Source: Lyngbya sp. HA4199-MV5
GTDB lineage: Bacteria > Cyanobacteriota > Cyanobacteriia > Leptolyngbyales > Leptolyngbyaceae
Assembly: GCA_019359375.1 (NCBI GenBank)
Contig: JAHHHL010000018.1
Span: forward strand, 62,001 to 126,000
Direction: 5' to 3'
Length of the DNA: 64,000 nucleotides
Numbering within the stretch: position 1 is the first letter of the stretch; each line of letters begins with the position of its first letter. The notes beneath the pieces are model-generated. The model was given only the letters and a program-made list of their open reading frames with translations. It ran no database searches and was not told where the DNA came from. The position numbers and the translations under genes are program-made. Below are positions 1-64,000 of this stretch, one piece after another.

Positions 1-13
1 AATCTGATGAGTA

Positions 14-87
14 CGGGACTGGCGGGATTCGAACCCTCGACCTACCGCTTAGGAGGCGGTCGCTCTATCCTGCTGAGCTACAGCCCC
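14..87 (-). tRNA. tRNA-Arg (anticodon CCT)
   Basis: Read on the minus strand it folds as a complete cloverleaf. The 7-bp acceptor stem is GGGGCTG with CAGTCCC (one G-U pair), the D arm contains AGCTCAGC, the anticodon stem ACCGC/GCGGT encloses loop CTCCTAA (anticodon CCT), and the T arm contains GGTTCGAATCC. The discriminator base is G. No CCA is encoded. Confidence 0.96.
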
Positions 88-191
88 AAAAACAAGCTGA
101 GTACAGGGTGATTATAGCAAGTCTCGATCGACCCAGTGTCGATCGCGTGCAGCCGCTCTAGACTTCACCCGCGAAAAAGCGTGCAATGAAT

Positions 192-322
192 CTAGGGGCT
201 GTCATCAATTACGACTACACATTGCTTGCAGTAAGGGTTCCAGCCCCTAGCCTAGTGTGTTGGGACGGGCGTGGCACTGCTGATACTGCAAGGTTTCGGA
301 GCTAATTGATGACACGCCCTAG
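192..322 (+). mobile_element. MITE copy 1 (IS5-like ends, CTAG target duplication)
   Basis: A 123-bp element (196-318) is bounded by CTAG on both sides (192-195 and 319-322). Its ends are imperfect inverted repeats: GGGCTGTCATCAATTA on the left against GGCGTGTCATCAATTA as the reverse complement of the right. It has no coding capacity. Three related copies lie in this window at about 15.1, 20.8 and 31.7 kb. A 4-bp YTAR target duplication is typical of one IS5-family subgroup, so a non-autonomous IS5-type derivative is the best reading. It ends 3 bp from the stop codon of the PPC-domain gene. Confidence 0.85.
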
Positions 323-325
323 TGA

Positions 326-775
326 CTACAGGGGCTTTAGCTGCGTTACTTTAAGTTTAAAATTGCCGCCAGCCAGTTCCCCAAAAGCGCGGACACGAAT
401 AAAGTAGGTACCTGTTTTGGTGATGCGGGTAAACAGGAGTGAGTTGGTACTGCCGTCAGGACCATCGTCATTTTCAGCCACCGTAGAACCATCACTGCCA
501 ATGAGAGCCACGATCGAGTCAAAGTTCTCAGAAGTCAGGTCGATCGACAGTTGATCACCTTCTTTAAGCTGCAATACATAATCGCGGGCAAACCCACCCT
601 GACCAGTGGGCAAGTCCTTATCAGTAAGTTTGTCGGTGATTGCCTTACCAGATGTGATGGGAACTGGCTTATAAAAAGCAGTTTGGGCATTCACTGCCAG
701 TGCATTCAACTCCACTGTCACGCATGTCAGCGGCACAACCACAAGACGAAGCCCAACGGTCAACCAATAATTCAT
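326..775 (-). CDS. Secreted protein with PPC (pre-peptidase C-terminal) domain
   Basis: The product has about 149 residues. A hydrophobic N-terminus ending near an AVNAQ site looks like a signal peptide. The remainder matches the bacterial pre-peptidase C-terminal fold: a YVLQLKEGDQLSIDL strand pair, then SFDSIVAL-type and ENDDG motifs, and a final GTYFIRVRAF strand pair. Such domains usually sit on exported enzymes. Here the domain stands alone, so function is unknown beyond likely export. The frame stays open to a TTG at 805, but the ATG at 775 gives a better signal peptide. MITE copy 1 lies immediately downstream. Confidence 0.75.
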   Translation of the reverse strand: MNYWLTVGLRLVVVPLTCVTVELNALAVNAQTAFYKPVPITSGKAITDKLTDKDLPTGQGGFARDYVLQLKEGDQLSIDLTSENFDSIVALIGSDGSTVAENDDGPDGSTNSLLFTRITKTGTYFIRVRAFGELAGGNFKLKVTQLKPL

Positions 776-912
776 GAAGGCGATCGGGTAGGTAGCAAAA
801 TTCAAGCTCGTGAATATTATGGCTCAGGGCTGCTTGAGCAACGCGGATTGTAGAGGGAAGTTTTGGGTGAGGGCAGGAGGTAAAGGGGGCAAGCCTTGAA
901 TGGGTAAAGCCT

Positions 913-1554
913 TTAATCGACGAGCCATTGCCCCAGCAAATAGCCTACAAATACCAGTTGAACCCCTGCAAACAAAATCACGCCTGTGATGAGCCAGTGA
1001 AGTGACACAACCAATTGGGCAATGCGTCTGAGGATACTTTGCCACCGGGAAGCCCTGATGCTAGCGCGCTCCCATTGGTGCCATAGCCAGAAGATCCCCG
1101 TGAAATAGAGAGACAGCAGCACTGCCAGCGTCGGTGTTCTGAACCACCATTCCACAGGATAAAGAACGCTGTAACGAATGCCACCGAGCAACCACAGTGC
1201 GCCGAAAAGCGTCATGCCAATCACCAGCCAGCGGACAGAATGCCTCAGGGATCGCGTTGTGTCCGATCGACGGTCTGCTGGAGTGTTGAACGGCATCTCG
1301 ACCTGGCTCCACTGCCAGAAAAGGAGCGTCAGGCTCACGGCAAGTAAAATTGCCAGCATAGAAGCACCCAAAAGCCAGGTGCTTTCAGCGACACCGCGCC
1401 ATCCTGGTAGCAAGGAACCCGCGTTGGCACTGTCGGGCTGAAAAGTGGGGTTTCGCAACGGCGAAATTTGGTGAACGACCACAGCGCTGGCAGCCGCAAG
1501 AAGAAACAAAAAGCCAACGCTCAAGAGGGTGCGTGGCATGGGTCGCAGCGTCAT
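913..1554 (-). CDS. Multi-pass membrane protein, unknown function
   Basis: The product has 213 residues and four to five predicted membrane helices, at roughly residues 8-28, 57-80, 107-126, 141-157 and 184-208. A short cytoplasmic stretch with several Arg residues lies between the second and third. I recognise no catalytic motif or family. A second Met at codon 6 is an alternative start. It is probably a separate transcription unit from the PPC gene, since about 137 bp separate them. Confidence 0.6.
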   Translation of the reverse strand: MTLRPMPRTLLSVGFLFLLAAASAVVVHQISPLRNPTFQPDSANAGSLLPGWRGVAESTWLLGASMLAILLAVSLTLLFWQWSQVEMPFNTPADRRSDTTRSLRHSVRWLVIGMTLFGALWLLGGIRYSVLYPVEWWFRTPTLAVLLSLYFTGIFWLWHQWERASIRASRWQSILRRIAQLVVSLHWLITGVILFAGVQLVFVGYLLGQWLVD

Positions 1555-1693
1555 TACAGAGTCCTATGAGGGGTACTGATTGGGAGCGATTGCCCTTCAT
1601 CAAGAGACACGGTTTCAGGCAAAACTGTTTCGCTTGCAGACTAAATAGATATCATTTGTGTCCTCAAAGACAAACGCTCAAGGATGAAACCTA

Positions 1694-2269
1694 TCAAGCG
1701 GTCAGAACCCCAGCCAACGTCAGGAGAAACCCAGGTAGGACAGTTTCCCCCGAAAGCGTCGTCGGTTTTACCAAAATCTCTACAGGCTGTTGCGATCGAT
1801 AGATTTCTACCGTTTCTGTTTCTGGATCAAGCAGCCAGCCTAATTGCAACCCATTCTCCACATACTCTCGCATCTTTGCCTGAAGATCCATCAGCTCATC
1901 GCTGGCAGACCGCAACTCAACCACAAAATCAGGACACAGCGGCACATACTTTGTCTGCTGTTCTAGGGTCAAGGTTTGCCAGCGCTCTAGTCGCACCCAT
2001 GCCGCATCAGGAGACCGAATCGCACCATTGGGCAACCGAAAGCCTGTCGAGGAGTCAAAGCCTGCACCTAGACCAGTTTGTTGATTCCAAAACCACAATT
2101 GACCGGACAGGTTTAGATTGCGTTGCCCCGTCTTTCCCCCGGTTAATGCCACGATGACAAGCTCTCCTTTGGCTGTGCGCTCAAATTTCAAGTCCCGATT
2201 GGCTTGGCAGATTTGCTCAAACTGCTCATCGGTGAGGTCTAAGGTGGGGCGTAGGGCTAGAGTAAACAC
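1694..2269 (-). CDS. Uma2 family (DUF820) protein, PD-(D/E)XK-like
   Basis: The product has about 191 residues. Family signatures visible include LDLTDEQFEQIC near the N-terminus, RSPDAAWV, PDFVVELRS and KMREYVENGLQLGWLLDP. The D of SPDAAWV and the E of VVELRS are the usual positions of the restriction-endonuclease-like active site. The family is greatly expanded in cyanobacteria, and its cellular role is not settled. I chose the GTG at 2269 because AGAGG lies 8 nt upstream and the protein then begins like homologues. A GTG at 2305 would add 12 residues. Confidence 0.85.
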   Translation of the reverse strand: MFTLALRPTLDLTDEQFEQICQANRDLKFERTAKGELVIVALTGGKTGQRNLNLSGQLWFWNQQTGLGAGFDSSTGFRLPNGAIRSPDAAWVRLERWQTLTLEQQTKYVPLCPDFVVELRSASDELMDLQAKMREYVENGLQLGWLLDPETETVEIYRSQQPVEILVKPTTLSGETVLPGFLLTLAGVLTA

Positions 2270-2369
2270 GATGGTTGCCTCTAAAGCAAGAATGGTTAAC
2301 TTCACTATAAAAGATGCGGCGATCGGAAAGAGTCACCACCATGTCGCTACGAGATGAGTCATCACCCGT

Positions 2370-2506
2370 TCTCTGTCTCCTGCTGTCTTCTTCTAACAAC
2401 CAAAAACTCTCTTGCCTCCCGCCTTCTGCCTCCTGCCTTTTTCTAACAACCAAAAACTAAAAACCAAAAACTTCCCTGCCCTCTGCCTCCTGCCTTCTTC
2501 TAACGA
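2370..2506. repeat. Heptanucleotide short tandem repeat tract (CTGCCTC/CTGCCTT type)
   Basis: Polypyrimidine heptamers (TCTGCCT, CCTGCCT, CCTGCCC) alternate with CAACCAAAAACT spacers between the Uma2 gene and gatA. The same units recur at many places in the window, so this is one member of a dispersed short-repeat family of the kind known from filamentous cyanobacteria. Confidence 0.85.
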
Positions 2507-2565
2507 TCGCGTTGGCTCTGAACCGTATACTGTAGTTTGCACATTGAGTCAGAACGAGGTCACGC

Positions 2566-4029
2566 ATGGCATCCAGTCGCAGTTCTATCCGCGAATTGCA
2601 CCAGCAACTGATCCGCAAGGAGCGATCGGCGGTTGAAATCACGCAACAGGCGCTCGATCGCATTCAGGCATTGGAGCCAACGCTGCACAGCTTCTTGCAG
2701 GTGACGGCGGATCATGCCTTAGAGCAGGCGCGACGGGTGGATGCCAGGATTGCGGCGGGTGAAGACATTGGGCTGCTGGCGGGAGTACCGATCGGCATTA
2801 AAGACAACCTGTGTACCAAAGGCATTCCCACCACCTGTGCGTCTCGTATTCTAGAAAACTTTGTGCCCCCCTACGAGTCCACCGTGACGCAAAAGCTGGC
2901 GGATGCGGGAGCCGTCACAGTTGGGAAGACAAATCTGGATGAATTTGCGATGGGTGGCTCAACCGAAACTTCTGCCTTTGCGCTGACGACGAATCCGTGG
3001 GATACCTCACGCGTGCCAGGTGGTTCGTCGGGTGGCTCAGCCGCCGCCGTTGCAGCGGGAGAATGTGTCGTTTCGCTCGGCTCCGATACAGGTGGCTCGA
3101 TCCGTCAACCCGCTTCATTCTGCGGCATTGTGGGCATGAAGCCAACCTATGGTCTGGTGTCGCGCTATGGACTGGTTGCCTTCGCCTCCTCGCTGGATCA
3201 AATCGGACCCTTTGCCCGATCAGTGGAAGATGCGGCTATTCTGCTGGGCGCGATCGCGGGTTACGATCCTCAAGATTCCACCAGCCTCAAGGTCGCAATA
3301 CCTGACTACACCCAATATCTCACGCCTGATCTCAAAGGCAAAAAAGTCGGTGTCATTGAGGAAACCTTTGGCGAAGGGCTTGATCCAGCGGTGGAGAAAG
3401 CCGTGCAAGAAGCGATCGACCAGCTCAAAAGCCTCGGAGCTGAAATCCAAGAAATCTCCTGCCCTCGTTTTCGCTACGGCATTGCGGCGTACTACATTAT
3501 TGCGCCCTCCGAAGCCTCGGCAAACCTGGCTCGTTACGATGGTGTGAAGTACGGTGCTCGCATTCCCGATGCCGAAAACCTGATGGATATGTACACGCGC
3601 ACTCGCGCCGAAGGGTTTGGTACCGAAGTCAAACGCCGGATCATGATTGGCACCTATGCGCTCTCGGCGGGCTACTACGATGCATACTACCTCAAAGCGC
3701 AAAAAGTGCGAACGCTGATCAAGCAAGACTTTGAGCAGGCATTTGGGCAGGTAGATGTGTTGGTGAGTCCCACAGCACCGTCAACCGCATTCAAAGCAGG
3801 CGACAAAACAACCGATCCCCTCAGCATGTATCTGATCGACCTGATGACCATTCCCGTAAACCTGGCAGGACTCCCCGGCATCAGCGTTCCCTGTGGGTTT
3901 GATAGTCAAGGCTTGCCGATCGGTCTCCAAATTATTGGCAACGTCCTGCGCGAAGATCAGGTGCTTCAAGTTGCCTATGCCTACGAGCAAGCAACTGAAT
4001 GGCATCAGCAGACTCCGATCGTGACGTGA
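2566..4029 (+). CDS. gatA: Glutamyl-tRNA(Gln)/aspartyl-tRNA(Asn) amidotransferase subunit A
   Basis: GatA is the amidase subunit of GatCAB. It releases ammonia from glutamine so that Glu-tRNA(Gln) can be converted to Gln-tRNA(Gln) in organisms lacking a glutaminyl-tRNA synthetase. The 487 residues match family length. The amidase-signature triad is intact: Lys79 in GIKDN, cis-Ser154 in PGGSSGGS and nucleophile Ser178 in SDTGGS. The ATG at 2566 follows GAGGT at a normal spacing. gatB and gatC are not adjacent, which is common in cyanobacteria. Confidence 0.97.
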
Positions 4030-4124
4030 GACTACTGCCGTTTTACAGTGCCTCAAAGCCTATGAGCGCAAAGCACAAAGAACATAAAGCGTGATCTTGA
4101 TGTCCTTCTGCATTTCAGGGCAGA

Positions 4125-5780
4125 TCAAGAGTCAGGCAACTGATTGAATGGGCGATCGTAAGCGTGACTCTGGTGCCAAGCCTGCAAAGCCAGTTGATGT
4201 ACTGTTTTCCAGGGAAGCTGATGCTCTCTGGCGATGCGCGCGCAGTCTTCATATTCTGGCTGCACGTTGGTTGGCTGGGATTGGATTCGATCGAGCCATG
4301 CCACCTTCACTTGCACCGTGCCATACGCCGTCTGCACCGACTGTATCTCACGCTGTAAGAGGCTCCGTTCCTGCATCGATCGCCGAATACCCAGAGTGGT
4401 CGTTTCCCGAAACAGCACCGCTTCGCACGCTGCTACAGCCTCTGGATGGCACACCACCGTCAGCAAAAATCCTGGGCGTGATTTCTTCATACCGATCGCC
4501 TGCGTAAACACGTCCAGCGCCCCTACCGCGAAGAGCGCCTCATACACATAGCCGATCGCCTGAGGATTGAGGTCGTCGATTTGGGTTTCCAGGAGGGCGA
4601 TCGGTTGGAGGGAGTAGGGAGTAGGGAGTAGGGAGTAGGGAGTAGGAGAGTTTTGAGTTGTTTCTGTCCCTATGTCTCCACGTCTCTGTGTCTCCGTGTC
4701 CCCTCCTGCCTCCCCTGCTCCCCTTGCTTCCCCTGCCCTCTGCCCTCTGCCTTCTACCCTCTGCGCTGCTTCCCCTGCTTCCCTTGCCTCCCTTGCTTCC
4801 CCTACCTTCTGCCCTCTGCCCTCTGCCTCCTGCCCTCTATCCAGTTCCCCAACCCACAGCCGCAAAATATTCGGCAGCGACAGGTTCATCGACCCAGCCC
4901 CTAAGCCTACGCGGAGTAGGGTCATGGGTGGTGGTGCGCCAAAATGCGTGGCTAAGGTCGTTGCGATCGCGGCTCCTGTGGGAGTCACCATTTCGCGATC
5001 GATCCCGTTGCTGTAGATCGGAATCTGGCGTAGCTCAAACAGCTTCAGCACCGCAGGCGCAGGAATGGGCAGACGACCATGAGCGGCTCGCACGGTGCCA
5101 CCGCCTACAGGTAAGGGAGAACAGTAGAGGCGATCAATACCCAGCCAATCCAACCCCAAGCAGGTGCCTACGATATCAACGATCGCATCCGTTGCTCCTA
5201 CTTCATGAAAGTGAACCTCTTCAGGCGGCACCCCATGAATGGCACCTTCTGCTTCTGCTAATTTGCGGAAGACTGCCAAACTCCAGGCTTCAGCGCGTGC
5301 TGGCAATCCTGCCGCGAGAATCAACTGCTCTACTTCAGGAAGGTGGCGTACTAGCTCATGATGCGTATGGTCGATCGTGGCAGCAGTCGAATGATGGTGA
5401 TGGCTATGGCTATGACTATGGCTATGGCTGGATGAATGCGATGATGTCTTGCTCGTTTCAGTCATCGCAACCGCTTCTGTAGCAGAATGGGAATGGTGAT
5501 GACTGACGTGAGGCTCTGTCTGCGGATGGGCGATCGCGTCTGTTTCATCGCGCACACTTGCATTCACAGCTTTCTCTAAAAGTAAATCCACATGCACTTT
5601 TGTCGCCTGCTGACCATTACGCAACACCCGCTCTGCCCATAATTTGTACTCATTCTCAATCCCAAGCTGGCTGAGCGTGTCAAGCAAATATTCCAGCGGC
5701 ACACCTGCATCCACGAGTGCTCCCAGGCACATATCGCCTGCAATGCCAGTCGGACAGTCTAAGTAGGCAATTTTAGTCAT
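4125..5780 (-). CDS. larC: LarC-type nickel insertion protein with repeat-derived insert
   Basis: LarC inserts nickel into the pyridinium-dithiocarboxylate mononucleotide cofactor used by LarA-type enzymes. The N-terminus ([17 protein letters not shown]), [25 protein letters not shown] and [11 protein letters not shown] are family signatures. The 551 residues exceed the usual roughly 400-430 for two visible reasons. A His-rich loop at about residues 85-142 has alternating Ser-His runs and could hold metal. A low-complexity Gly/Glu/Arg-rich insert at about 311-394 is encoded by tandem heptamers. The frame is open throughout. No larA, larB or larE is visible nearby, so the client enzyme is unknown. 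Confidence 0.92.
4602..4850. repeat. Short tandem repeats inside the larC reading frame
   Basis: At least five GGAGTAG heptamers (about 4612-4645) are followed by polypyrimidine runs of CCTCTGC, CCCCTGC and CTTCCCC type up to about 4850. The tract separates the conserved [11 protein letters not shown] block from the conserved [13 protein letters not shown] block of LarC. It is read through without a stop. Elsewhere in the window these repeats are intergenic. Confidence 0.9.
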
Positions 5781-5784
5781 TGAT

Positions 5785-6008
5785 TCAGAAACAGTTGTTA
5801 GTTGTTGGTTGTTGGTTGTTAGAGAACAGGGAGTAGGGAGTGGGGAGTTAACCCAGTTGTTAGTTGTTGGTTGTTAGCGCATGAGGTGTTCCTGACTCCT
5901 TCTAAAAACTAGAAACTAAAAACCAAAAACTCCTTTGCCTTCATCCCTCATCCCTTTTGTCTAGCAGTCAGCTTTTTAGCCTTCATCCTTTAGCCTTTAG
6001 CCTTCCCC
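5785..6008. repeat. Dispersed short repeats between larC and the YciO-type gene
   Basis: The divergent intergenic region holds repeated GTTGTTAGTTGTTGGTT units, GGGAGTA/GGGAGTG heptamers and CCTTTAGCCTTCATCC units. Because the two genes are divergent, both promoters must lie within or beside this repeat tract. I see no clear promoter motif. Confidence 0.75.
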
Positions 6009-6012
6009 CTCC

Positions 6013-6678
6013 ATGTCTACCCTGTTTACGCTCCATCCTGATAATCCACAAACGCGGAGTCTTGATCAAATTGTCGCTGCCTTGAAGAATGGGGCAGTTA
6101 TGCTCTATCCGACCGACACGGTTTATGCGATCGGCTGTGATCTTAATTCTAAGAGTGCTATTCAGCGAGTGCGGCAGATTAAGCAGTTGTCTAATGACAA
6201 ACCGCTGACGTTTCTTTGCCCTTCCCTCTCTGATATTGCTCAATATGCGGTGGTGAGCGATTCGGCATATCGCATGATGCGACGGCTCATTCCCGGTCCT
6301 TACACATTTTTGCTGCCCACAACCAAGCTAGTGCCCAAACTGGTGATGAATCCCAAACGCAAAACAACCGGGATTCGGGTGCCGGATCATACGCTTTGCT
6401 TAGCGTTAACGAATGCGCTGGGCAATCCTATTATTTCGACCTCTGCCCATTTGCTGGAGGAAGGTGCCGCGAGCAAGACCGCTAAAACCGCACCAGAGAT
6501 TTCGCGCTTTGAGCTGTTTGACAATCTGGAAAAATTAGTGGATGTCATTATCGATAGCGGCACAGAACCGGGCTACCAGATGTCAACCATTTTGGATTTG
6601 ACGACAGAGGAACCGATGCTTGTGCGTCGCGGTCTAGGATGGGAAGCAGCGGCAGCGTGGGCAGTCGAAGCTGGCTGA
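6013..6678 (+). CDS. L-threonylcarbamoyladenylate synthase family (YciO/Sua5/YrdC)
   Basis: The product has 221 residues with one YrdC domain. Recognisable motifs are LYPTDTVYAIGCDL (the KRP/TDT nucleotide-binding start), RIKQLSNDKPLTFLC, RLIPGPYTFLL, GIRVPDH and PIISTSAH. The length without a C-terminal Sua5 domain and the KQLSNDKPLTFLC form resemble YciO, so it may be a paralogue rather than the essential TsaC. The family makes threonylcarbamoyl-AMP for t6A37 in ANN-decoding tRNAs. ATG 6013 is the only reasonable start. Confidence 0.88.
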   Translation: MSTLFTLHPDNPQTRSLDQIVAALKNGAVMLYPTDTVYAIGCDLNSKSAIQRVRQIKQLSNDKPLTFLCPSLSDIAQYAVVSDSAYRMMRRLIPGPYTFLLPTTKLVPKLVMNPKRKTTGIRVPDHTLCLALTNALGNPIISTSAHLLEEGAASKTAKTAPEISRFELFDNLEKLVDVIIDSGTEPGYQMSTILDLTTEEPMLVRRGLGWEAAAAWAVEAG

Positions 6679-7027
6679 ACCAACTTACCGAACTGTCCAC
6701 TCAGAGTGGCAGATTGGGATGAGGTTTTAATGTGAACGATCGCACGTATCGAACCATTACCCGCTGATGGGTGTAGGCTAAATCAAGAACAGTCGATGGT
6801 ACGTTACTTGCGGTGTAGCATCCAAGCGTTTGACTAACCACCTGAGAAAGTGACATACCTTGACCCGCCCCGACCCGTAGCGGCTCATTTTCTATGTGTA
6901 GATGGAAGTGCTGAAGTGAAAGGAATGAATTTTAAGGGTTGAGTGTTGCCTTGACGGACTCAACTCAAAACTCAAAACTTCTCGTTCGCCTGATCTACTG
7001 TTCTCGTCCCTGTGCACTACCAGAGCC
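6679..7027. other. Intergenic region upstream of hetZ
   Basis: About 350 bp contain no gene I can support. There is no tandem repeat tract, no GTAN8TAC NtcA box that I could find, and no clear terminator for the upstream gene. The stretch presumably carries the hetZ promoter. Confidence 0.5.
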
Positions 7028-8308
7028 ATGAACTTCGACTCAACTTCTTCCCGCCCCCCAGCGGCAGCTTCGGCAAACGTAGCTCCCACAGATGCCGTTG
7101 CGACCACCGCTCAACAGCCTGATCTTCAAAATGAACTCGACCATGACCCGATGGTGGCAACTGCCAAGAATGCCGCCGATTTCTTAGAGATTTCAGCCCT
7201 GGCGCAAATCCTGTCACGGGAACTGCGTGCGGAGGTCAGCACGGCTACTGGCAACATTGACCGATTGGCAACCCGTATTGCTACAGAAGTTGACCGGATT
7301 TGTCACAAAAGCGGACGGATTCAAACCTCTGGACGGGTGCGATCGTGGCAACTCTCCCTTGCCCGCCACCGTCTGCAAAAGTGCCTGAACTATTACCAGC
7401 TTGGCTCTCGTCGAGGACGGGTGGAACTGCACAGCACCCTGGGTTCGATGATTTATCGCCACATCGCGCCCAGCCGGATGCAGCTTGGGTTTCAGGCACG
7501 CTATAGCCTGGTAGAAGATTTTTTACAGGGGTTTTATACCGAGTCACTGAAAGCTTTTCGGCGGGAAAACGACCTACCAGAAGATTACCAGCCCCGCACG
7601 CGGCTGGAGTTAGCCGAATACATGGCGTTTACCGAGCAGTACGCCAAGCGCCGGATTTCTCTACCCAACGGCAATAGTCAGCAATTGGTGGTGCTACGCG
7701 CTCAGCGGTTTGGGCAACGTCAGCCGCTAGAAATGTCGATCGACATTGAGCAGGCGTTAGAGTCACCCAAAGGTGAGGATGCTGAAACCAATAATCGTTC
7801 TCCTTTGGCTCATCAGTTACGCGAGCGCATGGTGGCTGATGCCGTGGATGCACCCTCTGAAGCGGTATTGCGCGATCGGGTCATTGTCGAACTCATGCAG
7901 TATCTCGAAGCGCAGGGACAAACTGACTGCGTAAACTACCTCACGCTTAAACTGCAAGACCTTTCGGCACCCGAAATTGATGACGTGTTGGGCTTATCGG
8001 CGCGTGAGCGCGACTACTTGCAACAACGCTTCAAGTATCACGTCGAAAAATTTACCCTCTCCCAAAACTGGAAGCTGGTACACCAATGGCTGGGTGCTGA
8101 CATTGACCAAAACCTGGGGCTATCGACTCAACACTGGCAGCGGTTCTTGAGCCAACTCTCGCCCGAACAGCAACAGCTATTGACCCTGAAGCAAGCACAG
8201 ACTACCGATCAAGACATTGTGAAGCAACTGAAATGGACACCCAAGCAACTGCAAAAACGCTGGGGGCAGCTATTGGAACTCGCACGACAGACGCGGAATC
8301 AGAATTAG
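7028..8308 (+). CDS. hetZ: HetZ heterocyst differentiation protein homologue
   Basis: The product has 426 residues. From memory of the family it matches HetZ along its length, including the central block RSWQLSLARHRLQKCLNYY, LGSRRGRVELHSTLGSM, FLQGFYTESLKAFRRENDLP and LAEYMAFTEQYAKRRI. The C-terminal half, with LSARERDYLQQRFKYHVEKF, looks like a helix-turn-helix or sigma region 4-like fold. In Anabaena HetZ is an early DNA-binding regulator of heterocyst differentiation acting with HetR. Homologues also occur in filamentous strains without heterocysts. The first roughly 50 residues are Ala/Thr-rich and divergent. No patU gene is adjacent. Confidence 0.85.
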   Translation: MNFDSTSSRPPAAASANVAPTDAVATTAQQPDLQNELDHDPMVATAKNAADFLEISALAQILSRELRAEVSTATGNIDRLATRIATEVDRICHKSGRIQTSGRVRSWQLSLARHRLQKCLNYYQLGSRRGRVELHSTLGSMIYRHIAPSRMQLGFQARYSLVEDFLQGFYTESLKAFRRENDLPEDYQPRTRLELAEYMAFTEQYAKRRISLPNGNSQQLVVLRAQRFGQRQPLEMSIDIEQALESPKGEDAETNNRSPLAHQLRERMVADAVDAPSEAVLRDRVIVELMQYLEAQGQTDCVNYLTLKLQDLSAPEIDDVLGLSARERDYLQQRFKYHVEKFTLSQNWKLVHQWLGADIDQNLGLSTQHWQRFLSQLSPEQQQLLTLKQAQTTDQDIVKQLKWTPKQLQKRWGQLLELARQTRNQN

Positions 8309-8510
8309 GAGGCAGAAGGCAGAGGGCAGAAGGCAGAAGGCAGAGGGCAGAGGGCAGTTGTTGGTTTTTAGTTTTTAGAAGGAGTCAGGAGTCAGACTTC
8401 AGTTTTCAGTCTCCAGTCGTCAGTTTTCAGTCATGCCGCGCTCATCCACTGGTGACTGTTTCACTGTTCACTGGTGACTGTTCAAACCTTTTACCCTTTA
8501 GCCTTTATCC
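8309..8510. repeat. Heptamer repeats (GGCAGAR) and CAGT-rich repeats after hetZ
   Basis: Immediately after the hetZ stop there are about seven GGCAGAA/GGCAGAG heptamers, then GTTGTTGGTTTTTAG, then CAGTTTTCAGTC- and CACTGGTGACTGTTC-type units, each at least twice. The rest of the gap up to 8624 holds nothing else I recognise. Confidence 0.85.
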
Positions 8511-8624
8511 CTCTCTCCAGCCTGAGCGATGCAAAATTTTATCCTCTTAGAGTTTGGAAAGGGATAAAAGCAGTGGTCTAGTCTGCATAATACGGATATT
8601 GCCGATCGCGTTTGGCGTACTTCC

Positions 8625-10898
8625 ATGCACGATGACAGCGCTCAGTTTCAAGGTCGTCGCTCTGACAAACTAGGGGAGCGATCGCTTAAGCTGCTGCCTC
8701 TGAAGCTTGCAGGTGCTTATTTTATCGTCGCCATTTTATGGACTTTCTTATCGCATTTTTGGTTAGACAGGTTTGTCCCTAGCGCTCTAACCACACTCGA
8801 TTTACAAAGCATTGAAGATCTTCTCTTTGCTGGCATCACTGCCTGGGCGGTTTACTGGCTATCGCGTCGATCGCTCCGTACTCTACAGCAAGTCGAAACG
8901 ACACAACGCCGGAGTGAAGCTCGATGGCGCTTAATCCTTCAAAATATGCCTGTGATGCTGGATGCCTTCGATGATCAGGGCAACATTATCATCTGGAATC
9001 AGGAATGTGAGCGGGTCACTGGCTATAGCAGTGAGGAAATCATTGGCAATCCGCAGGCAATGGCGTGGTTGTACCCAGATGCCGCCTATCGGCAACAGAT
9101 GGTTGCGAACTGGACAGAGCGCGGCAACGACTACCGCAACTGGGAGTGGGATGTGGTCTGCAAGGATGGTAGCCGCAGAACGGTTGCCTGGTCAAATATT
9201 TCCGATCGCTTTGCCATTCCTGGCTGGATGTCGTGGGGGATTGGGGTTGATGTAACCGATCGCAAACGCTCTGAAACTGCCCTGCGAGAAAACGAGGAGT
9301 TCTTTAAGCTGGCTCTAGACTTTACCCACATTGGTAGCTGGGACTGGCGCGTAAACACCAATCAGGTCATTTGGAACGACAATCATGCGCGCTTACTGGG
9401 GCTTGTGCCCGGTGACGTGCAACCCAGCTACCAGGCATGGCGCGATCGCGTGCATCCAGACGACCTCGATCGGGTAGAGCAGTCTGTTACTCAGGCATTG
9501 GCAACCAGGACGAATTTTGAAGCAGAATACCGTGTCCTCTATCCCGATGGCAGTCTGCATTGGTTGATTGGTAGAGGACGGGGTGTTTATGCCTCCTCAG
9601 GGGAGATTGTTCGGATGATTGGGGTGGTGCTGGACATGACCGATCGTAAGCAAGCCGAACACGAAATCCGTCTACTCAACCAGACCCTGGAGCAGCAAAA
9701 CCTTGAATTGGAGGCACTCGTTGAGCAGCGCACCGCTGAACTCATGACCTTCATTAACACACTACCAGACTACATTTTTGTTGTAGAACGCGACACCATG
9801 CGGATGCCCTTCTGCAATGAGTTAATCGCGAAACTCATCGGTTGGGAAAACCGCCATCAGGTGGCAGGCAAAACTATTTTTGAGTGTTATCCTCCTGACC
9901 TTGCCGCCACCTTTGCCGAGCAAAATCAACGCGTCTTTGAAACGGGCGAAACGCTGCATTTCCAAGAAACTTACACCACCCCACTGGGCACGTTAAATTT
10001 TGATACATATAAAATTCCGCTCAAAAAGCCAAATGGTGAGGTGTATGCCCTCATTGGCTCCTCTCGCGATATCACAGAATTGGTAAAAGCCCGTCAAACG
10101 CTTGCCGATCGCACCGTGCAGCTTGAAGCCGCCAATCGCGAACTGGAATCCTTCTCCTACTCGGTGTCCCACGATTTGCGTGCGCCCCTGCGGCATCTCA
10201 CTGGTTTTGTAGGAGCACTCACCGATCAGCTTACTCAAAACGGGCATATAGCTGACCCCAAGGTCATGCACTATCTCCAGATTCTTCAGAACAGCAGCCA
10301 AACGATGGGACAGCTCATTGATGGCTTGCTCACCCTATCGCGCGTGGGGCGACGGCAAAAGGCACATGCCCCTGTTGACCTCAATCAGGTAGTGGCAGCG
10401 GTTCTCGCTCAGCGACCAGAGCATACCACGCTCGATGGTCATCTATCAGACAAGGAGCAGCAGGTTCAGTTTTGTGTGGGTGAGTTGCCTACTGTCATGG
10501 GGGATGCCACCCTGCTCCAGCAAGTGTTTGCCAACCTGATCGACAATGCCGTGAAGTTTAGCCGACGGACGATTGCGGCTGAGATCGTCATCGGTTCTCT
10601 CTCTGACGGTATAATTTTTGTACGCGATCGCGGGGTGGGCTTTCAGATGGAGTATGCTGATCAACTCTTTGGAGCCTTTCAGCGGCTACATTCACGGTCA
10701 GAGTTTGAAGGCAATGGGATTGGGTTGGCGATCGTCCAGCGTATTATTCATCGACATGGAGGCACTATTTGGGCAGAAAGCCGGCCCAATGAAGGGGCAA
10801 CCTTTTATTTTCGGCTAGGCGATCCTTCCACCGTACCAACCAAAACAAATGAGGAGATTGCTGAAAAAGATATTACCCCGACGATTTTTGGGTCTTAA
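8625..10898 (+). CDS. Membrane-anchored multi-PAS sensor histidine kinase
   Basis: The product has 757 residues. Two membrane helices (about 27-47 and 65-83) precede three PAS/PAC modules (about 100-215, 222-345 and 372-488). A coiled coil lies between PAS2 and PAS3. HisKA carries phospho-acceptor His516 in SVSHDLRAPLRHL, a form typical of phytochrome-like kinases. HATPase_c has N box NLIDNAVKF, G1 VRDRGVGF and G2 GNGIGLAIV. No chromophore Cys or GAF domain was seen, so the signal is unknown. An Rcp1-like receiver 83 bp downstream is the obvious phosphotransfer partner. Confidence 0.92.
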   Translation: MHDDSAQFQGRRSDKLGERSLKLLPLKLAGAYFIVAILWTFLSHFWLDRFVPSALTTLDLQSIEDLLFAGITAWAVYWLSRRSLRTLQQVETTQRRSEARWRLILQNMPVMLDAFDDQGNIIIWNQECERVTGYSSEEIIGNPQAMAWLYPDAAYRQQMVANWTERGNDYRNWEWDVVCKDGSRRTVAWSNISDRFAIPGWMSWGIGVDVTDRKRSETALRENEEFFKLALDFTHIGSWDWRVNTNQVIWNDNHARLLGLVPGDVQPSYQAWRDRVHPDDLDRVEQSVTQALATRTNFEAEYRVLYPDGSLHWLIGRGRGVYASSGEIVRMIGVVLDMTDRKQAEHEIRLLNQTLEQQNLELEALVEQRTAELMTFINTLPDYIFVVERDTMRMPFCNELIAKLIGWENRHQVAGKTIFECYPPDLAATFAEQNQRVFETGETLHFQETYTTPLGTLNFDTYKIPLKKPNGEVYALIGSSRDITELVKARQTLADRTVQLEAANRELESFSYSVSHDLRAPLRHLTGFVGALTDQLTQNGHIADPKVMHYLQILQNSSQTMGQLIDGLLTLSRVGRRQKAHAPVDLNQVVAAVLAQRPEHTTLDGHLSDKEQQVQFCVGELPTVMGDATLLQQVFANLIDNAVKFSRRTIAAEIVIGSLSDGIIFVRDRGVGFQMEYADQLFGAFQRLHSRSEFEGNGIGLAIVQRIIHRHGGTIWAESRPNEGATFYFRLGDPSTVPTKTNEEIAEKDITPTIFGS

Positions 10899-10981
10899 CG
10901 TTTCTGGCAATCTCTTTAAGGGATGCACCCAATCACGAAGTCCACGCGATTGCGCCCTCTGTACTCCAGTCACTCATCACC

Positions 10982-11446
10982 ATGACGCAAGCGAACGAAG
11001 GGATTTCACAGATTGAACCGACTCGCATCCTGCTAGTCGAAGACGACCCGAATGATGTTGAGCTGATTCAACTCGCCTTTCGCAACCATCGCCTGGTGAA
11101 TCAGATTGATCTGGTGATTGATGGCGAACAAGCCCTGCAATACTTGTTGGGGCAGGAAGGTATCCCGCTGCGCCCACTACCGCGCGTTGTCTTGCTAGAC
11201 CTCAAGCTGCCCAAAATCAGCGGCATTCAAGTCTTGCAAACGTTACGAAACCACCCTCGCACGCAGCGGCTCATTGTGGTCGTGATGACCTCTTCTCAAG
11301 AGGACAGTGATTTAAATACTTGTTACGATTTGGGAGTTAACAGCTATATTGTCAAGCCTTTAGACTTTCAGCAGTTTCTAAACATTGCGCGAGATGTCGG
11401 ACTTTACTGGCTGCTACTGAACAAGCCGCCTCTGTTTTATTCGTGA
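10982..11446 (+). CDS. Rcp1-like single-domain response regulator
   Basis: The product is a 154-residue stand-alone CheY-like receiver. The acidic pocket is in LLVEDDPNDVEL, phospho-acceptor Asp73 is in LLDLKLPKISG, and the conserved Thr and Lys are in VMTSSQ and IVKPLDF. The ALQYLLGQ segment and the longer alpha4 region resemble the Rcp1 group that pairs with cyanobacterial phytochromes and related kinases. It lies between two kinases on the same strand and probably relays phosphate between or from them. The last codons and the stop lie in the first unit of a short tandem repeat. Confidence 0.92.
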   Translation: MTQANEGISQIEPTRILLVEDDPNDVELIQLAFRNHRLVNQIDLVIDGEQALQYLLGQEGIPLRPLPRVVLLDLKLPKISGIQVLQTLRNHPRTQRLIVVVMTSSQEDSDLNTCYDLGVNSYIVKPLDFQQFLNIARDVGLYWLLLNKPPLFYS

Positions 11447-11496
11447 AAAGTTTCATTCGTGAAAAGATTTATTCATAAAACTTTATTCGCAAAAAT
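11435..11496. repeat. Four-copy 15/16-bp tandem repeat across a stop codon
   Basis: Units TTTTATTCGTGAAAAG, TTTCATTCGTGAAAAG, ATTTATTCATAAAAC and TTTATTCGCAAAAAT follow one another. The TGA in the first unit is the stop of the receiver gene. The later units are diverged copies of that gene end. Confidence 0.85.
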
Positions 11497-11520
11497 TGCA
11501 CTCTGTCCGAGTGCTCACAA

Positions 11521-13815
11521 GTGATGCTTCAGCCAGGGTTCGCCATGCCAGCCAAACTCCGCATCCTCATCGTTGACGATGAGCCAGCCGATGCTGAGTT
11601 AATTACATTAGCGTTAGCAGCGACACAGATGGAGGTGGTGTGCGAAGTGACAGACACCCTCGCCCACTGCCAGCAGTTGTTGCAGACCCAGACCTGGGAT
11701 GTGGTGCTGTCAGATTATCGACTGAACGGTTTTACGGGCAACCAAGTCTTGAGCCTGCTACAGCAGTCAGAACAGCAGATTCCCTTTATTTTGATTACAG
11801 GTAGCTTGGGCGAAGAAGCCGCTGTAGACTGCATCAAAGCAGGTATGACAGACTATGTGCTGAAAGATCGCCTGTTTCGTCTGCCGACCGTGCTTGAGCG
11901 ATCGCTCCACGAATTTGAGCTGCGTCGTCAACAGCAAGCCGCCATGCTCCAGATTCACCAGCAGGCGCAGCGAGAAGCCATCATCAATCGCATTGTGCAG
12001 GCGATGCGCGAAACCCTGGTTTTAGATGAGGTGCTGCAAACAACCGTTGATCTGGTGCGAGATGCTCTCCACCCTAGCTGCTGCCTCATCATGCGCCCAA
12101 GTGCCAGTAGCGATCGCGATTTGCTTGTTCGCAATGTCAGCGGGAAAAACCCGTTCTGGGAGGGGTTGCTCAATCATGCCTGTGCGGTTTTTCCCTATTA
12201 CGAAATGCCGTTGAGACAGGGCAACATGGTGATCGTGGATGCAGTGGCTCAAGAACCGTATGCGGCAGTGCAGGCACTGGCGGCACGCGATGGAGTTTGT
12301 GCGTTTCTGATCGTACCCTTGATCTATCAGCAAGAGTTTTTGGGCGGGCTTTCGCTCTATCAAGAGGAGCACGATCGCACCTGGACAACGGATGAAATTG
12401 CGATGGCTAAGGCGATCGCCGATCAGTGCGCGATCGCCATCCAGCAGTCACAACTGTTTGATCAGGTGCAACAGCAAGCGCAGAGAGAACATCTGCTGAA
12501 CCAAATTGCCCGCATTATTAATTCCAGCCTCGACCCTGCCTACATTTTGCAAGAAATCACTCGCTTGACAGGCATCAGCTTTACGGTCGATCGCGCCTTC
12601 ATTTTTGAGATTCGAGCTGACCAGATTCATATTGTTGAAGAGTGGCGGGCAACGGATGCCTTGCCATCAATGCTCAACACCACCTTCCCCCTGTCAGATT
12701 GGTTAGACCTACTCGACGCACAAGCCGACTTTTATCTCAAGCGGTTCTTTCATACGCCAGATTACGGCGCGCTCGCAACGAGTGAGCCATCACCAACCAG
12801 GTTGACTCACCACCAAACCTATCAAATCAAGTCAGTTGTGAATGTACCGATTTTTATTCGAGAGCAACTCTTTGGGGGCATTTGCCTGAACACTACCGCC
12901 ACTCAACGACACTTCACAGACGGCGAAATTCATTTACTCCAGCAAATTGGCGACCAGACCGCGATCGCGCTTTACAACGCCCAAAGCTACGAACGCCTGG
13001 AGCAGCTCGTTCGGGAACGCACTCAGGAACTGGAAGACGAAAAGCGCCTTTCCGAAGCAGCCAATAGTGCCAAGAGCGATTTTCTAACCAACATGAGCCA
13101 CGAACTACGCACTCCGCTGACAGGCATTTTGGGCTTTTCTAGCCTTCTCCTCAAGCAAATCTTTGGACCGCTCACCCCAAAACAGCAGCAATACGTTGAG
13201 AATATTTCGTCGTGTGGCAGCCATCTTCTCTCACTTATCAACGATCTGCTGGACTTATCCAAAATCGAAGCCGGACGTGACGATCTCATCCTGGAAGCCG
13301 TGGATGTGGAAGAACTCTGCATCGCCTGCCTTTCTTTTGTTCGCGAACAGGCAGACCTCAAAGGCTTGCACCTGGTGTTGTCGATCGCTCCCGATATCAC
13401 AACTTGCACTGCCGATAGCCGTCGCCTTAAACAAATTTTGGTTAACCTGCTTTCCAATGCCGTTAAATTCACCGAAGCAGGCACCGTAACCTTGCGCGTT
13501 GATCAAGCAGCTCAGACGCGGCATCAGGGCACCAAAAACACTCCCACTAATTATCCGCGCGCCTCTTTGATCCAATTTCATGTTTCCGACACAGGCATTG
13601 GCATTGCCCAGGAGGATCTACCCCTGCTGTTTCAGCCCTTCCAGCAGCTAGACAGCGGGCTAGACAAGAAGTACCAGGGCACCGGGCTAGGGTTAGCACT
13701 TGCCCGCAAGCTTGCTCAAATACACGGTGGCGACCTCACAGTTACGTCTGAGCCTGGTTTTGGTAGCTGTTTTAGTCTGAGCTTGCCAGCGGAAGCGGGC
13801 GTTTTGGTGCGGTGA
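11521..13815 (+). CDS. Receiver-GAF-GAF hybrid histidine kinase
   Basis: The product has about 764 residues. An N-terminal receiver (about 13-135) has phospho-acceptor Asp65 in LSDYRLNG. Two GAF domains (about 165-312 and 335-495) and a short coiled coil follow. HisKA carries His527 in NMSHELRTPLTGIL. HATPase_c has NLLSNAVKF, DTGIGI and GTGLGLALA. Neither GAF shows an evident bilin-binding Cys in the usual context, so light sensing is not supported. It lies 74 bp after the Rcp1-like receiver, on the same strand as both upstream signalling genes. The frame opens at GTG 11521; ATG 11524 or ATG 11545 are more likely starts. Confidence 0.92.
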   Translation: MMLQPGFAMPAKLRILIVDDEPADAELITLALAATQMEVVCEVTDTLAHCQQLLQTQTWDVVLSDYRLNGFTGNQVLSLLQQSEQQIPFILITGSLGEEAAVDCIKAGMTDYVLKDRLFRLPTVLERSLHEFELRRQQQAAMLQIHQQAQREAIINRIVQAMRETLVLDEVLQTTVDLVRDALHPSCCLIMRPSASSDRDLLVRNVSGKNPFWEGLLNHACAVFPYYEMPLRQGNMVIVDAVAQEPYAAVQALAARDGVCAFLIVPLIYQQEFLGGLSLYQEEHDRTWTTDEIAMAKAIADQCAIAIQQSQLFDQVQQQAQREHLLNQIARIINSSLDPAYILQEITRLTGISFTVDRAFIFEIRADQIHIVEEWRATDALPSMLNTTFPLSDWLDLLDAQADFYLKRFFHTPDYGALATSEPSPTRLTHHQTYQIKSVVNVPIFIREQLFGGICLNTTATQRHFTDGEIHLLQQIGDQTAIALYNAQSYERLEQLVRERTQELEDEKRLSEAANSAKSDFLTNMSHELRTPLTGILGFSSLLLKQIFGPLTPKQQQYVENISSCGSHLLSLINDLLDLSKIEAGRDDLILEAVDVEELCIACLSFVREQADLKGLHLVLSIAPDITTCTADSRRLKQILVNLLSNAVKFTEAGTVTLRVDQAAQTRHQGTKNTPTNYPRASLIQFHVSDTGIGIAQEDLPLLFQPFQQLDSGLDKKYQGTGLGLALARKLAQIHGGDLTVTSEPGFGSCFSLSLPAEAGVLVR

Positions 13816-14045
13816 GGGCAGAGGGCAGAGGGCAGAGGAAGTTGTTGGTTGTTAGAGAAGGCAGGGGGCAGAGGGCAGAGGAAGTTGTTGGTTGTTAGAG
13901 AAGGCAGAGGGCAGAAGGCAGGAGGCAGAAGGGGGAGTGGGGAGCAGAGGAGGTAGGGGAAGAAGGGAAGCAAGGGAGGCAGGGGAAGCAACTCAAAATT
14001 CTTTCATCCTTTATCCTTCATCTTTTATCCTTCATCTTTTATCCT
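13816..14045. repeat. Nested heptamer repeats, overlapping the acyltransferase 3' end
   Basis: GGCAGAG heptamers alternate with the 20-bp block GAAGTTGTTGGTTGTTAGAG. The combined unit occurs twice in tandem, and GGGAGCA/GGGAAGC purine tracts and CCTTTATCCTTCATCTTTTAT units follow. The last part (14025-14045) is translated as the C-terminal tail of the acyltransferase. Confidence 0.88.
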
Positions 14046-15086
14046 TTCCCCTCTCTCTTGCCGCAAGTGATCAATCACACTTTGCAGGCGCGATCGCAGT
14101 GCATCTGCCATACGATAGGTGCGGGTTTGCGTTTGCTTCTCTTCAGGTGTGATGTGCTCCCAGGGACGTTCGAGGGGTTGCACGTGATAGTCGAGGCGCG
14201 ATCGCATTGCCCAAACGCCCATGGAGGGAAAGAGCACAAATACTAGCACCAGTGGCGACAGGGGAAAGAGGGGCATACCCAGCCGCCGCGCTAACCAGGG
14301 CAGGTTCACAGTAAAGGGATGGAGGGACTCGCTGCCGATGCAGATGACCGGTAGAACGGGCACGCGATCGCGCACGCTGAGCCGTAAAAAGCTGGGATCA
14401 AAGGTTGCTAGTTGATAGCGATGCCACCATCCTTTGCTTAAGCCTCTCCACCCTTCAGGCGCGTACAGCAAAATGCGCTTCTGAGGTTCACCTTCATGAA
14501 TCGCTGCCTCAAAGCTTTGCCGCTCTGCCCGCACTCCCCCCAGCATCTCTGCCCACCCGGCTGGCAACCACCACCGCAGCCAGGGATGGTCGAAAAAGAT
14601 GGGATGTGCCAGGGGCTGCACAAACCAATCGCGCCGTTGGGCAAGCAGTAGCCCTAAACACACAAAATCCCACGGAAAGCACATCCCGGCATGGTTCATC
14701 ACAATCATGAGTGGACCATCTTCAGGAAGCTGCTCGACCTGCTGGAGCGTGGCGCGAAAGTATTGATGGGTGATCGGCTCCAGAATTTCTTGTTGAAAGG
14801 CTTTTTGATAGACCGGATCAGGATCATGGTTGGGGGAGATTGTGGGCGATCGTGCCTGCAACAGCGAGCTGAGCCTGAGCCGCAACCAACGCAGCACCAA
14901 CGCCGCATAAAACCCAAACGGCAGCAAAAATAACCCGTATTCTAGCCAGTTCCAGCCATTCTCGTCAGGTTTGTAGTGTTGCCAATGGCGGTTGAACAAG
15001 ATGAGCCAACCTGGTGGATACCAAAGACAAAACCGATCGAACCAGCCAAAGCGATAGGGTTGAGTCAACACACTAGGGCGCGTCAT
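14025..15086 (-). CDS. LPLAT-superfamily acyltransferase (PlsC/DGAT2-like)
   Basis: The product has 353 residues. One or two N-terminal membrane helices (about 46-65) precede an acyltransferase domain. MIVMNHAGMCFPWDF sits in the catalytic position and a Pro-Glu-Gly block lies in LLYAPEGWRGLSKG. The usual HX4D spacing is not met: here His is followed by Asp after seven residues. VLPVICIGSESL and a C-terminal hydrophobic block resemble cyanobacterial proteins annotated as 1-acylglycerol-3-phosphate acyltransferase. The first residues MTRP are encoded by MITE copy 2, and the tail GERIKDEG by short repeats. The GTG at codon 6 may be the ancestral start. Confidence 0.75.
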   Translation of the reverse strand: MTRPSVLTQPYRFGWFDRFCLWYPPGWLILFNRHWQHYKPDENGWNWLEYGLFLLPFGFYAALVLRWLRLRLSSLLQARSPTISPNHDPDPVYQKAFQQEILEPITHQYFRATLQQVEQLPEDGPLMIVMNHAGMCFPWDFVCLGLLLAQRRDWFVQPLAHPIFFDHPWLRWWLPAGWAEMLGGVRAERQSFEAAIHEGEPQKRILLYAPEGWRGLSKGWWHRYQLATFDPSFLRLSVRDRVPVLPVICIGSESLHPFTVNLPWLARRLGMPLFPLSPLVLVFVLFPSMGVWAMRSRLDYHVQPLERPWEHITPEEKQTQTRTYRMADALRSRLQSVIDHLRQERGERIKDEG

Positions 15087-15199
15087 CCATTAGCTCCAAC
15101 TTGCGGTACAACACGATCGCGCCCGCCTCAAAATATCAGGCTAGGGGCTGGAAACCTTGCTGCCAGTAACGTATAGTCACAATTAATGACAGCCCTTAG
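15073..15199 (-). mobile_element. MITE copy 2 between rpaA and the acyltransferase
   Basis: A 119-bp element (15077-15195) is flanked by CTAG (15073-15076) and TTAG (15196-15199), in the opposite orientation to copy 1. The inverted ends are GGCGCGTCATCCATTA and, read inward, GGGCTGTCATTAATTG. It is more diverged than the other copies. It supplies the annotated ATG of the acyltransferase (15084-15086), and its right flank contains the TAA of rpaA. Confidence 0.82.
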
Positions 15200-15954
15200 C
15201 CCGCTAACGATTCGTCACTCTCTGAGCTTTTCCCGGTTTCTGAGTTTTTCCCAGTCGCTGGCAGTTCCAGGCAATACCCGGCACCATAGACCGTTTTAAT
15301 ATAGCGAGGATGGCGGGGATCAGGTTCCAGCTTGGTTCTGAGATGACGGACGTGTACCCGAATCGTTTCGATGTCATCATTGGGATCGTAGCCCCAGACT
15401 TCCTTTAAAATTTCGCTGGGTGAGACGGTCTGTCCATGTCGTTGCAGTAAGCAATGCAGCAGTTCAAACTCCAGGTGAGTCAGCTTCACGGTTTGATCAA
15501 ACCAAATTGCCTCAAACCGTTCTGGCACCAGGGTTAGAGGTCCATAGTTGAGAATCTCGCTATGCTTTGCAGCCTGCGGAATTCGGTCTGTACGACGCAG
15601 CAGTGCCCGTACTCGCGCCAGCATTTCTTCAATTTCAAACGGTTTGGTGAGATAGTCATCAGCTCCCGCGTTAAAGCCTTCCACTTTGTTTTGCGTCTGG
15701 CTGAGAGCCGTGAGCATCAAGACGGGAATATCTGACGTGCGCTCATCGCGGCGTAAACGCTGGCAAACGGTAAAGCCATCAACTTTGGGCAGCATTAAAT
15801 CTAGCATGACCAGATCAGGCTGTAGCTGTAAAGCCATCGCTTGACCTTTCACACCATCAGCGGCCTGGCTCACGTCGTAGCCAGCCATTTCAAGGTTTAC
15901 GGCAACAAGTTCTGAAATTGCAGGGTCATCGTCGATGACGAGTATCCGGGGCAT
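15196..15954 (-). CDS. rpaA: RpaA, circadian output response regulator
   Basis: RpaA is the OmpR-class transcription factor that SasA and CikA control in the cyanobacterial clock; it drives dusk gene expression. The 252 residues hold a receiver with Asp52 in [10 protein letters not shown], Thr82 and Lys104, and a winged helix (about 130-232). Blocks [40 protein letters not shown] and [18 protein letters not shown] are as I know them from RpaA rather than RpaB. The C-terminal Ser/Glu-rich tail is variable. The TAA stop lies in the right flank of MITE copy 2. The strong similarity makes orthology likely. Confidence 0.9.
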
Positions 15955-16328
15955 TGCTCAAGGAAATAAAGGTGCTGATTGCTTACAACAGTTGAAGCAT
16001 TACGAAGATGTCTGTACAAATTATAAGCAGGGATTCTAAATCTTTTCTAAAGAAAGAAAATCTTCTTAAGAAGAATAGTATTTTAGGCTCGACTTGAAAG
16101 CAGCGTTCGAGTTGAAGACACGCACAGAACAAAAGCTTCAAACCCGTTGAACCTTTCTGTCATTGATCTATGGCTCTGCTACAGCACGTTCAGCAGTACC
16201 TTCGGGTCGATCACATGAACGTGATTGACGGCACGATCGCACCCCAAAACACGACAGAACAGATAAAAAGAACGATCGCACGGCTAGACGGGATCTCTTA
16301 GAATGCGGATGTCTGGCAGTTTACGCTG
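15955..16328. promoter_or_regulatory. Divergent promoter region of rpaA and the glycosyltransferase
   Basis: The 374-bp region between divergent genes is AT-rich near rpaA. It contains a perfect 14-bp palindrome, TCTTCTTAAGAAGA, at 16061-16074, about 107 bp upstream of the rpaA start. I saw no convincing pair of HLR1-type direct repeats. The remainder, towards 16328, holds scattered HIP1 cores and no gene. Confidence 0.4.
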
Positions 16329-17648
16329 ATGACACGAGTTGTGGCGCTGACATTAGATAAGCGCGCCCTCTCAGAAATTTGCTGGATTTGCCCTTCTATC
16401 TGCCCTATCCCAACATCGAACGTGACGAACGCCTTGATCGTACTTGCAGCAGTTGTTTTAGCTCTGGTTGGGCTGATACTCTACGCCGCTAAACTGCGTT
16501 GGATGGTAACGACGGTTCCCAGGTTGACGATCGCGACTTCGATCGCTACCGATGACCGTCAGACAACTGATCCTCTCTCCATGCCTCGCGTTGCAGTTAT
16601 CATTCCTGCGTACAACGAGGCAGACAATCTTGAGACGTGCGTGCGTTCTGTCCTGCAAAACACAGCGCTGTCGTCTAAACAATTGGAGGTGTGGATCGTT
16701 GATGATCAGTCCACCGATGCTACGCTAGCGATCGCCCAAACGCTGCAAACGACGCTGAAGGATCCCTGTTTGCAAGTGCTGGCGGGTAAACCCAGACCAG
16801 AGGGAGAGCGCTGGATGGGTAAAAATTGGGCGTGTACGCAGGCAGCAGAGCAGTCAGACGGTGAGTTTTTGCTGTTTTTGGATGCAGATGTGCGCCTTAA
16901 ACCGGGTGCGATCGTTGCGGCTATGCAAGAAGCTGAAAACAAGCAATTAGATTTACTGAGCTGTGGTCCTGCGATCGTGTGTGGCTGTCTCGCAGAGTGG
17001 TTGGTGCAACCCATTCTCATGAACCAACTGCTGGCAGATCTCGACTTTGCAGCCGTCGCTGATCCAATGGCTGATACCGTCTTTGCAGCGGGACCTTTTA
17101 TGCTGTTTCGTCGGATTGCCTATGAAAAAATCGGCGGACATCGGGCAGTAGCAAGCCAGGTAGTCGAAGATGTCGAACTCGCACGACGCATTAAAACGAA
17201 CGGCTTGCGGCTAGAACTATTGCTTGCCAGCGACTTTGTAACCGTGCGGATGTACCGTTCCTTTGCCGCGCTCTGGGAAGGCTGGACCAAAAATCTCTAT
17301 CTGGGCACACAGCGCAACGCTAAGGCTGTCAGCTTCTTTGCCGTCACAATGCTGATGTTCTATTTAGTCCCCTGGCTGGGGCTTGCCATAGTTCTGTCTC
17401 ACGCGACCTTCGGCGCACTGACGCTGATTGATCTCTTCCTTACAGGGAGTGCGATCGCAGCCATTTTGCTGCACTATGACATCCGACGGTCTGGTAGCCG
17501 CGTCTCGGCAATTCCTACAACCTACTGGTGGTTGTCGGGTTTGGGCGGCGCACTGGTAGCCGCGATCGCAATTGCCTCTATGATTAAGACGGAAACGGGT
17601 TGGGGCTGGACTTGGCGAGGGCGATCGCTGCAACTGCCCGATGGTTAG
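16329..17648 (+). CDS. Membrane glycosyltransferase family 2 (CruC/CruG- or HpnB-like)
   Basis: The product has 439 residues. A membrane helix (about 34-55) precedes a GT-A domain starting with VAVIIPAYNEADNLE. VDDQSTD and the metal-binding FLDADVRL (DXD) are present, as is VVEDVELARR, which carries the catalytic-base-like ED. At least three C-terminal helices follow. AGKPRPEGERWMGKNWACTQA is typical of the group containing hopene-associated HpnB and carotenoid glycosyltransferases CruC/CruG. A role in myxol-glycoside synthesis is possible but unproven. The N-terminal 30 residues are Cys/Pro-rich and may be an over-long start. Confidence 0.8.
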   Translation: MTRVVALTLDKRALSEICWICPSICPIPTSNVTNALIVLAAVVLALVGLILYAAKLRWMVTTVPRLTIATSIATDDRQTTDPLSMPRVAVIIPAYNEADNLETCVRSVLQNTALSSKQLEVWIVDDQSTDATLAIAQTLQTTLKDPCLQVLAGKPRPEGERWMGKNWACTQAAEQSDGEFLLFLDADVRLKPGAIVAAMQEAENKQLDLLSCGPAIVCGCLAEWLVQPILMNQLLADLDFAAVADPMADTVFAAGPFMLFRRIAYEKIGGHRAVASQVVEDVELARRIKTNGLRLELLLASDFVTVRMYRSFAALWEGWTKNLYLGTQRNAKAVSFFAVTMLMFYLVPWLGLAIVLSHATFGALTLIDLFLTGSAIAAILLHYDIRRSGSRVSAIPTTYWWLSGLGGALVAAIAIASMIKTETGWGWTWRGRSLQLPDG

Positions 17649-17649
17649 G

Positions 17650-17858
17650 GGAGTGGGGAGTGGGGCGTAGGGAGGGCTAAAGGCTAAAGGCTAAAAAGCT
17701 GTAGCTTGCTTCCCGCAAGGTTAGTTGACCGCTGACCGCTGACCGCTCAATTAACTCATAACTCATAACTTTCTTCTCACCCCTCACTCCTCACCTCTCA
17801 CCCCCTGCCCCCCTGCTCCCCCTGCCTCCCCAATCCCCAATCCCCTGCCCCCACTGCC
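17650..17858. repeat. Mixed short repeats before the antiporter
   Basis: GGGAGTG heptamers are followed by GGCTAAA units, three TGACCGC heptamers, TAACTCA units, then CACCCCTCACTCCTCACCTC and CCCCTGC runs. No gene lies in the roughly 210 bp, so the antiporter promoter must lie in or beside this repeat tract. Confidence 0.8.
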
Positions 17859-17861
17859 TTC

Positions 17862-20057
17862 ATGAAACTCGAAATCGTTATTCAAGTTCTGATTGAGATT
17901 GTCATTGTCATCGGACTGTCCCGATTGGTTGGTTTGGGGTTTCGGCGGCTGAAGCAACCGCTGGTCATTGGTGAAATCGTAGCTGGGATCATGCTTGGTC
18001 CTTCGTTACTGGGTTTAATTGCGCCCAGTGTGGCAGCAGGGCTTTTTCCACCAGAGACCATCCCCTTTCTGAATGTGTTGTCTCAGATTGGGCTGATTTT
18101 TTTCATGTTTCTGATTGGGTTGGAGCTAGACCCGAAATACCTCAAAAACCAGCTTGATGTAGCGGTGTTAGTCTCGCATGTCAGCATTCTGGTGCCGTTT
18201 TCGTTAGGAACTCTGCTGGCGCTGTTGCTTTATCCCTTAGTGTCGAGTGGCAGCGTTTCGTTTACGGCTTTTGCGCTGTTTTTGGGTGCTGCAATGTCGA
18301 TTACGGCGTTTCCAGTGCTGGCGCGGATTATTACTGAAAATAATCTTCAGGGCACAAAGCTAGGGACGTTGGCGCTCACCTGTGCAGCGGTGGATGATGT
18401 CACAGCCTGGTGTGTGCTGGCGCTGGCGATCGCCGTTACCCGCACAAACAGCATGACAGGAGCGATTCCCACCATCCTCCTATCGCTGCTTTATATTGTG
18501 CTAATGGTGACGATCGGGCGTAAGTTTCTCAAGAATTTTGCCAACTATTACGATCGCAGCGGACGCTTAAACCAGTTTGTGCTGGCGTTTATTTATATTG
18601 GTGTCGTTGTTTCGGCGCTGATTACTGAGCTGATTGGCATTCACTTGATTTTTGGGGCTTTTTTGATTGGTGCTGTTATGCCCAAACACCCAGGGCTAAC
18701 GCGGGAACTGGCGCAAAAGACGGAAGACTTTGTGCTGACCTTTTTGCTACCGATCTTTTTTGCCTACAGCGGACTGCGAACCCAGATTGGCTTGCTCAAC
18801 ACCCCGTTTCTCTGGCTGCTGTGTGGGCTGGTTGTGGCGGTGGCGATCGCGGGCAAATATTTTGGCACCTATATTGCTGCCAGGGTCTCTAAAATCGACA
18901 AGCGAGAATCAGCGGCATTGGGTTGGCTGATGAATACCCGTGGCTTAACCGAACTCATCGTCCTGAATATTGGTCTCAGCCTGAATGTCATTTCACCGCT
19001 GCTGTTTACGATGCTGGTCATTATGGCGCTGGTGACGACGTTTATGACCTCGCCGCTGCTGGAATGGGTCTATCCCAAACGGTTGATTCGCAAAGATGTG
19101 GTGGAGCCAGATGTGAGTGACGTTGAGCCGGATTACCGCATCCTCGTCCCGATTTCAAACCCTGCCAGCCAGAAGGGGCTGATTCAACTGGCGCTGACGA
19201 TCGCTCTGGGCAACGCGATAGAAGAATCTTCAAAAGCTCTGACCAGTGCCATTTATCCCCTGAGCCTGATTCAACTGGATGAAGAATATGCCTTTGGCAG
19301 TACACCGGCTGAGGCTGAGCGGCTCATTGCCGAACGAGAGCAGCGGATGACTGAACTGGTTTCGAGCCTGGAACCGCCACAAGTACGATCGGTTGTGCAT
19401 CCCATCATTCGGGTTGCCACAGATGTCGCGCAAGAAGCGGTAAGAGTGGCAGAAGCCGATCGCGCTGATCTCATCCTGTTGGGATGGCACCGCCCCGCCT
19501 TTAGCCGCAATCGTTTGGGTGGTCGAGTAGGGCAAATTCTCAGCACGGCACGAACTGATGTGGCAGTGTTTGTCGATCGACAACAGGGCAAGATCCAAAA
19601 TCTGCTGGTGCCTTACGTCTCAAACAGCCACAATGACCTGGGGTTAGAAATCGCGCTCAGAATTTTGGTGAACTCCGAAGAGTCTACGCTCACCATTTTG
19701 AGTGTGGCTCAAAGTCATCAAGCCAGCGATCGAACCTACGAGTTTCGCACCCTGATGGAGCAGTTGCCCGCCTCCGTGCGCGATCGCATTCACACCCCTC
19801 AGGTTGAGTCGAGCCACCCCATTGAAGCCGTCGTCGAAGCATCGGCAAACGCAGACCTCACGATCGCGGGTGCCAGCCGTGAGTGGGGTTTAGAACGTCA
19901 AACGCTAGGGTTCTATGCAGACCAACTCGCCGTACAATGTCACTCCTCCCTACTGATTACCCGTCGCTACAGCCAGGTCACAGCGCACTTAACCTCGGTA
20001 CTGGGCGCAGCAGTCAACACGAACCGTGAAATTGATCAGTCGGAGGCGGTTACTTAA
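17862..20057 (+). CDS. CPA2 cation:proton antiporter with two C-terminal USP-like domains
   Basis: The product has 731 residues. The first roughly 410 form 12-13 membrane helices of the Na+/H+ exchanger (KefB/NapA-type) fold, with LVIGEIVAGIMLGPSLLG at the start and AAVDDVTAWCVLALA carrying the ion-binding Asp pair. GLTELIVLNIGLSLNVIS is near the end of the membrane part. The remaining about 310 residues look like two tandem universal-stress-protein folds: DYRILVPISNP with LILLGWHRP, then LLVPYVSNSHND with LTIAGASREWG. The architecture is common in cyanobacterial antiporters for Na+ or K+ and pH homeostasis. The gene downstream may encode a partner. Confidence 0.93.
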   Translation: MKLEIVIQVLIEIVIVIGLSRLVGLGFRRLKQPLVIGEIVAGIMLGPSLLGLIAPSVAAGLFPPETIPFLNVLSQIGLIFFMFLIGLELDPKYLKNQLDVAVLVSHVSILVPFSLGTLLALLLYPLVSSGSVSFTAFALFLGAAMSITAFPVLARIITENNLQGTKLGTLALTCAAVDDVTAWCVLALAIAVTRTNSMTGAIPTILLSLLYIVLMVTIGRKFLKNFANYYDRSGRLNQFVLAFIYIGVVVSALITELIGIHLIFGAFLIGAVMPKHPGLTRELAQKTEDFVLTFLLPIFFAYSGLRTQIGLLNTPFLWLLCGLVVAVAIAGKYFGTYIAARVSKIDKRESAALGWLMNTRGLTELIVLNIGLSLNVISPLLFTMLVIMALVTTFMTSPLLEWVYPKRLIRKDVVEPDVSDVEPDYRILVPISNPASQKGLIQLALTIALGNAIEESSKALTSAIYPLSLIQLDEEYAFGSTPAEAERLIAEREQRMTELVSSLEPPQVRSVVHPIIRVATDVAQEAVRVAEADRADLILLGWHRPAFSRNRLGGRVGQILSTARTDVAVFVDRQQGKIQNLLVPYVSNSHNDLGLEIALRILVNSEESTLTILSVAQSHQASDRTYEFRTLMEQLPASVRDRIHTPQVESSHPIEAVVEASANADLTIAGASREWGLERQTLGFYADQLAVQCHSSLLITRRYSQVTAHLTSVLGAAVNTNREIDQSEAVT

Positions 20058-20298
20058 GGAAAGGATGAAGGATAAAGGATGAAAGAGTTTTGAGCTGCTT
20101 CCCCTGCCCCTTCTGCTCCCCTTGCTCCCTCTACTTCCCCTGCCTCCCTTGCACCCCCTGCCTCCCTTGCTTCCCTTCTTCTCCTTCCCCTCTTTGCTCC
20201 CACTCCCCCTTCTGCCCTCTGCCTTCTGCCCTCTGCCTTCTCTAACAACCAACAACTTCCTCTGCCCTCTGCCTTCTCCTAACAACCAACAACTCCTC
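20058..20298. repeat. Polypyrimidine heptamer tract between antiporter and small gene
   Basis: CTTCCCCTGCCTCCCTTGC-type units pass into TCTGCCCTCTGCCTT heptamers and two copies of CTAACAACCAACAACT. The tract fills the gap between the two genes. Confidence 0.85.
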
Positions 20299-20302
20299 CC
20301 AC

Positions 20303-20806
20303 ATGGGCAACCACTTCACTCTCAAATCCCTCAGTTTCTACGGTGGCGCGATTACCTTTGTCGTTGTCCTGTTTAGCATCGTGACGGCGTATGGCGAGGC
20401 GAGCCTGAAAGCGGCTCAAAAAATTGACGGTCGCTACTTGATCCCGGCTCAAGATTTGCCAGGGTGCCTGAAGTCTGAGCAGTTAATTCTTCTCGTGCAG
20501 CAATCGGGGATTTATTTGACTGGGGCACTATTTGCGGCAGATACCGCAGAAACGCTAGAAAAACGGGCGGCGGAACGTCCCTCTTTAAGTGGGAATTGGG
20601 AGAACCAGCAATTGACCTTACACGGTGATGCCAGTTACTTGCCCAAATGTCAGGGTGAGATTAGTATCCAGGGCAAGATTAATAATCAGGGTACGATCGC
20701 CGAACAATCGCTGAACGGCAAACTCAGTTTAAGCGCTGCTCCTGGCGACATTCCTTTCAGCGCGAAGCAGGAAGCCGCGAAGCCGAAACAATCTCAAGGG
20801 CATTAA
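20303..20806 (+). CDS. Membrane-anchored periplasmic protein beside the antiporter
   Basis: The product has 167 residues. One N-terminal membrane helix (about 13-33, GAITFVVVLFSIVTAYG) precedes a soluble beta-rich domain with IDGRYLIPAQDLPGCLKSE and LVQQSGIYLTGAL. I recall this type of domain next to, or fused with, KefB-type antiporters in other cyanobacteria, so an accessory role for the upstream antiporter is likely. That is inference. Conserved Cys residues (in LPGCL and LPKCQ) could form a disulfide outside the membrane. Confidence 0.65.
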   Translation: MGNHFTLKSLSFYGGAITFVVVLFSIVTAYGEASLKAAQKIDGRYLIPAQDLPGCLKSEQLILLVQQSGIYLTGALFAADTAETLEKRAAERPSLSGNWENQQLTLHGDASYLPKCQGEISIQGKINNQGTIAEQSLNGKLSLSAAPGDIPFSAKQEAAKPKQSQGH

Positions 20807-20820
20807 GGATCGTGTTCTGG

Positions 20821-20950
20821 CTAGGGGCTGTCGTCAATAACGACGACATGTTGCTTGCAGTAAGGGTTCCCGCCCCTAGCTTGTTTGTTGGAACGGGCGC
20901 GACAATGCTGATACCGCAAGCTTTCGAGCTGAATTGATGACGCGCCCTAG
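20821..20950 (+). mobile_element. MITE copy 3 (perfect CTAG duplication)
   Basis: A 122-bp element (20825-20946) lies between CTAG at 20821-20824 and CTAG at 20947-20950, in the same orientation as copy 1. The inner half GTTGCTTGCAGTAAGGGTTC is almost identical to copy 1. The right-hand CTAG contains the TAG stop codon of the convergent MprF-like gene. Confidence 0.87.
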
Positions 20951-22680
20951 GTGCCTGGTTTGAAGTAATCGAGGAGTCGATCGCCCGAATCGGCTCTCAC
21001 CAAACCGACTGCAATATCAGGAAGGGTTGGCAAACTGGGATACACCAGATAGCGCGGCTCCCAGCGTGGCTGAAACTTTTCTTTGAACTGGTGCAACCCT
21101 TTGAAGTTGTAGAACTGATTTAAATGCTCGAAAAAGTAATGTAGACCCTTTTCCACCCGTTTGGCTTCGGGCGTTTCACCTACGCCTGCTAAGGGGGAGA
21201 GGCTGAAGTTGAAGCCGTCATAGCCCTTGTGTTGAAAGTGCTGGATAACGGTCGCAAAGAGAAATTCCATCGTGCCCTTTTCTACGTCTTTACGGTGCCG
21301 CATAAGATCGACCGTCACTTCGCTGCAGTTATAGCCTGTCAACAGATTAGAGAACGCAATCATGCCGCCGTGAGCGTCGTAAACAACAGCGATGTAGCAT
21401 TCTGACAGGTAGGCAGGGTCAAACCAGCCGATCGAGAATCGTTTTTCGGCTCCATTTTTGACGTGTAGCCACTCATCGCTGATGGGCTTCAAGCGCTGGA
21501 TGAGGTCTTCACTAATGGGCGGCTCAAACACCTTGAGACTATGCCCCGTTTTGGTGAGACGGTTTACCGCTGTCCGCAGGTTTTGATTCGCTTTGCCTTT
21601 GAGATTGAAGGTTTTGAGATCAATCACAGCTTCTTCGCCAACCTGTACCGAGCGAAAGCCTAGCTCTTCGTAAAGTGGGAGTTGGTCTGGTGTGGCTTCA
21701 TAAAACACAGGAAACCAATCGTTGCGATCGCAAAAGTACCGAAACGCTACGACTGTTTCCTGGCGATCGTCCAGCGGTCCAATGGGGTCACCCAGTGCGA
21801 TCGCGGCACGACCTTTCGTCACATACGCCACGACGCTGTGACCAGAGGGACTGAAATAGTAGGCTTTATCCTTCAGCAGTGCCAAACGTGCCAGGGACGA
21901 TCGTCCATGCTCATTGATAATTCGACGCGCTCGATCGCGCTCCACAAGGTTGGCTGGATCACCCCGCAGCAGCACGGGGCGCATGAGCATAAAGAAGGCA
22001 AATGCCAGCGTAATAAAGCCAACCATGTAGATCGAGTCTGCGAAAAAATCGGCATAGCGGTTGGTCGGCTGTAACCCTGCATTATCGCTCGTAAAAAACA
22101 TCGCCAGCGTTTGCAAAATGGACTGAATCAAGCCAAATCGGATGGGTTGTCCATTGATTTGAAAGTAATTGTCCAGAATGTAAAAGCCCGCTGTGCCGTA
22201 AGCCAGGGTAAACCCCAACGCACTCACCAGCGTCCAAAGCCCCTGCGCGATCGACGGGCGATCGGACTGCGCTGTAAAAACCCGCCGCATCAGCAGCAAT
22301 TGCACCAGCAAGACACTGGCGAGCAAACTCTCTTCATAGTCCAAGCCCTTGATCAGGTTGCTGGCGATCGACAGCACCAAAATGCCCACCGCCAGCACCC
22401 AGGCAATCCGCTTCCGTCGCAGCAGATGCGTTGCCAGCAGCAACAGCAAAAACCCTGCCGAAGCCGCTGCAATCCGTCCACCCGCTCGCACCGTAAAGGG
22501 GAAAACTAATTCCAGCAACGCTCGACGTTCTGGAACGCTAGGCGTAACGGCAGACAGCAAGTTGACCAGTCCCACCAGCCCCGTCAGAATCGCCACAAGC
22601 CACAGCGAAATCTGCGTTCTTCGCCTGAGCGTGCTGTTACCGTAGCTGAGCGGAAAGGGAAGGGGCTTGGGACGATGCAT
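20947..22680 (-). CDS. MprF/LPG-synthase-like protein (DUF2156 domain)
   Basis: The product has 577 residues. About six membrane helices occupy the first 245, and a soluble DUF2156 (GNAT-like) aminoacyltransferase domain follows. Blocks YYFSPSGHSVVAYVTKGRAA, LGDPIGP, FYEATPDQLPLYEELGF and GFNFSLSPLAGVG are characteristic of the lysylphosphatidylglycerol synthase C-terminal domain. In other bacteria the family transfers an amino acid from tRNA to phosphatidylglycerol. The membrane part is shorter than in MprF with a flippase, so this is a synthase-only form. The substrate is unproven. The stop codon lies in MITE copy 3. Confidence 0.85.
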   Translation of the reverse strand: MHRPKPLPFPLSYGNSTLRRRTQISLWLVAILTGLVGLVNLLSAVTPSVPERRALLELVFPFTVRAGGRIAAASAGFLLLLLATHLLRRKRIAWVLAVGILVLSIASNLIKGLDYEESLLASVLLVQLLLMRRVFTAQSDRPSIAQGLWTLVSALGFTLAYGTAGFYILDNYFQINGQPIRFGLIQSILQTLAMFFTSDNAGLQPTNRYADFFADSIYMVGFITLAFAFFMLMRPVLLRGDPANLVERDRARRIINEHGRSSLARLALLKDKAYYFSPSGHSVVAYVTKGRAAIALGDPIGPLDDRQETVVAFRYFCDRNDWFPVFYEATPDQLPLYEELGFRSVQVGEEAVIDLKTFNLKGKANQNLRTAVNRLTKTGHSLKVFEPPISEDLIQRLKPISDEWLHVKNGAEKRFSIGWFDPAYLSECYIAVVYDAHGGMIAFSNLLTGYNCSEVTVDLMRHRKDVEKGTMEFLFATVIQHFQHKGYDGFNFSLSPLAGVGETPEAKRVEKGLHYFFEHLNQFYNFKGLHQFKEKFQPRWEPRYLVYPSLPTLPDIAVGLVRADSGDRLLDYFKPGT

Positions 22681-22681
22681 A

Positions 22682-22975
22682 GGAGAGGAGGGGATGAGAG
22701 GGATGAGGGATGAGGGATGAGGGATGAAGGATGAGGGATGAGGGATGAGGGATGAAGGCTAAAAGCTTTGGACAGTCAGCAGTGATCAGTGAAACATTGA
22801 CCAGTGAACCATGAGCATTGAGAGCATTGGCATCACTGGGGGCTGAAAACTGATGGACTGGCAATTGATCACTGAAAACTGATCACTGAAAACTAAAAAC
22901 TGTCTTCTGCCTCCTGCCTTTTCCAACAACCAACAACCAACAACTAACAACTCCCCCGCCTTCTGCCTTTACCTC
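22682..22975. repeat. GGGATGA heptamer array and related repeats
   Basis: About ten GGATGAG/GGATGAA heptamers lie in near-perfect tandem (22690-22762). CAGTGATCAGTGAAAC- and AACTGATCACTGAAAACT-type units and the common CAACAACCAACAACTAAC block follow. The first part lies immediately upstream of the MprF-like gene. Confidence 0.88.
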
Positions 22976-22976
22976 C

Positions 22977-23909
22977 CTACTTGTGCGTTTTCTGCGATCG
23001 CTGTTTAAGGGCGATCGCAAACTGTTTGCCTGTGAAGCTTAAGGAGTTTGCCAGATGCTTGTGCCAGTAGTTCCAGCCAGTGTTTTTTCCCGCGATACCA
23101 TGTCCCCCAGGATAGACATGAAACTCGTTTGCAATGCCAAGGCGATCGAGGGTTTGATGAAATTGTTCGGTCGCTTCGAGGAACTTTTCATCACTGGCAC
23201 CCGCATCGAGGTAAACGCGCAGTTGCTTGCGGGTATCCATTGGAATCTCTCTGACAAACCTTTCAGGGCTATTTTCGGCACCACTCTTGCTCATGAAGTA
23301 GCCTGTGTGGCTAAACAAAATATGGAACTGGTTGAGGTGGCGCAGACCAATGTTAAAGGCACCCCAACCGCCAGACGACAACCCACCGATCGCCCAAAAT
23401 TGAGGTTGATTGAGGGTACGATAGCGGGACTTAATTTCCTGCACCAGGTCGGAGCCAATAAGGGTTGCCACCTTGCCGTTGGGACCGTCAAAGTAGTCTG
23501 GATCCCAGAACGGGCTGGTGCCACGCTGATCGTTGCCATCGGGCGTAATCACAATAGCAGGTGGTAATTTCTTTTGCTGATACAAATCATGCAACACGGA
23601 CGTTAAGGTGGCTTTGTCTTCATAGTCTCTGGCGGTGCCGTGCCCACCGTGTAGCAGCACAATCACTGGATACCGCATCTCTGTGTGACGATCGTACCCT
23701 GGAGGCAGCACCACACCATACTCGCGATCGCCTCTCATCGCTTGACTCGCAAACGTCTCCACTTGAAACGTAAGCCCCGTGTTCTTTTCTGGTTGTGGAG
23801 CATCAAACTGTGGAGCACCGGCAATAAACACATACCAATAGCCAGTGCCCATTACAGTTGCCACCGAAAGGATACTTGCTAGCAAGAGGGTTTTGGGCTT
23901 GACCTTCAT
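22977..23909 (-). CDS. Exported alpha/beta-hydrolase (esterase D / FrmB-like family)
   Basis: The product has about 310 residues. An N-terminal hydrophobic segment (about 8-30) suggests a signal anchor. The esterase fold shows VIVLLHGGHGTARDY (oxyanion region), GxSxG in GGLSSGGWG with nucleophile Ser178, Asp in YLDAGASDEKF and His in YPGGHGIAG. The family includes S-formylglutathione hydrolases and feruloyl or mycolyl esterases. Export makes the formaldehyde pathway unlikely. I chose ATG 23909. An upstream ATG at 24035 would add 42 residues, hide the signal anchor and come within 20 bp of the divergent rlmD start. Confidence 0.8.
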   Translation of the reverse strand: MKVKPKTLLLASILSVATVMGTGYWYVFIAGAPQFDAPQPEKNTGLTFQVETFASQAMRGDREYGVVLPPGYDRHTEMRYPVIVLLHGGHGTARDYEDKATLTSVLHDLYQQKKLPPAIVITPDGNDQRGTSPFWDPDYFDGPNGKVATLIGSDLVQEIKSRYRTLNQPQFWAIGGLSSGGWGAFNIGLRHLNQFHILFSHTGYFMSKSGAENSPERFVREIPMDTRKQLRVYLDAGASDEKFLEATEQFHQTLDRLGIANEFHVYPGGHGIAGKNTGWNYWHKHLANSLSFTGKQFAIALKQRSQKTHK

Positions 23910-24055
23910 CGTTCCGAGCGTGGGTTGATAGGATAGGAGCTTGCAATACTCTCCTAAACTACGCGTAATGGTGTGAGTTTCTTGTGACAAACGCTTGAAC
24001 TTTCCATCTTTGCCCAGCCCAGACTTGCTCAACACTCTTTCACTACGAGGTTACG

Positions 24056-25504
24056 GTGTCTCTAACTCCCTTGCCATCTGATGAGAATTTCACTGCGCTT
24101 CCAGAGGTTGAGCCTACCGAGACAGTGCCTGTAGAAACTGCGCCGCTAGAAACGAACTGGCAGCAAGGGCAGGTTGTTGAAGTAACGATTACAGATCTAA
24201 GTGATAGTGGTGATGGTGTGGGTCGATCGCACAATCGCGTTGTGTTTGTGCCCGATACGGTGACGGGCGATCGGGTGCGAGTCCGGCTCCTACGCGTCAA
24301 GCCTCAGTACGCTCACGGCAAACTGGTCGAACTGTTGGAACCATCCCCCCATCGCATTCGTGCCCGTTGCATCGTGGCAGACAAATGTGGCGGCTGTCAG
24401 TGGCAGCATGTGGACTATGCCTACCAACTTGCCGCCAAGCACAATCAGGTGATTCAGGCATTAGAGCGCATTGGGGGCTTTCAGCAACCGCCCGTTGATT
24501 CGATCCTGGCGGCTGGGGCGGATTTGGGCTATCGCAATAAGGCAACCTATCCCCTGGCACGATCGCAAACGGGGCAGATTCAAGCAGGCTATTACCAGAA
24601 GGGCAGTCACCACATTGTCAATTTGAACCAGTGCCCCATCCAGGATGGTCGGCTCAATCCGTTGCTGGCAGAGGTGAAGCAAGATCTGTACGATCGCGGC
24701 TGGGGCATTTACGACGAGAAATTGCATCGGGGCAAAGTACGTCATCTTGCGCTGCGGATTGGTCGGCGCACGGGCGAAATGCTGCTGACGCTCGTGGTGA
24801 AAGATAAGAATCTGGCAGGGCTGGAGGAACAGGTAGAGGCATGGCTGGCTCGCTATCCTGATCTGGTGGGCGTGTCGCTGAATGTGAACCCCGATCGCAC
24901 CAACGCCATCTTTGGACGCGAAACCGTTTGCATTGCGGGGCAACCGTACCTGCACGAAACCTTCGCGGGCATGACGTTTCAACTGCGTCCCGATACCTTC
25001 TTTCAGGTGCATACCGAGCAGGCAGAAGCGCTGTTAGCCGTTGTAACAGATGAGTTAAATTTACAGGGGCACGAGGTCTTGCTGGATGCCTACTGCGGCA
25101 TTGGGACATTCACGCTACCGTTAGCCTCACGGGTGAAGCAGGCGATCGGGCTAGAAGTGCAGCCCGAAGCCGTGGAGCAAGGTCAACTCAGCGCCAGTCT
25201 GAACCATCTGGAGAATGTCACGTTTAGCGAAGGAGCCGTCGAAACGCTGCTGCCTCAGTTGGACGTGAAGCCTGACATCGTGCTACTTGATCCCCCTCGT
25301 CGTGGTTGCGATCCCGCTGTCATCGAAGCGCTAACCCAACTGGCACCCGATCGCATCGTCTACATCAGTTGCAACCCTGCCACCCTTGCCCGTGACTTGA
25401 AATTGCTTTGTCAAAACGGCAGCTATCGTCTAGCAAGAGTACAGCCTGTCGATTTCTTTCCTCAAACGCCCCATGTAGAGTGTGCCGCCTTTTTGGTACG
25501 GTAG
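24056..25504 (+). CDS. rlmD: 23S rRNA (uracil-C5)-methyltransferase RlmD-type
   Basis: The product has 482 residues. The order is a TRAM domain (about 37-95), an Fe-S motif with Cys105, Cys111, Cys114 and Cys193, and a SAM-dependent methyltransferase domain with DAYCGIGTFTLPL and LDPPRRGCDP. The catalytic Cys439 is in YISCNPATLARDL. This architecture defines the RumA/RlmD-RlmC-TrmA family, which makes m5U in 23S rRNA. The exact uridine (1939, 747 or both) cannot be told from sequence. The start is a GTG with GAGG 5 nt upstream. lpxD follows 36 bp downstream, probably cotranscribed. Confidence 0.92.
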   Translation: MSLTPLPSDENFTALPEVEPTETVPVETAPLETNWQQGQVVEVTITDLSDSGDGVGRSHNRVVFVPDTVTGDRVRVRLLRVKPQYAHGKLVELLEPSPHRIRARCIVADKCGGCQWQHVDYAYQLAAKHNQVIQALERIGGFQQPPVDSILAAGADLGYRNKATYPLARSQTGQIQAGYYQKGSHHIVNLNQCPIQDGRLNPLLAEVKQDLYDRGWGIYDEKLHRGKVRHLALRIGRRTGEMLLTLVVKDKNLAGLEEQVEAWLARYPDLVGVSLNVNPDRTNAIFGRETVCIAGQPYLHETFAGMTFQLRPDTFFQVHTEQAEALLAVVTDELNLQGHEVLLDAYCGIGTFTLPLASRVKQAIGLEVQPEAVEQGQLSASLNHLENVTFSEGAVETLLPQLDVKPDIVLLDPPRRGCDPAVIEALTQLAPDRIVYISCNPATLARDLKLLCQNGSYRLARVQPVDFFPQTPHVECAAFLVR

Positions 25505-25540
25505 GGAGCGGTGGTGAGTGATGACGATCGGGGGTTAAGG

Positions 25541-26587
25541 ATGAAATTTAGTGAGTTGGTCGAAAAACTCAGTGCCGTCAACGGTCAATCGTTGCGTTCA
25601 AGTACGGGGAACGATGCTGAGATTACAGGGGTTGCCGCGGTCGATGAGGCGATCGCAGGGCAGATCAGCTACATTGAGGGTGCAAAGTTTGCCGCTCAGG
25701 TGCAAACCACTGCTGCCAGTGCGCTGATTTTGCCTAAAGACACGGCATTACAAACTCAGGCAAGCGATCGCGGCATTGCGTGGATTGAGGCACCGGAACC
25801 GCGCTTGATGTTTGCCCAGGCGATCGCGCTGTTTTACCAACCGTTCCGCCTTGCGCCAGCCATTCATCCCAGTGCTGTGATTGATCCGTCTGTCCAACTG
25901 GGTCAGGAGGTGGCGATCGGGGCGCATGTGGTTATTCAGGCGGGAGTGGTGGTGGGCGATCGGGTGTGCATTCATCCCAATGTGGTGCTTTACCCAGATG
26001 CGACCATTGGCGATCGTACCGTGCTCCATGCCAACTGCGTCATCCACGAACGGTCACAAATTGGCGCAGACTGTGTAATTCACGCGGGAGCCGTCATTGG
26101 CTCCGAAGGGTTTGGCTTCGTTCCCGCCCGCGAAGGCTGGTACAAGATGGAACAGTCCGGTTACGTGGTGCTGGAAGATGGCGTGGAGGTGGGCTGCAAC
26201 TCGACGGTCGATCGTCCTGCTGTAGGCAAGACACACATTGGACGGCATACCAAGCTCGATAACCTGGTACACATTGGTCACGGATGCCAGATTGGGCAAG
26301 GATGCGCGATCGCCGCTCAAGTTGGCTTGGCTGGCGGGGTAGAAGTGGGCGATCGGGCAATTCTGGCAGGTCAGGTGGGCGCAGCGAATAATGCCAAGAT
26401 TGGCGCAGGCGCGATCGCCACTTCTAAAACAGGCGTACATGGCACCGTCGAACCAGGACAAATCGTGTCTGGCTACCCCGCTGTAGATCACAAAATCTAT
26501 CTCAAGTCCTCTGCCATTTACAGCCGACTGCCAGAAATGTATCAGACCCTCAAACGCTTGCAGAAACGCTTGTCTAGGGATGATTAA
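25541..26587 (+). CDS. lpxD: UDP-3-O-acylglucosamine N-acyltransferase
   Basis: LpxD adds the N-linked acyl chain in lipid A synthesis. The product has about 348 residues. An N-terminal uridine-binding domain starting MKFSELVEKL is followed by a long left-handed beta-helix of hexapeptide repeats (about 100-290) and a C-terminal helix. LDNLVHIGHGCQIG carries the catalytic His region, and NSTVDRPAVGKTHIG is a family signature. The frame extends upstream to a GTG at 25511, but ATG 25541 has TAAGGA just before it and the expected N-terminus. Cyanobacterial LpxD proteins are typical at this length. Confidence 0.93.
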   Translation: MKFSELVEKLSAVNGQSLRSSTGNDAEITGVAAVDEAIAGQISYIEGAKFAAQVQTTAASALILPKDTALQTQASDRGIAWIEAPEPRLMFAQAIALFYQPFRLAPAIHPSAVIDPSVQLGQEVAIGAHVVIQAGVVVGDRVCIHPNVVLYPDATIGDRTVLHANCVIHERSQIGADCVIHAGAVIGSEGFGFVPAREGWYKMEQSGYVVLEDGVEVGCNSTVDRPAVGKTHIGRHTKLDNLVHIGHGCQIGQGCAIAAQVGLAGGVEVGDRAILAGQVGAANNAKIGAGAIATSKTGVHGTVEPGQIVSGYPAVDHKIYLKSSAIYSRLPEMYQTLKRLQKRLSRDD

Positions 26588-26631
26588 GCAACCTAAACGT
26601 CATCGTTTTTTGCTCCAAAATCTTCTGCCCA

Positions 26632-26697
26632 AAAAAAGCCGGGGATCAGAACGATTTCCCGACTTTTCTTGATACAAATCGCTGCTTTTAACAGCGA
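26632..26697. terminator. Hairpin terminators between lpxD and the lipoprotein gene
   Basis: An A-run and stem AAAAGCCGGGGA pair with TTTCCCGACTTTTC (26632-26668), giving a stem bounded by A and T runs that can work in both directions. A second perfect stem, ATCGCTG/CAGCGAT, lies at 26677-26697. The two flanking genes are convergent, which fits a shared terminator. Confidence 0.75.
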
Positions 26698-26731
26698 TCA
26701 CAATGAAGGATGAGTGTGCCCGATAGAAGGA

Positions 26732-27256
26732 CTAAGCAGCCTTGTCGATCGCACGCTTGGTTGCATTCACATTGTCTTTGGTAGCATCTGCCGCGTTATC
26801 CAAGGCATTGTCGGTATTACGCTTCACGTTTTTAACGCCACGATCGCCGAAGGTTTGCAGATTATCCTTCACATCTTCAGCCTGCTGACGGACATCAGCC
26901 CCAAAGCGTTGCGCTTGCTTGCCGGGGTTTGCGCTCCGCACGTTATCCGCCAAATCGTCAGGGCTGTTGACTCCTTTACTGTTGACGCGGCTTTGCACCT
27001 TATCTCGTAACGCTTTGGCTTTTGCAGCCGCTTCCGTATTGACGCGATTGGACGCATTATCGTTGAAGTTGTTCATGCCGCCTTTATAGGGCTGCGATTG
27101 TCCGGGCGTATCAGAACCACTGTTACCGGGCAACCGATCGGCGATCGTGTCGGTACGGCTGCAAGCGGTACTAAAAAGGACTAAAACACCGACTAAAAAC
27201 ACGGTTACCACTTGACTCAGGCGCATCGCTTTCAAGGTCGAAACAAGCTTTTTCAT
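26732..27256 (-). CDS. Putative lipoprotein with helical LEA-like repeats
   Basis: The product has about 174 residues. A basic, hydrophobic signal ends in LFSTAC, an acceptable though not ideal lipobox. The mature part is charged and low in aromatic residues, with heptad-like patterns such as DVRQQAEDVKDNLQTFGDRG and VKRNTDNALDNAADATKD. It resembles small cyanobacterial envelope proteins with apolipoprotein- or LEA-like helices. The role is unknown; stress protection of the envelope is a guess. GGAG 7 nt upstream favours the ATG at 27256 over the one at 27262. Confidence 0.7.
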   Translation of the reverse strand: MKKLVSTLKAMRLSQVVTVFLVGVLVLFSTACSRTDTIADRLPGNSGSDTPGQSQPYKGGMNNFNDNASNRVNTEAAAKAKALRDKVQSRVNSKGVNSPDDLADNVRSANPGKQAQRFGADVRQQAEDVKDNLQTFGDRGVKNVKRNTDNALDNAADATKDNVNATKRAIDKAA

Positions 27257-27452
27257 CGTCATACTCCACTAAGTAGTTGTCAATGCGATCGCATAGTTCC
27301 ACCAGCTCGTTCCCATCCCTGAGTAGGAGTATGCGATCGCCATAGGTGATTACCACCTACCAACCGAAGATACAAATGCCCCGCTGATCAATCCTCTAGC
27401 GTAGGTAATATCTCGTTCTAACCCTATGGAGGCAGACAGCGTTGCGCCTTCC

Positions 27453-28412
27453 TTAACGTCGATGTCTCACGCCACTCAGCTTTAGGACATCGCTAAACGT
27501 AGCGCAGTAGGTTGGCAGCCCAAAGTTTTCTGGACTGACCACATAGCGGTGGGTGAAATGGCGGTAGTTCATCGAGAAGCGATCCCAATCTGCCATTTGA
27601 ATGCGGAAGACGAAAATGATCAGGTTTGCCAATTCTTTGGTGAGGGGAATATGAAAGTAGATACGCTTGTTTAGATAAACGCACGTTTCTTCGATCGCCT
27701 GGTTGACCGTCATCCTCTGATTCCCTAAAACGAGCTGCCGTGATTGACCCTCTGCTGGCGGCTTTTCAACCAAATAACGCACAATTTGGGCAATATCCTT
27801 CCCATGTATAAAATGAAAGCTACCCTCTGTTTTGAGGAATCGCAGTAACCATGCCCAGTTTGCAACCTGTACCACGCCAGATGAGACGTGCGACTGAGGC
27901 TTGTTGGCATCGCCGCCCAAAAGTAATGTGGGAAACAGCGTGGTAATGCGAGGTGCAATCTTCAGCGTTGCAAGCTGCTGAAAGCATGTGTACTTCGATC
28001 GGATGTAGTCGTGAGTAGTTGTTTCTGCCTCTTTCAGCGGTTGATTTTCACGATTGAGAATACTGGCAGTGGAAAAATAAATGATCTGCTTGCAGACGGC
28101 TGGATCGAGCAAATCCATCAACCGCAACGTCTGAGTCACATTGATGTCGTAGGCTTCTTGCGCCCCACCCCAGGCTGTAGCAATGAGAATGGCGCAGTCG
28201 ATCGTTTTCAGCAATTCACTGAACTGCTCAATTCCACGCAGATCAGACTGCAAGATAGTGATGCCGGGACGAGCGCGGTAGTCAAACTTTAACTTGTCTG
28301 GATTCCGAACCAGCAAAAAAAGCTCGTGGTTGGTTTCTTGAATCAGAGCTTCAACAACGTAGTGACCAATACAGCCACTCGCGCCAGTTACAAAAATCCG
28401 CTTGAACGTCAT
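27453..28412 (-). CDS. NAD(P)-dependent epimerase/dehydratase-type SDR
   Basis: The product has 319 residues with an extended-SDR Rossmann fold: VTGASGCIGHYVVEAL at the N-terminus, ILIATAWGG after beta4 and the active-site YIRSK (YXXXK). The C-terminal half is divergent and gives no substrate clue. It starts 5 bp after hemE on the same strand, so the two are probably one transcript. A link with tetrapyrrole metabolism is suggested only by position. Confidence 0.82.
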   Translation of the reverse strand: MTFKRIFVTGASGCIGHYVVEALIQETNHELFLLVRNPDKLKFDYRARPGITILQSDLRGIEQFSELLKTIDCAILIATAWGGAQEAYDINVTQTLRLMDLLDPAVCKQIIYFSTASILNRENQPLKEAETTTHDYIRSKYTCFQQLATLKIAPRITTLFPTLLLGGDANKPQSHVSSGVVQVANWAWLLRFLKTEGSFHFIHGKDIAQIVRYLVEKPPAEGQSRQLVLGNQRMTVNQAIEETCVYLNKRIYFHIPLTKELANLIIFVFRIQMADWDRFSMNYRHFTHRYVVSPENFGLPTYCATFSDVLKLSGVRHRR

Positions 28413-28417
28413 CGGGG

Positions 28418-29482
28418 TTAAGCATGAACGGCTAACAACTGATCAGCCTGCTTGCCGATTTCAAAGAAAAAGGCGGCATTTTCTTCAGGCGTGTTCGGTA
28501 GAATACCATGCCCTAGATTCAGTATGTGCTTTCGGTTGCCAGCTTTACGGATTGTGTCGAGGATTCGAGCGCGAATAAAGTCTTGCGAACCAAACAGCAC
28601 GCCTGGGTCAAGGTTGCCCTGAACAATGATATCTTTGCCCAGTCTAGCCCGTGCATCTGCCATGTCCACCGTCCAGTCGATCGTTAAAATGTCGGCCCCA
28701 GATTGTGCCATGCGCTCTAACAAGCCTGCACTGTCACTCACCAACAAAATGAGTGGAGTATCAGGATGTGTTGCTTTAATCTGGCGAAACACCTGCTGCT
28801 GGTACGGCAACGCAAAGGTATCGTAGTCTTGCGGGCTGAGTTGACCCGCCCATGAGTCAAACATTTGTACCACTTGAGCGCCACAATCAATCTGGTAGCA
28901 GGCGTAGGTGGCGATCGCATCCGCTAACTTTGACAACAGTTGGTGCAGTACCGTGGGGTTAGAAAACGCCATGTGCTTGATGATGGAGTAGGTCTTTGAC
29001 CCCTTCCCTTCTACAGCATAAGCAGCCAGCGTCCACGGTGCGCCCACAAATCCTAACACCGTCGATTGATTTCCCACTTCTGCCCGTAGCGTTTGCAGAA
29101 TCGGCTTGATAAAGGGCAAGGAGGCTTCTGGTTCCAATGGTCGCAGCGCCTGAATCTGCTCCTCTGTCCGAATGGGGTCGGCGATAATTGGTCCTTTCCC
29201 CTCGGCAATATCCATGTCAATGCCCAGACCCGGCAACGGCGTGACAATATCTGAGAACAGAATCACTCCATCGGGGCGGAAGGCTTTCCAGGGTTGGAGC
29301 GAAATTTCGATCGCCACTTCGGGAATTTCGGAGCGTTCACGAAACGACGGATACTTCTCCCGCAGGTCACGATAGGCTTTCATGTAGCGTCCAGCCTGCC
29401 GCATCATCCATACAGGTGGACGATCTAATGTTTCGCCACGAGCCGCTCGTAGCAAGTAGGGAACCTGGGTTGACCCGGTCAT
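28418..29482 (-). CDS. hemE: Uroporphyrinogen decarboxylase
   Basis: HemE converts uroporphyrinogen III to coproporphyrinogen III, in the path to haem, chlorophyll and bilins. The product has 354 residues, the family length. Signatures are [12 protein letters not shown] near the N-terminus (substrate-binding Arg residues), FSDIVTPL with the catalytic Asp, and [12 protein letters not shown]. The C-terminal block [15 protein letters not shown] is also typical. It is the first gene of a probable two-gene transcript with the downstream SDR. Confidence 0.96.
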
Positions 29483-29676
29483 TTACGCTCTGTCCTAGCA
29501 CTTTAATTGCATCTGTTAGCTTATCATCCTGAGCACACCGTTTCGCTCATTGCGCCAACTTCTTCTACCAGACTTCTTCTACCAGCTGAATGGCATCGGT
29601 ACCTAAGATCAAGCTTTAAGGGATGCGATCGACCACAGAGGCAACAAAGTTTGTTACCATAGCTAACTGACGGCAC

Positions 29677-29749
29677 GCTGGTGTAGCTCAGTTGGTAGAG
29701 CAGCTGATTTGTAATCAGCCGGTCGCAAGTTCGAGTCTTGTCACCAGCT
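29677..29749 (+). tRNA. tRNA-Thr (anticodon TGT)
   Basis: The acceptor stem GCTGGTG pairs with CACCAGC. The D arm is TAGCTCAGTTGGTAGAGCA, the anticodon stem GCTGA/TCAGC holds loop TTTGTAA (anticodon TGT), and the T arm is GTTCGAG-type. The discriminator base is T. CCA is not encoded. A 16-bp tandem duplication begins at its last base. Confidence 0.96.
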
Positions 29750-30262
29750 TCGTAAGGATAAAAGTTCGTAAGGATAAAAGGGTTAAAACCTTTCTAATCC
29801 CTCTCGAAACCCTGAGTTATGCCAAACAATTAAGCCAAATTTAAGCCACGCCGGAGGTCTGCAAAAGAGCGTTGTCTCGGCGTAGCATGTCGCTACAGAG
29901 TAAAAGCTGAGGCAAGGTTTTTGGGCAGGCATTGTGCTTGCACTCGCACTTTACCGGGGCTCGACCAACTTGAAAACTTCTTCCCACAACTTGTCTGGAC
30001 TTCCTCAGCAAGCCCTAAGTATGAACGGTTGATAAAGCACGAACAAAGGACTTTGTTCGTTACGCAAATGTTATGCCAGTAGCGGATCACTCGTTACGCA
30101 AAAGACACAATAATGCGAGAGTCGAAACCGCATTTATTTTCCAGCTTGGCTTTATTTTCCAGCCTGACTTCAACGGAGAATGCATTGAACCCTCGTTTTA
30201 AGCTCAATTTCCCTTTCAAGCCTCAACGTCACCTTTCATTCTCAACCAGGTCCTTCAATGTG
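29750..30262. other. Intergenic region after tRNA-Thr
   Basis: TTCGTAAGGATAAAAG occurs twice in exact tandem at 29749-29780. Beyond that there is a short inverted pair (GGGTTAAAACC) and no integrase, attachment site or gene I can support. Short open frames here have no recognisable similarity. Near 30140-30170 the phrase CCAGCTTGGCTTTATTTTCC repeats in part, inside a frame that is open upstream of the TPR gene. Confidence 0.5.
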
Positions 30263-30733
30263 ATGCAAGAGCCGTCGATCGCGCCCTTACTCGAAGCTTT
30301 AAAAAATCCTGATGAAGCTGTACGCGACAGCGCTACTCACGCACTTTGGCGCATTTGGTTTGAGCAAAAAGGGGTGCTTGGCTTAGAGATGATCCGACGT
30401 GCCCAAAGCTTGCTTGAAGAAGGCAACCCGTCTGAAGCAGAGGCAACGCTAACCGCCTTGGTACAAAGTCAACCCGATTTTGCAGAAGCGTGGAATCGAC
30501 GTGCGGTGCTCTACTACGTTCAGGGACACTACCAAAAGGCGATCGCAGATTGCGAAACAGTGCTTCGTCTGAATCCAGTCCATTTTGGTGCGCTACACGG
30601 ATTAGGCTTATGCCATGCGGCTTTGAGTCATTATGCAGACGCGATCGAAGCTTTTCATAGAGCGATCGCAATCCAGCCCTACAGTCTGGCAAATCAGCGA
30701 TTACTTCTAGAATGCACTATGCGTCTTGGCTAA
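30263..30733 (+). CDS. Small TPR-repeat protein
   Basis: The product has about 156 residues. A short HEAT-like N-terminus (IAPLLEALKNPDEAVRDSAT) is followed by three to four tetratricopeptide repeats: PSEAEATLTALVQSQPDFAE, AWNRRAVLYYVQGHYQKAIA and LHGLGLCHAALSHYADAIEA. This gives a protein-interaction scaffold; the partner is unknown. The frame is open back to 30113, but the upstream 50 codons are low-complexity and hydrophobic-basic. I chose ATG 30263 (or the GTG just before it) because the conserved-looking part begins there. Confidence 0.78.
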   Translation: MQEPSIAPLLEALKNPDEAVRDSATHALWRIWFEQKGVLGLEMIRRAQSLLEEGNPSEAEATLTALVQSQPDFAEAWNRRAVLYYVQGHYQKAIADCETVLRLNPVHFGALHGLGLCHAALSHYADAIEAFHRAIAIQPYSLANQRLLLECTMRLG

Positions 30734-31157
30734 CTTACCAACGCAACTCATTGAGGGTTCTATTTTTACCCGTGCTCTGCACTAATCGTGCCCTATATCA
30801 GTGTGGCGGCTGTCTCTCCCTCATAAACAGTTTCTTTAGCACCAACACACGGGTTGAATGTATAAAGCTTATGTAAGTTTTTATACGCTTAAAAAGCAAT
30901 TCGTTGGGACAAAGTGGCGGTTGAAACGTAGTCATTCATCGCCCTCATAGCAAGCAAAAACACCGCTTGTAAAGTTCTGATTCAAGGCTTTCCAGCCATA
31001 CTCATTTGTTCGGTACTGGGGCTTAATGAATGTCACATAGCCTTCTGCGCTATTCACCCTCTAAGTAGTGATCTAAATCACTCTGATGTCTAGAGCCAGA
31101 TCACTTCAATCTTCAGGCAAGCAGTAGAGAATTCAGGCAGAGATCCTGCTAATCAAC
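30734..31157. promoter_or_regulatory. Intergenic region with palindrome before a small conserved gene
   Basis: The 424 bp contain no gene I can support. A 16-bp dyad, AGTGATCTAAATCACT, lies at 31067-31082, about 76 bp upstream of the small gene at 31158, and a further GATCACT half-site follows at about 31101. This could be an operator for that gene. Confidence 0.35.
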
Positions 31158-31352
31158 ATGAAAAGAACAGCAATCATTCGGCACCTCGTCCAAAAAGCCT
31201 TATACGTCAAAAAGCTGACTCCTGACATTGAGAACGAGATCAACTACGAACTCACGCGTCTGGGGCATATTTCAGATGTTGATTTTGAAGCCCTCGAACT
31301 CTTAATGTCTGAGATGGATGCTGGACGGATTCAACTGGTTCCTAATCCTTGA
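31158..31352 (+). CDS. Small conserved cyanobacterial protein, unknown function
   Basis: The product has 64 residues. The C-terminal part, INYELTRLGHISDVDFEALE followed by a MDAGRIQLVP-type end, is as I remember it from a widespread small cyanobacterial family without assigned function. It is predicted soluble, acidic and mostly helical. It stands alone with a possible operator dyad upstream. Confidence 0.65.
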   Translation: MKRTAIIRHLVQKALYVKKLTPDIENEINYELTRLGHISDVDFEALELLMSEMDAGRIQLVPNP

Positions 31353-32056
31353 GCCCCGCTTCTGCGCTACCCTTCTTTGCGGTGGCTGAGCAATTCTGAA
31401 CATGGGCACTTCCAGGGTTCCAGCGCATACATGCTTGTCCTAGCGCCGTCCGTAGGTTTAGTTTATATGTTTAATTGACGAGCCACGCCAGTTTGCTATG
31501 GGCGGTAAAAAATGCAATGGCAGTAGCACAGCTCCGTGTGAGGTGCAGCCAGAGGTATCATTTTATCAAAGTACTATCGGGTGATGTTCTAGAAGCGTTG
31601 TTCACGCTTTCTGTAGAAACGTTACATGATAATGTCCCTCTTAGGGCGTGTCATCAATTAGCTCCGAAACCTTGCAATATCAGCAGTGTCACGCCCGTCC
31701 ACACATACCAGGCTAGGGGCTGGAACCCTTGCTGCAAGCAATATGTAGTATTAATTGATGACAGCCCCTAGCTCGCTGACCACACATTTGAAACACTACC
31801 AACTATAGGCTTCATTAAACGTCACAGCGTTATCTTCTCCAACGTTCTCTGAAAGCAGCCGTGCATCGGGGTGGCAGCTAAAACAGATGAATTCCATTGC
31901 TGAGGTGAACCCATTCTAAAGGGGTGCGTTAGAATGGTAGCAATCTGGCATCCCCACTCAATTTTTTGACTCATTTTTTGATTTCAAACACTTCACACAA
32001 CAACGTATCTTTTCAGCCTGTATGCTCTCGGCGCTTCATGGGAGTTGCTTGTCTGC
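31353..32056. other. Long intergenic region containing MITE copy 4
   Basis: Apart from MITE copy 4 (31641-31771) I see no gene. Open frames here either run through the element or lack codon structure. TTACATGATAATGTCCCTC just before the element partly resembles the GTAGGGACGTTACATG palindrome family found elsewhere in the window. Confidence 0.5.
31641..31771 (-). mobile_element. MITE copy 4
   Basis: A 123-bp element (31645-31767) is flanked by TTAG (31641-31644) and CTAG (31768-31771). It is inverted relative to copies 1 and 3. GGCGTGTCATCAATTA and its partner GGGCTGTCATCAATTA match copy 1 exactly at the ends. This copy is not at the end of a recognised gene. Confidence 0.86.
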
Positions 32057-32797
32057 ATGAGTGAATCCAACAAACACCTGGATTCTCACGACACAACAGA
32101 TGCCAAGCATCTGAAAGCTGCCAAGCAGCCCGTAGGTTTGACGATCGCTCCAGATGCCTCTCATCGCTCCGGTGTTGTAGCCCCTTCATTGCTGTCGATC
32201 GAGTTGCGCGATCGAGTGATCCAGTGGCTCCAAAAGCATGTTCCCGCTAGCCGACTTCAGCACATTTTGCGCGTCGAACAGATGGCGATCGAGCTTGCTC
32301 AGCGGCATGACATCGACCCGTTACAAGCAGCGCAAGCTGGGTTAATGCACGACCTCGCCAAGTTTTTTAAGCCTCAACGTTTACTGGAAATGGCAAGAGC
32401 AGAAAGGCTAGTGCTTGACCCCGTGGATGTGGCGAATCCCCATTTGCTCCATGCGGCAGTTGGGGCGATCGTGGCGAGAGATGAGTTTGGCATTCATGAT
32501 GAGTCCGTGTTGGATGCCATTCGTCACCATACGCTAGGATGTCCCGGCATGAGCAGTTTAAGCTGTGTCGTTTTTCTAGCCGATAGCCTGGAACCCGGTC
32601 GGGGCGATACGCCTGAACTGGTCGCCTTGCGGGAAAGCAGTCAGCAAAACCTCTATCGTGCCGTCTGGCTGACCTGTGACGAATCGTTGCGCCATTTGCT
32701 GTCTCGTGCGCAACAAATTCATCCTCGCATGGTGCAAACTCGCAACTGGGCGCTGGCACTGGCAGACAAAAAGTTACCGCAGCCCCGTATTCGTTAA
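32057..32797 (+). CDS. yqeK: YqeK-type HD-domain phosphohydrolase
   Basis: The product has about 246 residues. A disordered 45-residue N-terminus precedes an HD domain: LQHILRVEQMAIELAQRH supplies the first His, AGLMHDLAKFF the HD pair, and LLHAAVGAIVARDEFG and DAIRHHTLG further metal ligands. In Firmicutes YqeK is a symmetrical Ap4A hydrolase, and it commonly sits beside rsfS, as here (141 bp upstream). ATG 32057 is chosen. A TTG 12 bp earlier keeps the frame. Confidence 0.88.
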   Translation: MSESNKHLDSHDTTDAKHLKAAKQPVGLTIAPDASHRSGVVAPSLLSIELRDRVIQWLQKHVPASRLQHILRVEQMAIELAQRHDIDPLQAAQAGLMHDLAKFFKPQRLLEMARAERLVLDPVDVANPHLLHAAVGAIVARDEFGIHDESVLDAIRHHTLGCPGMSSLSCVVFLADSLEPGRGDTPELVALRESSQQNLYRAVWLTCDESLRHLLSRAQQIHPRMVQTRNWALALADKKLPQPRIR

Positions 32798-32938
32798 GTC
32801 ATGCTCGTCTAGTTCAATGAATCATGCTTGTGCTGATGTTCTGAAATACCTGCCTCGCTGGACTGCTCACATCCTCTAATACGCATTCCTTTTCTTTTTA
32901 GTACAACGACTTTAACCACCTACCACCCCGGAGACTGA

Positions 32939-33391
32939 ATGGCAAACTACGCTCAAGAATCCTCTGTTTCCTCTGTCTTGACGACCGCGAATGACACCAC
33001 ATTGCTTCATGAGCTTGATGCGAGTCTGCAACTGGCGATCGCGGCTGCTACGGCTGCCGATGAGCGCAAAGCCGCAGATATTACCCTCCTACGAGTTTCT
33101 GATGTTTCGACGCTGGCAGATTACTTTGTCATCGTCACGGGCTTCTCCAAAGCACAGGTACGGGCGATCGCGGGTTCCATTAAAGACAACGTAGCAGAGG
33201 CATTGCAGCGTACTCCCATTCGTACCGAGGGGCAGTCTGAAGGTAGCTGGACTCTGCAAGACTATGGTGATGTGATTGTCCATATCCTGATGCCCCAAGA
33301 GCGGGAATTTTATAACCTGGAAGCCTTTTGGGGGCACGCCGAGCGAATCGACTTTGCGGCGATCGACCAGTGGGCAAAAGCACCGCATTAG
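32939..33391 (+). CDS. rsfS: Ribosome silencing factor RsfS
   Basis: RsfS binds L14 on the 50S subunit and blocks joining to 30S under nutrient limitation. The product has 150 residues. After a variable N-terminus come [56 protein letters not shown] and [13 protein letters not shown], the standard family blocks in order. GGAG lies 6 nt upstream of the ATG. It pairs with yqeK upstream, a conserved association. Confidence 0.94.
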
Positions 33392-33399
33392 TCAGCGGT

Positions 33400-33545
33400 G
33401 AAGAGTGAGGGGGGAGGAGTGGAACTAGTTGTTAGTTGTTGGTTGTTTGTTGTTAGTGCGTAAGTTGTTCCTGACCCCTTCTAAAAACTAAAAACCAACA
33501 ACTCCCTTACCTTCTGCCTTCTGCCCTCTGCCCTCTGACTCCCCT
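33400..33545. repeat. Short repeats entering the ABC permease 3' end
   Basis: GTTGTTAGTTGTTGGTTGTT units, AACTAAAAACCAACAACT and TCTGCCTTCTGCCCTCTGCC heptamers. From 33488 on, the heptamers are the coding sequence for the last roughly 18 residues of the permease. Confidence 0.85.
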
Positions 33546-34426
33546 GACAGTTTCATCTGCACAAACACCAGCACAAATGCGATAACGAGCAACAGTGTGG
33601 CTGCTGCCGCCGCATAGCCAAAATCGAACTGGGCAAACGCTTGCTCGTAGATGTAATACACCAGCAGGTTTGTGGTATTCAGCGGACCGCCGCCCGTAAT
33701 CACGTACACCTGCTCAAAGCTTCGTAAGGTGAAAATAGCGGTTGTCACAGTTGTGAAAACCAATGTTGAACGCAATCCCGGTAACGTGATGTACCAAAAC
33801 TGTTGCCACGAGTCCGCGCCATCCAGTTCGGCGGCTTCGTAACGGCTTTTGGGAATGGTTTGCAGCCCAGCCAGAAAAACCACGAGATTGAATCCAAGCT
33901 GCTTCCAAACGCTGAGCAGAATGAGCACGGGCATAGCCCAAGTGGTGCTGCTTAACCAGGGAATCGGGTTAACGCCAAATACAGCAAGCCAGTGATTAAG
34001 CGGTCCTTCGGTTTGAAACAGCCAGCGCCAACCTAAGCCAACGGCGACCATAGACGTAATCGAGGGCAAAAAGTATGCTGCACGCAAGAAATCGCGCAGG
34101 ACGATCGCTCGATCGAGCAGCACAGCCAACCCCAGCGGCAACACCACGCTAGGAATGACCGTCGCCACGGTGAAGTAAGCCGTATTGCCTAAAATTTGCC
34201 CAAAGTCGGGATTGAGCAGCAAGCGCCAGTAGTTTCGCAAGCCGATCCAATGAATGCCTGCCCTGGTAAAACTGCCTGTGGTAAAGCTGAGGTAGAAAAG
34301 ATAGGCGATCGGGTACAGCACAAACAGCCCCAGCAGCAGCAGGGCAGGCGCTAAGAACAGCCAGGCTGCGATCGTGTCGTTATCAACATTAATGAGCGTG
34401 CTGCGTGGTGGCTTTTCAACAGTCAT
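33488..34426 (-). CDS. Sugar ABC transporter permease (MalF/UgpA-like), orphan
   Basis: The product has 312 residues. Six membrane helices and the BPD_transp_1 cytoplasmic loop (EAA motif) EAAELDGADSWQQFWYITLP are present. The GLRNYWRLLLNPDFGQILG N-terminal periplasmic stretch is typical of carbohydrate (CUT1) permeases. The C-terminal SGESEGRGQKAEGK is not family-like; it is translated from heptamer repeats. A CUT1 importer also needs a second permease, a binding protein and an ATPase, and none is adjacent. The gene could be the remnant of a locus, or it may work with subunits encoded elsewhere. Confidence 0.88.
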   Translation of the reverse strand: MTVEKPPRSTLINVDNDTIAAWLFLAPALLLLGLFVLYPIAYLFYLSFTTGSFTRAGIHWIGLRNYWRLLLNPDFGQILGNTAYFTVATVIPSVVLPLGLAVLLDRAIVLRDFLRAAYFLPSITSMVAVGLGWRWLFQTEGPLNHWLAVFGVNPIPWLSSTTWAMPVLILLSVWKQLGFNLVVFLAGLQTIPKSRYEAAELDGADSWQQFWYITLPGLRSTLVFTTVTTAIFTLRSFEQVYVITGGGPLNTTNLLVYYIYEQAFAQFDFGYAAAAATLLLVIAFVLVFVQMKLSGESEGRGQKAEGKGVVGF

Positions 34427-34575
34427 GGAACCCTTCTCTAATCACCTTTTCCTTAGACATCCCCTACACCCCACACCCTGTACCCTATACCCTACACCCC
34501 ATCCCCTGCACTTTAGCCGTTGGGCGATCGGTCGATAGCACTGGTAAGATGCTGATCATCCGCTGACAGAATGTT

Positions 34576-35148
34576 ATGCACTCATCTATCCACACCCGTT
34601 TCGCAAAGCGATACCTGAATCGCGTTAGTTTGGCGATCGGTTGCTTTAGCCTGGTCAGTCTCACAACCATGCTTCTGCCCATTACTGTGCTTGCGGAACC
34701 GACTCCAGCGCCACTGCCTACAACGAGACCTGATCCGGTTGTAGCGGTGCCCGTGGCAAAGAAAATCTTGGGGCAGTGGTTGACGAAAGAACCGCTGGAC
34801 GGCGACATGGTGATGTTTGTGTTTGCACCAGACGGAAAGGCTTACATCATTTCGGGCACATCAGCATCGGGGAATGCGATCGCAACCCAGCTTCAGTATC
34901 GCCTTGACGCTAAACCCACCCCAAGCCATCTAGATATTGTCTTATCACCGGATGCTACGGTTGAAACGCTGTTTGAGTTCACATCCGATGGCGAATTGCG
35001 CCTGCAAATGTTGGGTACTCGTCCCGGCAAACCCCGTCCTACTGCCCTGACTGACAACGCCACGCTCTTTCAAAAACTTTCGGATGACACCACGCCACCT
35101 CCAGGCATTGAGGTGAATAAGTCTTCAGATTCAACAAAAGTAAGATAA
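34576..35148 (+). CDS. Exported conserved cyanobacterial protein, unknown function
   Basis: The product has 190 residues. A signal peptide (about 1-41, ending VLAEP) is followed by a Pro-rich linker and a domain with GQWLTKEPLDGDMVMFVFAP, GKAYIISGTS and LFEFTSDGELRLQMLGTRPG. It looks like a lipocalin-like or beta-barrel repeat but I do not recognise a named family. The stop is 4 bp before purN, so cotranscription is likely even if the functions are unrelated. Confidence 0.65.
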   Translation: MHSSIHTRFAKRYLNRVSLAIGCFSLVSLTTMLLPITVLAEPTPAPLPTTRPDPVVAVPVAKKILGQWLTKEPLDGDMVMFVFAPDGKAYIISGTSASGNAIATQLQYRLDAKPTPSHLDIVLSPDATVETLFEFTSDGELRLQMLGTRPGKPRPTALTDNATLFQKLSDDTTPPPGIEVNKSSDSTKVR

Positions 35149-35152
35149 TTTG

Positions 35153-35812
35153 ATGAGTCTCCATTCAGCAACAACCAGTCTGTCGAGCCTGATTTCACCC
35201 GATATAGCAGCGCATCCGCCCCAAAATGCTGCACCACTGAAGTTGGGTGTGATGGCATCGGGAAGTGGCAGTAATTTTGAGGCGATCGCCCAGGCAATTG
35301 CCGACCAAAAACTCAACGCACAGGTAAACGTCCTGCTATACAACAACCCTGGTGCAAAGGCAGCGGCCAGAGCCGATCGCTGGGGCATTCCTGCCATCTT
35401 GCTCAATCACCGCGAGTTTGCCAGTCGGGAAGCGCTGGACGGGGCGATCGTCGAAACACTGCAACAGCATGAGGTGGAATGGGTCATCATGGCAGGCTGG
35501 ATGCGAATTGTCACGCCTATTTTGATCAATGCCTTCCCTAGGCGTATTTTGAACATTCACCCCAGCCTACTCCCCAGCTTTAAGGGCAATCGCGCTGTAG
35601 AACAAGCGCTGGCAGCAGGCGTAAAGATCACAGGCTGCACCGTCCATCTGGTTGTGCCAGACGTAGATAGCGGCGATATCATCATGCAAGCCGCTGTCCC
35701 TGTACTTCCCGATGACACGCTAGAAACCCTGCACGATCGCATCCATGTCCAGGAACACCGCATCTTTCCTCAGGCGATCGCGCTTGCTGCAAGCCAACTG
35801 TCCAACGAGTAG
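35153..35812 (+). CDS. purN: Phosphoribosylglycinamide formyltransferase
   Basis: PurN transfers a formyl group from 10-formyl-THF to GAR, the third step of purine synthesis. The product has 219 residues. Signatures are LGVMASGSGSNFEAIAQA at the phosphate site, MAGWMRIV, the catalytic region ILNIHPSLLPSFKGN, and VHLVVPDVDSGDIIMQ with the catalytic Asp. A roughly 28-residue N-terminal extension precedes the usual start. ATG 35153 follows the preceding stop by 4 bp. Confidence 0.95.
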   Translation: MSLHSATTSLSSLISPDIAAHPPQNAAPLKLGVMASGSGSNFEAIAQAIADQKLNAQVNVLLYNNPGAKAAARADRWGIPAILLNHREFASREALDGAIVETLQQHEVEWVIMAGWMRIVTPILINAFPRRILNIHPSLLPSFKGNRAVEQALAAGVKITGCTVHLVVPDVDSGDIIMQAAVPVLPDDTLETLHDRIHVQEHRIFPQAIALAASQLSNE

Positions 35813-35817
35813 TCAGC

Positions 35818-35975
35818 TTGAGAGTTTTGAGTTTTGAGTTTTGAATTGCCTCTCCTGCCTCCCCTGCTCCTCCTGCTCCCTGTTTCCCCTTCTGCCTCCT
35901 GCCTTCTTTGCCTTCTCTAACAACCAACAACTAACAATCAACAACTTCCTCTGCCCTCTGCCTTCTGCCTCTCTC
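35818..35975. repeat. Short repeats between purN and the deaminase gene
   Basis: GAGTTTTGAGTTTTGAGTTTTGA (three copies of GAGTTTT), TCCTGCCTCCCCTGCTCC pyrimidine units, CTAACAACCAACAACTAACA and CTCTGCCTTCTGCCTC heptamers lie between the two convergent genes. Confidence 0.82.
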
Positions 35976-36489
35976 ACACGACCTCGACTGTTTTCCAGAA
36001 GTCACGATGTACAGCCACGATCGCCTCTTCCATATCAGGAATGGGACCCCACACTTTGATGGGTTTCTGACCACGATCGAACACCTCACGACACGGCAGG
36101 TTCAACGTTGGATTCTGCGCGTCGTTCCCGGTTAGTTCTAGCAAGCGCGTTTCTGCTATGCCGTACACCAGGCGACCAATGTTTGCCCAATACTGCGTCC
36201 CTGCACACATCGCGCAAGGTTCCGCCGTGGTGTAAAGCGTACAGCCCCACAAATATTCTGGTGAAAAATTGAGCCATGCCGTGCGAATCAACACCGCTTC
36301 GGCATGATTGACGGTATCCACATTGCCTTGCTCTAGCAGCACCGTTTCATGGTCAGGTGCTACTAACAGTGCCCCAAAGGGATGATGCCCAAACTCACGA
36401 GCACGGAGGGCGATCTGGTTCGCTCGTTGCAAATGCTGGATCATCTGCACGTGGGTTGGATCAGCCGTTGGGAAAGAGAAACGAGTCAC
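35974..36489 (-). CDS. Nucleoside/guanine deaminase family protein
   Basis: The product has 171 residues with a zinc-dependent CDA fold. HAEAVLIRTAW supplies the zinc His and catalytic Glu, and EPCAMCAGTQYWANIG supplies the two zinc Cys. The PTLNLPCREVFDRGQKPI end resembles proteins annotated as nucleoside or guanine deaminases rather than TadA. Guanine deaminase activity would feed purine breakdown, which is notable because an HpxO-like enzyme lies 6 kb away. The substrate is not provable here. The start codon is GTG at 36489; an ATG at 36444 is an alternative. Confidence 0.82.
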   Translation of the reverse strand: MTRFSFPTADPTHVQMIQHLQRANQIALRAREFGHHPFGALLVAPDHETVLLEQGNVDTVNHAEAVLIRTAWLNFSPEYLWGCTLYTTAEPCAMCAGTQYWANIGRLVYGIAETRLLELTGNDAQNPTLNLPCREVFDRGQKPIKVWGPIPDMEEAIVAVHRDFWKTVEVV

Positions 36490-36589
36490 AAGTTAACGTG
36501 TGTTCTGGAGACGAAAAGGAGCGGGGGAGTACGCCGAAATTAACCAAAAGACTCAACCCCCTCACTATTATGTTCAGCATTGATGGAGG

Positions 36590-36655
36590 CGATCGCTCAT
36601 CATAAAAAAAACGATCGCCCATCATCAAAAAAGACAAGGAGCGATCGCGTGGAAT
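36590..36655 (-). terminator. Possible terminator built from HIP1 cores
   Basis: Three GCGATCG cores lie within 65 bp, separated by CTCATCATAAAAAAAA and CCATCATCAAAAAAG. Read on the minus strand, downstream of the gene at 36693, two CGATCG cores can pair and are followed by eight T residues. This fits a weak intrinsic terminator. Confidence 0.4.
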
Positions 36656-36692
36656 GAATGCAGGTTTCACCATCCGTGAATGAATGCACAGC

Positions 36693-37139
36693 CTAAGCCG
36701 TTGCGGCGACGGTCTTGCCGTTCGTAGTGCCGTTTGTGCTGCCGTTACCATTGGCACTGGCAATGAAGGCGGGTGGTGCATCGTTGGATGTAGTGGATTC
36801 GCCGCGCAGTCCTTTGCGACGCTGGTTTTTGGGAACGCCGCCTGCCATGCCATACTCGACGCTGCTTTTACCGTATTTAGTAGCAACGCCTAACAGCATG
36901 TGTTCTGCCATGTCTCCTAAGTCGCGTTCGGTTTCGAGCATTTCACGATAGAGTTTGTCCAGGTTGGAAAGGGCGCTATTGTAGGCGTTTTCTCTGGTTC
37001 GCATGGTTTCGATCAGGGTGGAGAAGGAGGGCAGGGTGAGTCCATTGCCGACATCTAAATTGGGATTGATGGAAGTCATGCCAGCCATGCGGCGGACGGC
37101 TTTTGCTAAGACGGGAGAGGTTCGTTTGCGGCGTGCCAT
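36693..37139 (-). CDS. Conserved cyanobacterial protein, unknown function
   Basis: The product has 148 residues. The basic N-terminus MARRKRTSPVLAKAVRRMAG, then LDVGNGLTLPSFSTLIET, a central coiled-coil-like helix and VATKYGKSSVEYGMAGG are blocks I remember from a cyanobacterial family without function. The last 40 residues are low-complexity Asn/Gly/Thr. It stands at the left edge of the accessory-looking region. Confidence 0.62.
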   Translation of the reverse strand: MARRKRTSPVLAKAVRRMAGMTSINPNLDVGNGLTLPSFSTLIETMRTRENAYNSALSNLDKLYREMLETERDLGDMAEHMLLGVATKYGKSSVEYGMAGGVPKNQRRKGLRGESTTSNDAPPAFIASANGNGSTNGTTNGKTVAATA

Positions 37140-37270
37140 AGTGAGTACGGTGTGATTGGTCAGGGTTTAGTATTCTTTCACGTTAAGAAATTTCTCAATG
37201 GATCAACCTGAGCGAATTTCGGCAAATTGTCGATCGCTTTTGCTACATGGCAATGATGGGTTGGAAATGC

Positions 37271-37470
37271 GCGATCTACTGAGATGAGAAAGCAAACCCC
37301 AGTTTGAGAAAGCAATTTGCCTATTTGCTTGCGGAAAACACCAAAATGAATACGCGATCTACTGAAATGAGAAAGCAAATGGTCAAAATGAGAAAGCAGA
37401 TTGCCTATTTGCTTGCGGAAAATACTAAATTGAGAAAGCAAATGGCTGCAATGAGAAAGTAAATTGGCGA
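37271..37470. repeat. 83-bp tandem duplication built on GAGAAAGCA units
   Basis: GCGATCTACTGARATGAGAA recurs at 37271 and 37354, and TTGCCTATTTGCTTGCGGAA at 37317 and 37400. Both pairs have a period of 83 bp. Inside and after these, TGAGAAAGCA (last copy TGAGAAAGTA) occurs six times. The array lies between the gene at 36693 and the large AT-rich gene at 38043. No coding role is supported. Confidence 0.88.
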
Positions 37471-37700
37471 AATGATTCAGCAAATCACCCGTTGATTAAT
37501 TTGTTGTGTGTTGAGGATGTGTGGATGCACGATCGCTTTCCAGCAGAAGTGATATCTCGGTTGGTGTTCATACAGCCTATGTGAGGGGCGATCGTTGTGT
37601 TTGCATAAAAGCGCCAGGATAAATTTTTCTGTCAATCTCTAAATAATCCTTCATACTTAGCTGCCCGCTGAGAGGGGGTAGTTATACTGAGTCCGTCTGT

Positions 37701-37868
37701 CCAACTGCCCAGTTGGAGATTTGATGCAGAAACCTATCCGCCTAATTACCCAATCTCCGGATCTTATACAAAGTGCTGTCTGCCCAACTACCCAGTCTGG
37801 GATCTTAGACTGCGGAATTTCAGCCTAATTACTCGAATCAGGGATCTTAGATAGACGGAGTCTGTCCA
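37701..37868. repeat. Imperfect 40-bp repeat array upstream of the HEPN-like gene
   Basis: Four units start at 37701, 37741, 37784 and 37824, with spacings of 40, 43 and 40 bp. They alternate between CCAACTRCCCAGTYTGG-type and CCTAATTACYCRAATC-type cores, each followed by a GATCTTAGA-like tail. An inverted, partial copy (GGTTGGGCAGT) lies near 37895. A 6-bp stem, AACTGC/GCAGTT, follows at 37939-37955. The spacing loosely resembles a decayed array. The remaining DNA of the 900-bp gap shows nothing else I can identify. Confidence 0.72.
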
Positions 37869-38042
37869 AACAATAGTTAGGTGGCTTAGTCTCCGGTTGG
37901 GCAGTACTTCAGGGTTACTGATGAGGACGATCAAACGGAACTGCTTTTAGCAGTTGCTAAGGGTGCAGCAGTTCAAGGTTCTGATTTGCTAACGTTGACG
38001 AAACTTTACCCTTGGTGGGTTTGCTCCCTTATACAACGACTT

Positions 38043-39467
38043 ATGACCTCAGAAATCCAACTACAAGCCTCTTCAGTAGAACTTGCTACAACGCTAGATT
38101 CACTATCTACAAGCCTGTCTACATACCTTGGATATCTTGGCTTACCAACAGATTCGGTTTTGGTTGGGCTTGATGAGCGCCGAAAGGTCATCAATAATAT
38201 GCCCTACATTATGCCTGCCCTTACAGAAGGGCAGCGTAGTAGTGCAATGTACATCTCTAAATTCTCAGCAGCCTGCGTTGTAGGACTTTTTGATGCAGCT
38301 CTAAATTATCTTTGGGACGAGACAATCCGCAATCTCCGACTAAAAGTCGTTCAGTTTGATCTAGATTATTTTTATGACACTGCAATAACAGATGCGAATC
38401 AGCGCTCTAGATTTAGAGATGAAAGTGACCTAGAAAAGTTGGACGATTGGGTACTCGTCAGAGGTTGTCGGGAAACAGGAATCATTAGTGATATTGGATA
38501 TCGGCATTTAGATTACATCCGCGATATGCGGAACCATGCTAGTGCTGCTCATCCAAATCACAACGAGTTGACAGGCTTACAATTGGCATCGTGGTTAGAA
38601 ACTTGCATAAAAGAGGTTCTTGGGAAAGAGCCTGAAGGTGCAGCTATAGAAGTAAAGAGGCTTCTGCGAAGTGTACGAGAGGAAATTCTTTCTGCAACTG
38701 ATGTACCTCCTATTGCAGAAGCAATTGTACGATTGCCTGAAGATCTAGCCCATTCTCTCTTGAGAACAGCGTTTGGAATGTATACCGATCCTAGATTAGA
38801 CGCAAATATCCGAAATAATATTCGATTCCTTGCACCTGAAGTGTGGGAAGTTTGCTCAGAGGATGCAAAATACGATATTGGATTAAGGCATGGCTCATTT
38901 TCAGCTAATGGGGAGGTTTCTAGGGCGAATTTAGCCCGTGATTTCCTGACAATTGTAAATGGATTAGCTTATTTGCCAGCCAACACTATTGCCATTGAGA
39001 TGATTTCTGCCTTAGATGCTTTATTAGCTGCCCACAATGGTTGGAATAACTTCTACAATGAACCATCTCCCGCAAGATTACTTCAATCTTTTGTTCCTGC
39101 AAGCGGCAATATTCCAGATAACGTCTCAGGGAAATATGTCAAGATCTTAACCATGTGTCATATTGGCAATGGCTATGGAGTTTCATCTAGCGCGGAGCCG
39201 ATTTATAATATTCTGATTAATCGTTGGCAAGACAATCAAATATCTCAGTTTATCAAGCTGACTCGCGATTCAGAGATTGCCTCACGCCTTCAATTTTCAT
39301 CCTGCCAAACACGTTATCAGAGACTTGCAAGCCAATTAGTTGATCAAGCTACTCATCCTAATGTGAAACTAGCCTTAGAATTTATTAGAGATTTTCCGAC
39401 TGAAAAGCTAGATAGAATAGGCAATGACTCTCGTTTTCAAACCATCTTGAAAACTGTGAAGCGGTAA
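38043..39467 (+). CDS. Large protein of unknown family with HEPN-like motifs
   Basis: The product has about 474 residues, is predicted soluble and mostly helical, and is not assigned to a family. The segment YIRDMRNHASAAHPNHNELT has two overlapping RX4-6H signatures (Arg160-His165 and Arg163-His170) with a polar residue after each Arg, as in HEPN ribonucleases. A hydrophobic helix follows (LASWLETCIKEVL). The gene is AT-rich and lacks any CGATCG core, unlike its neighbours. ATG 38043 is the first ATG. The frame is open and protein-like back to 37890 without a good start (TTG 37986 possible), so the original N-terminus may have been lost. Role in defence or growth arrest is inference. Confidence 0.6.
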   Translation: MTSEIQLQASSVELATTLDSLSTSLSTYLGYLGLPTDSVLVGLDERRKVINNMPYIMPALTEGQRSSAMYISKFSAACVVGLFDAALNYLWDETIRNLRLKVVQFDLDYFYDTAITDANQRSRFRDESDLEKLDDWVLVRGCRETGIISDIGYRHLDYIRDMRNHASAAHPNHNELTGLQLASWLETCIKEVLGKEPEGAAIEVKRLLRSVREEILSATDVPPIAEAIVRLPEDLAHSLLRTAFGMYTDPRLDANIRNNIRFLAPEVWEVCSEDAKYDIGLRHGSFSANGEVSRANLARDFLTIVNGLAYLPANTIAIEMISALDALLAAHNGWNNFYNEPSPARLLQSFVPASGNIPDNVSGKYVKILTMCHIGNGYGVSSSAEPIYNILINRWQDNQISQFIKLTRDSEIASRLQFSSCQTRYQRLASQLVDQATHPNVKLALEFIRDFPTEKLDRIGNDSRFQTILKTVKR

Positions 39468-39580
39468 ATAGGGTTGTCAATCTTTAAACAAACTTTTGAG
39501 CGTTAGTAATCTAGCATTTTACGGCGGTAGAATGGGTGCTTAAAATGAAAGATAAACCTGGCTTGATTGGAGTGCTTAAA

Positions 39581-39796
39581 ATGGTTTCCTTAGAATTAAT
39601 CTCGACATTGAGAGAACTGAGCCGTTCAGACAAGTTCTATATCATGCAGATTCTGATCTCGGAACTAGCCCAACAGGAAACGGATCTAATTAAACCTAAT
39701 CAATCGTACCCAGTGTGGTCGCCTTATGATGCAGTTGAGGCAGCGGATACGATGTTGAAAGTTCTACAGCCTGCTAAGGCTCAAGACCATGCGTAA
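39581..39796 (+). CDS. Small helical partner upstream of retropepsin-like protein
   Basis: The product has about 71 residues. LISTLRELSRSDKFYIMQIL forms an amphipathic helix, and NQSYPVWSPYDAVEAADTML follows. Similar small proteins are often found directly before retropepsin-like genes in cyanobacteria, as I recall them. It overlaps the next gene by 8 bp, so translation is coupled. GTGCTTAAAATG occurs at 39536 and again at 39572, so a GTG start at 39536 is possible. I prefer the ATG at 39581. Function is unknown; it may be an antitoxin-like or regulatory subunit. Confidence 0.65.
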   Translation: MVSLELISTLRELSRSDKFYIMQILISELAQQETDLIKPNQSYPVWSPYDAVEAADTMLKVLQPAKAQDHA

Positions 39797-40217
39797 CGCT
39801 GAACGATATCCATTTTTCTCCAGTGATACGGCATTAGGCGAAGCCAGTTTTCGCCCGTACTTGACATTTGCCCTGGTTCACCAGCAAGTTTCCGTCACAT
39901 CATCAGCTTTGTTGGACACTGGAGCAAGTGTCAATGTACTGCCATATTCGGTAGGAGTTGAACTTGGGTATGAATGGGATTGGCAAACAACAGCACTGAG
40001 TTTGACAGGAAATTTGGCTCAATATGAGGCGCGTGTCGTGCTTGCTCAAGCTGTCGTCGGGCAGTTTGAGCCTGTGCAGCTGGTATTTGCTTGGACACAA
40101 GCTACTAATGTGCCGCTTATCTTGGGGCAGGTGAACTTCTTTATGGAGTTCGATGTTTGTTTCTACCGTTCGCAGCTAGAGTTTGCAGTTAGCCCAAAAT
40201 CTGCTGCCACAGAGTAA
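39789..40217 (+). CDS. Retropepsin-like aspartic protease
   Basis: The product has 142 residues, one aspartic protease lobe of clan AA. The catalytic Asp43 is in SALLDTGASVNVLP, the hallmark DTGA plus hydrophobic-hydrophobic-Pro arrangement. VPLILGQVNFF provides the ILG motif of the second half. Single-lobe enzymes of this type act as dimers. There is no signal peptide or membrane helix, so it is cytoplasmic. It overlaps its small partner gene by 8 bp. The target is unknown. Confidence 0.82.
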   Translation: MRNAERYPFFSSDTALGEASFRPYLTFALVHQQVSVTSSALLDTGASVNVLPYSVGVELGYEWDWQTTALSLTGNLAQYEARVVLAQAVVGQFEPVQLVFAWTQATNVPLILGQVNFFMEFDVCFYRSQLEFAVSPKSAATE

Positions 40218-40412
40218 GCTAGTTGTCCTTGCCAGTCACCTAATACTGCGTTGGTGCGGAAGGTACAGAGGTTATCGGCGAGAGTTCGAGGTTACCTGTC
40301 GCCGCTACACTTCACCGTTAAGCACGATCGCTCCACAAATTAACTCAACACCACCTTTCACTTACGCTCTTGACCACTTCTGCAATTCCAGCAAACTCCA
40401 CACCAGCAGGTG

Positions 40413-40429
40413 GGTGGGCAATGCCCATC
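40413..40429. repeat. Short palindrome TGGGCAATGCCCA
   Basis: A perfect 6-1-6 dyad lies at 40415-40427 between the two protease modules. GGTGGGCAATGCCCACC-like palindromes are common intergenic repeats in cyanobacteria. It could act as a hairpin between the two small operons. Confidence 0.5.
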
Positions 40430-40491
40430 CTCTTCGGCTTGCAAGGTATCATGGAGGAGGGAAAGAGTAGCGTAGCGATCGGGAGTCAGCA

Positions 40492-40782
40492 ATGCAAGCG
40501 ATTCTGTTAAGTAGTGAAGACGTTGCGAAACGAGCCTATCGACTGTACGAACGCCAAATTCGTCAAACAGTCGAGATTGATGAAAACATTGGCAAGATGG
40601 TTATCATTGACATCAAAACAGGTGACTATGAGGTTGATGAGACCGGACTCCAAGCAGCCCGTAATCTCCAGGCAAAACACCCATACGCAAGACTTTTTGG
40701 GATTCGTATCGGCTATAACGTAGCAGCTTCCTTAGGTGGTGTCATGGAGCGGGTTGGCAGTGATTTCCGGTATTGTGACTGA
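40492..40782 (+). CDS. Small partner upstream of clan AA aspartic protease
   Basis: The product has 96 residues. The N-terminal half is helical and charged (SSEDVAKRAYRLYERQIRQT), and GKMVIIDIKTGDYEVDETGL follows as a beta hairpin. HPYARLFGIRIGYNVAAS is as seen in small proteins preceding TIGR03698-type proteases in cyanobacteria. GGGAG lies about 10 nt upstream of the ATG. It overlaps the protease start by some 23 bp. The function is unknown; an adaptor or regulator for the protease is inferred from the coupling. Confidence 0.65.
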   Translation: MQAILLSSEDVAKRAYRLYERQIRQTVEIDENIGKMVIIDIKTGDYEVDETGLQAARNLQAKHPYARLFGIRIGYNVAASLGGVMERVGSDFRYCD

Positions 40783-41125
40783 TAGACATGCGATTGTCTC
40801 ATTGACATTTCTCCTGGTAAACGGTGCAACGTTCCCAATCGAGTTTGTGATCGATACAGGTTTTACTGATCACCTTTGTCTACCGCCAGAAGCCGTCAAT
40901 TTACTGGGACTGCCATTCTTGTACAATCTGCCTGTGAACTTGGCAGATAACAGCTCAGTTTTCCGTTCCGTTCATCAAGCGACCGTCTTTTGGGATGGAG
41001 CGGAACAGAATGTTCGTGTCTTTGCTACGGGACGACGACCTCTGATTGGGACTGCCTTGCTGGATGAACAAGAACTGGTGATTCAGTTTACAGAGGGTGG
41101 TTTAGTCACGATCAATGAGTTGTAA
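40760..41125 (+). CDS. Clan AA aspartic protease, DTGF type (TIGR03698-like)
   Basis: The product has about 121 residues. The catalytic Asp32 is in FVIDTGFTDHLCLPP, where Phe replaces the usual Ala/Ser of DTG(A/S), as in the AF_0612-type family. RPLIGTALLDEQELVIQF carries the second conserved block. The start is GTG 40760, with GGAG 10 nt upstream; earlier GTG codons at 40736 and 40739 would lengthen it by up to eight residues. It is cytoplasmic by sequence. This is the second aspartic protease within 1 kb and is clearly different in sequence from the first. Confidence 0.8.
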   Translation: MISGIVTDRHAIVSLTFLLVNGATFPIEFVIDTGFTDHLCLPPEAVNLLGLPFLYNLPVNLADNSSVFRSVHQATVFWDGAEQNVRVFATGRRPLIGTALLDEQELVIQFTEGGLVTINEL

Positions 41126-41252
41126 ACGCTAATCTAATGTGATGTGGCACAGGCTAATAACCGCGCCGGAAGTGGGGCGAAATAGCCTGATAGCATTGCA
41201 AGCGGCGATCGCCCTACAATAAGCACAGCAGAGACACGAGGCGCAGAATCAG

Positions 41253-41366
41253 ATGAGTGCCAAAGATCAGTTGCTTAACGCGCTTGCATACGCGCCTGAC
41301 ACAACAATTGAGGGAATTCTTAATTTTTTCCTTTTCCTCAAGAAACAGTTGAAAACAGTAGGGTAG
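41253..41366 (+). CDS. Very small DUF2281-like antitoxin ORF (orphan)
   Basis: The product is a 37-residue peptide, starting MSAKDQLLNALAYAPDTTIE and ending with a FLFLKKQL-type helix. It matches the N-terminal part of short DUF2281/VapB-like antitoxins that begin with a helix and an ILNFLLFLK motif. The usual DNA-binding or toxin-wrapping tail is missing and no matching toxin follows. It is therefore either a truncated remnant or a free antitoxin. Confidence 0.5.
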   Translation: MSAKDQLLNALAYAPDTTIEGILNFFLFLKKQLKTVG

Positions 41367-41428
41367 GCGATCGCTCACCTTAATTCTTGTTTAGGGTAGG
41401 ATGGAATTAGTTTGCGAGGGCTACAGAT

Positions 41429-41803
41429 ATGACTCTGGCATCCGGTAGACAACCGTCTATAATTCGTACAGAGCGAGGGCTGACGATTTCTGGTACACGC
41501 ATCACTCTCTACGATGTGATGGACTATGTGACAGCTCAGTATCCTTCTAAATTTATCCGCTCCTTGTTTGATCTAACACAGGATCAAATCAACGCTGCCT
41601 TATCCTATATTGAAACAAACCGTCCTGAAGTCGAAGCAGAGTATCAACTGGTTCTAAAACAAGCTGAGGAAAATCGGCAGTATTGGGAAGAGCATAGACG
41701 TGAACACATTGCCCATGCTGCAAAGCGATCTCCTAAGCCAGGTCAAGAAGCTCTTTGGGCAAAACTTCAAGAGCAGAAGGCTAAGCATGAGCTAGAAGCA
41801 TGA
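41429..41803 (+). CDS. DUF433-type antitoxin
   Basis: The product has 124 residues. A DUF433 helix-turn-helix region (TERGLTISGTRITLYDVMDY, followed by a FDLTQDQINAALSYI helix) is followed by a long charged coiled coil rich in Glu and Lys. DUF433 proteins act as antitoxins to PIN-like toxins. The stop overlaps the next start in ATGA, so the pair is translationally coupled. Confidence 0.82.
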   Translation: MTLASGRQPSIIRTERGLTISGTRITLYDVMDYVTAQYPSKFIRSLFDLTQDQINAALSYIETNRPEVEAEYQLVLKQAEENRQYWEEHRREHIAHAAKRSPKPGQEALWAKLQEQKAKHELEA

Positions 41804-42195
41804 ACTTTTTGATCGATTACAACTTGGCAGGACACGCAGAGATTCTATTGGGCAATATTGCGAGTCAAGGTTGGCTAGAGCTACTCCCGATTCGTTTTTT
41901 CACCTTCAAGGAGATGAATTTATCGATTAACAGTAATGATCGAATTGTTTGGCAACTTGCTCAGGCAAACCAGATGATTCTGCTAACTGCTAACCGTAGT
42001 ATGAAGGGTGAAAATTCACTGGAACAAGTTCTTCGAGAAGAGAATACAAAAGATTCTTTTCCTGTCATTACGATTGGAGACGCGAATCGATTTTTAGCAG
42101 ATCGATTGTATCGAAACCGTTGTGCTGACCGTATTCTCGAAATCGTATTAGAAATCGAAATCTGGATGGGTGTTGGTCGTCTCTTTATTCCATGA
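41800..42195 (+). CDS. PIN-like toxin partner of DUF433
   Basis: The product has 131 residues. FLIDYNLAGHAEILL carries a first acidic residue (Asp6), SINSNDRIVWQLA a second (Asp47), and MILLTANRSMKGENSLEQVL stands where DUF5615-type PIN-like nucleases have LLTxD. Here Asn replaces the usual Asp, so catalysis may be altered. Genomic pairing with DUF433 supports a toxin role. Its RNase activity is inferred from the family. Confidence 0.68.
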   Translation: MNFLIDYNLAGHAEILLGNIASQGWLELLPIRFFTFKEMNLSINSNDRIVWQLAQANQMILLTANRSMKGENSLEQVLREENTKDSFPVITIGDANRFLADRLYRNRCADRILEIVLEIEIWMGVGRLFIP

Positions 42196-42439
42196 CGGGG
42201 TTGAATTAAATTGGCGATTGGAGCAGGGCGCAATTTTGAGGAAACGGACAAACTCCCCCATGACGGTTCCATCAATCACGATCACTACCTCTATGATGCG
42301 CCCAAAGTTGAGGAATGAAACTAGAGGTAAGGGGGCGATCGGTTATGGGGAAGGGAGGTAGCTTGCTTCCGCTTTGCGGTGGGATGAAGGCTAAGAGCTA
42401 GAAGCTGACTGCTGACCGCTCAATCAAACTTCTCAATTT

Positions 42440-43603
42440 TTACCGCAGCGGACCTCCCAGGATCGTTTTCGCAATCCCGTCGATCGTCTCTGCACCATCG
42501 TCGTACTTCAGGTCTTCGTACCATTTTTGGGTCTTTTCGGGGTCTTTGCCGTGAATCATGTCGGCGCGTTTGCGGGCGCGGGTGATGATGTCGGCGACGC
42601 GATCTTTGCGTTCGGCTTCGTAGCGCTTGAGGGCATCGGCAACGCTGTTGTTGGTGGTTGTCAGGCAGTTGGCAAGGACGTAAGCGGCTTCGATCGCCTG
42701 ACTGCCACCCTGCCCCAAATCGGGTGCGGTGCCGTGCCCCGAATCGCCCAGCAAGGCAACTCGCCCCTTGACCAATGTTTGGAGGGGTTCAATATCGTGG
42801 ATCAGCACGCGATTGGTTTTCTCTGGCTCCAATCGCTGAATTAGTGTTTGTACAGGAGCAGCCCAGCCGGAGAAAAAGTGTTCCAGTTCAGCACGGATTT
42901 CGCCTGCTTCCTGGGCTTGTTCTTTGGGCATGGGCACGTCAAAGAAAAAGTAGAACTGATCGTCGGCGATCGGCATCAGCGAGGCACGTTTGTGTTCTCC
43001 TACATAGATCACCCAGCTTGTTTTGGGAGCCAGATCTTCACTGGCGGGCACCAGACCATTCCAGTTGACGTAGCCGACGTAACTGCGATCGAGGGGATGC
43101 CCCAGCACGTAAGGGCGCAAGATGGAATGCGTACCATCGGCAGCGACCAGCACATCCCCAGTTGCTTGTCTGCCATCCTCGAAGAATGCTGTTACGCTGT
43201 CGGCATCTTGCTCTACTCCGACACACTTTGCGCCTAACTGCACCTTTTCCTGCCCAAACGCTTGCAGGAGCATGTGTTGAAGGGAGGCACGCGCTACGGG
43301 ATAGGGTCGCTGTCCCACCCGCTCAATGAGGGGATACAGGCTGAAGTCGTTGAGGTTTTCGCCTGTGTAGCTGTAGTACGCCATTCGATCCATGATGCCG
43401 CCAATGCTGGCAATTTCGTCTCCTAACCCCAATCGATTGAGCACTTTTACCCCATTTGACCAGAGCGAAATAGCCGCGCCTGCGGGACGCAATTCACTGA
43501 CGCGATCGTAAATTTCGACGGTATAGCCCGCCTGCTGCAAGGCAATCCCGGTGGTTAAGCCTCCCATTCCGGCTCCAATCACGACGACCTTCAGGTGATT
43601 CAT
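42440..43603 (-). CDS. hpxO: FAD-dependent urate hydroxylase-like monooxygenase
   Basis: The product has 387 residues of the class A flavin monooxygenase type. VVVIGAGMGGLTTGIAL (GXGXXG) binds the FAD ADP part, VLVAADGTHSILRPYVLG is the DG motif, and RVALLGDSGHGTAPDLGQGG is the GD motif. Blocks GYVNWNGLV, FYFFFDVPMP and RKRADMIHGKDPEKTQ agree well with Klebsiella HpxO as I remember it, which turns urate into 5-hydroxyisourate. An aromatic or carotenoid hydroxylase of the same fold remains possible. A 15-bp palindrome lies 76 bp upstream. Confidence 0.82.
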   Translation of the reverse strand: MNHLKVVVIGAGMGGLTTGIALQQAGYTVEIYDRVSELRPAGAAISLWSNGVKVLNRLGLGDEIASIGGIMDRMAYYSYTGENLNDFSLYPLIERVGQRPYPVARASLQHMLLQAFGQEKVQLGAKCVGVEQDADSVTAFFEDGRQATGDVLVAADGTHSILRPYVLGHPLDRSYVGYVNWNGLVPASEDLAPKTSWVIYVGEHKRASLMPIADDQFYFFFDVPMPKEQAQEAGEIRAELEHFFSGWAAPVQTLIQRLEPEKTNRVLIHDIEPLQTLVKGRVALLGDSGHGTAPDLGQGGSQAIEAAYVLANCLTTTNNSVADALKRYEAERKDRVADIITRARKRADMIHGKDPEKTQKWYEDLKYDDGAETIDGIAKTILGGPLR

Positions 43604-43678
43604 GGCACGTTCCTCTGCTTACTTGCTTAATGCGGTGCTACACACAACCAATTTAAAGTCTGAATCATTTGATACAAA

Positions 43679-43693
43679 ATCCACCCGGTGGAT
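43679..43693. promoter_or_regulatory. 15-bp palindrome in the hpxO divergent promoter region
   Basis: ATCCACC-C-GGTGGAT is a perfect dyad in the 304-bp gap between hpxO (minus) and the small gene at 43908 (plus). Its symmetry and position suggest an operator. The rest of the gap is AT-rich and otherwise unremarkable. Confidence 0.45.
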
Positions 43694-43907
43694 GATGCAG
43701 CAATGTTTTTATTGTCCTAATTTGAAAGCATCGGATTTCAACTGAACGATCTTTAATTGGTTGATTTAAGCGCAATTTTGCTCACCTTTTTATCCCAGCA
43801 CATCTTGACGCAGCAGGTAGTGATAAGACTTACTATTAAGCACTTTAAGGACTTTCAGCCACTTGAAACCGCATTACAAACAGAAATTTTTTTATGAGGA
43901 GCATGGT

Positions 43908-44162
43908 ATGACCACTCAATGGCAGGCGTATCAGGAGCTGGAACTGATTCCCAACTCTGCAACAGAACCAAAAGCGAACTGGTTTTTCAATACATTATTC
44001 TTGAGTCAGCCCTGGCGATCGCTGCTGAACGCCCTGACGCAAGAGCACTTTCACGAACAGCGACGGGAATATTTTGAGCGCTGCTGGACGATCGACTACG
44101 CTGACCCCTACACCACCAGGCATATCGACCAGCTCAAAAAGCTGTTGACCCTGTTGAATTAG
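43908..44162 (+). CDS. Small conserved cyanobacterial protein, unknown function
   Basis: The product has about 84 residues. It is rich in aromatic residues, with EPKANWFFNTLFLSQPWRSL and a YFERCWTIDYADPYTTRHID segment. It is predicted soluble and helical. GGAG lies before ATG 43908; the frame is open to 43863. It is convergent with the MFS gene and their coding sequences overlap by 4 bp. Confidence 0.6.
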   Translation: MTTQWQAYQELELIPNSATEPKANWFFNTLFLSQPWRSLLNALTQEHFHEQRREYFERCWTIDYADPYTTRHIDQLKKLLTLLN

Positions 44163-45514
44163 GGTATCAAGGTTTCTGGAGTATCCGTTACCTGAGACAG
44201 GTCTGTATCCGTTGCTTGAGATTGGCTGGCTGCGGGGCGAAGGCGTTCTAGCGCATACAGAATGAGTAGACCAGCAAGAGTACTGGCAGCCGCAATTAAC
44301 CAGGCGTTGTCGGCGATCATCTGGGGTTGATCCATTGCCCAGCCGCCCAGAGCGGGACCCACGAAGTAGCCGATCGCCCAGCTTTGCGAATTGACTCCAA
44401 TATAGGCACCGCGTAGGTCTGGTGGGGCTAGTTCTGACACGATCGCGGCGACAAACGGTTTATGCAAGGTTGTCGCGATCGACATGGTGCAAAGTGCCGC
44501 AATGCCCCAGCCCAACTGGTCTGTCGTCACTGTTCCCGTTGTCCACAGCAGCGAAAAGCCCACTGCCCATACCACCATCGACAGCATCAGGACGCGTACA
44601 TGCTGAAATTTATTAAAGAAGTGGGCGACCGGCAATTGTACAACCGTTCCCACGCCGATGTAGCACCAGGTAAACAGATTGGCTACGTCGTCTACTGACG
44701 CATTCACGGTCGATGCCCCCACAGATCGATCGAGGGAGATAAAGTTCGTGAAATAAAGCGGGATGGTGCTGCTGACGAGAGCAATATAGGTTGTGAGCAA
44801 CGCATTGGCTAAGAATAGAATCACCAGTGCTTTATCTTTAAGTGCGATCGCAATGCCCTGCACAGCCGTCTTTTCGGAGCTTGACTCCGCCTGTCGCGTT
44901 TCTGGCATGAAAAGCTGAGCACCCAAAAATACCAGGAAAATCAACCCACAGCCAACAAACACCAGTTGGGGCGACTGGCTCACGCGCAGGAGCAGCAACC
45001 CGCCGCCCAAAACTCCGATGCCCGTGCCGATGTTGTCTGCTACGGTGGCGATCGCAAACGCCTGCGATCGGTCTTCCGGCTCGGTCACATCCATCATGGC
45101 GGCATCGGCGGCTGTCCAGTAAATACCCACTCCAAAGCCCAGCAGCAGGCAGGTAAAGAGCAGTAACGATAAGCTGCCCGTCACCGTCAGCAGAAAGGAG
45201 ACGATCGCGCCCAGCACGATCGACACGATGAGCGTCCATTTGCGCCCAAAGCGCGGGGCATCGGCAAGTGCGCCTCCGACAAAATGACCCGCCACCTCTG
45301 CCAGCGACCCAATCCCAACGCTAAAGCCAACCGCCGTCGCGGACAGTCCCATCTGATTTACAAAAACCAGTGGAATATAAAAAGTCAGCAAACCCGATCC
45401 GGTTTGGCATAATAGGCGACCGATCGCCAACAGCCACACACGACGATTGGAGAGTTGAAGCGCCGACAGCAATGGTTGCTTAGCCGTAGAGGTTGATTCG
45501 TCTTGTTCATCCAT
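44159..45514 (-). CDS. MFS efflux transporter
   Basis: The product has about 451 residues and 12 membrane helices, without signal peptide. Motif A-like VGGALADAPRFGRKWTLIV lies after helix 2 and GIYWTAADAAMMDVTEPEDR in the middle of the first half, as in multidrug/tetracycline-type MFS proteins. The substrate is unknown. The frame starts at TTG 45541; ATG 45526 and ATG 45514 are both possible. Confidence 0.85.
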   Translation of the reverse strand: MDEQDESTSTAKQPLLSALQLSNRRVWLLAIGRLLCQTGSGLLTFYIPLVFVNQMGLSATAVGFSVGIGSLAEVAGHFVGGALADAPRFGRKWTLIVSIVLGAIVSFLLTVTGSLSLLLFTCLLLGFGVGIYWTAADAAMMDVTEPEDRSQAFAIATVADNIGTGIGVLGGGLLLLRVSQSPQLVFVGCGLIFLVFLGAQLFMPETRQAESSSEKTAVQGIAIALKDKALVILFLANALLTTYIALVSSTIPLYFTNFISLDRSVGASTVNASVDDVANLFTWCYIGVGTVVQLPVAHFFNKFQHVRVLMLSMVVWAVGFSLLWTTGTVTTDQLGWGIAALCTMSIATTLHKPFVAAIVSELAPPDLRGAYIGVNSQSWAIGYFVGPALGGWAMDQPQMIADNAWLIAAASTLAGLLILYALERLRPAASQSQATDTDLSQVTDTPETLIP

Positions 45515-45578
45515 TCGCGATCGCATCCAATTTGAGTGCAAACAGTGGTTTGAATTTGTAAGAAAATTACAGGTTTGT

Positions 45579-45614
45579 GTCTGTAGGGACGTTACATGTA
45601 ACGTCCCTACAGAC
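45579..45614. repeat. Perfect 36-bp palindrome (GTAGGGACGTTAC family)
   Basis: The half-site is GTCTGTAGGGACGTTACA, followed without a spacer by its exact complement. It lies between two minus-strand genes and could form a strong hairpin in RNA or DNA. A mutated relative lies at 51522-51553 and a shorter one at about 57190. Confidence 0.85.
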
Positions 45615-45645
45615 GGTTGTTAACGCCCTGCCCACCGACCACCCT

Positions 45646-46314
45646 CTAGGCAAGAAGGCGAAAGACAGCCACCATTAAGCCGTAACCCACAAACACCAGT
45701 AAGGCACCAATCAGGTTCAGCTTTAGTTGTGTTTGTTGCGGTTTCAGCCAAAAGTGAAGCAGCCAGGTCACAAAAGGCATCACTGCCCAGGTGAGCAACG
45801 AGCAACTCACTAAATTGTTGATAAACATCTGATAGGGCAATGCCCAGGATGCCATGAGTCCCAGTTTTCTAAACAGTAATGTTTCCACCATTACCGTGGG
45901 ATACAGCCCAAAGAGTACGGCAAAATTCTGTTTCCAGGCGGGTGGGTTCGATCGCTTCCCCTCCGCATCAAGGCGCTTGGCAAACCAGGCTTCTAACCCC
46001 GTCAAGCCATTGCCAACGTGATAACGATACGCCCCAAAGCGACGTTTCCCTCGGCTGATCAGCGCATGGCGAGTATCTGAATCTAACCACTGGCTCAGGT
46101 GGGCAGGGCTATCAAAATGAACCGCGACATACCACTTGGTTTGTGCCCCTTGAATCGGTGGAAAGACATCGGTACGCACATAGCCTTCAAACTGGCTTAC
46201 GCCTGCGCGGATCTCTGACTGCCATTTCTTAAACTCTGACTCTTTTTCGCCAGGGATGCGATCGTACTCAATCACAATGCTGCTGGGGGCGATCGACTCA
46301 TCTGGTTGGGTCAT
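45646..46314 (-). CDS. ABM-domain membrane protein
   Basis: The product has about 222 residues. The first 100 form an antibiotic-biosynthesis-monooxygenase-like ferredoxin fold: IVIEYDRIPGEKESEFKKW, GYVRTDVFPP and WYVAVHFDSPAHLSQWLDSD. Two to three membrane helices follow, in the pattern of ABM-like proteins with a C-terminal membrane part. The role is unknown. TTG 46329 also opens the frame, but ATG 46314 is more credible. Confidence 0.75.
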   Translation of the reverse strand: MTQPDESIAPSSIVIEYDRIPGEKESEFKKWQSEIRAGVSQFEGYVRTDVFPPIQGAQTKWYVAVHFDSPAHLSQWLDSDTRHALISRGKRRFGAYRYHVGNGLTGLEAWFAKRLDAEGKRSNPPAWKQNFAVLFGLYPTVMVETLLFRKLGLMASWALPYQMFINNLVSCSLLTWAVMPFVTWLLHFWLKPQQTQLKLNLIGALLVFVGYGLMVAVFRLLA

Positions 46315-46424
46315 ACAGGGAAAGGGCAAAACGGGTTTGCAAGCGACTGCTACCCTTACTTTACAAGCCCGTCAACCGTCATAACGTAAGACAGGTATCC
46401 TGAGGGAAGTTCTGACATGAAGCC

Positions 46425-46913
46425 ATGCCTCTTAGCTCCCTCCCAAATACCCACAATCCCGCAGCGCTACAGCGCATTCGTACAGTGAGTCGTTTACTCG
46501 ACAACGCCATTCCCATCCCCGGTACGCGCTTTCGGCTTGGGCTAGACCCGGTTCTGGGACTATTGCCCGGTGCAGGTGATTTTGTCGGTGCGGCTCTTTC
46601 TGCCTACATCGTGATTGAAGCGGCTCGCTTTGGGCTACCCCGGCAAGCCCTCGTGCAAATGGTCAGCAATCTGGTTCTGGATTCGATCGGCGGCTCACTC
46701 CCAGTCGTCGGAGACGTGTTTGACGCGACCTGGAAAGCCAATAGTCGTAACCTGGCTCTGCTAGAAGCTCATATCGCCACCCCAGCCCCTCAAAAAGCGG
46801 CGAATCGTGCCTTCGTGGTGCTGATCATTGTTGTGCTTGTGCTGCTCCTGGTGGGGGTTGCTATCGGCGCAGCACTCCTCTTTACTTGGCTGCTGAAGAC
46901 ACTGGCTGGTTAG
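46425..46913 (+). CDS. DUF4112 membrane protein
   Basis: The product has 162 residues. The DUF4112 blocks are LLDNAIPIPGTRFRLGLDPV, LLPGAGDFVGAALSAYIV and PVVGDVFDATWKANSRN. One hydrophobic helix closes the protein at the C-terminus (about 128-155). Function of the family is unknown. The 3' end overlaps the convergent acetyltransferase gene by 32 bp. Confidence 0.88.
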   Translation: MPLSSLPNTHNPAALQRIRTVSRLLDNAIPIPGTRFRLGLDPVLGLLPGAGDFVGAALSAYIVIEAARFGLPRQALVQMVSNLVLDSIGGSLPVVGDVFDATWKANSRNLALLEAHIATPAPQKAANRAFVVLIIVVLVLLLVGVAIGAALLFTWLLKTLAG

Positions 46914-47352
46914 CGGTCAGCGACGATCGCGCTGTGTCGAGAGGCTGCTTGTGTAACACCATCGTCGTGCTGCTGTTGCACTCAAACCCAATGCGCTCAT
47001 AGAACGATTGTTGATGCGTGGTCATTAAATAAGTACGTTCAACGCGGTTCATTTTGGGATGGCTCAACACGGTTTGCACCAGTTGCCGCCCCAACCCCAA
47101 GCCTTGGTAGTTTGGGTGAATGACCACATCCCAAATGGTTGCCCGATACACGCCATCCGATGTGGCTCTGGCAAAGCCAATCATCAAATCATCATCCCAC
47201 GCGGTAATCACTGGATCGCTATTAGCGATCGCCAGCGCCAGATCTTCCACTCGTCGATCGGCTGCCCAAAACGCAGCCACCTGAAAGAGCGCTTGAAGCT
47301 GGAGCAAATTAACCCGCTTCTGGTTACAAAATTGAATCTGACGACCATTCAT
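46882..47352 (-). CDS. GNAT family N-acetyltransferase
   Basis: The product has about 156 residues. The acetyl-CoA loop NYQGLGLGRQLV (Q/RXXGXG/A) follows DVVIHP, preceded by DDDLMIGFARATSDG and followed by FYERIGF. The family is common in cyanobacteria; the substrate is unknown. The reading frame extends upstream to a GTG at 47442, and those 30 residues are not family-like. Its 3' end overlaps the DUF4112 gene on the other strand. Confidence 0.82.
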   Translation of the reverse strand: MNGRQIQFCNQKRVNLLQLQALFQVAAFWAADRRVEDLALAIANSDPVITAWDDDLMIGFARATSDGVYRATIWDVVIHPNYQGLGLGRQLVQTVLSHPKMNRVERTYLMTTHQQSFYERIGFECNSSTTMVLHKQPLDTARSSLTANQPVSSAAK

Positions 47353-47590
47353 GCCAATACCAAACAGAACAACAGTGGTTTCTGAGCCTAATTTAACGTT
47401 ACAAAGCGTTATATTGTCTGCTTGCAAGGAACCTCTCGGCACTTTTTTTCGACTCGTTCACCATGAAAGCTTGTCCGCTGCCAGTTAGAATACACACAGC
47501 AGCGATCAGCCTCGCCGTTTGAGTGTTACAGTGCCGTTTGCTGACACGCCTCCAAAAGAGTGCTTTTCGCTCAACCATTCCGGACGCTTT

Positions 47591-48211
47591 ATGCCCTATT
47601 TCGATCGCCAACCGTCTCGTCATTCCCCTCACCGAGCACTGCTTGATCGGGGGCTTTGGCGTAAACGAGGACGATCGCTGTTTGTCTTGCTGCTGCTGTT
47701 ATTGACCTGGAGCTTGTGTTTAGGATGGGGGCTGGCACAGGCGAAAGAACCCCGCGCGATCGAACCCGTCGCTCAGCCGCAGCCAGCCACTAGCGCAGCC
47801 CAGTCAGCCAGCATTGGTACAGTCGATGTGGTGCCAAAAGGCTTGAAGCTGGGTCAAGAGCTTTATCTGGAAAACTGTGCGAGTTGCCATGTTGGAGTAC
47901 CGCCACAGGTCATGCCGACCGAAACATGGCGGCAACTCATTCAAGATTCACAGCATTACGGCGCACAGATCCAACCGCTGGCGGAACCCAGTCTGCAAAT
48001 TGTCTGGCAATACATCCGGGCGTTTTCACGACCTCAAGGCGCAGACGAAGACATTCCCTACCGAATTTATCAATCACGCTACTTCAAAACACTGCATCCT
48101 AAGGTAACGCTGCCAACGCGGGTGGGGCTTAGCAGTTGCGTCTCCTGCCACCCAGGCGCAGGTAAATATGATTTTCGCAGTCTGACCGCAGAATGGCAGA
48201 ACGCGCCGTAA
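47591..48211 (+). CDS. Dihaem c-type cytochrome, membrane-anchored or exported
   Basis: The product has about 206 residues. A basic N-terminus and hydrophobic helix (about 29-48) ending GLAQA suggest a signal peptide or anchor. Two haem sites are visible: CASCH (Cys96, Cys99, His100) and CVSCH (Cys183, Cys186, His187). Met108 could be an axial ligand. Between them a helical region has aromatic residues but no further motif. An electron carrier of the thylakoid lumen or periplasm is inferred. A TTG at 47519 extends the frame; ATG 47591 is preferred. Confidence 0.85.
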   Translation: MPYFDRQPSRHSPHRALLDRGLWRKRGRSLFVLLLLLLTWSLCLGWGLAQAKEPRAIEPVAQPQPATSAAQSASIGTVDVVPKGLKLGQELYLENCASCHVGVPPQVMPTETWRQLIQDSQHYGAQIQPLAEPSLQIVWQYIRAFSRPQGADEDIPYRIYQSRYFKTLHPKVTLPTRVGLSSCVSCHPGAGKYDFRSLTAEWQNAP

Positions 48212-48660
48212 GTTAAGGATAAAGGCTGAAGGCTGAAGGCTAAATGAGGCTTACGACTTCTCATCCCTCCCTTCCTAAGGACTCGACAGAGTTACAGGTT
48301 AGGGATTAAGGGGTACATTTAAACCGCTTCTGAGTCGGCTTGGGGTGAACTTTAGCCCTCAGCCTTTAGCCTTCAGACTTCCCCCTCTCTCGTTTAACTG
48401 CGGTGATAGGATGAAGGTACACCGCGTTGCGCGTCCTCCAGAGGGGTATTGCAGCACTTTCAGCACTAGAGGCGATCGGACGCGTCTCAGCCAGGATTCT
48501 TGCAGAACAGCTTTCCCAAATCCTCTCTTCAGGAGCGTTTTAATGCTTCTTGTTGAAGGAACGTCGGGAAAATAAAATGCCAACCTTCAACGGCATCCGT
48601 TCTACTCACGTCTTTGATTGCACACATTTTTTACCATCAGGAACTCGTTAATTTTCTGCC
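48212..48660. other. Intergenic region upstream of secA
   Basis: Three GGCTGAA/GGCTAAA heptamers follow the cytochrome stop, and CAGCCTTTAGCCTTCAG (inverted relative to them) lies near 48360. The rest, up to the secA start, contains no gene or clear promoter that I can identify. The secA ATG has no strong Shine-Dalgarno sequence. Confidence 0.55.
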
Positions 48661-51492
48661 ATGTTTAAGACTCTGCTAGGTGATCCCAACGCGCGCAAAC
48701 TCAAAAAATACCAGCCGATCGTGACGGAGGTTGCGTTGCTCGAAGCGGAGATACAGCCGCTTTCTGACCAGGAACTTCACGGTAAAACGATCGAGTTTAG
48801 ACAACGCCTTGAGAAGGGCGAAACCTTGGATGATTTACTGCCTGAAGCCTTTGCGGTTGTAAGAGAAGCCGCACGGCGTGTGTTAGGGATGCGCCATTTT
48901 GATGTTCAAGTATTGGGCGGCATCCTGTTGCACGACAACGAAGGGGGGCGCGTCAAAGGGCATCTTGCCGAAATGAAAACGGGGGAAGGGAAAACCCTGG
49001 TTTCTACCCTACCTGCTTACCTCAACGCGATCGAAGGCAAAGGCGTTCACGTCGTCACGGTCAACGATTATCTGGCACGACGCGATGCTGAATGGATGGG
49101 TCAAGTCCATCGCTTTTTGGGCTTGAGCGTGGGGCTGATTCAACAAAGCATGACCGCCAACGATCGCAAACGCAACTACGAATGCGACATCACCTACGCC
49201 ACCAACAGCGAACTGGGGTTTGACTACCTGCGCGACAATATGTCAACCGCAATGGTGGATGTGGTGCAGCGTCCCTTTAACTACTGCATCATCGACGAAG
49301 TGGATTCCGTTCTCATTGACGAAGCCCGCACACCGTTGATTATTTCTGGGCAGGTCGAACGTCCCAGCGAGAAATACATGCGAGCGGCGGAAGTGGCGGC
49401 TGGACTCATCCGCAAAGCCGACGAAGATGACCCGAACGGTCACTACGAAGTGGATGAAAAGCAGCGCAACGTCATCCTGGCAGACGAAGGGTTCATTGAG
49501 GCAGAGCGTCTGCTGGGCGTGACCGATCTGTTTGACCCGCAAGACCCCTGGGCACACTACATCTTCAACGCCATCAAGGCGAAAGAACTGTTTATTGACG
49601 ATGTGAACTACATCGTTCGCAACGACGAGATTGTGATTGTGGATGAGTTTACGGGACGGGTGATGCCCGGTCGCCGCTGGAGTGATGGCTTGCATCAGGC
49701 GATCGAGGCAAAAGAGCGTGTCGAAATCCAGCCCGAAACCCAGACCTTGGCAACCATCACCTATCAAAACTTCTTCTTGCTTTATCCCAAGCTGGCGGGT
49801 ATGACGGGTACTGCAAAGACGGAAGAAGCGGAATTTGGCAAAATTTACAACCTGGAAGTGGCGACCATTCCCACCAATCGCCCTACGGGTCGGCGTGACC
49901 TGTCGGACGTGGTGTACAAAACGGAAGACGCGAAATGGAACGCGATCGCCGAAGAATGCGCCCAGATGCACGAAGTGGGTCGCCCCGTCCTCGTTGGCAC
50001 CACCAGCGTGGAAAAATCAGAACTCCTCGCGCGGTTGCTGGGTGAGCGCAGTATTCCACTAAACTTGCTCAACGCCAAGCCAGAGAACGTAGAGCGCGAA
50101 TCTGAAATCATCGCTCAAGCCGGACGCAAAGGAGCCGTGACGATCGCCACCAACATGGCAGGGCGCGGCACCGACATCATCCTGGGTGGGAACGCAGACT
50201 ACATGGCACGGCTGAAAGTGCGGGAATACTTCATGCCCCGCATCGTGCAGCCCGAAGACGAAGACAGTTTTGGCGTGACGGATGTGCCAGCCGTAGCCAG
50301 CAGTCGCGGTGGTGGACAGGGCTTCGTTCCCGGCAAGAAGGTGAAGTCCTGGAAAGCATCCCCCCAGATCTATCCCACCCCACTCTCCAAAGAAGCCGAG
50401 CAACTGCTCAAAGCCGCTGTAGATGTTGCCGTGCAGCAGTATGGCGAACGATCGCTGCCCGAACTTGATGCCGAAGACCGCGTAGCCGTTGCGGCTGAAA
50501 AAGCACCGACTGATGATCCGGTGATCCAAAAGCTGCGCGAAGTCTATAACCTCATTCGCAAGGAGTACGAAGCGTTTACCACCCGCGAACACGATGAAGT
50601 CGTTCAGTTAGGTGGATTGCATGTGATTGGAACAGAGCGCCACGAATCGCGCCGCATTGACAACCAGCTACGAGGTCGCGCTGGACGGCAAGGCGACCCT
50701 GGTTCCACCAAGTTCTTCCTGAGCCTGCAAGACAACCTGCTGCGGATTTTTGGCGGCGATCGCGTGGCAGGCTTGATGAACGCCTTCCGTGTGGAAGAAG
50801 ATATGCCGATCGAGTCGGGGATGCTGACCCGATCGCTCGAAGGTGCCCAGCGTAAGGTCGAAACCTACTACTACGACATTCGCAAACAGGTCTTTGAATA
50901 CGATGAAGTGATGAACAATCAGCGTCGTGCCATCTACGCCGAGCGCCGTCGTGTGCTGGAAGGGCAAGATCTGAAAGAGCAAGTCATCAAGTACGCCGAG
51001 CGCACAATGGATGACATTGTAGATGCCAAAGTGAACCCTGACCTGCCGCCCGAAGAATGGGATCTCAAGAGCCTGGTCAGCAAAGTGCAGGAATTTGTCT
51101 ACCTGCTGGAAGATCTGGAGCCAGATCACCTGGAAGATATGACGATCGGCGAAATTAAAACCTTCCTGCATGAGCAAGTTCGCATCGCCTACGACCTGAA
51201 GGAAGCCCAAATTGATCAGATTCAACCAGGGCTGATGCGTCAGGCAGAACGGTTCTTCATCCTCCAGCGCATTGACACGCTCTGGCGCGAACATCTGCAA
51301 CAGATGGATGCCCTACGTGAATCCGTGGGGCTACGCGGCTATGGTCAGAAAGATCCGCTCATCGAATACAAGAGCGAAGGGTACGAGATCTTCCTGGAAA
51401 TGATGACCGAAATCCGTCGCGATGTGGTCTACTCCGTTTTCCAGTTCCAGCCCCAGGTGCAACCAACCGCCGCAGTTCCCTCAGAAATCTGA
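48661..51492 (+). CDS. secA: Preprotein translocase ATPase SecA
   Basis: SecA drives export and thylakoid targeting through SecYEG. The product has 943 residues. NBD1 has Walker A in [11 protein letters not shown] and Walker [34 protein letters not shown] lies in the linker, and NBD2 has [14 protein letters not shown] and [21 protein letters not shown] roughly 100-residue insertion after [12 protein letters not shown], containing a Gly-rich SSRGGGQGF stretch, is typical of cyanobacterial and plastid SecA. There is no C-terminal zinc motif. The gene is complete and monocistronic. Confidence 0.98.
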
Positions 51493-51521
51493 GTCGATCG
51501 ACGTTGAAGCGTCCAGCGATC

Positions 51522-51553
51522 CTGTAGGGACGTTACAGGTAATGTTCCTACAG
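51522..51553. repeat. Imperfect palindrome of the GTAGGGACGTTAC family
   Basis: CTGTAGGGACGTTACAGG pairs with TAATGTTCCTACAG, with few mismatches, 30 bp downstream of the secA stop. It may work as a terminator-like hairpin. It is related to the perfect palindrome at 45579. Confidence 0.7.
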
Positions 51554-51575
51554 ACATCGTGAACAACATTTCTAG

Positions 51576-51663
51576 GACTTACACATTTGACCAAAACCTC
51601 GGAGGTTTCAGCGTGGTAATGGTGCCTGAGTCTTGGTTCAAACCTCGGAGGTTTGCGTAAGTC
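51576..51663. mobile_element. 88-bp inverted-repeat element with GACTTACRCA ends
   Basis: Ends GACTTACACA (51576-51585) and TGCGTAAGTC (51654-51663) are inverted. Each half contains AAACCTCGGAGGTTT. A 20-bp sequence, ATCGTGAACAACATTTCTAG, is directly repeated on both sides (51556-51575 and 51668-51687). A partial copy of the right half lies at 63053-63076. No coding capacity. Either a small MITE or a palindromic intergenic repeat. Confidence 0.65.
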
Positions 51664-51689
51664 TGAAATCGTGAACAACATTTCTAGAA

Positions 51690-51846
51690 CACCACCGCAT
51701 TCAGGCATAAAACGGAGTTGTGAGATGGCACTGAGTCTCAGTCCAATCGACTGCCCGTCGAGATCGGCATGAAGGACAACCTTGAACGACTCAGGCAACT
51801 TGGTGTCGAGGCGATCGAGGACTAAGTTCGGCATTCTGAAAGACAC
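51690..51846 (-). pseudogene. Possible gene remnant cut by the repeat element
   Basis: About 50 codons beginning MPNLVLDRLDTKLPESFKVV and continuing GLRLSAISQLRFMPECGG read like protein. The frame then runs into the 88-bp repeat and continues as low-quality sequence to 51481. I do not recognise the family. It may be a truncated gene, or a chance frame. Confidence 0.25.
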
Positions 51847-52199
51847 ATGTTAATTGACTTCCCCCCTAATTCCGCGTAGCTTGTAACAAAGGAAGTCTCA
51901 TTGATACAATTGCACCAGTTTACGTTAGAAAGCTAGTCTTAAGCTCAAACGCTTGCAATCCTCCGATCGGGCGACTTGGTTAGGTGAAGCGTTGTTTCGG
52001 TGATTGCAGTAGTCTGACAACAGTAACGTCGCACACTAGCGAACCCTTAGCATCAGGTGCAATGATCAAAAGCAACAACTCGATCCAGAAGTGATGACGC
52101 ATCGATCACGTTTTTGAAAGGGGCTTAACATGTTCAGGGCGGAGCCTCTCTCAGCATGGTTACGCGCTGCAAGGTTTGTTTACTTAACAATTAACCCCT

Positions 52200-53654
52200 A
52201 TGAATCTCGAAGGGACAAGCAAGAACCGCAATACCCCTCCTTTTCATGAGCCGATCGACCCACCCCACGTAGGCGATCCAAATCATGATCCTCAGCCACC
52301 TCGCAAAGGGTGGCGGCGCTTTCTTGTACCAGCTTTGATTAGTCTGGCAGTGCTGGGCGGTATTGGTTGGGTTGTGTTCAACCGCATCATTTTGCCGATC
52401 ATTATTTTCAGCGGCATGAAGCCGCAGTTCACCCAAGTTGATCTATCCAATCCCAAAACCGCTTCCATCGCCGATAGTTCAGACTATGCCGCCAACCTGG
52501 ATTCGCGGCAATCGGTGACGCTACAACCACGCGTTTCTGGTCAAGTTTCAGCCATCTATGTCAAAGCGGGCGAGCGGGTTGAGGCAGGGGCACCCATTGT
52601 TCAAATTGATGCCGCACAACAGCGGGCACAGGTCGCCAGCCGGGATGCAGCCGTAGAATCTGCTGCTGCTGATATTTCGGTCGCGCAATCCGATGTGGCA
52701 AGCGCCAGAGAGACGTTGCGATCGCTTCAGGCAAAGCGAGCCGCTAATCTGTCTGATGTCCAGTTTAATGAGGGTGAATACAAGCGCTACCAGGATCTCT
52801 ACGCCCAGGGAGCCAGCAGTAAGCAAGTGCTCGACCAACGGTTGAATGCGGTGCAAACGGCACGGGCAACGCTCCGGCAAACCGAAGCGGATATACAGGC
52901 GCAACGGTCAGCGATCGCGCGTACTCAAGCGACGGTTGCCAAAAATCAGCGTGCTCTGCAACAGGCACAGGCAAATGTTTCTGAAGGTGAAGCCGAGCTT
53001 CAGTACTACACGATCAAAGCGCCGTTTGCAGGCGTTGTGGGCAACATCCCCATCAAAGTGGGTGATTTTGTCGATAACACCAGCCAAATGCTCCGTATTA
53101 CCCAAAACGAACGACTGGAAGTGCAAATGCAAATTCCCCTCGATCGGGCGGGTGCTTTGCGATTGGGATTGCCAGTACAGCTACTCAATGAGCAAGCTAA
53201 AGTCATTCAAACGGGCAAGCTTTCCTTCATTGCGCCTGATGTAGACTCGTCTACCCAGTCTGTGCAGGCAAAAGCCGTGTTTAATAATCCTGGGAACCAG
53301 TTACGCACGTCTCAATTTGCCCGCGTTCGGGTTATTTGGTCGGCACGTCCAGGTGTGCTGGTACCTACCACAGCGATTTCTCGTCTCGGCGGCAAAGATT
53401 TTGTGTTCGTTGCCACAACCTACAAAGAGTCAGGCTGTAAAGCCCCAGCAGCGGGGCAGGGTGCGCCACCACCGAAAGAAGTTGCGCCTGACCAGTTAGT
53501 GGCAGCCCAAAAGGCTGTCAAGCTCGGCAGAATTGTTGGTAATGATCAGGAAGTGCAGGAAGGACTCAGTGGTCGCGATCGCATTGCAACATCCGGCATT
53601 CTTAATTTGCAAAACTGTCTACTGATTCAAGAGGCGGCAGCTCCCCCCAAGTAA
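52200..53654 (+). CDS. RND efflux periplasmic adaptor (membrane fusion protein)
   Basis: The product has 484 residues. One N-terminal membrane anchor (about 41-65) precedes a lipoyl/barrel-sandwich half starting RQSVTLQPRVSGQVSAIYVK and a long coiled-coil hairpin of Gln/Ala-rich helices (about 140-250). The second lipoyl half is in YYTIKAPFAGVVGNIPIKVG, then the beta-barrel domains. It is longer than MexA/AcrA because of a Cys-containing, Pro-rich C-terminal insertion near 405-430. It bridges the inner-membrane pump encoded next to an outer-membrane TolC elsewhere. Confidence 0.93.
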   Translation: MNLEGTSKNRNTPPFHEPIDPPHVGDPNHDPQPPRKGWRRFLVPALISLAVLGGIGWVVFNRIILPIIIFSGMKPQFTQVDLSNPKTASIADSSDYAANLDSRQSVTLQPRVSGQVSAIYVKAGERVEAGAPIVQIDAAQQRAQVASRDAAVESAAADISVAQSDVASARETLRSLQAKRAANLSDVQFNEGEYKRYQDLYAQGASSKQVLDQRLNAVQTARATLRQTEADIQAQRSAIARTQATVAKNQRALQQAQANVSEGEAELQYYTIKAPFAGVVGNIPIKVGDFVDNTSQMLRITQNERLEVQMQIPLDRAGALRLGLPVQLLNEQAKVIQTGKLSFIAPDVDSSTQSVQAKAVFNNPGNQLRTSQFARVRVIWSARPGVLVPTTAISRLGGKDFVFVATTYKESGCKAPAAGQGAPPPKEVAPDQLVAAQKAVKLGRIVGNDQEVQEGLSGRDRIATSGILNLQNCLLIQEAAAPPK

Positions 53655-53777
53655 GCACTCTCCCCAAAATTTAACAAAAATCTAATCTGGGCTAAAGCTG
53701 CATTGGGCTGTCGATCGTTCGTCGTCCATTGCTTATCACCACTGACAGCGGCAGTTCTCTCATGGCACCTGTGCTTT

Positions 53778-56700
53778 ATGATTCTCTCCATCTCCAACTT
53801 CTTTATTCAGCGCCCAATCTTTGCGACGGTTTGCTCCATCGTGGTAACGCTGTTAGGGATTGCTTGTATTCCCACCTTGCCGATCGCCCAGTACCCAGAT
53901 ATTGCACCACCACAGGTAACGGTGACATCCAATTACATCGGTGCGAGTGCGGAAACGGTCGAATCAACCGTCACCAATATTCTGGAGCGAGAGCTAAACG
54001 GCATCAACGATCTGCGCTACATCAAATCCACCAGTGCCAATGATGGGTCTAGCAGCATTAACCTGACCTTTGAACTGGGGCGCAATCAAGATCTGGCAGC
54101 CGTGGATGTTCAAAATAAAGTGTCTACCGTGCAATCGCGCTTACCGGGACCCGTAACCCAGACAGGCGTACAGGTCACTAAGGCAAACAGCAATTTCTTG
54201 TTGGCGATCGGTCTCTACTCCGATCGAGATCAGAAAACGGGGCAAGACGTTTACGACAGCACCTACCTCAGTAACTATGCCGATCTGTACGTTGCCGATG
54301 CGCTGAAACGGATTAAAGGGGTTGGGGGCGTACAAACCTTTGGCGAACGAAAGTATGCCATGCGACTCTGGGTTGACCCTGAACGCTTAGCGAGTCGTGG
54401 GCTAACGCCGCAAGATGTCGTGACGGCACTACAGCAGCAAAACCTTCAAGTTGGTGCGGGACAGATTGGGCAACCCCCTGTCAACGAGGGGCAGCAGTAT
54501 CAATACGCGGTTACGGCACAAGGGCGGCTCAAGAATGCTGAAGAGTTCAACGATCTGGTCGTTAAAACAACCGCCAACGGCACTTTGGTTAAGCTGCGAG
54601 ATGTGGGTCGCGCTGAGCTAGGAGCTGAGAACTATGGCTCACTGTTGCGCTTTACGCCCAGCGATCGCATCACGCACCAAGGGATTGGGCTTGGTATTAC
54701 CCAACAGTTTGGCAGCAATGCCCTGGATACTGCCCATGAGGTGAAGGAGGAAATGAAGAAGCTGGCAGACAGCTTCCCGCCTGGAATGCGCTACGCCGTT
54801 GCGTTTGATACCACAACCTTTATCGAAGCCGGTGCAGAAGAGGTCATCTTCTCGCTCGCTCTGGCGATCGGGCTGGTTGTGCTCATCATCTTTCTCTTCT
54901 TGCAGAATTGGCGATCGGCGTTGATAGCCTCGATCGCCATCCCCGTCGCGTTGCTGGGTACATTCATTTTTGTGAAGCTGCTGGGCTTTTCGATTAATAC
55001 GCTTACCCTGTTTGGCTTAACGCTGGCAACAGGCTTGGTCGTAGACGATGCGATCGTGGTGGTAGAAGATATCACTCGACGGATTCAAGAAGATGGGATG
55101 CGACCAGTGGAGGCAGCGATCGCCTCCATGAATGCACTCATTGGTGCCGTTGTTGCGACCTCCATCGTGCTGGTAACCGTCTTTGTACCCGTTGCCTTTT
55201 TCCCTGGCACGACGGGACAGCTTTACAAACAGTTTGCACTCACGATCGCCTTTTCCATCATTGTTTCCACCTTCAACGCGATTACCCTTACACCTACCCT
55301 ATCTGCACTGCTGCTGCGACGGGGGCAGGTGCCAAATAACTGGTTTTTCAACCGCATCAACGTGGCGATCGACAAAACCCGACAAAGTTATGGTCGAACG
55401 CTTGGAGGTTTGACGCGCCGTAAAGGGCTTGTAGTTGGGCTATTTGCCGCTGCGTTAGGGCTGACCTACTGGGTTTACACAATCGTGCCAGGGGGATTCC
55501 TGCCTGAAGAAGATCAGGGGTATTTCATTACGATCGTTCAGGCACCAGAAGGCGTTTCACTCAACTACACTCGCGGCGTACTGGAACAGGCGGAAGAAAT
55601 TCTGAAGCAGCAGCCAGAAATCGAAAACATTTTTGCCATTGGTGGGTTTAGCTTTAGCGGTGCGACCCCCAATAACGGACTGATTTTCACCACGCTTAAG
55701 CCCTGGGGCGATCGGAAGGGAGCCGAGCAATCAGTCAAAGCCATCATTGGCGGCTTTTTTCCCCGTCCGTCTGGTCTCTTTCCAAAAATGTTGGGCATTA
55801 AGGAAGCGACGGTCATTCCCGTATCCCCACCCGCATTACAGGGTGTCGGAAACTTTGGCGGCTTTGATTTTCAACTGCAAGACCGCACAGGCTTGGGCTT
55901 TGATGTGATTGGTGAAAATCTCAATAAGCTACTCGGGCGGGCGGCAACTTACCCATCGCCCAGCAGCCCTCAGGTTACGGGCTTACGTCCCACCTTCAAC
56001 GCCAATACGCCGCAAATTTCAGTGGAGGTCGATCGCACGCGGGCAAACCAGCTCCAGGTGCCGCTACAGGATATTTTCAACACGCTGCAAACGGCGCTGG
56101 GGTCAACTTATGTGAATGACTTCAACCAATTTGAACGCACGTACCGCGTCTATGTCCAGGCAGATCAACAATTTCGCTCGAATCCAGAAGACATTAAGCG
56201 ACTGTATGTGCGATCGCAAACAGGTCGGATGATTCCACTTAGCAATCTGGTCACGGTCACTCAGACCATTGGACCATCAATTATTACCCACTACAATCTA
56301 TTCCGCTCCGTCGAGATTACAGGCGCAGCAGCACCCGGCGTTAGCTCTGGGCAAGCGCTGAAGGCAATGGAAGCGGTGGCAAAAGAAACCCTGCCTAGAG
56401 GCTTTGGCTATGAATGGTCTGGGCTATCCCTGGAAGAGATCCAGGCGGGGGGTAGCGCGATCTTTATCTTTGCCCTGGGGATTATCTTTGTCTATCTCAC
56501 GTTGGCAGCCCAGTACGAAAGCTATGTTGATCCATTGATCATCCTGCTGACAGTACCACTCGCCATTCTTGGCGCGCTCATTGCCCTCCTGCTGCGCGGC
56601 ACGGCAAACGATGTCTATACGCAAATTGGTTTTGTCATGCTCATTGGCATGGCAAGCAAGAACGGGATTCTGATCGTCGAATTTGCCAACCAGCTTTACG

Positions 56701-57041
56701 AGCAAGGCTGGAGCGTCACAAAAGCCGCCCTAGAAGCATCACAAGAACGGTTAAGACCAATCTTGATGACGGCGATCGCAACCATCGTTGGGGCGATTCC
56801 CCTCTTCGTGGCGACGGGTGCTGGGGCAGCAGCTCGTCAATCGCTTGGCACCGCGATCGTCGGCGGGATGTGCGTTGCCACTATCCTCAGTTTGTTCGTT
56901 GTGCCGATTCTGTACATTGTCATCAAAACGGCGGAAGCACGCTATCGACGGGGTCCTTACAAGCCTGCCCTTACAGATGCACCTGATGCAGACCCCGACA
57001 GCACAACTCGCACCAGTCAGGAAGTGACATCAAAGCGCTAA
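53778..57041 (+). CDS. RND-family efflux pump (AcrB/HAE1-like)
   Basis: The product has about 1087 residues with 12 membrane helices and two large periplasmic loops. ISNFFIQRPIFATVCSIVVT is the standard N-terminus. GLVVDDAIVVVEDITRRIQE carries the TM4 proton-relay Asp pair, and SINLTFELGRNQDLAAVDVQ is the porter-domain block. RASKNGILIVEFANQ-like sequence is near TM10. The family exports drugs and other hydrophobic compounds using proton influx. The frame opens at 53703, but ATG 53778 fits homologues. A good terminator follows 60 bp after the stop. Confidence 0.95.
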   Translation: MILSISNFFIQRPIFATVCSIVVTLLGIACIPTLPIAQYPDIAPPQVTVTSNYIGASAETVESTVTNILERELNGINDLRYIKSTSANDGSSSINLTFELGRNQDLAAVDVQNKVSTVQSRLPGPVTQTGVQVTKANSNFLLAIGLYSDRDQKTGQDVYDSTYLSNYADLYVADALKRIKGVGGVQTFGERKYAMRLWVDPERLASRGLTPQDVVTALQQQNLQVGAGQIGQPPVNEGQQYQYAVTAQGRLKNAEEFNDLVVKTTANGTLVKLRDVGRAELGAENYGSLLRFTPSDRITHQGIGLGITQQFGSNALDTAHEVKEEMKKLADSFPPGMRYAVAFDTTTFIEAGAEEVIFSLALAIGLVVLIIFLFLQNWRSALIASIAIPVALLGTFIFVKLLGFSINTLTLFGLTLATGLVVDDAIVVVEDITRRIQEDGMRPVEAAIASMNALIGAVVATSIVLVTVFVPVAFFPGTTGQLYKQFALTIAFSIIVSTFNAITLTPTLSALLLRRGQVPNNWFFNRINVAIDKTRQSYGRTLGGLTRRKGLVVGLFAAALGLTYWVYTIVPGGFLPEEDQGYFITIVQAPEGVSLNYTRGVLEQAEEILKQQPEIENIFAIGGFSFSGATPNNGLIFTTLKPWGDRKGAEQSVKAIIGGFFPRPSGLFPKMLGIKEATVIPVSPPALQGVGNFGGFDFQLQDRTGLGFDVIGENLNKLLGRAATYPSPSSPQVTGLRPTFNANTPQISVEVDRTRANQLQVPLQDIFNTLQTALGSTYVNDFNQFERTYRVYVQADQQFRSNPEDIKRLYVRSQTGRMIPLSNLVTVTQTIGPSIITHYNLFRSVEITGAAAPGVSSGQALKAMEAVAKETLPRGFGYEWSGLSLEEIQAGGSAIFIFALGIIFVYLTLAAQYESYVDPLIILLTVPLAILGALIALLLRGTANDVYTQIGFVMLIGMASKNGILIVEFANQLYEQGWSVTKAALEASQERLRPILMTAIATIVGAIPLFVATGAGAAARQSLGTAIVGGMCVATILSLFVVPILYIVIKTAEARYRRGPYKPALTDAPDADPDSTTRTSQEVTSKR

Positions 57042-57100
57042 GTGGCAACCGCCAACTTGATGCTTGGGGTAAGGCACCGTCAAATTAACCCAAAGCCCAA

Positions 57101-57150
57101 TGACCAGCAGAGAACCCTATGCGGCTCTTCTCGGCTGGTCAATCATTTTT
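57101..57150 (+). terminator. Intrinsic terminator of the RND operon
   Basis: TGACCAGCAGAGAA (57101-57114) pairs with TTCTCGGCTGGTCA (57128-57141) over 14 bp with one mismatch. ATCATTTTTCT follows. The position, 60 bp after the pump stop, fits the end of the operon. Confidence 0.88.
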
Positions 57151-57451
57151 CTAAGATCGCAGATTTATGAATGTGAATTCTCTGCGTAAGGACATAGCAT
57201 GTCCCTACAGAAATTACCTTTACAGTTGATTGAATTTACGATGCTTAGTGAAGACAGCACGAAGTTATGCCCCACGTATCCTAGTCGATCGCAAAACTAT
57301 CTTGAAGTTGAGCGTCAAAATCCTGATCGCGATCGCTTTTTCTGTAAAAAGGAGAGGCAGTCCAAAACAGGTGCAGGGTTACTCCTGTGAAACCATCCGC
57401 TATTACCGCACCTGTCAACGCTGCACGGCTGATTGCGTTCATGAGTGCAAA
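57151..57451. other. Gap between RND terminator and next gene
   Basis: A small dyad, GGACAT-AGC-ATGTCC, with CCTACAG after it (57190-57211) is related to the GTAGGGAC palindrome family. An open frame without family-like sequence spans 57230-57451 and joins the next gene in frame. I regard it as non-coding, although its Cys-rich end (YRTCQRCTADCVHEC) deserves notice. Confidence 0.45.
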
Positions 57452-58204
57452 ATGACTTATCAACAGAATTTTCTTCAGGCGAACGGGCTATTGCTGCAAT
57501 GTCTTCCTGTTGCGAAGATTCTCACCCTCACGGTCTTTTCCACAATCGCTGTGCCAGCCGCCGCGATCGTGCTCCTTGCCGCCGATCGTGCAGGGGCGCA
57601 AACCTCACGAGCCTGCGAGTCATTGTATAACCCTGGTACAGCACAGCAGCGCACGAAAGCGGGCTTGCTGGACGGTAGAGTGGGACCCATTAAGCTTGTC
57701 AACAATACCGCCACCGCCACCATTATTTCGCTGTATCATCCTGAGGCTCCAAAGCGCGTCTTTAAATATTGGTTCGCTGAGCCAGGGCAAAGCTACCTGC
57801 TAGGAACCGATAACTACAGTAGCGATTGGGGTATTCAGGTCGATGAAGGACCCATCTGCCTTGTAGGGCGAGTTTCTACCTGGGATGGGCAAACATTTAC
57901 CACCTTTCCCAGTCGCTTATATATCGCAGACTTTCCTTTGACTGCTGCGGCACCCGTGACGAGAGGACAAGCGCCAGCGCAAGCTCCATCCCCAGCACTT
58001 CAAACGCCTGAAACCTACGAGACGATCGCCACCAAGCAAATTGCCACAGGAGAAGCCCGCGATGGTCTGATTTCGTTGCTGCGCGCGGCTGATCTCTACC
58101 GAGCCAATGGACGCGTGAAAGAAGAACAGCGGGTACGCGATCGCATCCAGGCGATCCGTAAAACCGACAGCGCTTCGACTCCAGACTCGACCCTCAAGCG
58201 ATAA
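57452..58204 (+). CDS. Exported protein of unknown function
   Basis: The product has about 250 residues. A hydrophobic segment (about 22-46) ending RAGAQT looks like a signal peptide. The domain that follows contains KLVNNTATATIISLYHPEAP and FAEPGQSYLLGTDNYSSDWG. A Pro/Ala-rich linker and a helical C-terminal part (LLRAADLYRANGRVKEEQRV), resembling a single TPR, complete it. No known family is recognised. ATG 57452 is chosen; the frame extends to 57230. Confidence 0.6.
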   Translation: MTYQQNFLQANGLLLQCLPVAKILTLTVFSTIAVPAAAIVLLAADRAGAQTSRACESLYNPGTAQQRTKAGLLDGRVGPIKLVNNTATATIISLYHPEAPKRVFKYWFAEPGQSYLLGTDNYSSDWGIQVDEGPICLVGRVSTWDGQTFTTFPSRLYIADFPLTAAAPVTRGQAPAQAPSPALQTPETYETIATKQIATGEARDGLISLLRAADLYRANGRVKEEQRVRDRIQAIRKTDSASTPDSTLKR

Positions 58205-58229
58205 AGCCTATCTGACCAACAACTAACAA

Positions 58230-58868
58230 CTAACAACTATTCCTGACAAACACCGATCGATACACCGCTTCTCCCCGCTCCATTGTCGAGGTTTCACGTT
58301 CGGTGGGGATGGGAAGAGGATTGGCATCTAGCCAGCTACTGTGCTTGCAGGCAAAGGCAGGATGGGCAGAGAAGCGATCGCGCATTTCGATCGCTACTTC
58401 TTCGACATCGGATTGAATGAAGACCGTACCACTGCTAGTCAGTGCATATGCCAATGCTTCGATCAGTTCTGGCTGCACGACGCGGCGCTTTTGGTGCTTG
58501 CGCTTAAACCACGGATCGGGAAATTGAATGGTGACTTGCTGGAGTTGCCCTATAGGGAGCGATCGCAGCAAGGGACGCAGCGAATTGTTAGCATTGCAAA
58601 ACAGGTAGTGCAGATTGGTCAAACCCAACTCTGTTTTCCACCCATTTGCCTGCTCAACCAGCGGTTCTCGAATTTCTAGCCCCAAAAAATTCCAGTCTGG
58701 CTGCACCTGCGCCATTTGCAAAAGAAAGCGACCTTTGCCGCAACCAATGTCAAGATGGAGTGGTCGATCGAGGTTATGATAAACCGTTGCCCACTCCGGC
58801 GGACTGATGGGAGTTTGATACTTTTTGCTGAGTGGATTAACGTGTTCACGCACGCGCACAATGGACAA
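58230..58868 (-). CDS. trmB: tRNA (guanine-N7)-methyltransferase
   Basis: TrmB makes m7G46 in tRNA variable loops. The product has 212 residues. REHVNPLSKKYQTPI is at the N-terminus, LHLDIGCGKGRFLLQMA is the SAM motif I, and FPDPWFKRKHQKRRVVQPEL is the family signature. The start appears to be TTG 58868, with AGGAGG about 10 nt upstream. GTG codons at 58859 and 58853 are alternatives. The start lies head to head with the metallophosphoesterase gene, whose longest frame begins at the same base. Confidence 0.95.
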   Translation of the reverse strand: MSIVRVREHVNPLSKKYQTPISPPEWATVYHNLDRPLHLDIGCGKGRFLLQMAQVQPDWNFLGLEIREPLVEQANGWKTELGLTNLHYLFCNANNSLRPLLRSLPIGQLQQVTIQFPDPWFKRKHQKRRVVQPELIEALAYALTSSGTVFIQSDVEEVAIEMRDRFSAHPAFACKHSSWLDANPLPIPTERETSTMERGEAVYRSVFVRNSC

Positions 58869-58903
58869 TGGAAAAACACCTCCTGGAGAACGGGATCGTT
58901 CCT

Positions 58904-60007
58904 ATGAGTCTTAATTTTCGTTTTGCTATCATTAGCGATCTGCACATTGCGTTACCGCAGACGATTTGGAATCATCCCAATCGCTTCCATCTGGTTGAAG
59001 TCAGCATTCCAGCGTTAGAAATCATCCTCGATCGCTTGAGCAATTGTGAGTTGGACTTTTTGCTGTTGCCGGGTGATTTGACCCAGCATGGTGAACCTGC
59101 AAACCATGCGTGGCTGGCAGAACGACTGGCGCAGTTGCCCTACCCCACCTATGTGATTCCAGGCAATCATGACGTACCGAGTGTGCAGGCGAATGACACC
59201 GCGATCGGGCTGGCGGACTTTCCACACTACTACCGATCGTTTGGCTATGACAATCCCCAGCAGCTTTATTACACCTGCCCACTGCTGGCAGGAGTGCGGC
59301 TGATCGGTCTTAATTCTAACCAATTTGACGAGCAGGGTAAGCAGCAGGGCTACCTGGATGACGAGCAGTTGCAGTGGCTGCAAGATGTATTAGCCACGCA
59401 TTCAGACGAACTTATCCTGGTCATGGTGCATCACAATGTGGTGGAGCATTTGCCGGGGCAGTCGCGCCACTCGTTGGGACGACGCTACATGCTGGATAAT
59501 GCGCCAGCGCTACAGCAAATATTGCGATCGGCGAATGCCCAGCTCGTGTTTACAGGACATTTGCATGTGCAGGATATTGCTTGCTCACAGGGTGTTTATG
59601 ACATCACAACGGGTTCACTGGTGAGTTATCCCCATCCGTACCGGGTGTTGGAATTGCGGACAGACGAGTTTGGACAGCGATCGCTCCACATTGCCTCTGG
59701 GCGTGTTGAGTCCGTACCAGGATGGGAAACCTTGCAGGAGACTTCGCGGAACTTTATGGGCGATCGCTCCCAGCCGTTTATGCTCCAGCTTCTCATGCAG
59801 TCACCGCTCAAACTGTCTCAAGCGGAAGCTGAAACGCTTGCACCCAGCCTGCGTTACTTTTGGGCAGACCTCGCCAATGGGGATGCCATGTTTAAGTTTC
59901 CTGAGTTTCCGGCGGCTGCCCGTCGCTATTTTGAACGGTTTAGCGCGATCGATGCTAATGGGCGATCGCACCGCATCGACAACACCGCTACCCTGCCATT
60001 GCAGTAG
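58904..60007 (+). CDS. Calcineurin-like metallophosphoesterase
   Basis: The product has about 367 residues. Metal-binding motifs occur in order: FAIISDLHIALP, LLLPGDLTQHGEP, YVIPGNHDVPSV, LILVMVHHN and LVFTGHLHVQD. The layout resembles the CpdA/YfcE-type phosphodiesterases, but the 120-residue C-terminal region is distinctive and the substrate is unknown. ATG 58904 is chosen because SLNFRFAIISDLH is the natural N-terminus. An ATG at 58868 would overlap the trmB start exactly. Confidence 0.9.
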   Translation: MSLNFRFAIISDLHIALPQTIWNHPNRFHLVEVSIPALEIILDRLSNCELDFLLLPGDLTQHGEPANHAWLAERLAQLPYPTYVIPGNHDVPSVQANDTAIGLADFPHYYRSFGYDNPQQLYYTCPLLAGVRLIGLNSNQFDEQGKQQGYLDDEQLQWLQDVLATHSDELILVMVHHNVVEHLPGQSRHSLGRRYMLDNAPALQQILRSANAQLVFTGHLHVQDIACSQGVYDITTGSLVSYPHPYRVLELRTDEFGQRSLHIASGRVESVPGWETLQETSRNFMGDRSQPFMLQLLMQSPLKLSQAEAETLAPSLRYFWADLANGDAMFKFPEFPAAARRYFERFSAIDANGRSHRIDNTATLPLQ

Positions 60008-60051
60008 GGGCAAAGCATTCGGTCAGTCATTCCGTGCTTTTTCCAGGATTA

Positions 60052-60453
60052 TTAACTGGCTGGCTGTAACAAACGTACAAATCCTTCTTGCTCAAAATGT
60101 CGATCAGTTGTCGATGCCTCAGAGACACCCCGTTGACGCATCAAAATAAAGCTGACAGCATCGCACAGTGAATAAGTTTTATCTTGTCGTAAAATTAACA
60201 ACTCAATTGCTGCTCGATGTATCGGTTCATCAACCCATGCAGTTTCTACGTCCGGGCTGCTCAGCAGATCAACTACAAAATCAAGAACCGAAGAACGTGA
60301 AAATCGTCTTGCATTTGCAAGTGCTACATATTCTGCAATAACGTAGCTATGAGTCAGGCGAACTTTTGCTTTTTGATAATCAATACAAGCTTGCGTATGA
60401 AGCGGTTCAGATGAAAAGTGAAGACAGAGCAATCCAGATGTATCGAGGAGCAT
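60052..60453 (-). CDS. VapC-type PIN-domain toxin
   Basis: The product has 133 residues. PIN active-site acidic residues are present: Asp4 in LLDTSGLL, Glu41 in VIAEYVAL, Asp98 in LCDAVSFILM and Asp117 in STTDRHF. Such proteins are RNases that cut tRNA or rRNA when free of antitoxin. It follows its antitoxin with a 1-nt overlap (TAATG). Confidence 0.88.
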   Translation of the reverse strand: MLLDTSGLLCLHFSSEPLHTQACIDYQKAKVRLTHSYVIAEYVALANARRFSRSSVLDFVVDLLSSPDVETAWVDEPIHRAAIELLILRQDKTYSLCDAVSFILMRQRGVSEASTTDRHFEQEGFVRLLQPAS

Positions 60454-60740
60454 TATTCTTCCTCATGGGTACTGGCATACTCTCTAACTAAATCAGCATC
60501 AATGCTTTCATTATCTAAACCCATAGAACTATCTAGCTCTAACGTCCCAAAATGACGCTCAAACCTTGCCCGTGCTGCATTCCTCTCAGCTTCGTCTAGA
60601 AGTAACTTGAAAGCTTGACTGAACTGCCGCTCTAACAAGGTTGCTGCTAATTGCGCTGGAGAAATCCCAATTGTTTGCGCTTGTAGCTGAATGGCAGCAA
60701 ACACCTGTTCACTTAATTCTAAAGTCAGAACTTGGCTCAT
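60453..60740 (-). CDS. VapB-like antitoxin
   Basis: The product has 95 residues. The ribbon-helix-helix-like N-terminus LTLELSEQVFAAIQLQAQTI is followed by a charged helical region with LLLDEAERNAARARFERHFG and an acidic C-terminus. Position directly before the PIN gene, with overlapping stop and start, supports antitoxin function. The exact antitoxin class is not certain. Confidence 0.8.
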   Translation of the reverse strand: MSQVLTLELSEQVFAAIQLQAQTIGISPAQLAATLLERQFSQAFKLLLDEAERNAARARFERHFGTLELDSSMGLDNESIDADLVREYASTHEEE

Positions 60741-60898
60741 GAGGGTTTAGAGGATGCAGACGTATGTCTGATTATAGCCTCGCTGAAACAAGCGACTCTG
60801 GAAAAGTTGCCTTGACTGACACCAACATCCAACTGACGCTTGTTCCAACTAATCGCCTCTTAGTGCTGTCACAACCCAGAAACAAAACCAGCTAACAA

Positions 60899-62191
60899 CT
60901 ACTGAAACGGTTGGCGCACAATCCCAAACACGGAGGTATAGCCGTGCAGGAAGGTGCTGTTACCTACGGGACCAATTTCGCCACTGCAAAAGAACCCACT
61001 CAGCGGGATGCGAGGAAAGTAACGGCTGAAAAGCTGAGAATCGAAATTGGGTTCGTCGTACAACTGTTCACCCCGTCCTACGCAGGCAAACATCAGCGCC
61101 CCGATCGTCCCAGAAGGGTTTGTCAACTGATAGCGTTCGAGCAGCATTTCCAGATCTTCGGCAGACGTTTCCGCATCGCGGAGGTGAAACTGAATGCGCT
61201 GACCCGGACGAATGCGATCGCCGATCGCGATCGCGCCCACTCTGGGATCAACCCCCAACAAATACCGAATCAAAAAGTCTCCCTGCTCCAGTTCTTGTTT
61301 GAACTCATTTTGCGCTATGCCGACGAAAAGGGCATTTTGCGCCAGCATCCGATCCTCTTCATCAAGCGTCTGGATGAGATCTTGCAACACTTCTAACGGC
61401 GTGCGCTTTTGAGACACCCGTGAGCCGCCGCCATGCGGTACAGGGCTTGAATCTGCCTGTTCTTCTAACCCCAGCAGAATGTTTCGTTCGCCCTCTGTCA
61501 CCCAGTAGGGTTGTCCAATCGGTCGGCACCCTTGCGCCACGATCGTCTCTAGCACCACATTTCCGCTTAGAGCCAGACCCACTACCCCTTCTCGTTTCAG
61601 GCGGTAATCGCAAAATAAACCACCATTTCCGTCATTGGTGCCTGCACTGGCAACGCCACCCACCTTGACGGAACCAGGGTAGGCAAAATCAAGCCCCTGG
61701 AGCAGGTCGTTGATCTTATTAAAAGTCTGATCAGCCAGCAAGATGAACTGGGGCTGATCGTCAATGGGCACACCAATCAACTCAACCCAGGCATCGGGTG
61801 AACTATCCAAATCGGGCAGTTGCTCGGCGGTGAGGTGAAATGACTCCACCGTGACACCCGGCAACGTCGCTAACGTCAGCGCGATCGCGGGTTCTCTCTC
61901 AATTTCTTGAAGCTGAGCTTTGCCAGTTGTTCCCACAACACCTGTGCCCCCACAGCCAATGAGGGGAATGTTGGGCAGCCGCTCTCGAAGCAGTGGCATC
62001 AGACGAGAATATTCACTCGCAAAGGCAGCGGCAATAAACACAAAGCCAACATCAGGCGCACCGATCAGTGCCGCTTGTGCCTTTTGTACCACGTCATCTA
62101 CAGCAGCTTCTAGCGATGGGCGCATCGATAGCGTACTCACCCACTGGGTTGCGTCGGCGGGTGTTGCTTTAGCGATGTCTCCTCCGGTCAT
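60899..62191 (-). CDS. FIST-domain signalling protein
   Basis: The product has about 430 residues. A FIST_N domain (about 30-260; VGFVFIAAAFASEYSRLMPL, then LIGCGGTGVVG) precedes a FIST_C domain (about 265-420; GLFCDYRLKREGVVGLALSG, with LMFACVGRGEQLY and FSRYFPRIPLSGFFCSGEIG). FIST proteins are proposed ligand-binding sensors, possibly for amino acids, usually near chemotaxis or two-component genes. Here it stands alone. I chose ATG 62191 because AGGAGG lies 6 nt upstream, although the frame opens at 62293. Confidence 0.92.
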   Translation of the reverse strand: MTGGDIAKATPADATQWVSTLSMRPSLEAAVDDVVQKAQAALIGAPDVGFVFIAAAFASEYSRLMPLLRERLPNIPLIGCGGTGVVGTTGKAQLQEIEREPAIALTLATLPGVTVESFHLTAEQLPDLDSSPDAWVELIGVPIDDQPQFILLADQTFNKINDLLQGLDFAYPGSVKVGGVASAGTNDGNGGLFCDYRLKREGVVGLALSGNVVLETIVAQGCRPIGQPYWVTEGERNILLGLEEQADSSPVPHGGGSRVSQKRTPLEVLQDLIQTLDEEDRMLAQNALFVGIAQNEFKQELEQGDFLIRYLLGVDPRVGAIAIGDRIRPGQRIQFHLRDAETSAEDLEMLLERYQLTNPSGTIGALMFACVGRGEQLYDEPNFDSQLFSRYFPRIPLSGFFCSGEIGPVGNSTFLHGYTSVFGIVRQPFQ

Positions 62192-62605
62192 GCGTTCCTC
62201 CTTTGCGCAAAGGATGATCACCAGCGTAACTGGAAATGTTTCGATCGTTTGAAGATTATGGGCAATTATTAGAACGGTCTCAACAATTCTCAAGCTTCCT
62301 ACAGCAACTGACGGCTCTAGTCAGGTCGTGTTAGCGTTACGATAAGTAAAGGTGGAATGATACCCGTCGCCCTCTCCTCATCTTGAGGGTAACGAAAAAA
62401 TCCTGACCGATTTGGTACTGTCCCCTGAGGCGCGATCGCGCTCTGCCGTACCCGCGCAGAGATGACTAAGGCGATGGATGTAAGCGTACATCAATCGGGC
62501 GATCGACACGATGCTAAAGTGCAGGCAGACGGCTGTAGCTTATGAATCAGTCAAAAGCCAGCACTTACCCCATACTCGATAAGAATGATTAGTAGCGAAC
62601 AATCC
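62192..62605. other. Intergenic region upstream of cp12
   Basis: The 414 bp lie between divergent genes and hold both promoters. No repeat, dyad or extra gene is clear. Two HIP1-like cores occur near 62432 and 62501. Confidence 0.45.
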
Positions 62606-62830
62606 ATGAGCGATATTCAAGAAAAAATCCAAGACGAGTTACAGCAAGCCCGCGCCGCTTGCGATGTGAATGGCAGCAACTCCCCTGAGTGTGCCGCCGC
62701 CTGGGATGCCGTCGAAGAATTGCAAGCGGAAGCCTCACATCAACGCGAAACCAAGCCCAAGAAAAACTCCCTCGAAATCTACTGCGACGATAACCCTGAA
62801 GCGGCTGAATGCCGGATTTACGAAGACTAA
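62606..62830 (+). CDS. cp12: CP12, Calvin cycle regulatory protein
   Basis: CP12 clamps GAPDH and phosphoribulokinase in an inactive complex in the dark. The product has 74 residues, the usual size. Both redox Cys pairs are present: Cys19 and Cys29 around the AWDAVEEL core (residues 32-39), and Cys60 and Cys69 in YCDDNPEAAECRIYED, the GAPDH-binding C-terminus. ATG 62606 is preferred over the frame opening at 62585. A strong terminator follows. Confidence 0.96.
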   Translation: MSDIQEKIQDELQQARAACDVNGSNSPECAAAWDAVEELQAEASHQRETKPKKNSLEIYCDDNPEAAECRIYED

Positions 62831-62895
62831 TGTTTGCTGTCTCCAGTCACCAACGCTGAACACCCAACACGGTTTATGCTGGTAGGGTGGTCGAG

Positions 62896-62945
62896 TTGAC
62901 GAGTTGCTAAGCTGCTAATCAGCATTAGGCGACTCGTCAATTTTT
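62896..62945 (+). terminator. Intrinsic terminator after cp12
   Basis: TTGACGAGT (62896-62904) and ACTCGTCAA (62932-62940) form a perfect 9-bp outer stem around a loop with further internal pairing, followed directly by TTTTT. Confidence 0.85.
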
Positions 62946-63052
62946 GCGTTCAGCTTCATATAAAAGCCTCCTGGTATAAAATTAGCGTCTAAAATTAGAA
63001 CCCGGAAGTTCAAGCCACGATGTTGGTTGCAATGCGCCATGCTTTTGGTGAA

Positions 63053-63076
63053 GACCTCTAAGGTTTGCGTAAGTCC
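63053..63076. repeat. Half copy of the GACTTACGCA repeat element
   Basis: GACCTCTAAGGTTTGCGTAA, ending GTCC, matches the right half of the 88-bp element at 51576-51663 with a few changes. The left half is not recognisable. Confidence 0.55.
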
Positions 63077-63133
63077 AACTCTAAAATTTCCATTGATTGC
63101 TGATCTGTTTTACTCACTGCCGATCTGATTGTT

Positions 63134-63736
63134 ATGCCGTCTCCCTCCTGGTTGCCATCGCTTGTCTGGACAGATTACCGCCTCGCGATTCTGTTCACCG
63201 TTTTGATTCCGCTGGGGCTTTTGCTGTGGGCGTTCATTGCCAAAGCCGAAGCCATTCAGAGTTTACTGATGATTTACTGGCGCGTTTCAAGCTTGCTGGC
63301 AATCACGGTGTACTTGTTAATTGGGGCGCTACCCGTTGGCTTTTTGTCTGGTTGGCTGGCACGAATCCTGATCCCAGTTGCCCTTTGGTTCTGGGCAGAT
63401 TTGAATGAAGAAATCAGCGAACAGCCGTCTAGCCGCCTAAAGTGGGGCTTTGTCTCATGGCGCTGGGCAGTGTCTCTGTATTGTGGTCTGGGCGCGATCG
63501 CGCAACTTCCCGTCTTACGCTGTGCGCTCGTAGGAACAGATGCCCTGGTCAAGGAACCGTTTTGTCGCATTTGGCTTGACCCACCCTGGGCGTTTAGAGA
63601 ATTGATCCATCCCACCACCAGACCCTTTTTCTTGGGCTTCTTAGCGCTGGTCGGTCTGGCAATTTATGTGCTTTACCTGGGCTATTTTGTGGTGGTTCGC
63701 TTAGGCAGACAGGGACGATCGGCGACCGGGCAGTAG
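63134..63736 (+). CDS. DUF3177 membrane protein
   Basis: The product has 200 residues with five membrane helices (about 15-38, 45-66, 69-90, 107-125 and 162-188). Between the fourth and fifth, two Cys (in LRCALVG and EPFCRIW) face the same side. It agrees with the cyanobacterial and plastid DUF3177 family, function unknown, by its WTDYRLAILFTVLIPLGLLL start. The stop codon lies in a 19-bp tandem duplication. The next gene starts about 40 bp downstream and may be cotranscribed. Confidence 0.82.
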   Translation: MPSPSWLPSLVWTDYRLAILFTVLIPLGLLLWAFIAKAEAIQSLLMIYWRVSSLLAITVYLLIGALPVGFLSGWLARILIPVALWFWADLNEEISEQPSSRLKWGFVSWRWAVSLYCGLGAIAQLPVLRCALVGTDALVKEPFCRIWLDPPWAFRELIHPTTRPFFLGFLALVGLAIYVLYLGYFVVVRLGRQGRSATGQ

Positions 63737-63754
63737 ATCGGCGACCGGGCAGTA
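63717..63754. repeat. Exact 19-bp tandem duplication at a stop codon
   Basis: GATCGGCGACCGGGCAGTA occurs at 63717-63735 and 63736-63754, and GGGCAGTAAAG follows as a third partial unit. The TAG stop of the DUF3177 gene spans the junction. Confidence 0.92.
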
Positions 63755-63775
63755 AAGGACTGGGCAGTAAAGAGC

Positions 63776-64000
63776 ATGGCTCCATCGTTAGACTCACCCA
63801 TCGATCGACTAGAACGGTACTCCGAGAAACACCCGCAGGAGGTGTTGTTGGTGACGGCTCTGGTAGACGGTGCGATTGATCAGGTTGCGATTTTTCGAGG
63901 CTTTTCGAGTTCGTTAGTGCGATCGACGGCGTTTGATCCGGATCTGCCCGTGCTGCCTGAGAATGCAGTCATCCAGTCCATCGATCGTCTCCAGAGTCCT
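63776..64000 (+). CDS. Conserved cyanobacterial/plastid-type protein, cut by window end
   Basis: The first 75 residues are visible and the frame is still open at the last base. EVLLVTALVDGAIDQVAIFR, FSSSLVRSTAFDPDLPVLPE and AVIQSIDRLQSP look like a conserved family shared by cyanobacteria and plants, with no function that I can name. The ATG lies 40 bp after the DUF3177 stop. Confidence 0.65.
   Translation, partial: MAPSLDSPIDRLERYSEKHPQEVLLVTALVDGAIDQVAIFRGFSSSLVRSTAFDPDLPVLPENAVIQSIDRLQSP

Follow-up and report, generated by a model that had tools for sequence, protein, structure and literature searches.

Between rpaA and a downstream acyltransferase gene of Lyngbya sp. HA4199-MV5 lies an old copy, numbered 2 here, of a high-copy MITE. 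Comparison with six empty sites indicates that its insertion duplicated a TA and that an end base of the element completed the new rpaA stop. We consider it likely that the explanation holds as a whole, namely that a MITE mobilized by an IS5-family element entered the rpaA stop, that this stop was rebuilt, that the acyltransferase gene received a new ATG, and that the family is enriched at the 3′ ends of genes. The window, by which we mean the entire 64,000-nt stretch of DNA analysed, belongs to a host genome of 6.9 Mb in 95 contigs.

The rpaA-acyltransferase junction

Copy 2 (15074-15198, no strand assigned) was delimited using its terminal repeats, its TA ends, the family consensus and the six empty sites. 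It is 125 nt long, with TA at 15074-15075, an interior at 15076-15196 and TA at 15197-15198; its right end faces rpaA and its left end the acyltransferase gene. The preliminary description had correctly recognized an element here, but its limits (15073-15199) take in one flanking base too many on each side, the C and the G of the target. Copy 2 is 77.5 percent identical to the consensus of its own genome, 83.7 percent to that of the relative G002 and 69 percent to that of a second relative, G006.

The rpaA gene (15196-15954, minus strand) codes for a circadian output response regulator of 252 aa with PF00072 and PF00486 domains. Its product is similar over nearly its full length to chain R of PDB entry 9dvt, which is RpaA (residues 2-234 of 252, E 3e-142; next best match 2.7e-47). 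The C-terminal tail of the protein (15196-15270, minus strand) is six residues longer than in the closest relative, apparently through a short tandem duplication. The acyltransferase gene (14025-15086, minus strand; Pfam PF01553) has 353 codons counted from the ATG within the element. Its ORF is intact and under purifying selection (dN 0.083, dS 0.796, dN/dS 0.104 against G006, the closest relative). Based on the acyltransferase, the nearest named relatives are Stenomitos rutilans, Tildeniella nuda, Leptolyngbya sp. FACHB-321 and Stenomitos frigidus.

The acyltransferase search covered 58 genomes including that of the host and gave matches, many of them weak, in 48; 30 loci were kept. The rpaA gene adjoins the acyltransferase gene in 18 of these 30 loci, own genome counted, and in 13 of 80 named loci, in each of these 13 on the same strand, several of the 13 being in the same genomes as in the 58-genome search. 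The element is absent from all six other genomes of the same genus (L010-L014 and L035). The L012 junction reads GGT-TAG-TGTG-TTG-ACT, as against GGC-TA[element]TA-GTGTG-TTG-ACT in the window. When joined, the window's flanks (GGC-TA-GTGTGTTGACTCAACCC) match the empty sites, that of L012 base for base from the TA onward. The insertion point is thus the TA of the stop codon of rpaA itself. Five of the six relatives have, 4 nt behind the rpaA stop (TAG, or in one case TAA), a TTG that corresponds to codon 7 in the window; in L035 the stop is TAG and the gap to the TTG is 9 nt. A GTG precedes this TTG in two of the six; in the other four, no other ATG, GTG or TTG occurs from the preceding in-frame stop up to the conserved region. 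Most likely, this TTG, only a few bases past the rpaA stop, was the original start of the acyltransferase, and such closeness of stop and start suggests translational coupling of the two ancestral genes.

On the rpaA side, the junction now reads GGC-TA|A. The TAA stop (15196-15198, minus strand) is made of the duplicated TA and the first element base, which is G in the consensus, where it would give TAG, and A in copy 2. The preliminary description had assigned this TAA to the flank of the element, whereas it is the element that completes it, at 15198-15196. The SLAG ending of RpaA was kept. On the acyltransferase side the sequence is GGAG-CTAATGG-ATG-ACG-CGC-CC|T-A|GT-GTG-TTG. Of ATG ACG CGC CC-T, the element interior contributes the first 11 bases, and the TA duplication the T of CCT. 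As had been proposed for checking, we compared the junction with strains that lack the MITE: none of the six empty sites has MTRP or an ATG at this place, which shows the element to be the source of the ATG and of the MTR(P) codons, in agreement with the origin claimed for them earlier. The old rpaA stop remains there as a TAG (15073-15075, minus strand) left by the target duplication, as judged from the sequence and the empty sites. Overall, the interpretation in the preliminary description is partly supported; it missed that the target was the rpaA stop, that the element completes the new stop, and that the family recurrently sits in stop codons.

We propose that the MITE inserted into the TA of the rpaA stop in an ancestor of the strain, probably by means of an IS5-family transposase. 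Since both element ends begin with G behind the duplicated TA, a TAG would have been rebuilt at once on the rpaA side, leaving RpaA intact; the stop is now TAA. The ancestral acyltransferase start, most likely TTG (or GTG) and a few bases behind the rpaA stop, would have been moved to 127 nt from that stop, and the same insertion would have put the element ATG, with GGAG 7 nt upstream, in the acyltransferase frame. With its six empty sites, the locus would represent a clean natural case of both sides of a junction being redrawn in one step with neither frame broken. For annotation, it implies that start codons beside such elements need comparison with empty sites.

Candidate starts and transcript features

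The element-supplied ATG (15084-15086, minus strand), absent from the six empty sites, is in frame with the acyltransferase, a one-in-three chance, and its product would start with MTRPSV-. A Shine-Dalgarno-like GGAG within the element (15094-15097, minus strand) lies 7 nt before it. The GTG of codon 6 (15069-15071, minus strand), named as the alternative start in the preliminary description, is found in only two of the six relatives; the conserved alternative is the TTG of codon 7 (15068-15066, minus strand), present in all six genus relatives and the likely original start. With the 16S anti-Shine-Dalgarno tail, the predicted pairing of the GGAG before the ATG is -5.6 kcal/mol, the best of the window's candidate starts, as against -3.6 kcal/mol at best for the GTG (at 10 nt) and the TTG (at 13 nt), and -2.9 to -5.5 kcal/mol for the TTG of five relatives (L010-L014). 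Most likely, with a chance that we put slightly above even, the acyltransferase now starts at the element ATG and carries six extra residues. The altered translation start that had been suspected therefore holds as far as the supply of a candidate ATG is concerned; the TTG of codon 7 is retained in the window, so that the older start may still serve.

That the acyltransferase still starts at the old TTG (or GTG), with the element ATG an effect of annotation and the element a 5′ leader only, is a less probable reading that we nonetheless take seriously. The TTG is conserved in all six empty sites and persists in the window. In the folded junction RNA, the predicted unpaired probability is 0.03-0.06 for the ATG and 0.05-0.07 for the TTG; the predicted folding would thus bury the element ATG. 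At four other loci (L084, L096, L099 and L209), an in-frame element ATG lies upstream of a gene that, judged by eye, has an evident start of its own downstream, and PMC3733652 describes REPs at the N-termini of ORFs as often extragenic. Nevertheless, the TTG now lies 127 nt behind the rpaA stop and lacks a well-placed Shine-Dalgarno motif, which the element ATG has, and the old coupling would thereby be lost.

Coupling might have been restored through a short upstream ORF, ATG GAT GAC GCG CCC TAG (MDDAP; 15073-15090, minus strand), if ribosomes ending at its TAG restarted at the TTG, although we regard this as very improbable. The frame and the spacing are seen directly: the TAG precedes the TTG by 4 nt, the distance at which the old rpaA stop once stood, and GGAG lies directly upstream of the ORF. 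However, the GGAG is only 3 nt from the MDDAP ATG, which favours the second ATG, and by comparison with the consensus the ORF owes its ATG to a T-to-G difference, a single point change that can arise by chance.

A simple consensus scan found no intrinsic-terminator-like site between 14900 and 15400, and the predicted fold of the junction RNA is only a little more stable than that of shuffled sequences (z -1.26; equalled or surpassed by 17 of 200 shuffles). A terminator or strong RNA structure at the junction is therefore not supported, nor is an effect on transcription beyond rpaA, including the altered read-through past rpaA that had been anticipated. The scan for promoter patterns around the junction yielded three, against 0.5 in shuffles. 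One sigma-70-like pattern is located within copy 2 (15149-15177, plus strand: TGGAAA, 17 nt, TATAGT; 9/12) and is oriented towards rpaA, antisense; two further weak sigma-70-like patterns lie on the minus strand at 14985-14939.

The MITE family and its likely mobilizer

One element end matches 449 places in the genome with at most two mismatches, against one for a reversed control. The own-genome sample consisted of the window and 88 stretches around end matches listed, with 127 left ends; it was drawn by exact left end among the matches listed and thus leans to young copies. Right ends at a distance of 125-132 nt pair with 119 of the 127, which gives 119 distinct complete copies in the sampled stretches; the other eight, unpaired or paired at 80 or 201-337 nt, were dropped. 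The consensus is 129 nt long including both TA, and its ends are TAGGGCGTGTCATCAATTA and TAATTGATGACAGCCCCTA. The family has the hallmarks of MITEs, being short and non-coding, with inverted terminal repeats, many dispersed copies and a target duplication, which was shown by empty sites at copy 2 only.

All but a few of the 119 copies have TA ends, flanked by Y and R. The base before the left TA is C in 71 copies, T in 47 and A in one, and that after the right TA is G in 113 and A in six. In 44 copies a T stands before the left TA and an element C before the right one; the duplication is accordingly read as TA only, within a Y-TA-R target. By their flanking bases, the targets of 106 copies were CTAG (58), TTAG (41), CTAA (6) and ATAG (1). 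Related families are present in G002 (38 scored matches) and G006 (at least 40), and the left end carries an ATG with GGAG, GAGG or AGGA in 79 of 106 own copies, 21/31 in G002 and 2/32 in G006. The named plasmids gave no match to the MITE consensus. The two halves of the element can each fold into a hairpin, as seen in copies from the own genome (G000), G002 and G006. One pair of the left-half hairpin is T-A in 77 of 106 own copies and C-G in 11/106 own, 23/31 G002 and 15/32 G006 copies; T-G, T-C, C-T or C-A occurs in eight, one and four copies, and 10, seven and 13 were not scorable, respectively. Shared descent could explain this pattern.

The exact-end search covered 39 genomes of the host's family, eight of which gave matches. 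Two of the three end matches of G009 are parts of 840- and 841-bp elements with two overlapping transposase frames, one end being exact in each and the other having three mismatches or one; the third (L313) has no partner end. With NCBIfam NF033580 (IS5 family; cut-off 110), the two transposase pieces in the L314 element reach 129.7 and 161.9 bits. A transposase gene remnant at a contig edge of G003 runs into an exact terminal repeat, and the MITE thus has ends in common with a putative autonomous element (the G009 elements and the G003 end). The end pairs of G013 and G029 span 443 and 437 bp, with worse second ends and no frame of more than 60 aa. As would befit an IS5-family derivative, 105 of 106 copies lie in CTAG, TTAG or CTAA; in PMC5493358, the IS5 target is given as Py-T-A-Pu, mostly CTAG, with CTAG, CTAA or TTAG in 21 of 24 cases. 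These sequence likenesses make an IS5-family element with near-identical ends the likely mobilizer of the MITE.

No full parent IS was found in the 95 contigs of the own genome, only transposase fragments at useful identity. An IS630/Tc1 parent was rejected, with none of 10 DDE_3 matches in the genome bounded by MITE ends in the stretches examined, as were the five own-genome IS5 (PF13340) loci, likewise not bounded by MITE ends; MITE copies occur near two of these five. Near position 1478 of L337, at the end of contig G000:C82, a different end-like sequence, GGGCGTGTTTTAAACCC, starts at the CTAG of a MITE right end and is followed by a weak match to an IS5-type transposase at the contig edge. 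Lastly, L322:3001-3771 is a 771-bp version of the element with an ORF inside that resembles an IS200/IS605 transposase, presumably that of a second element inserted in the MITE.

Stop codons and gene 3′ ends as insertion sites

For the site census, empty sites were rebuilt and genes were called with our own codon-pair gene finder trained on this genome. Copies needed 400-nt flanks and a length of 115-140 nt, and YTAG/CTAR sites with the elements masked served as controls; they replaced an earlier unmasked control (26/105 copies against 113/3209 sites, 14 of 119 copies having been dropped for short flanks). Exactly in a stop codon were 26 of 106 own copies (26/99 non-intragenic), 12/31 in G002 and 2/32 in G006, as against 101/1360, 28/457 and 30/502 non-intragenic control sites, respectively. 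Compared with other intergenic sites, the odds ratio for stops is 4.4 in the own genome (p 6e-8) and 9.7 in G002 (p 8e-7), and G006 shows no stop-codon excess (1.1, p 0.70). Pooling gives 40 copies in stops and 120 at other intergenic places, as compared with 159 and 2160 control sites, respectively, and an odds ratio of 4.5. Intragenic copies number seven in the own genome, none in G002 and two in G006, and more than half of the control sites are intragenic.

With the three genomes pooled and the targets taken separately, stops show no significant difference from the 30 nt that follow them (odds ratio 1.36, p 0.55 for CTAG; 1.26, p 0.67 for other targets) and are in excess over more distant sites (6.5 for CTAG, 4.3 for other targets). 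Sites 1-30 nt behind stops being equally enriched, the excess is one of gene 3′ ends in general; in two of the three genomes, no exact place is commoner than the stop codon. This is most simply read as YTAG targeting together with a safe harbour at the 3′ ends of genes: the enrichment probably arises because the YTAG target coincides with a TAG stop that the insertion restores, and because insertions that do harm elsewhere are purged. This would offer a testable reason for the piling up of small repeats at gene ends, the target being the stop codon and the ends remaking it. That the MITE is a stop-codon element as such, with a YTAG target, G-first ends that rebuild the stop in either orientation (on both strands together where convergent genes have a CTAG in common, as at L196) and an outward Shine-Dalgarno motif plus ATG at one end, appears unlikely. 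If it were one, its insertion between coupled genes could preserve the protein encoded upstream and exchange reinitiation for a new start, and at rpaA the acyltransferase would thereby have lost its coupling to the clock regulator. Still less likely, in our view, is active homing of the transposase to stop codons or gene 3′ ends, with the excess due to targeting and not to purging. The stop-codon excess in two of three genomes is in line with homing, and the median identities to the consensus of stop-codon copies (0.957) and others (0.969) are similar and give no sign of an excess building up with age. However, G006 has no stop-codon excess, and homing to stop codons is not needed, since stops and the next 30 nt are equally enriched.

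The 40 stop-codon copies form 41 junctions, all of which are still stops (39 TAG, two TAA); at L196, one copy in a CTAG common to two convergent genes supplies both stops. A 577-aa ORF of the window (22680-20947, minus strand) has a further copy (20822-20949) exactly at its stop codon, and its TAG consists of the target TA and an element base. A tandem gene follows within 10 nt for only two of the 40, copy 2 and L125, and the L125 gene has another candidate start further downstream. A general role in supplying starts was rejected, as nine of 21 element ends in the three genomes are in frame, no excess over one third; the ends counted are those for which a called gene starts no more than 60 nt away or extends across the site. 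Among them, L086 keeps an ATG built on the target TA, and L124 and L185 are in frame without being open. A post-hoc count of 6/7 for insertions at gene 5′ ends was set aside as evidence. Of the cases examined, replacement of a start by the element ATG is most plausible for copy 2, and L107 is less clear. At L086:1294-1423, where two pieces of the element are arranged in tandem, the likely ATG of the next gene shared bases with the target TA (TA-TG), so that start too survived insertion.

Like Nezha, reportedly a cyanobacterial MITE (Zhou et al. 2008, as cited in PMC10969869 and PMC3733652), the element is a MITE of cyanobacteria. It shares with the GTAG-REPs the stop codons supplied by the repeat and the siting at gene 3′ ends: according to PMC3733652, flanking ORFs often receive their TAG stop from GTAG-REP termini, and REPs in the species shown lie <20 bp from 3′ ends, between tandem or convergent genes. 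The phenomenon thus appears known in kind. GTAG-REPs are described there as 20-40-bp palindromes, often with RAYT (IS200/IS605-type) transposases, whereas the MITE is 125-132 nt long, with inverted terminal repeats, a TA duplication and IS5-type ends; its length and ends rule out membership in a class of GTAG-tagged 20-40-nt palindromes. With the IS5 family (NF033580) it shares near-identical 19-bp ends, those of the 840/841-bp relatives, and the Py-TA-Pu target, mostly CTAG. Unlike IS5, it has no coding capacity, and its duplication is read as TA only, as against the tetranucleotide reported for IS5 itself in PMC5493358. Rickettsia palindromic elements, as described in PMC10969869, are likewise repeats that add codons to host proteins, but they insert in frame inside ORFs, whereas the MITE codons precede the gene. 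Literature searches, which covered passages of open-licence papers, turned up neither the element nor its link to IS5 nor the joint exchange of stop and start at rpaA. Also in the window, low-complexity arrays of CTGCCTTCTGCCCTCTGCC / TTGTTGGTTGTT occur on both strands at 13814-13990, 4705-4836, 20094-20273 and 35854-35957.
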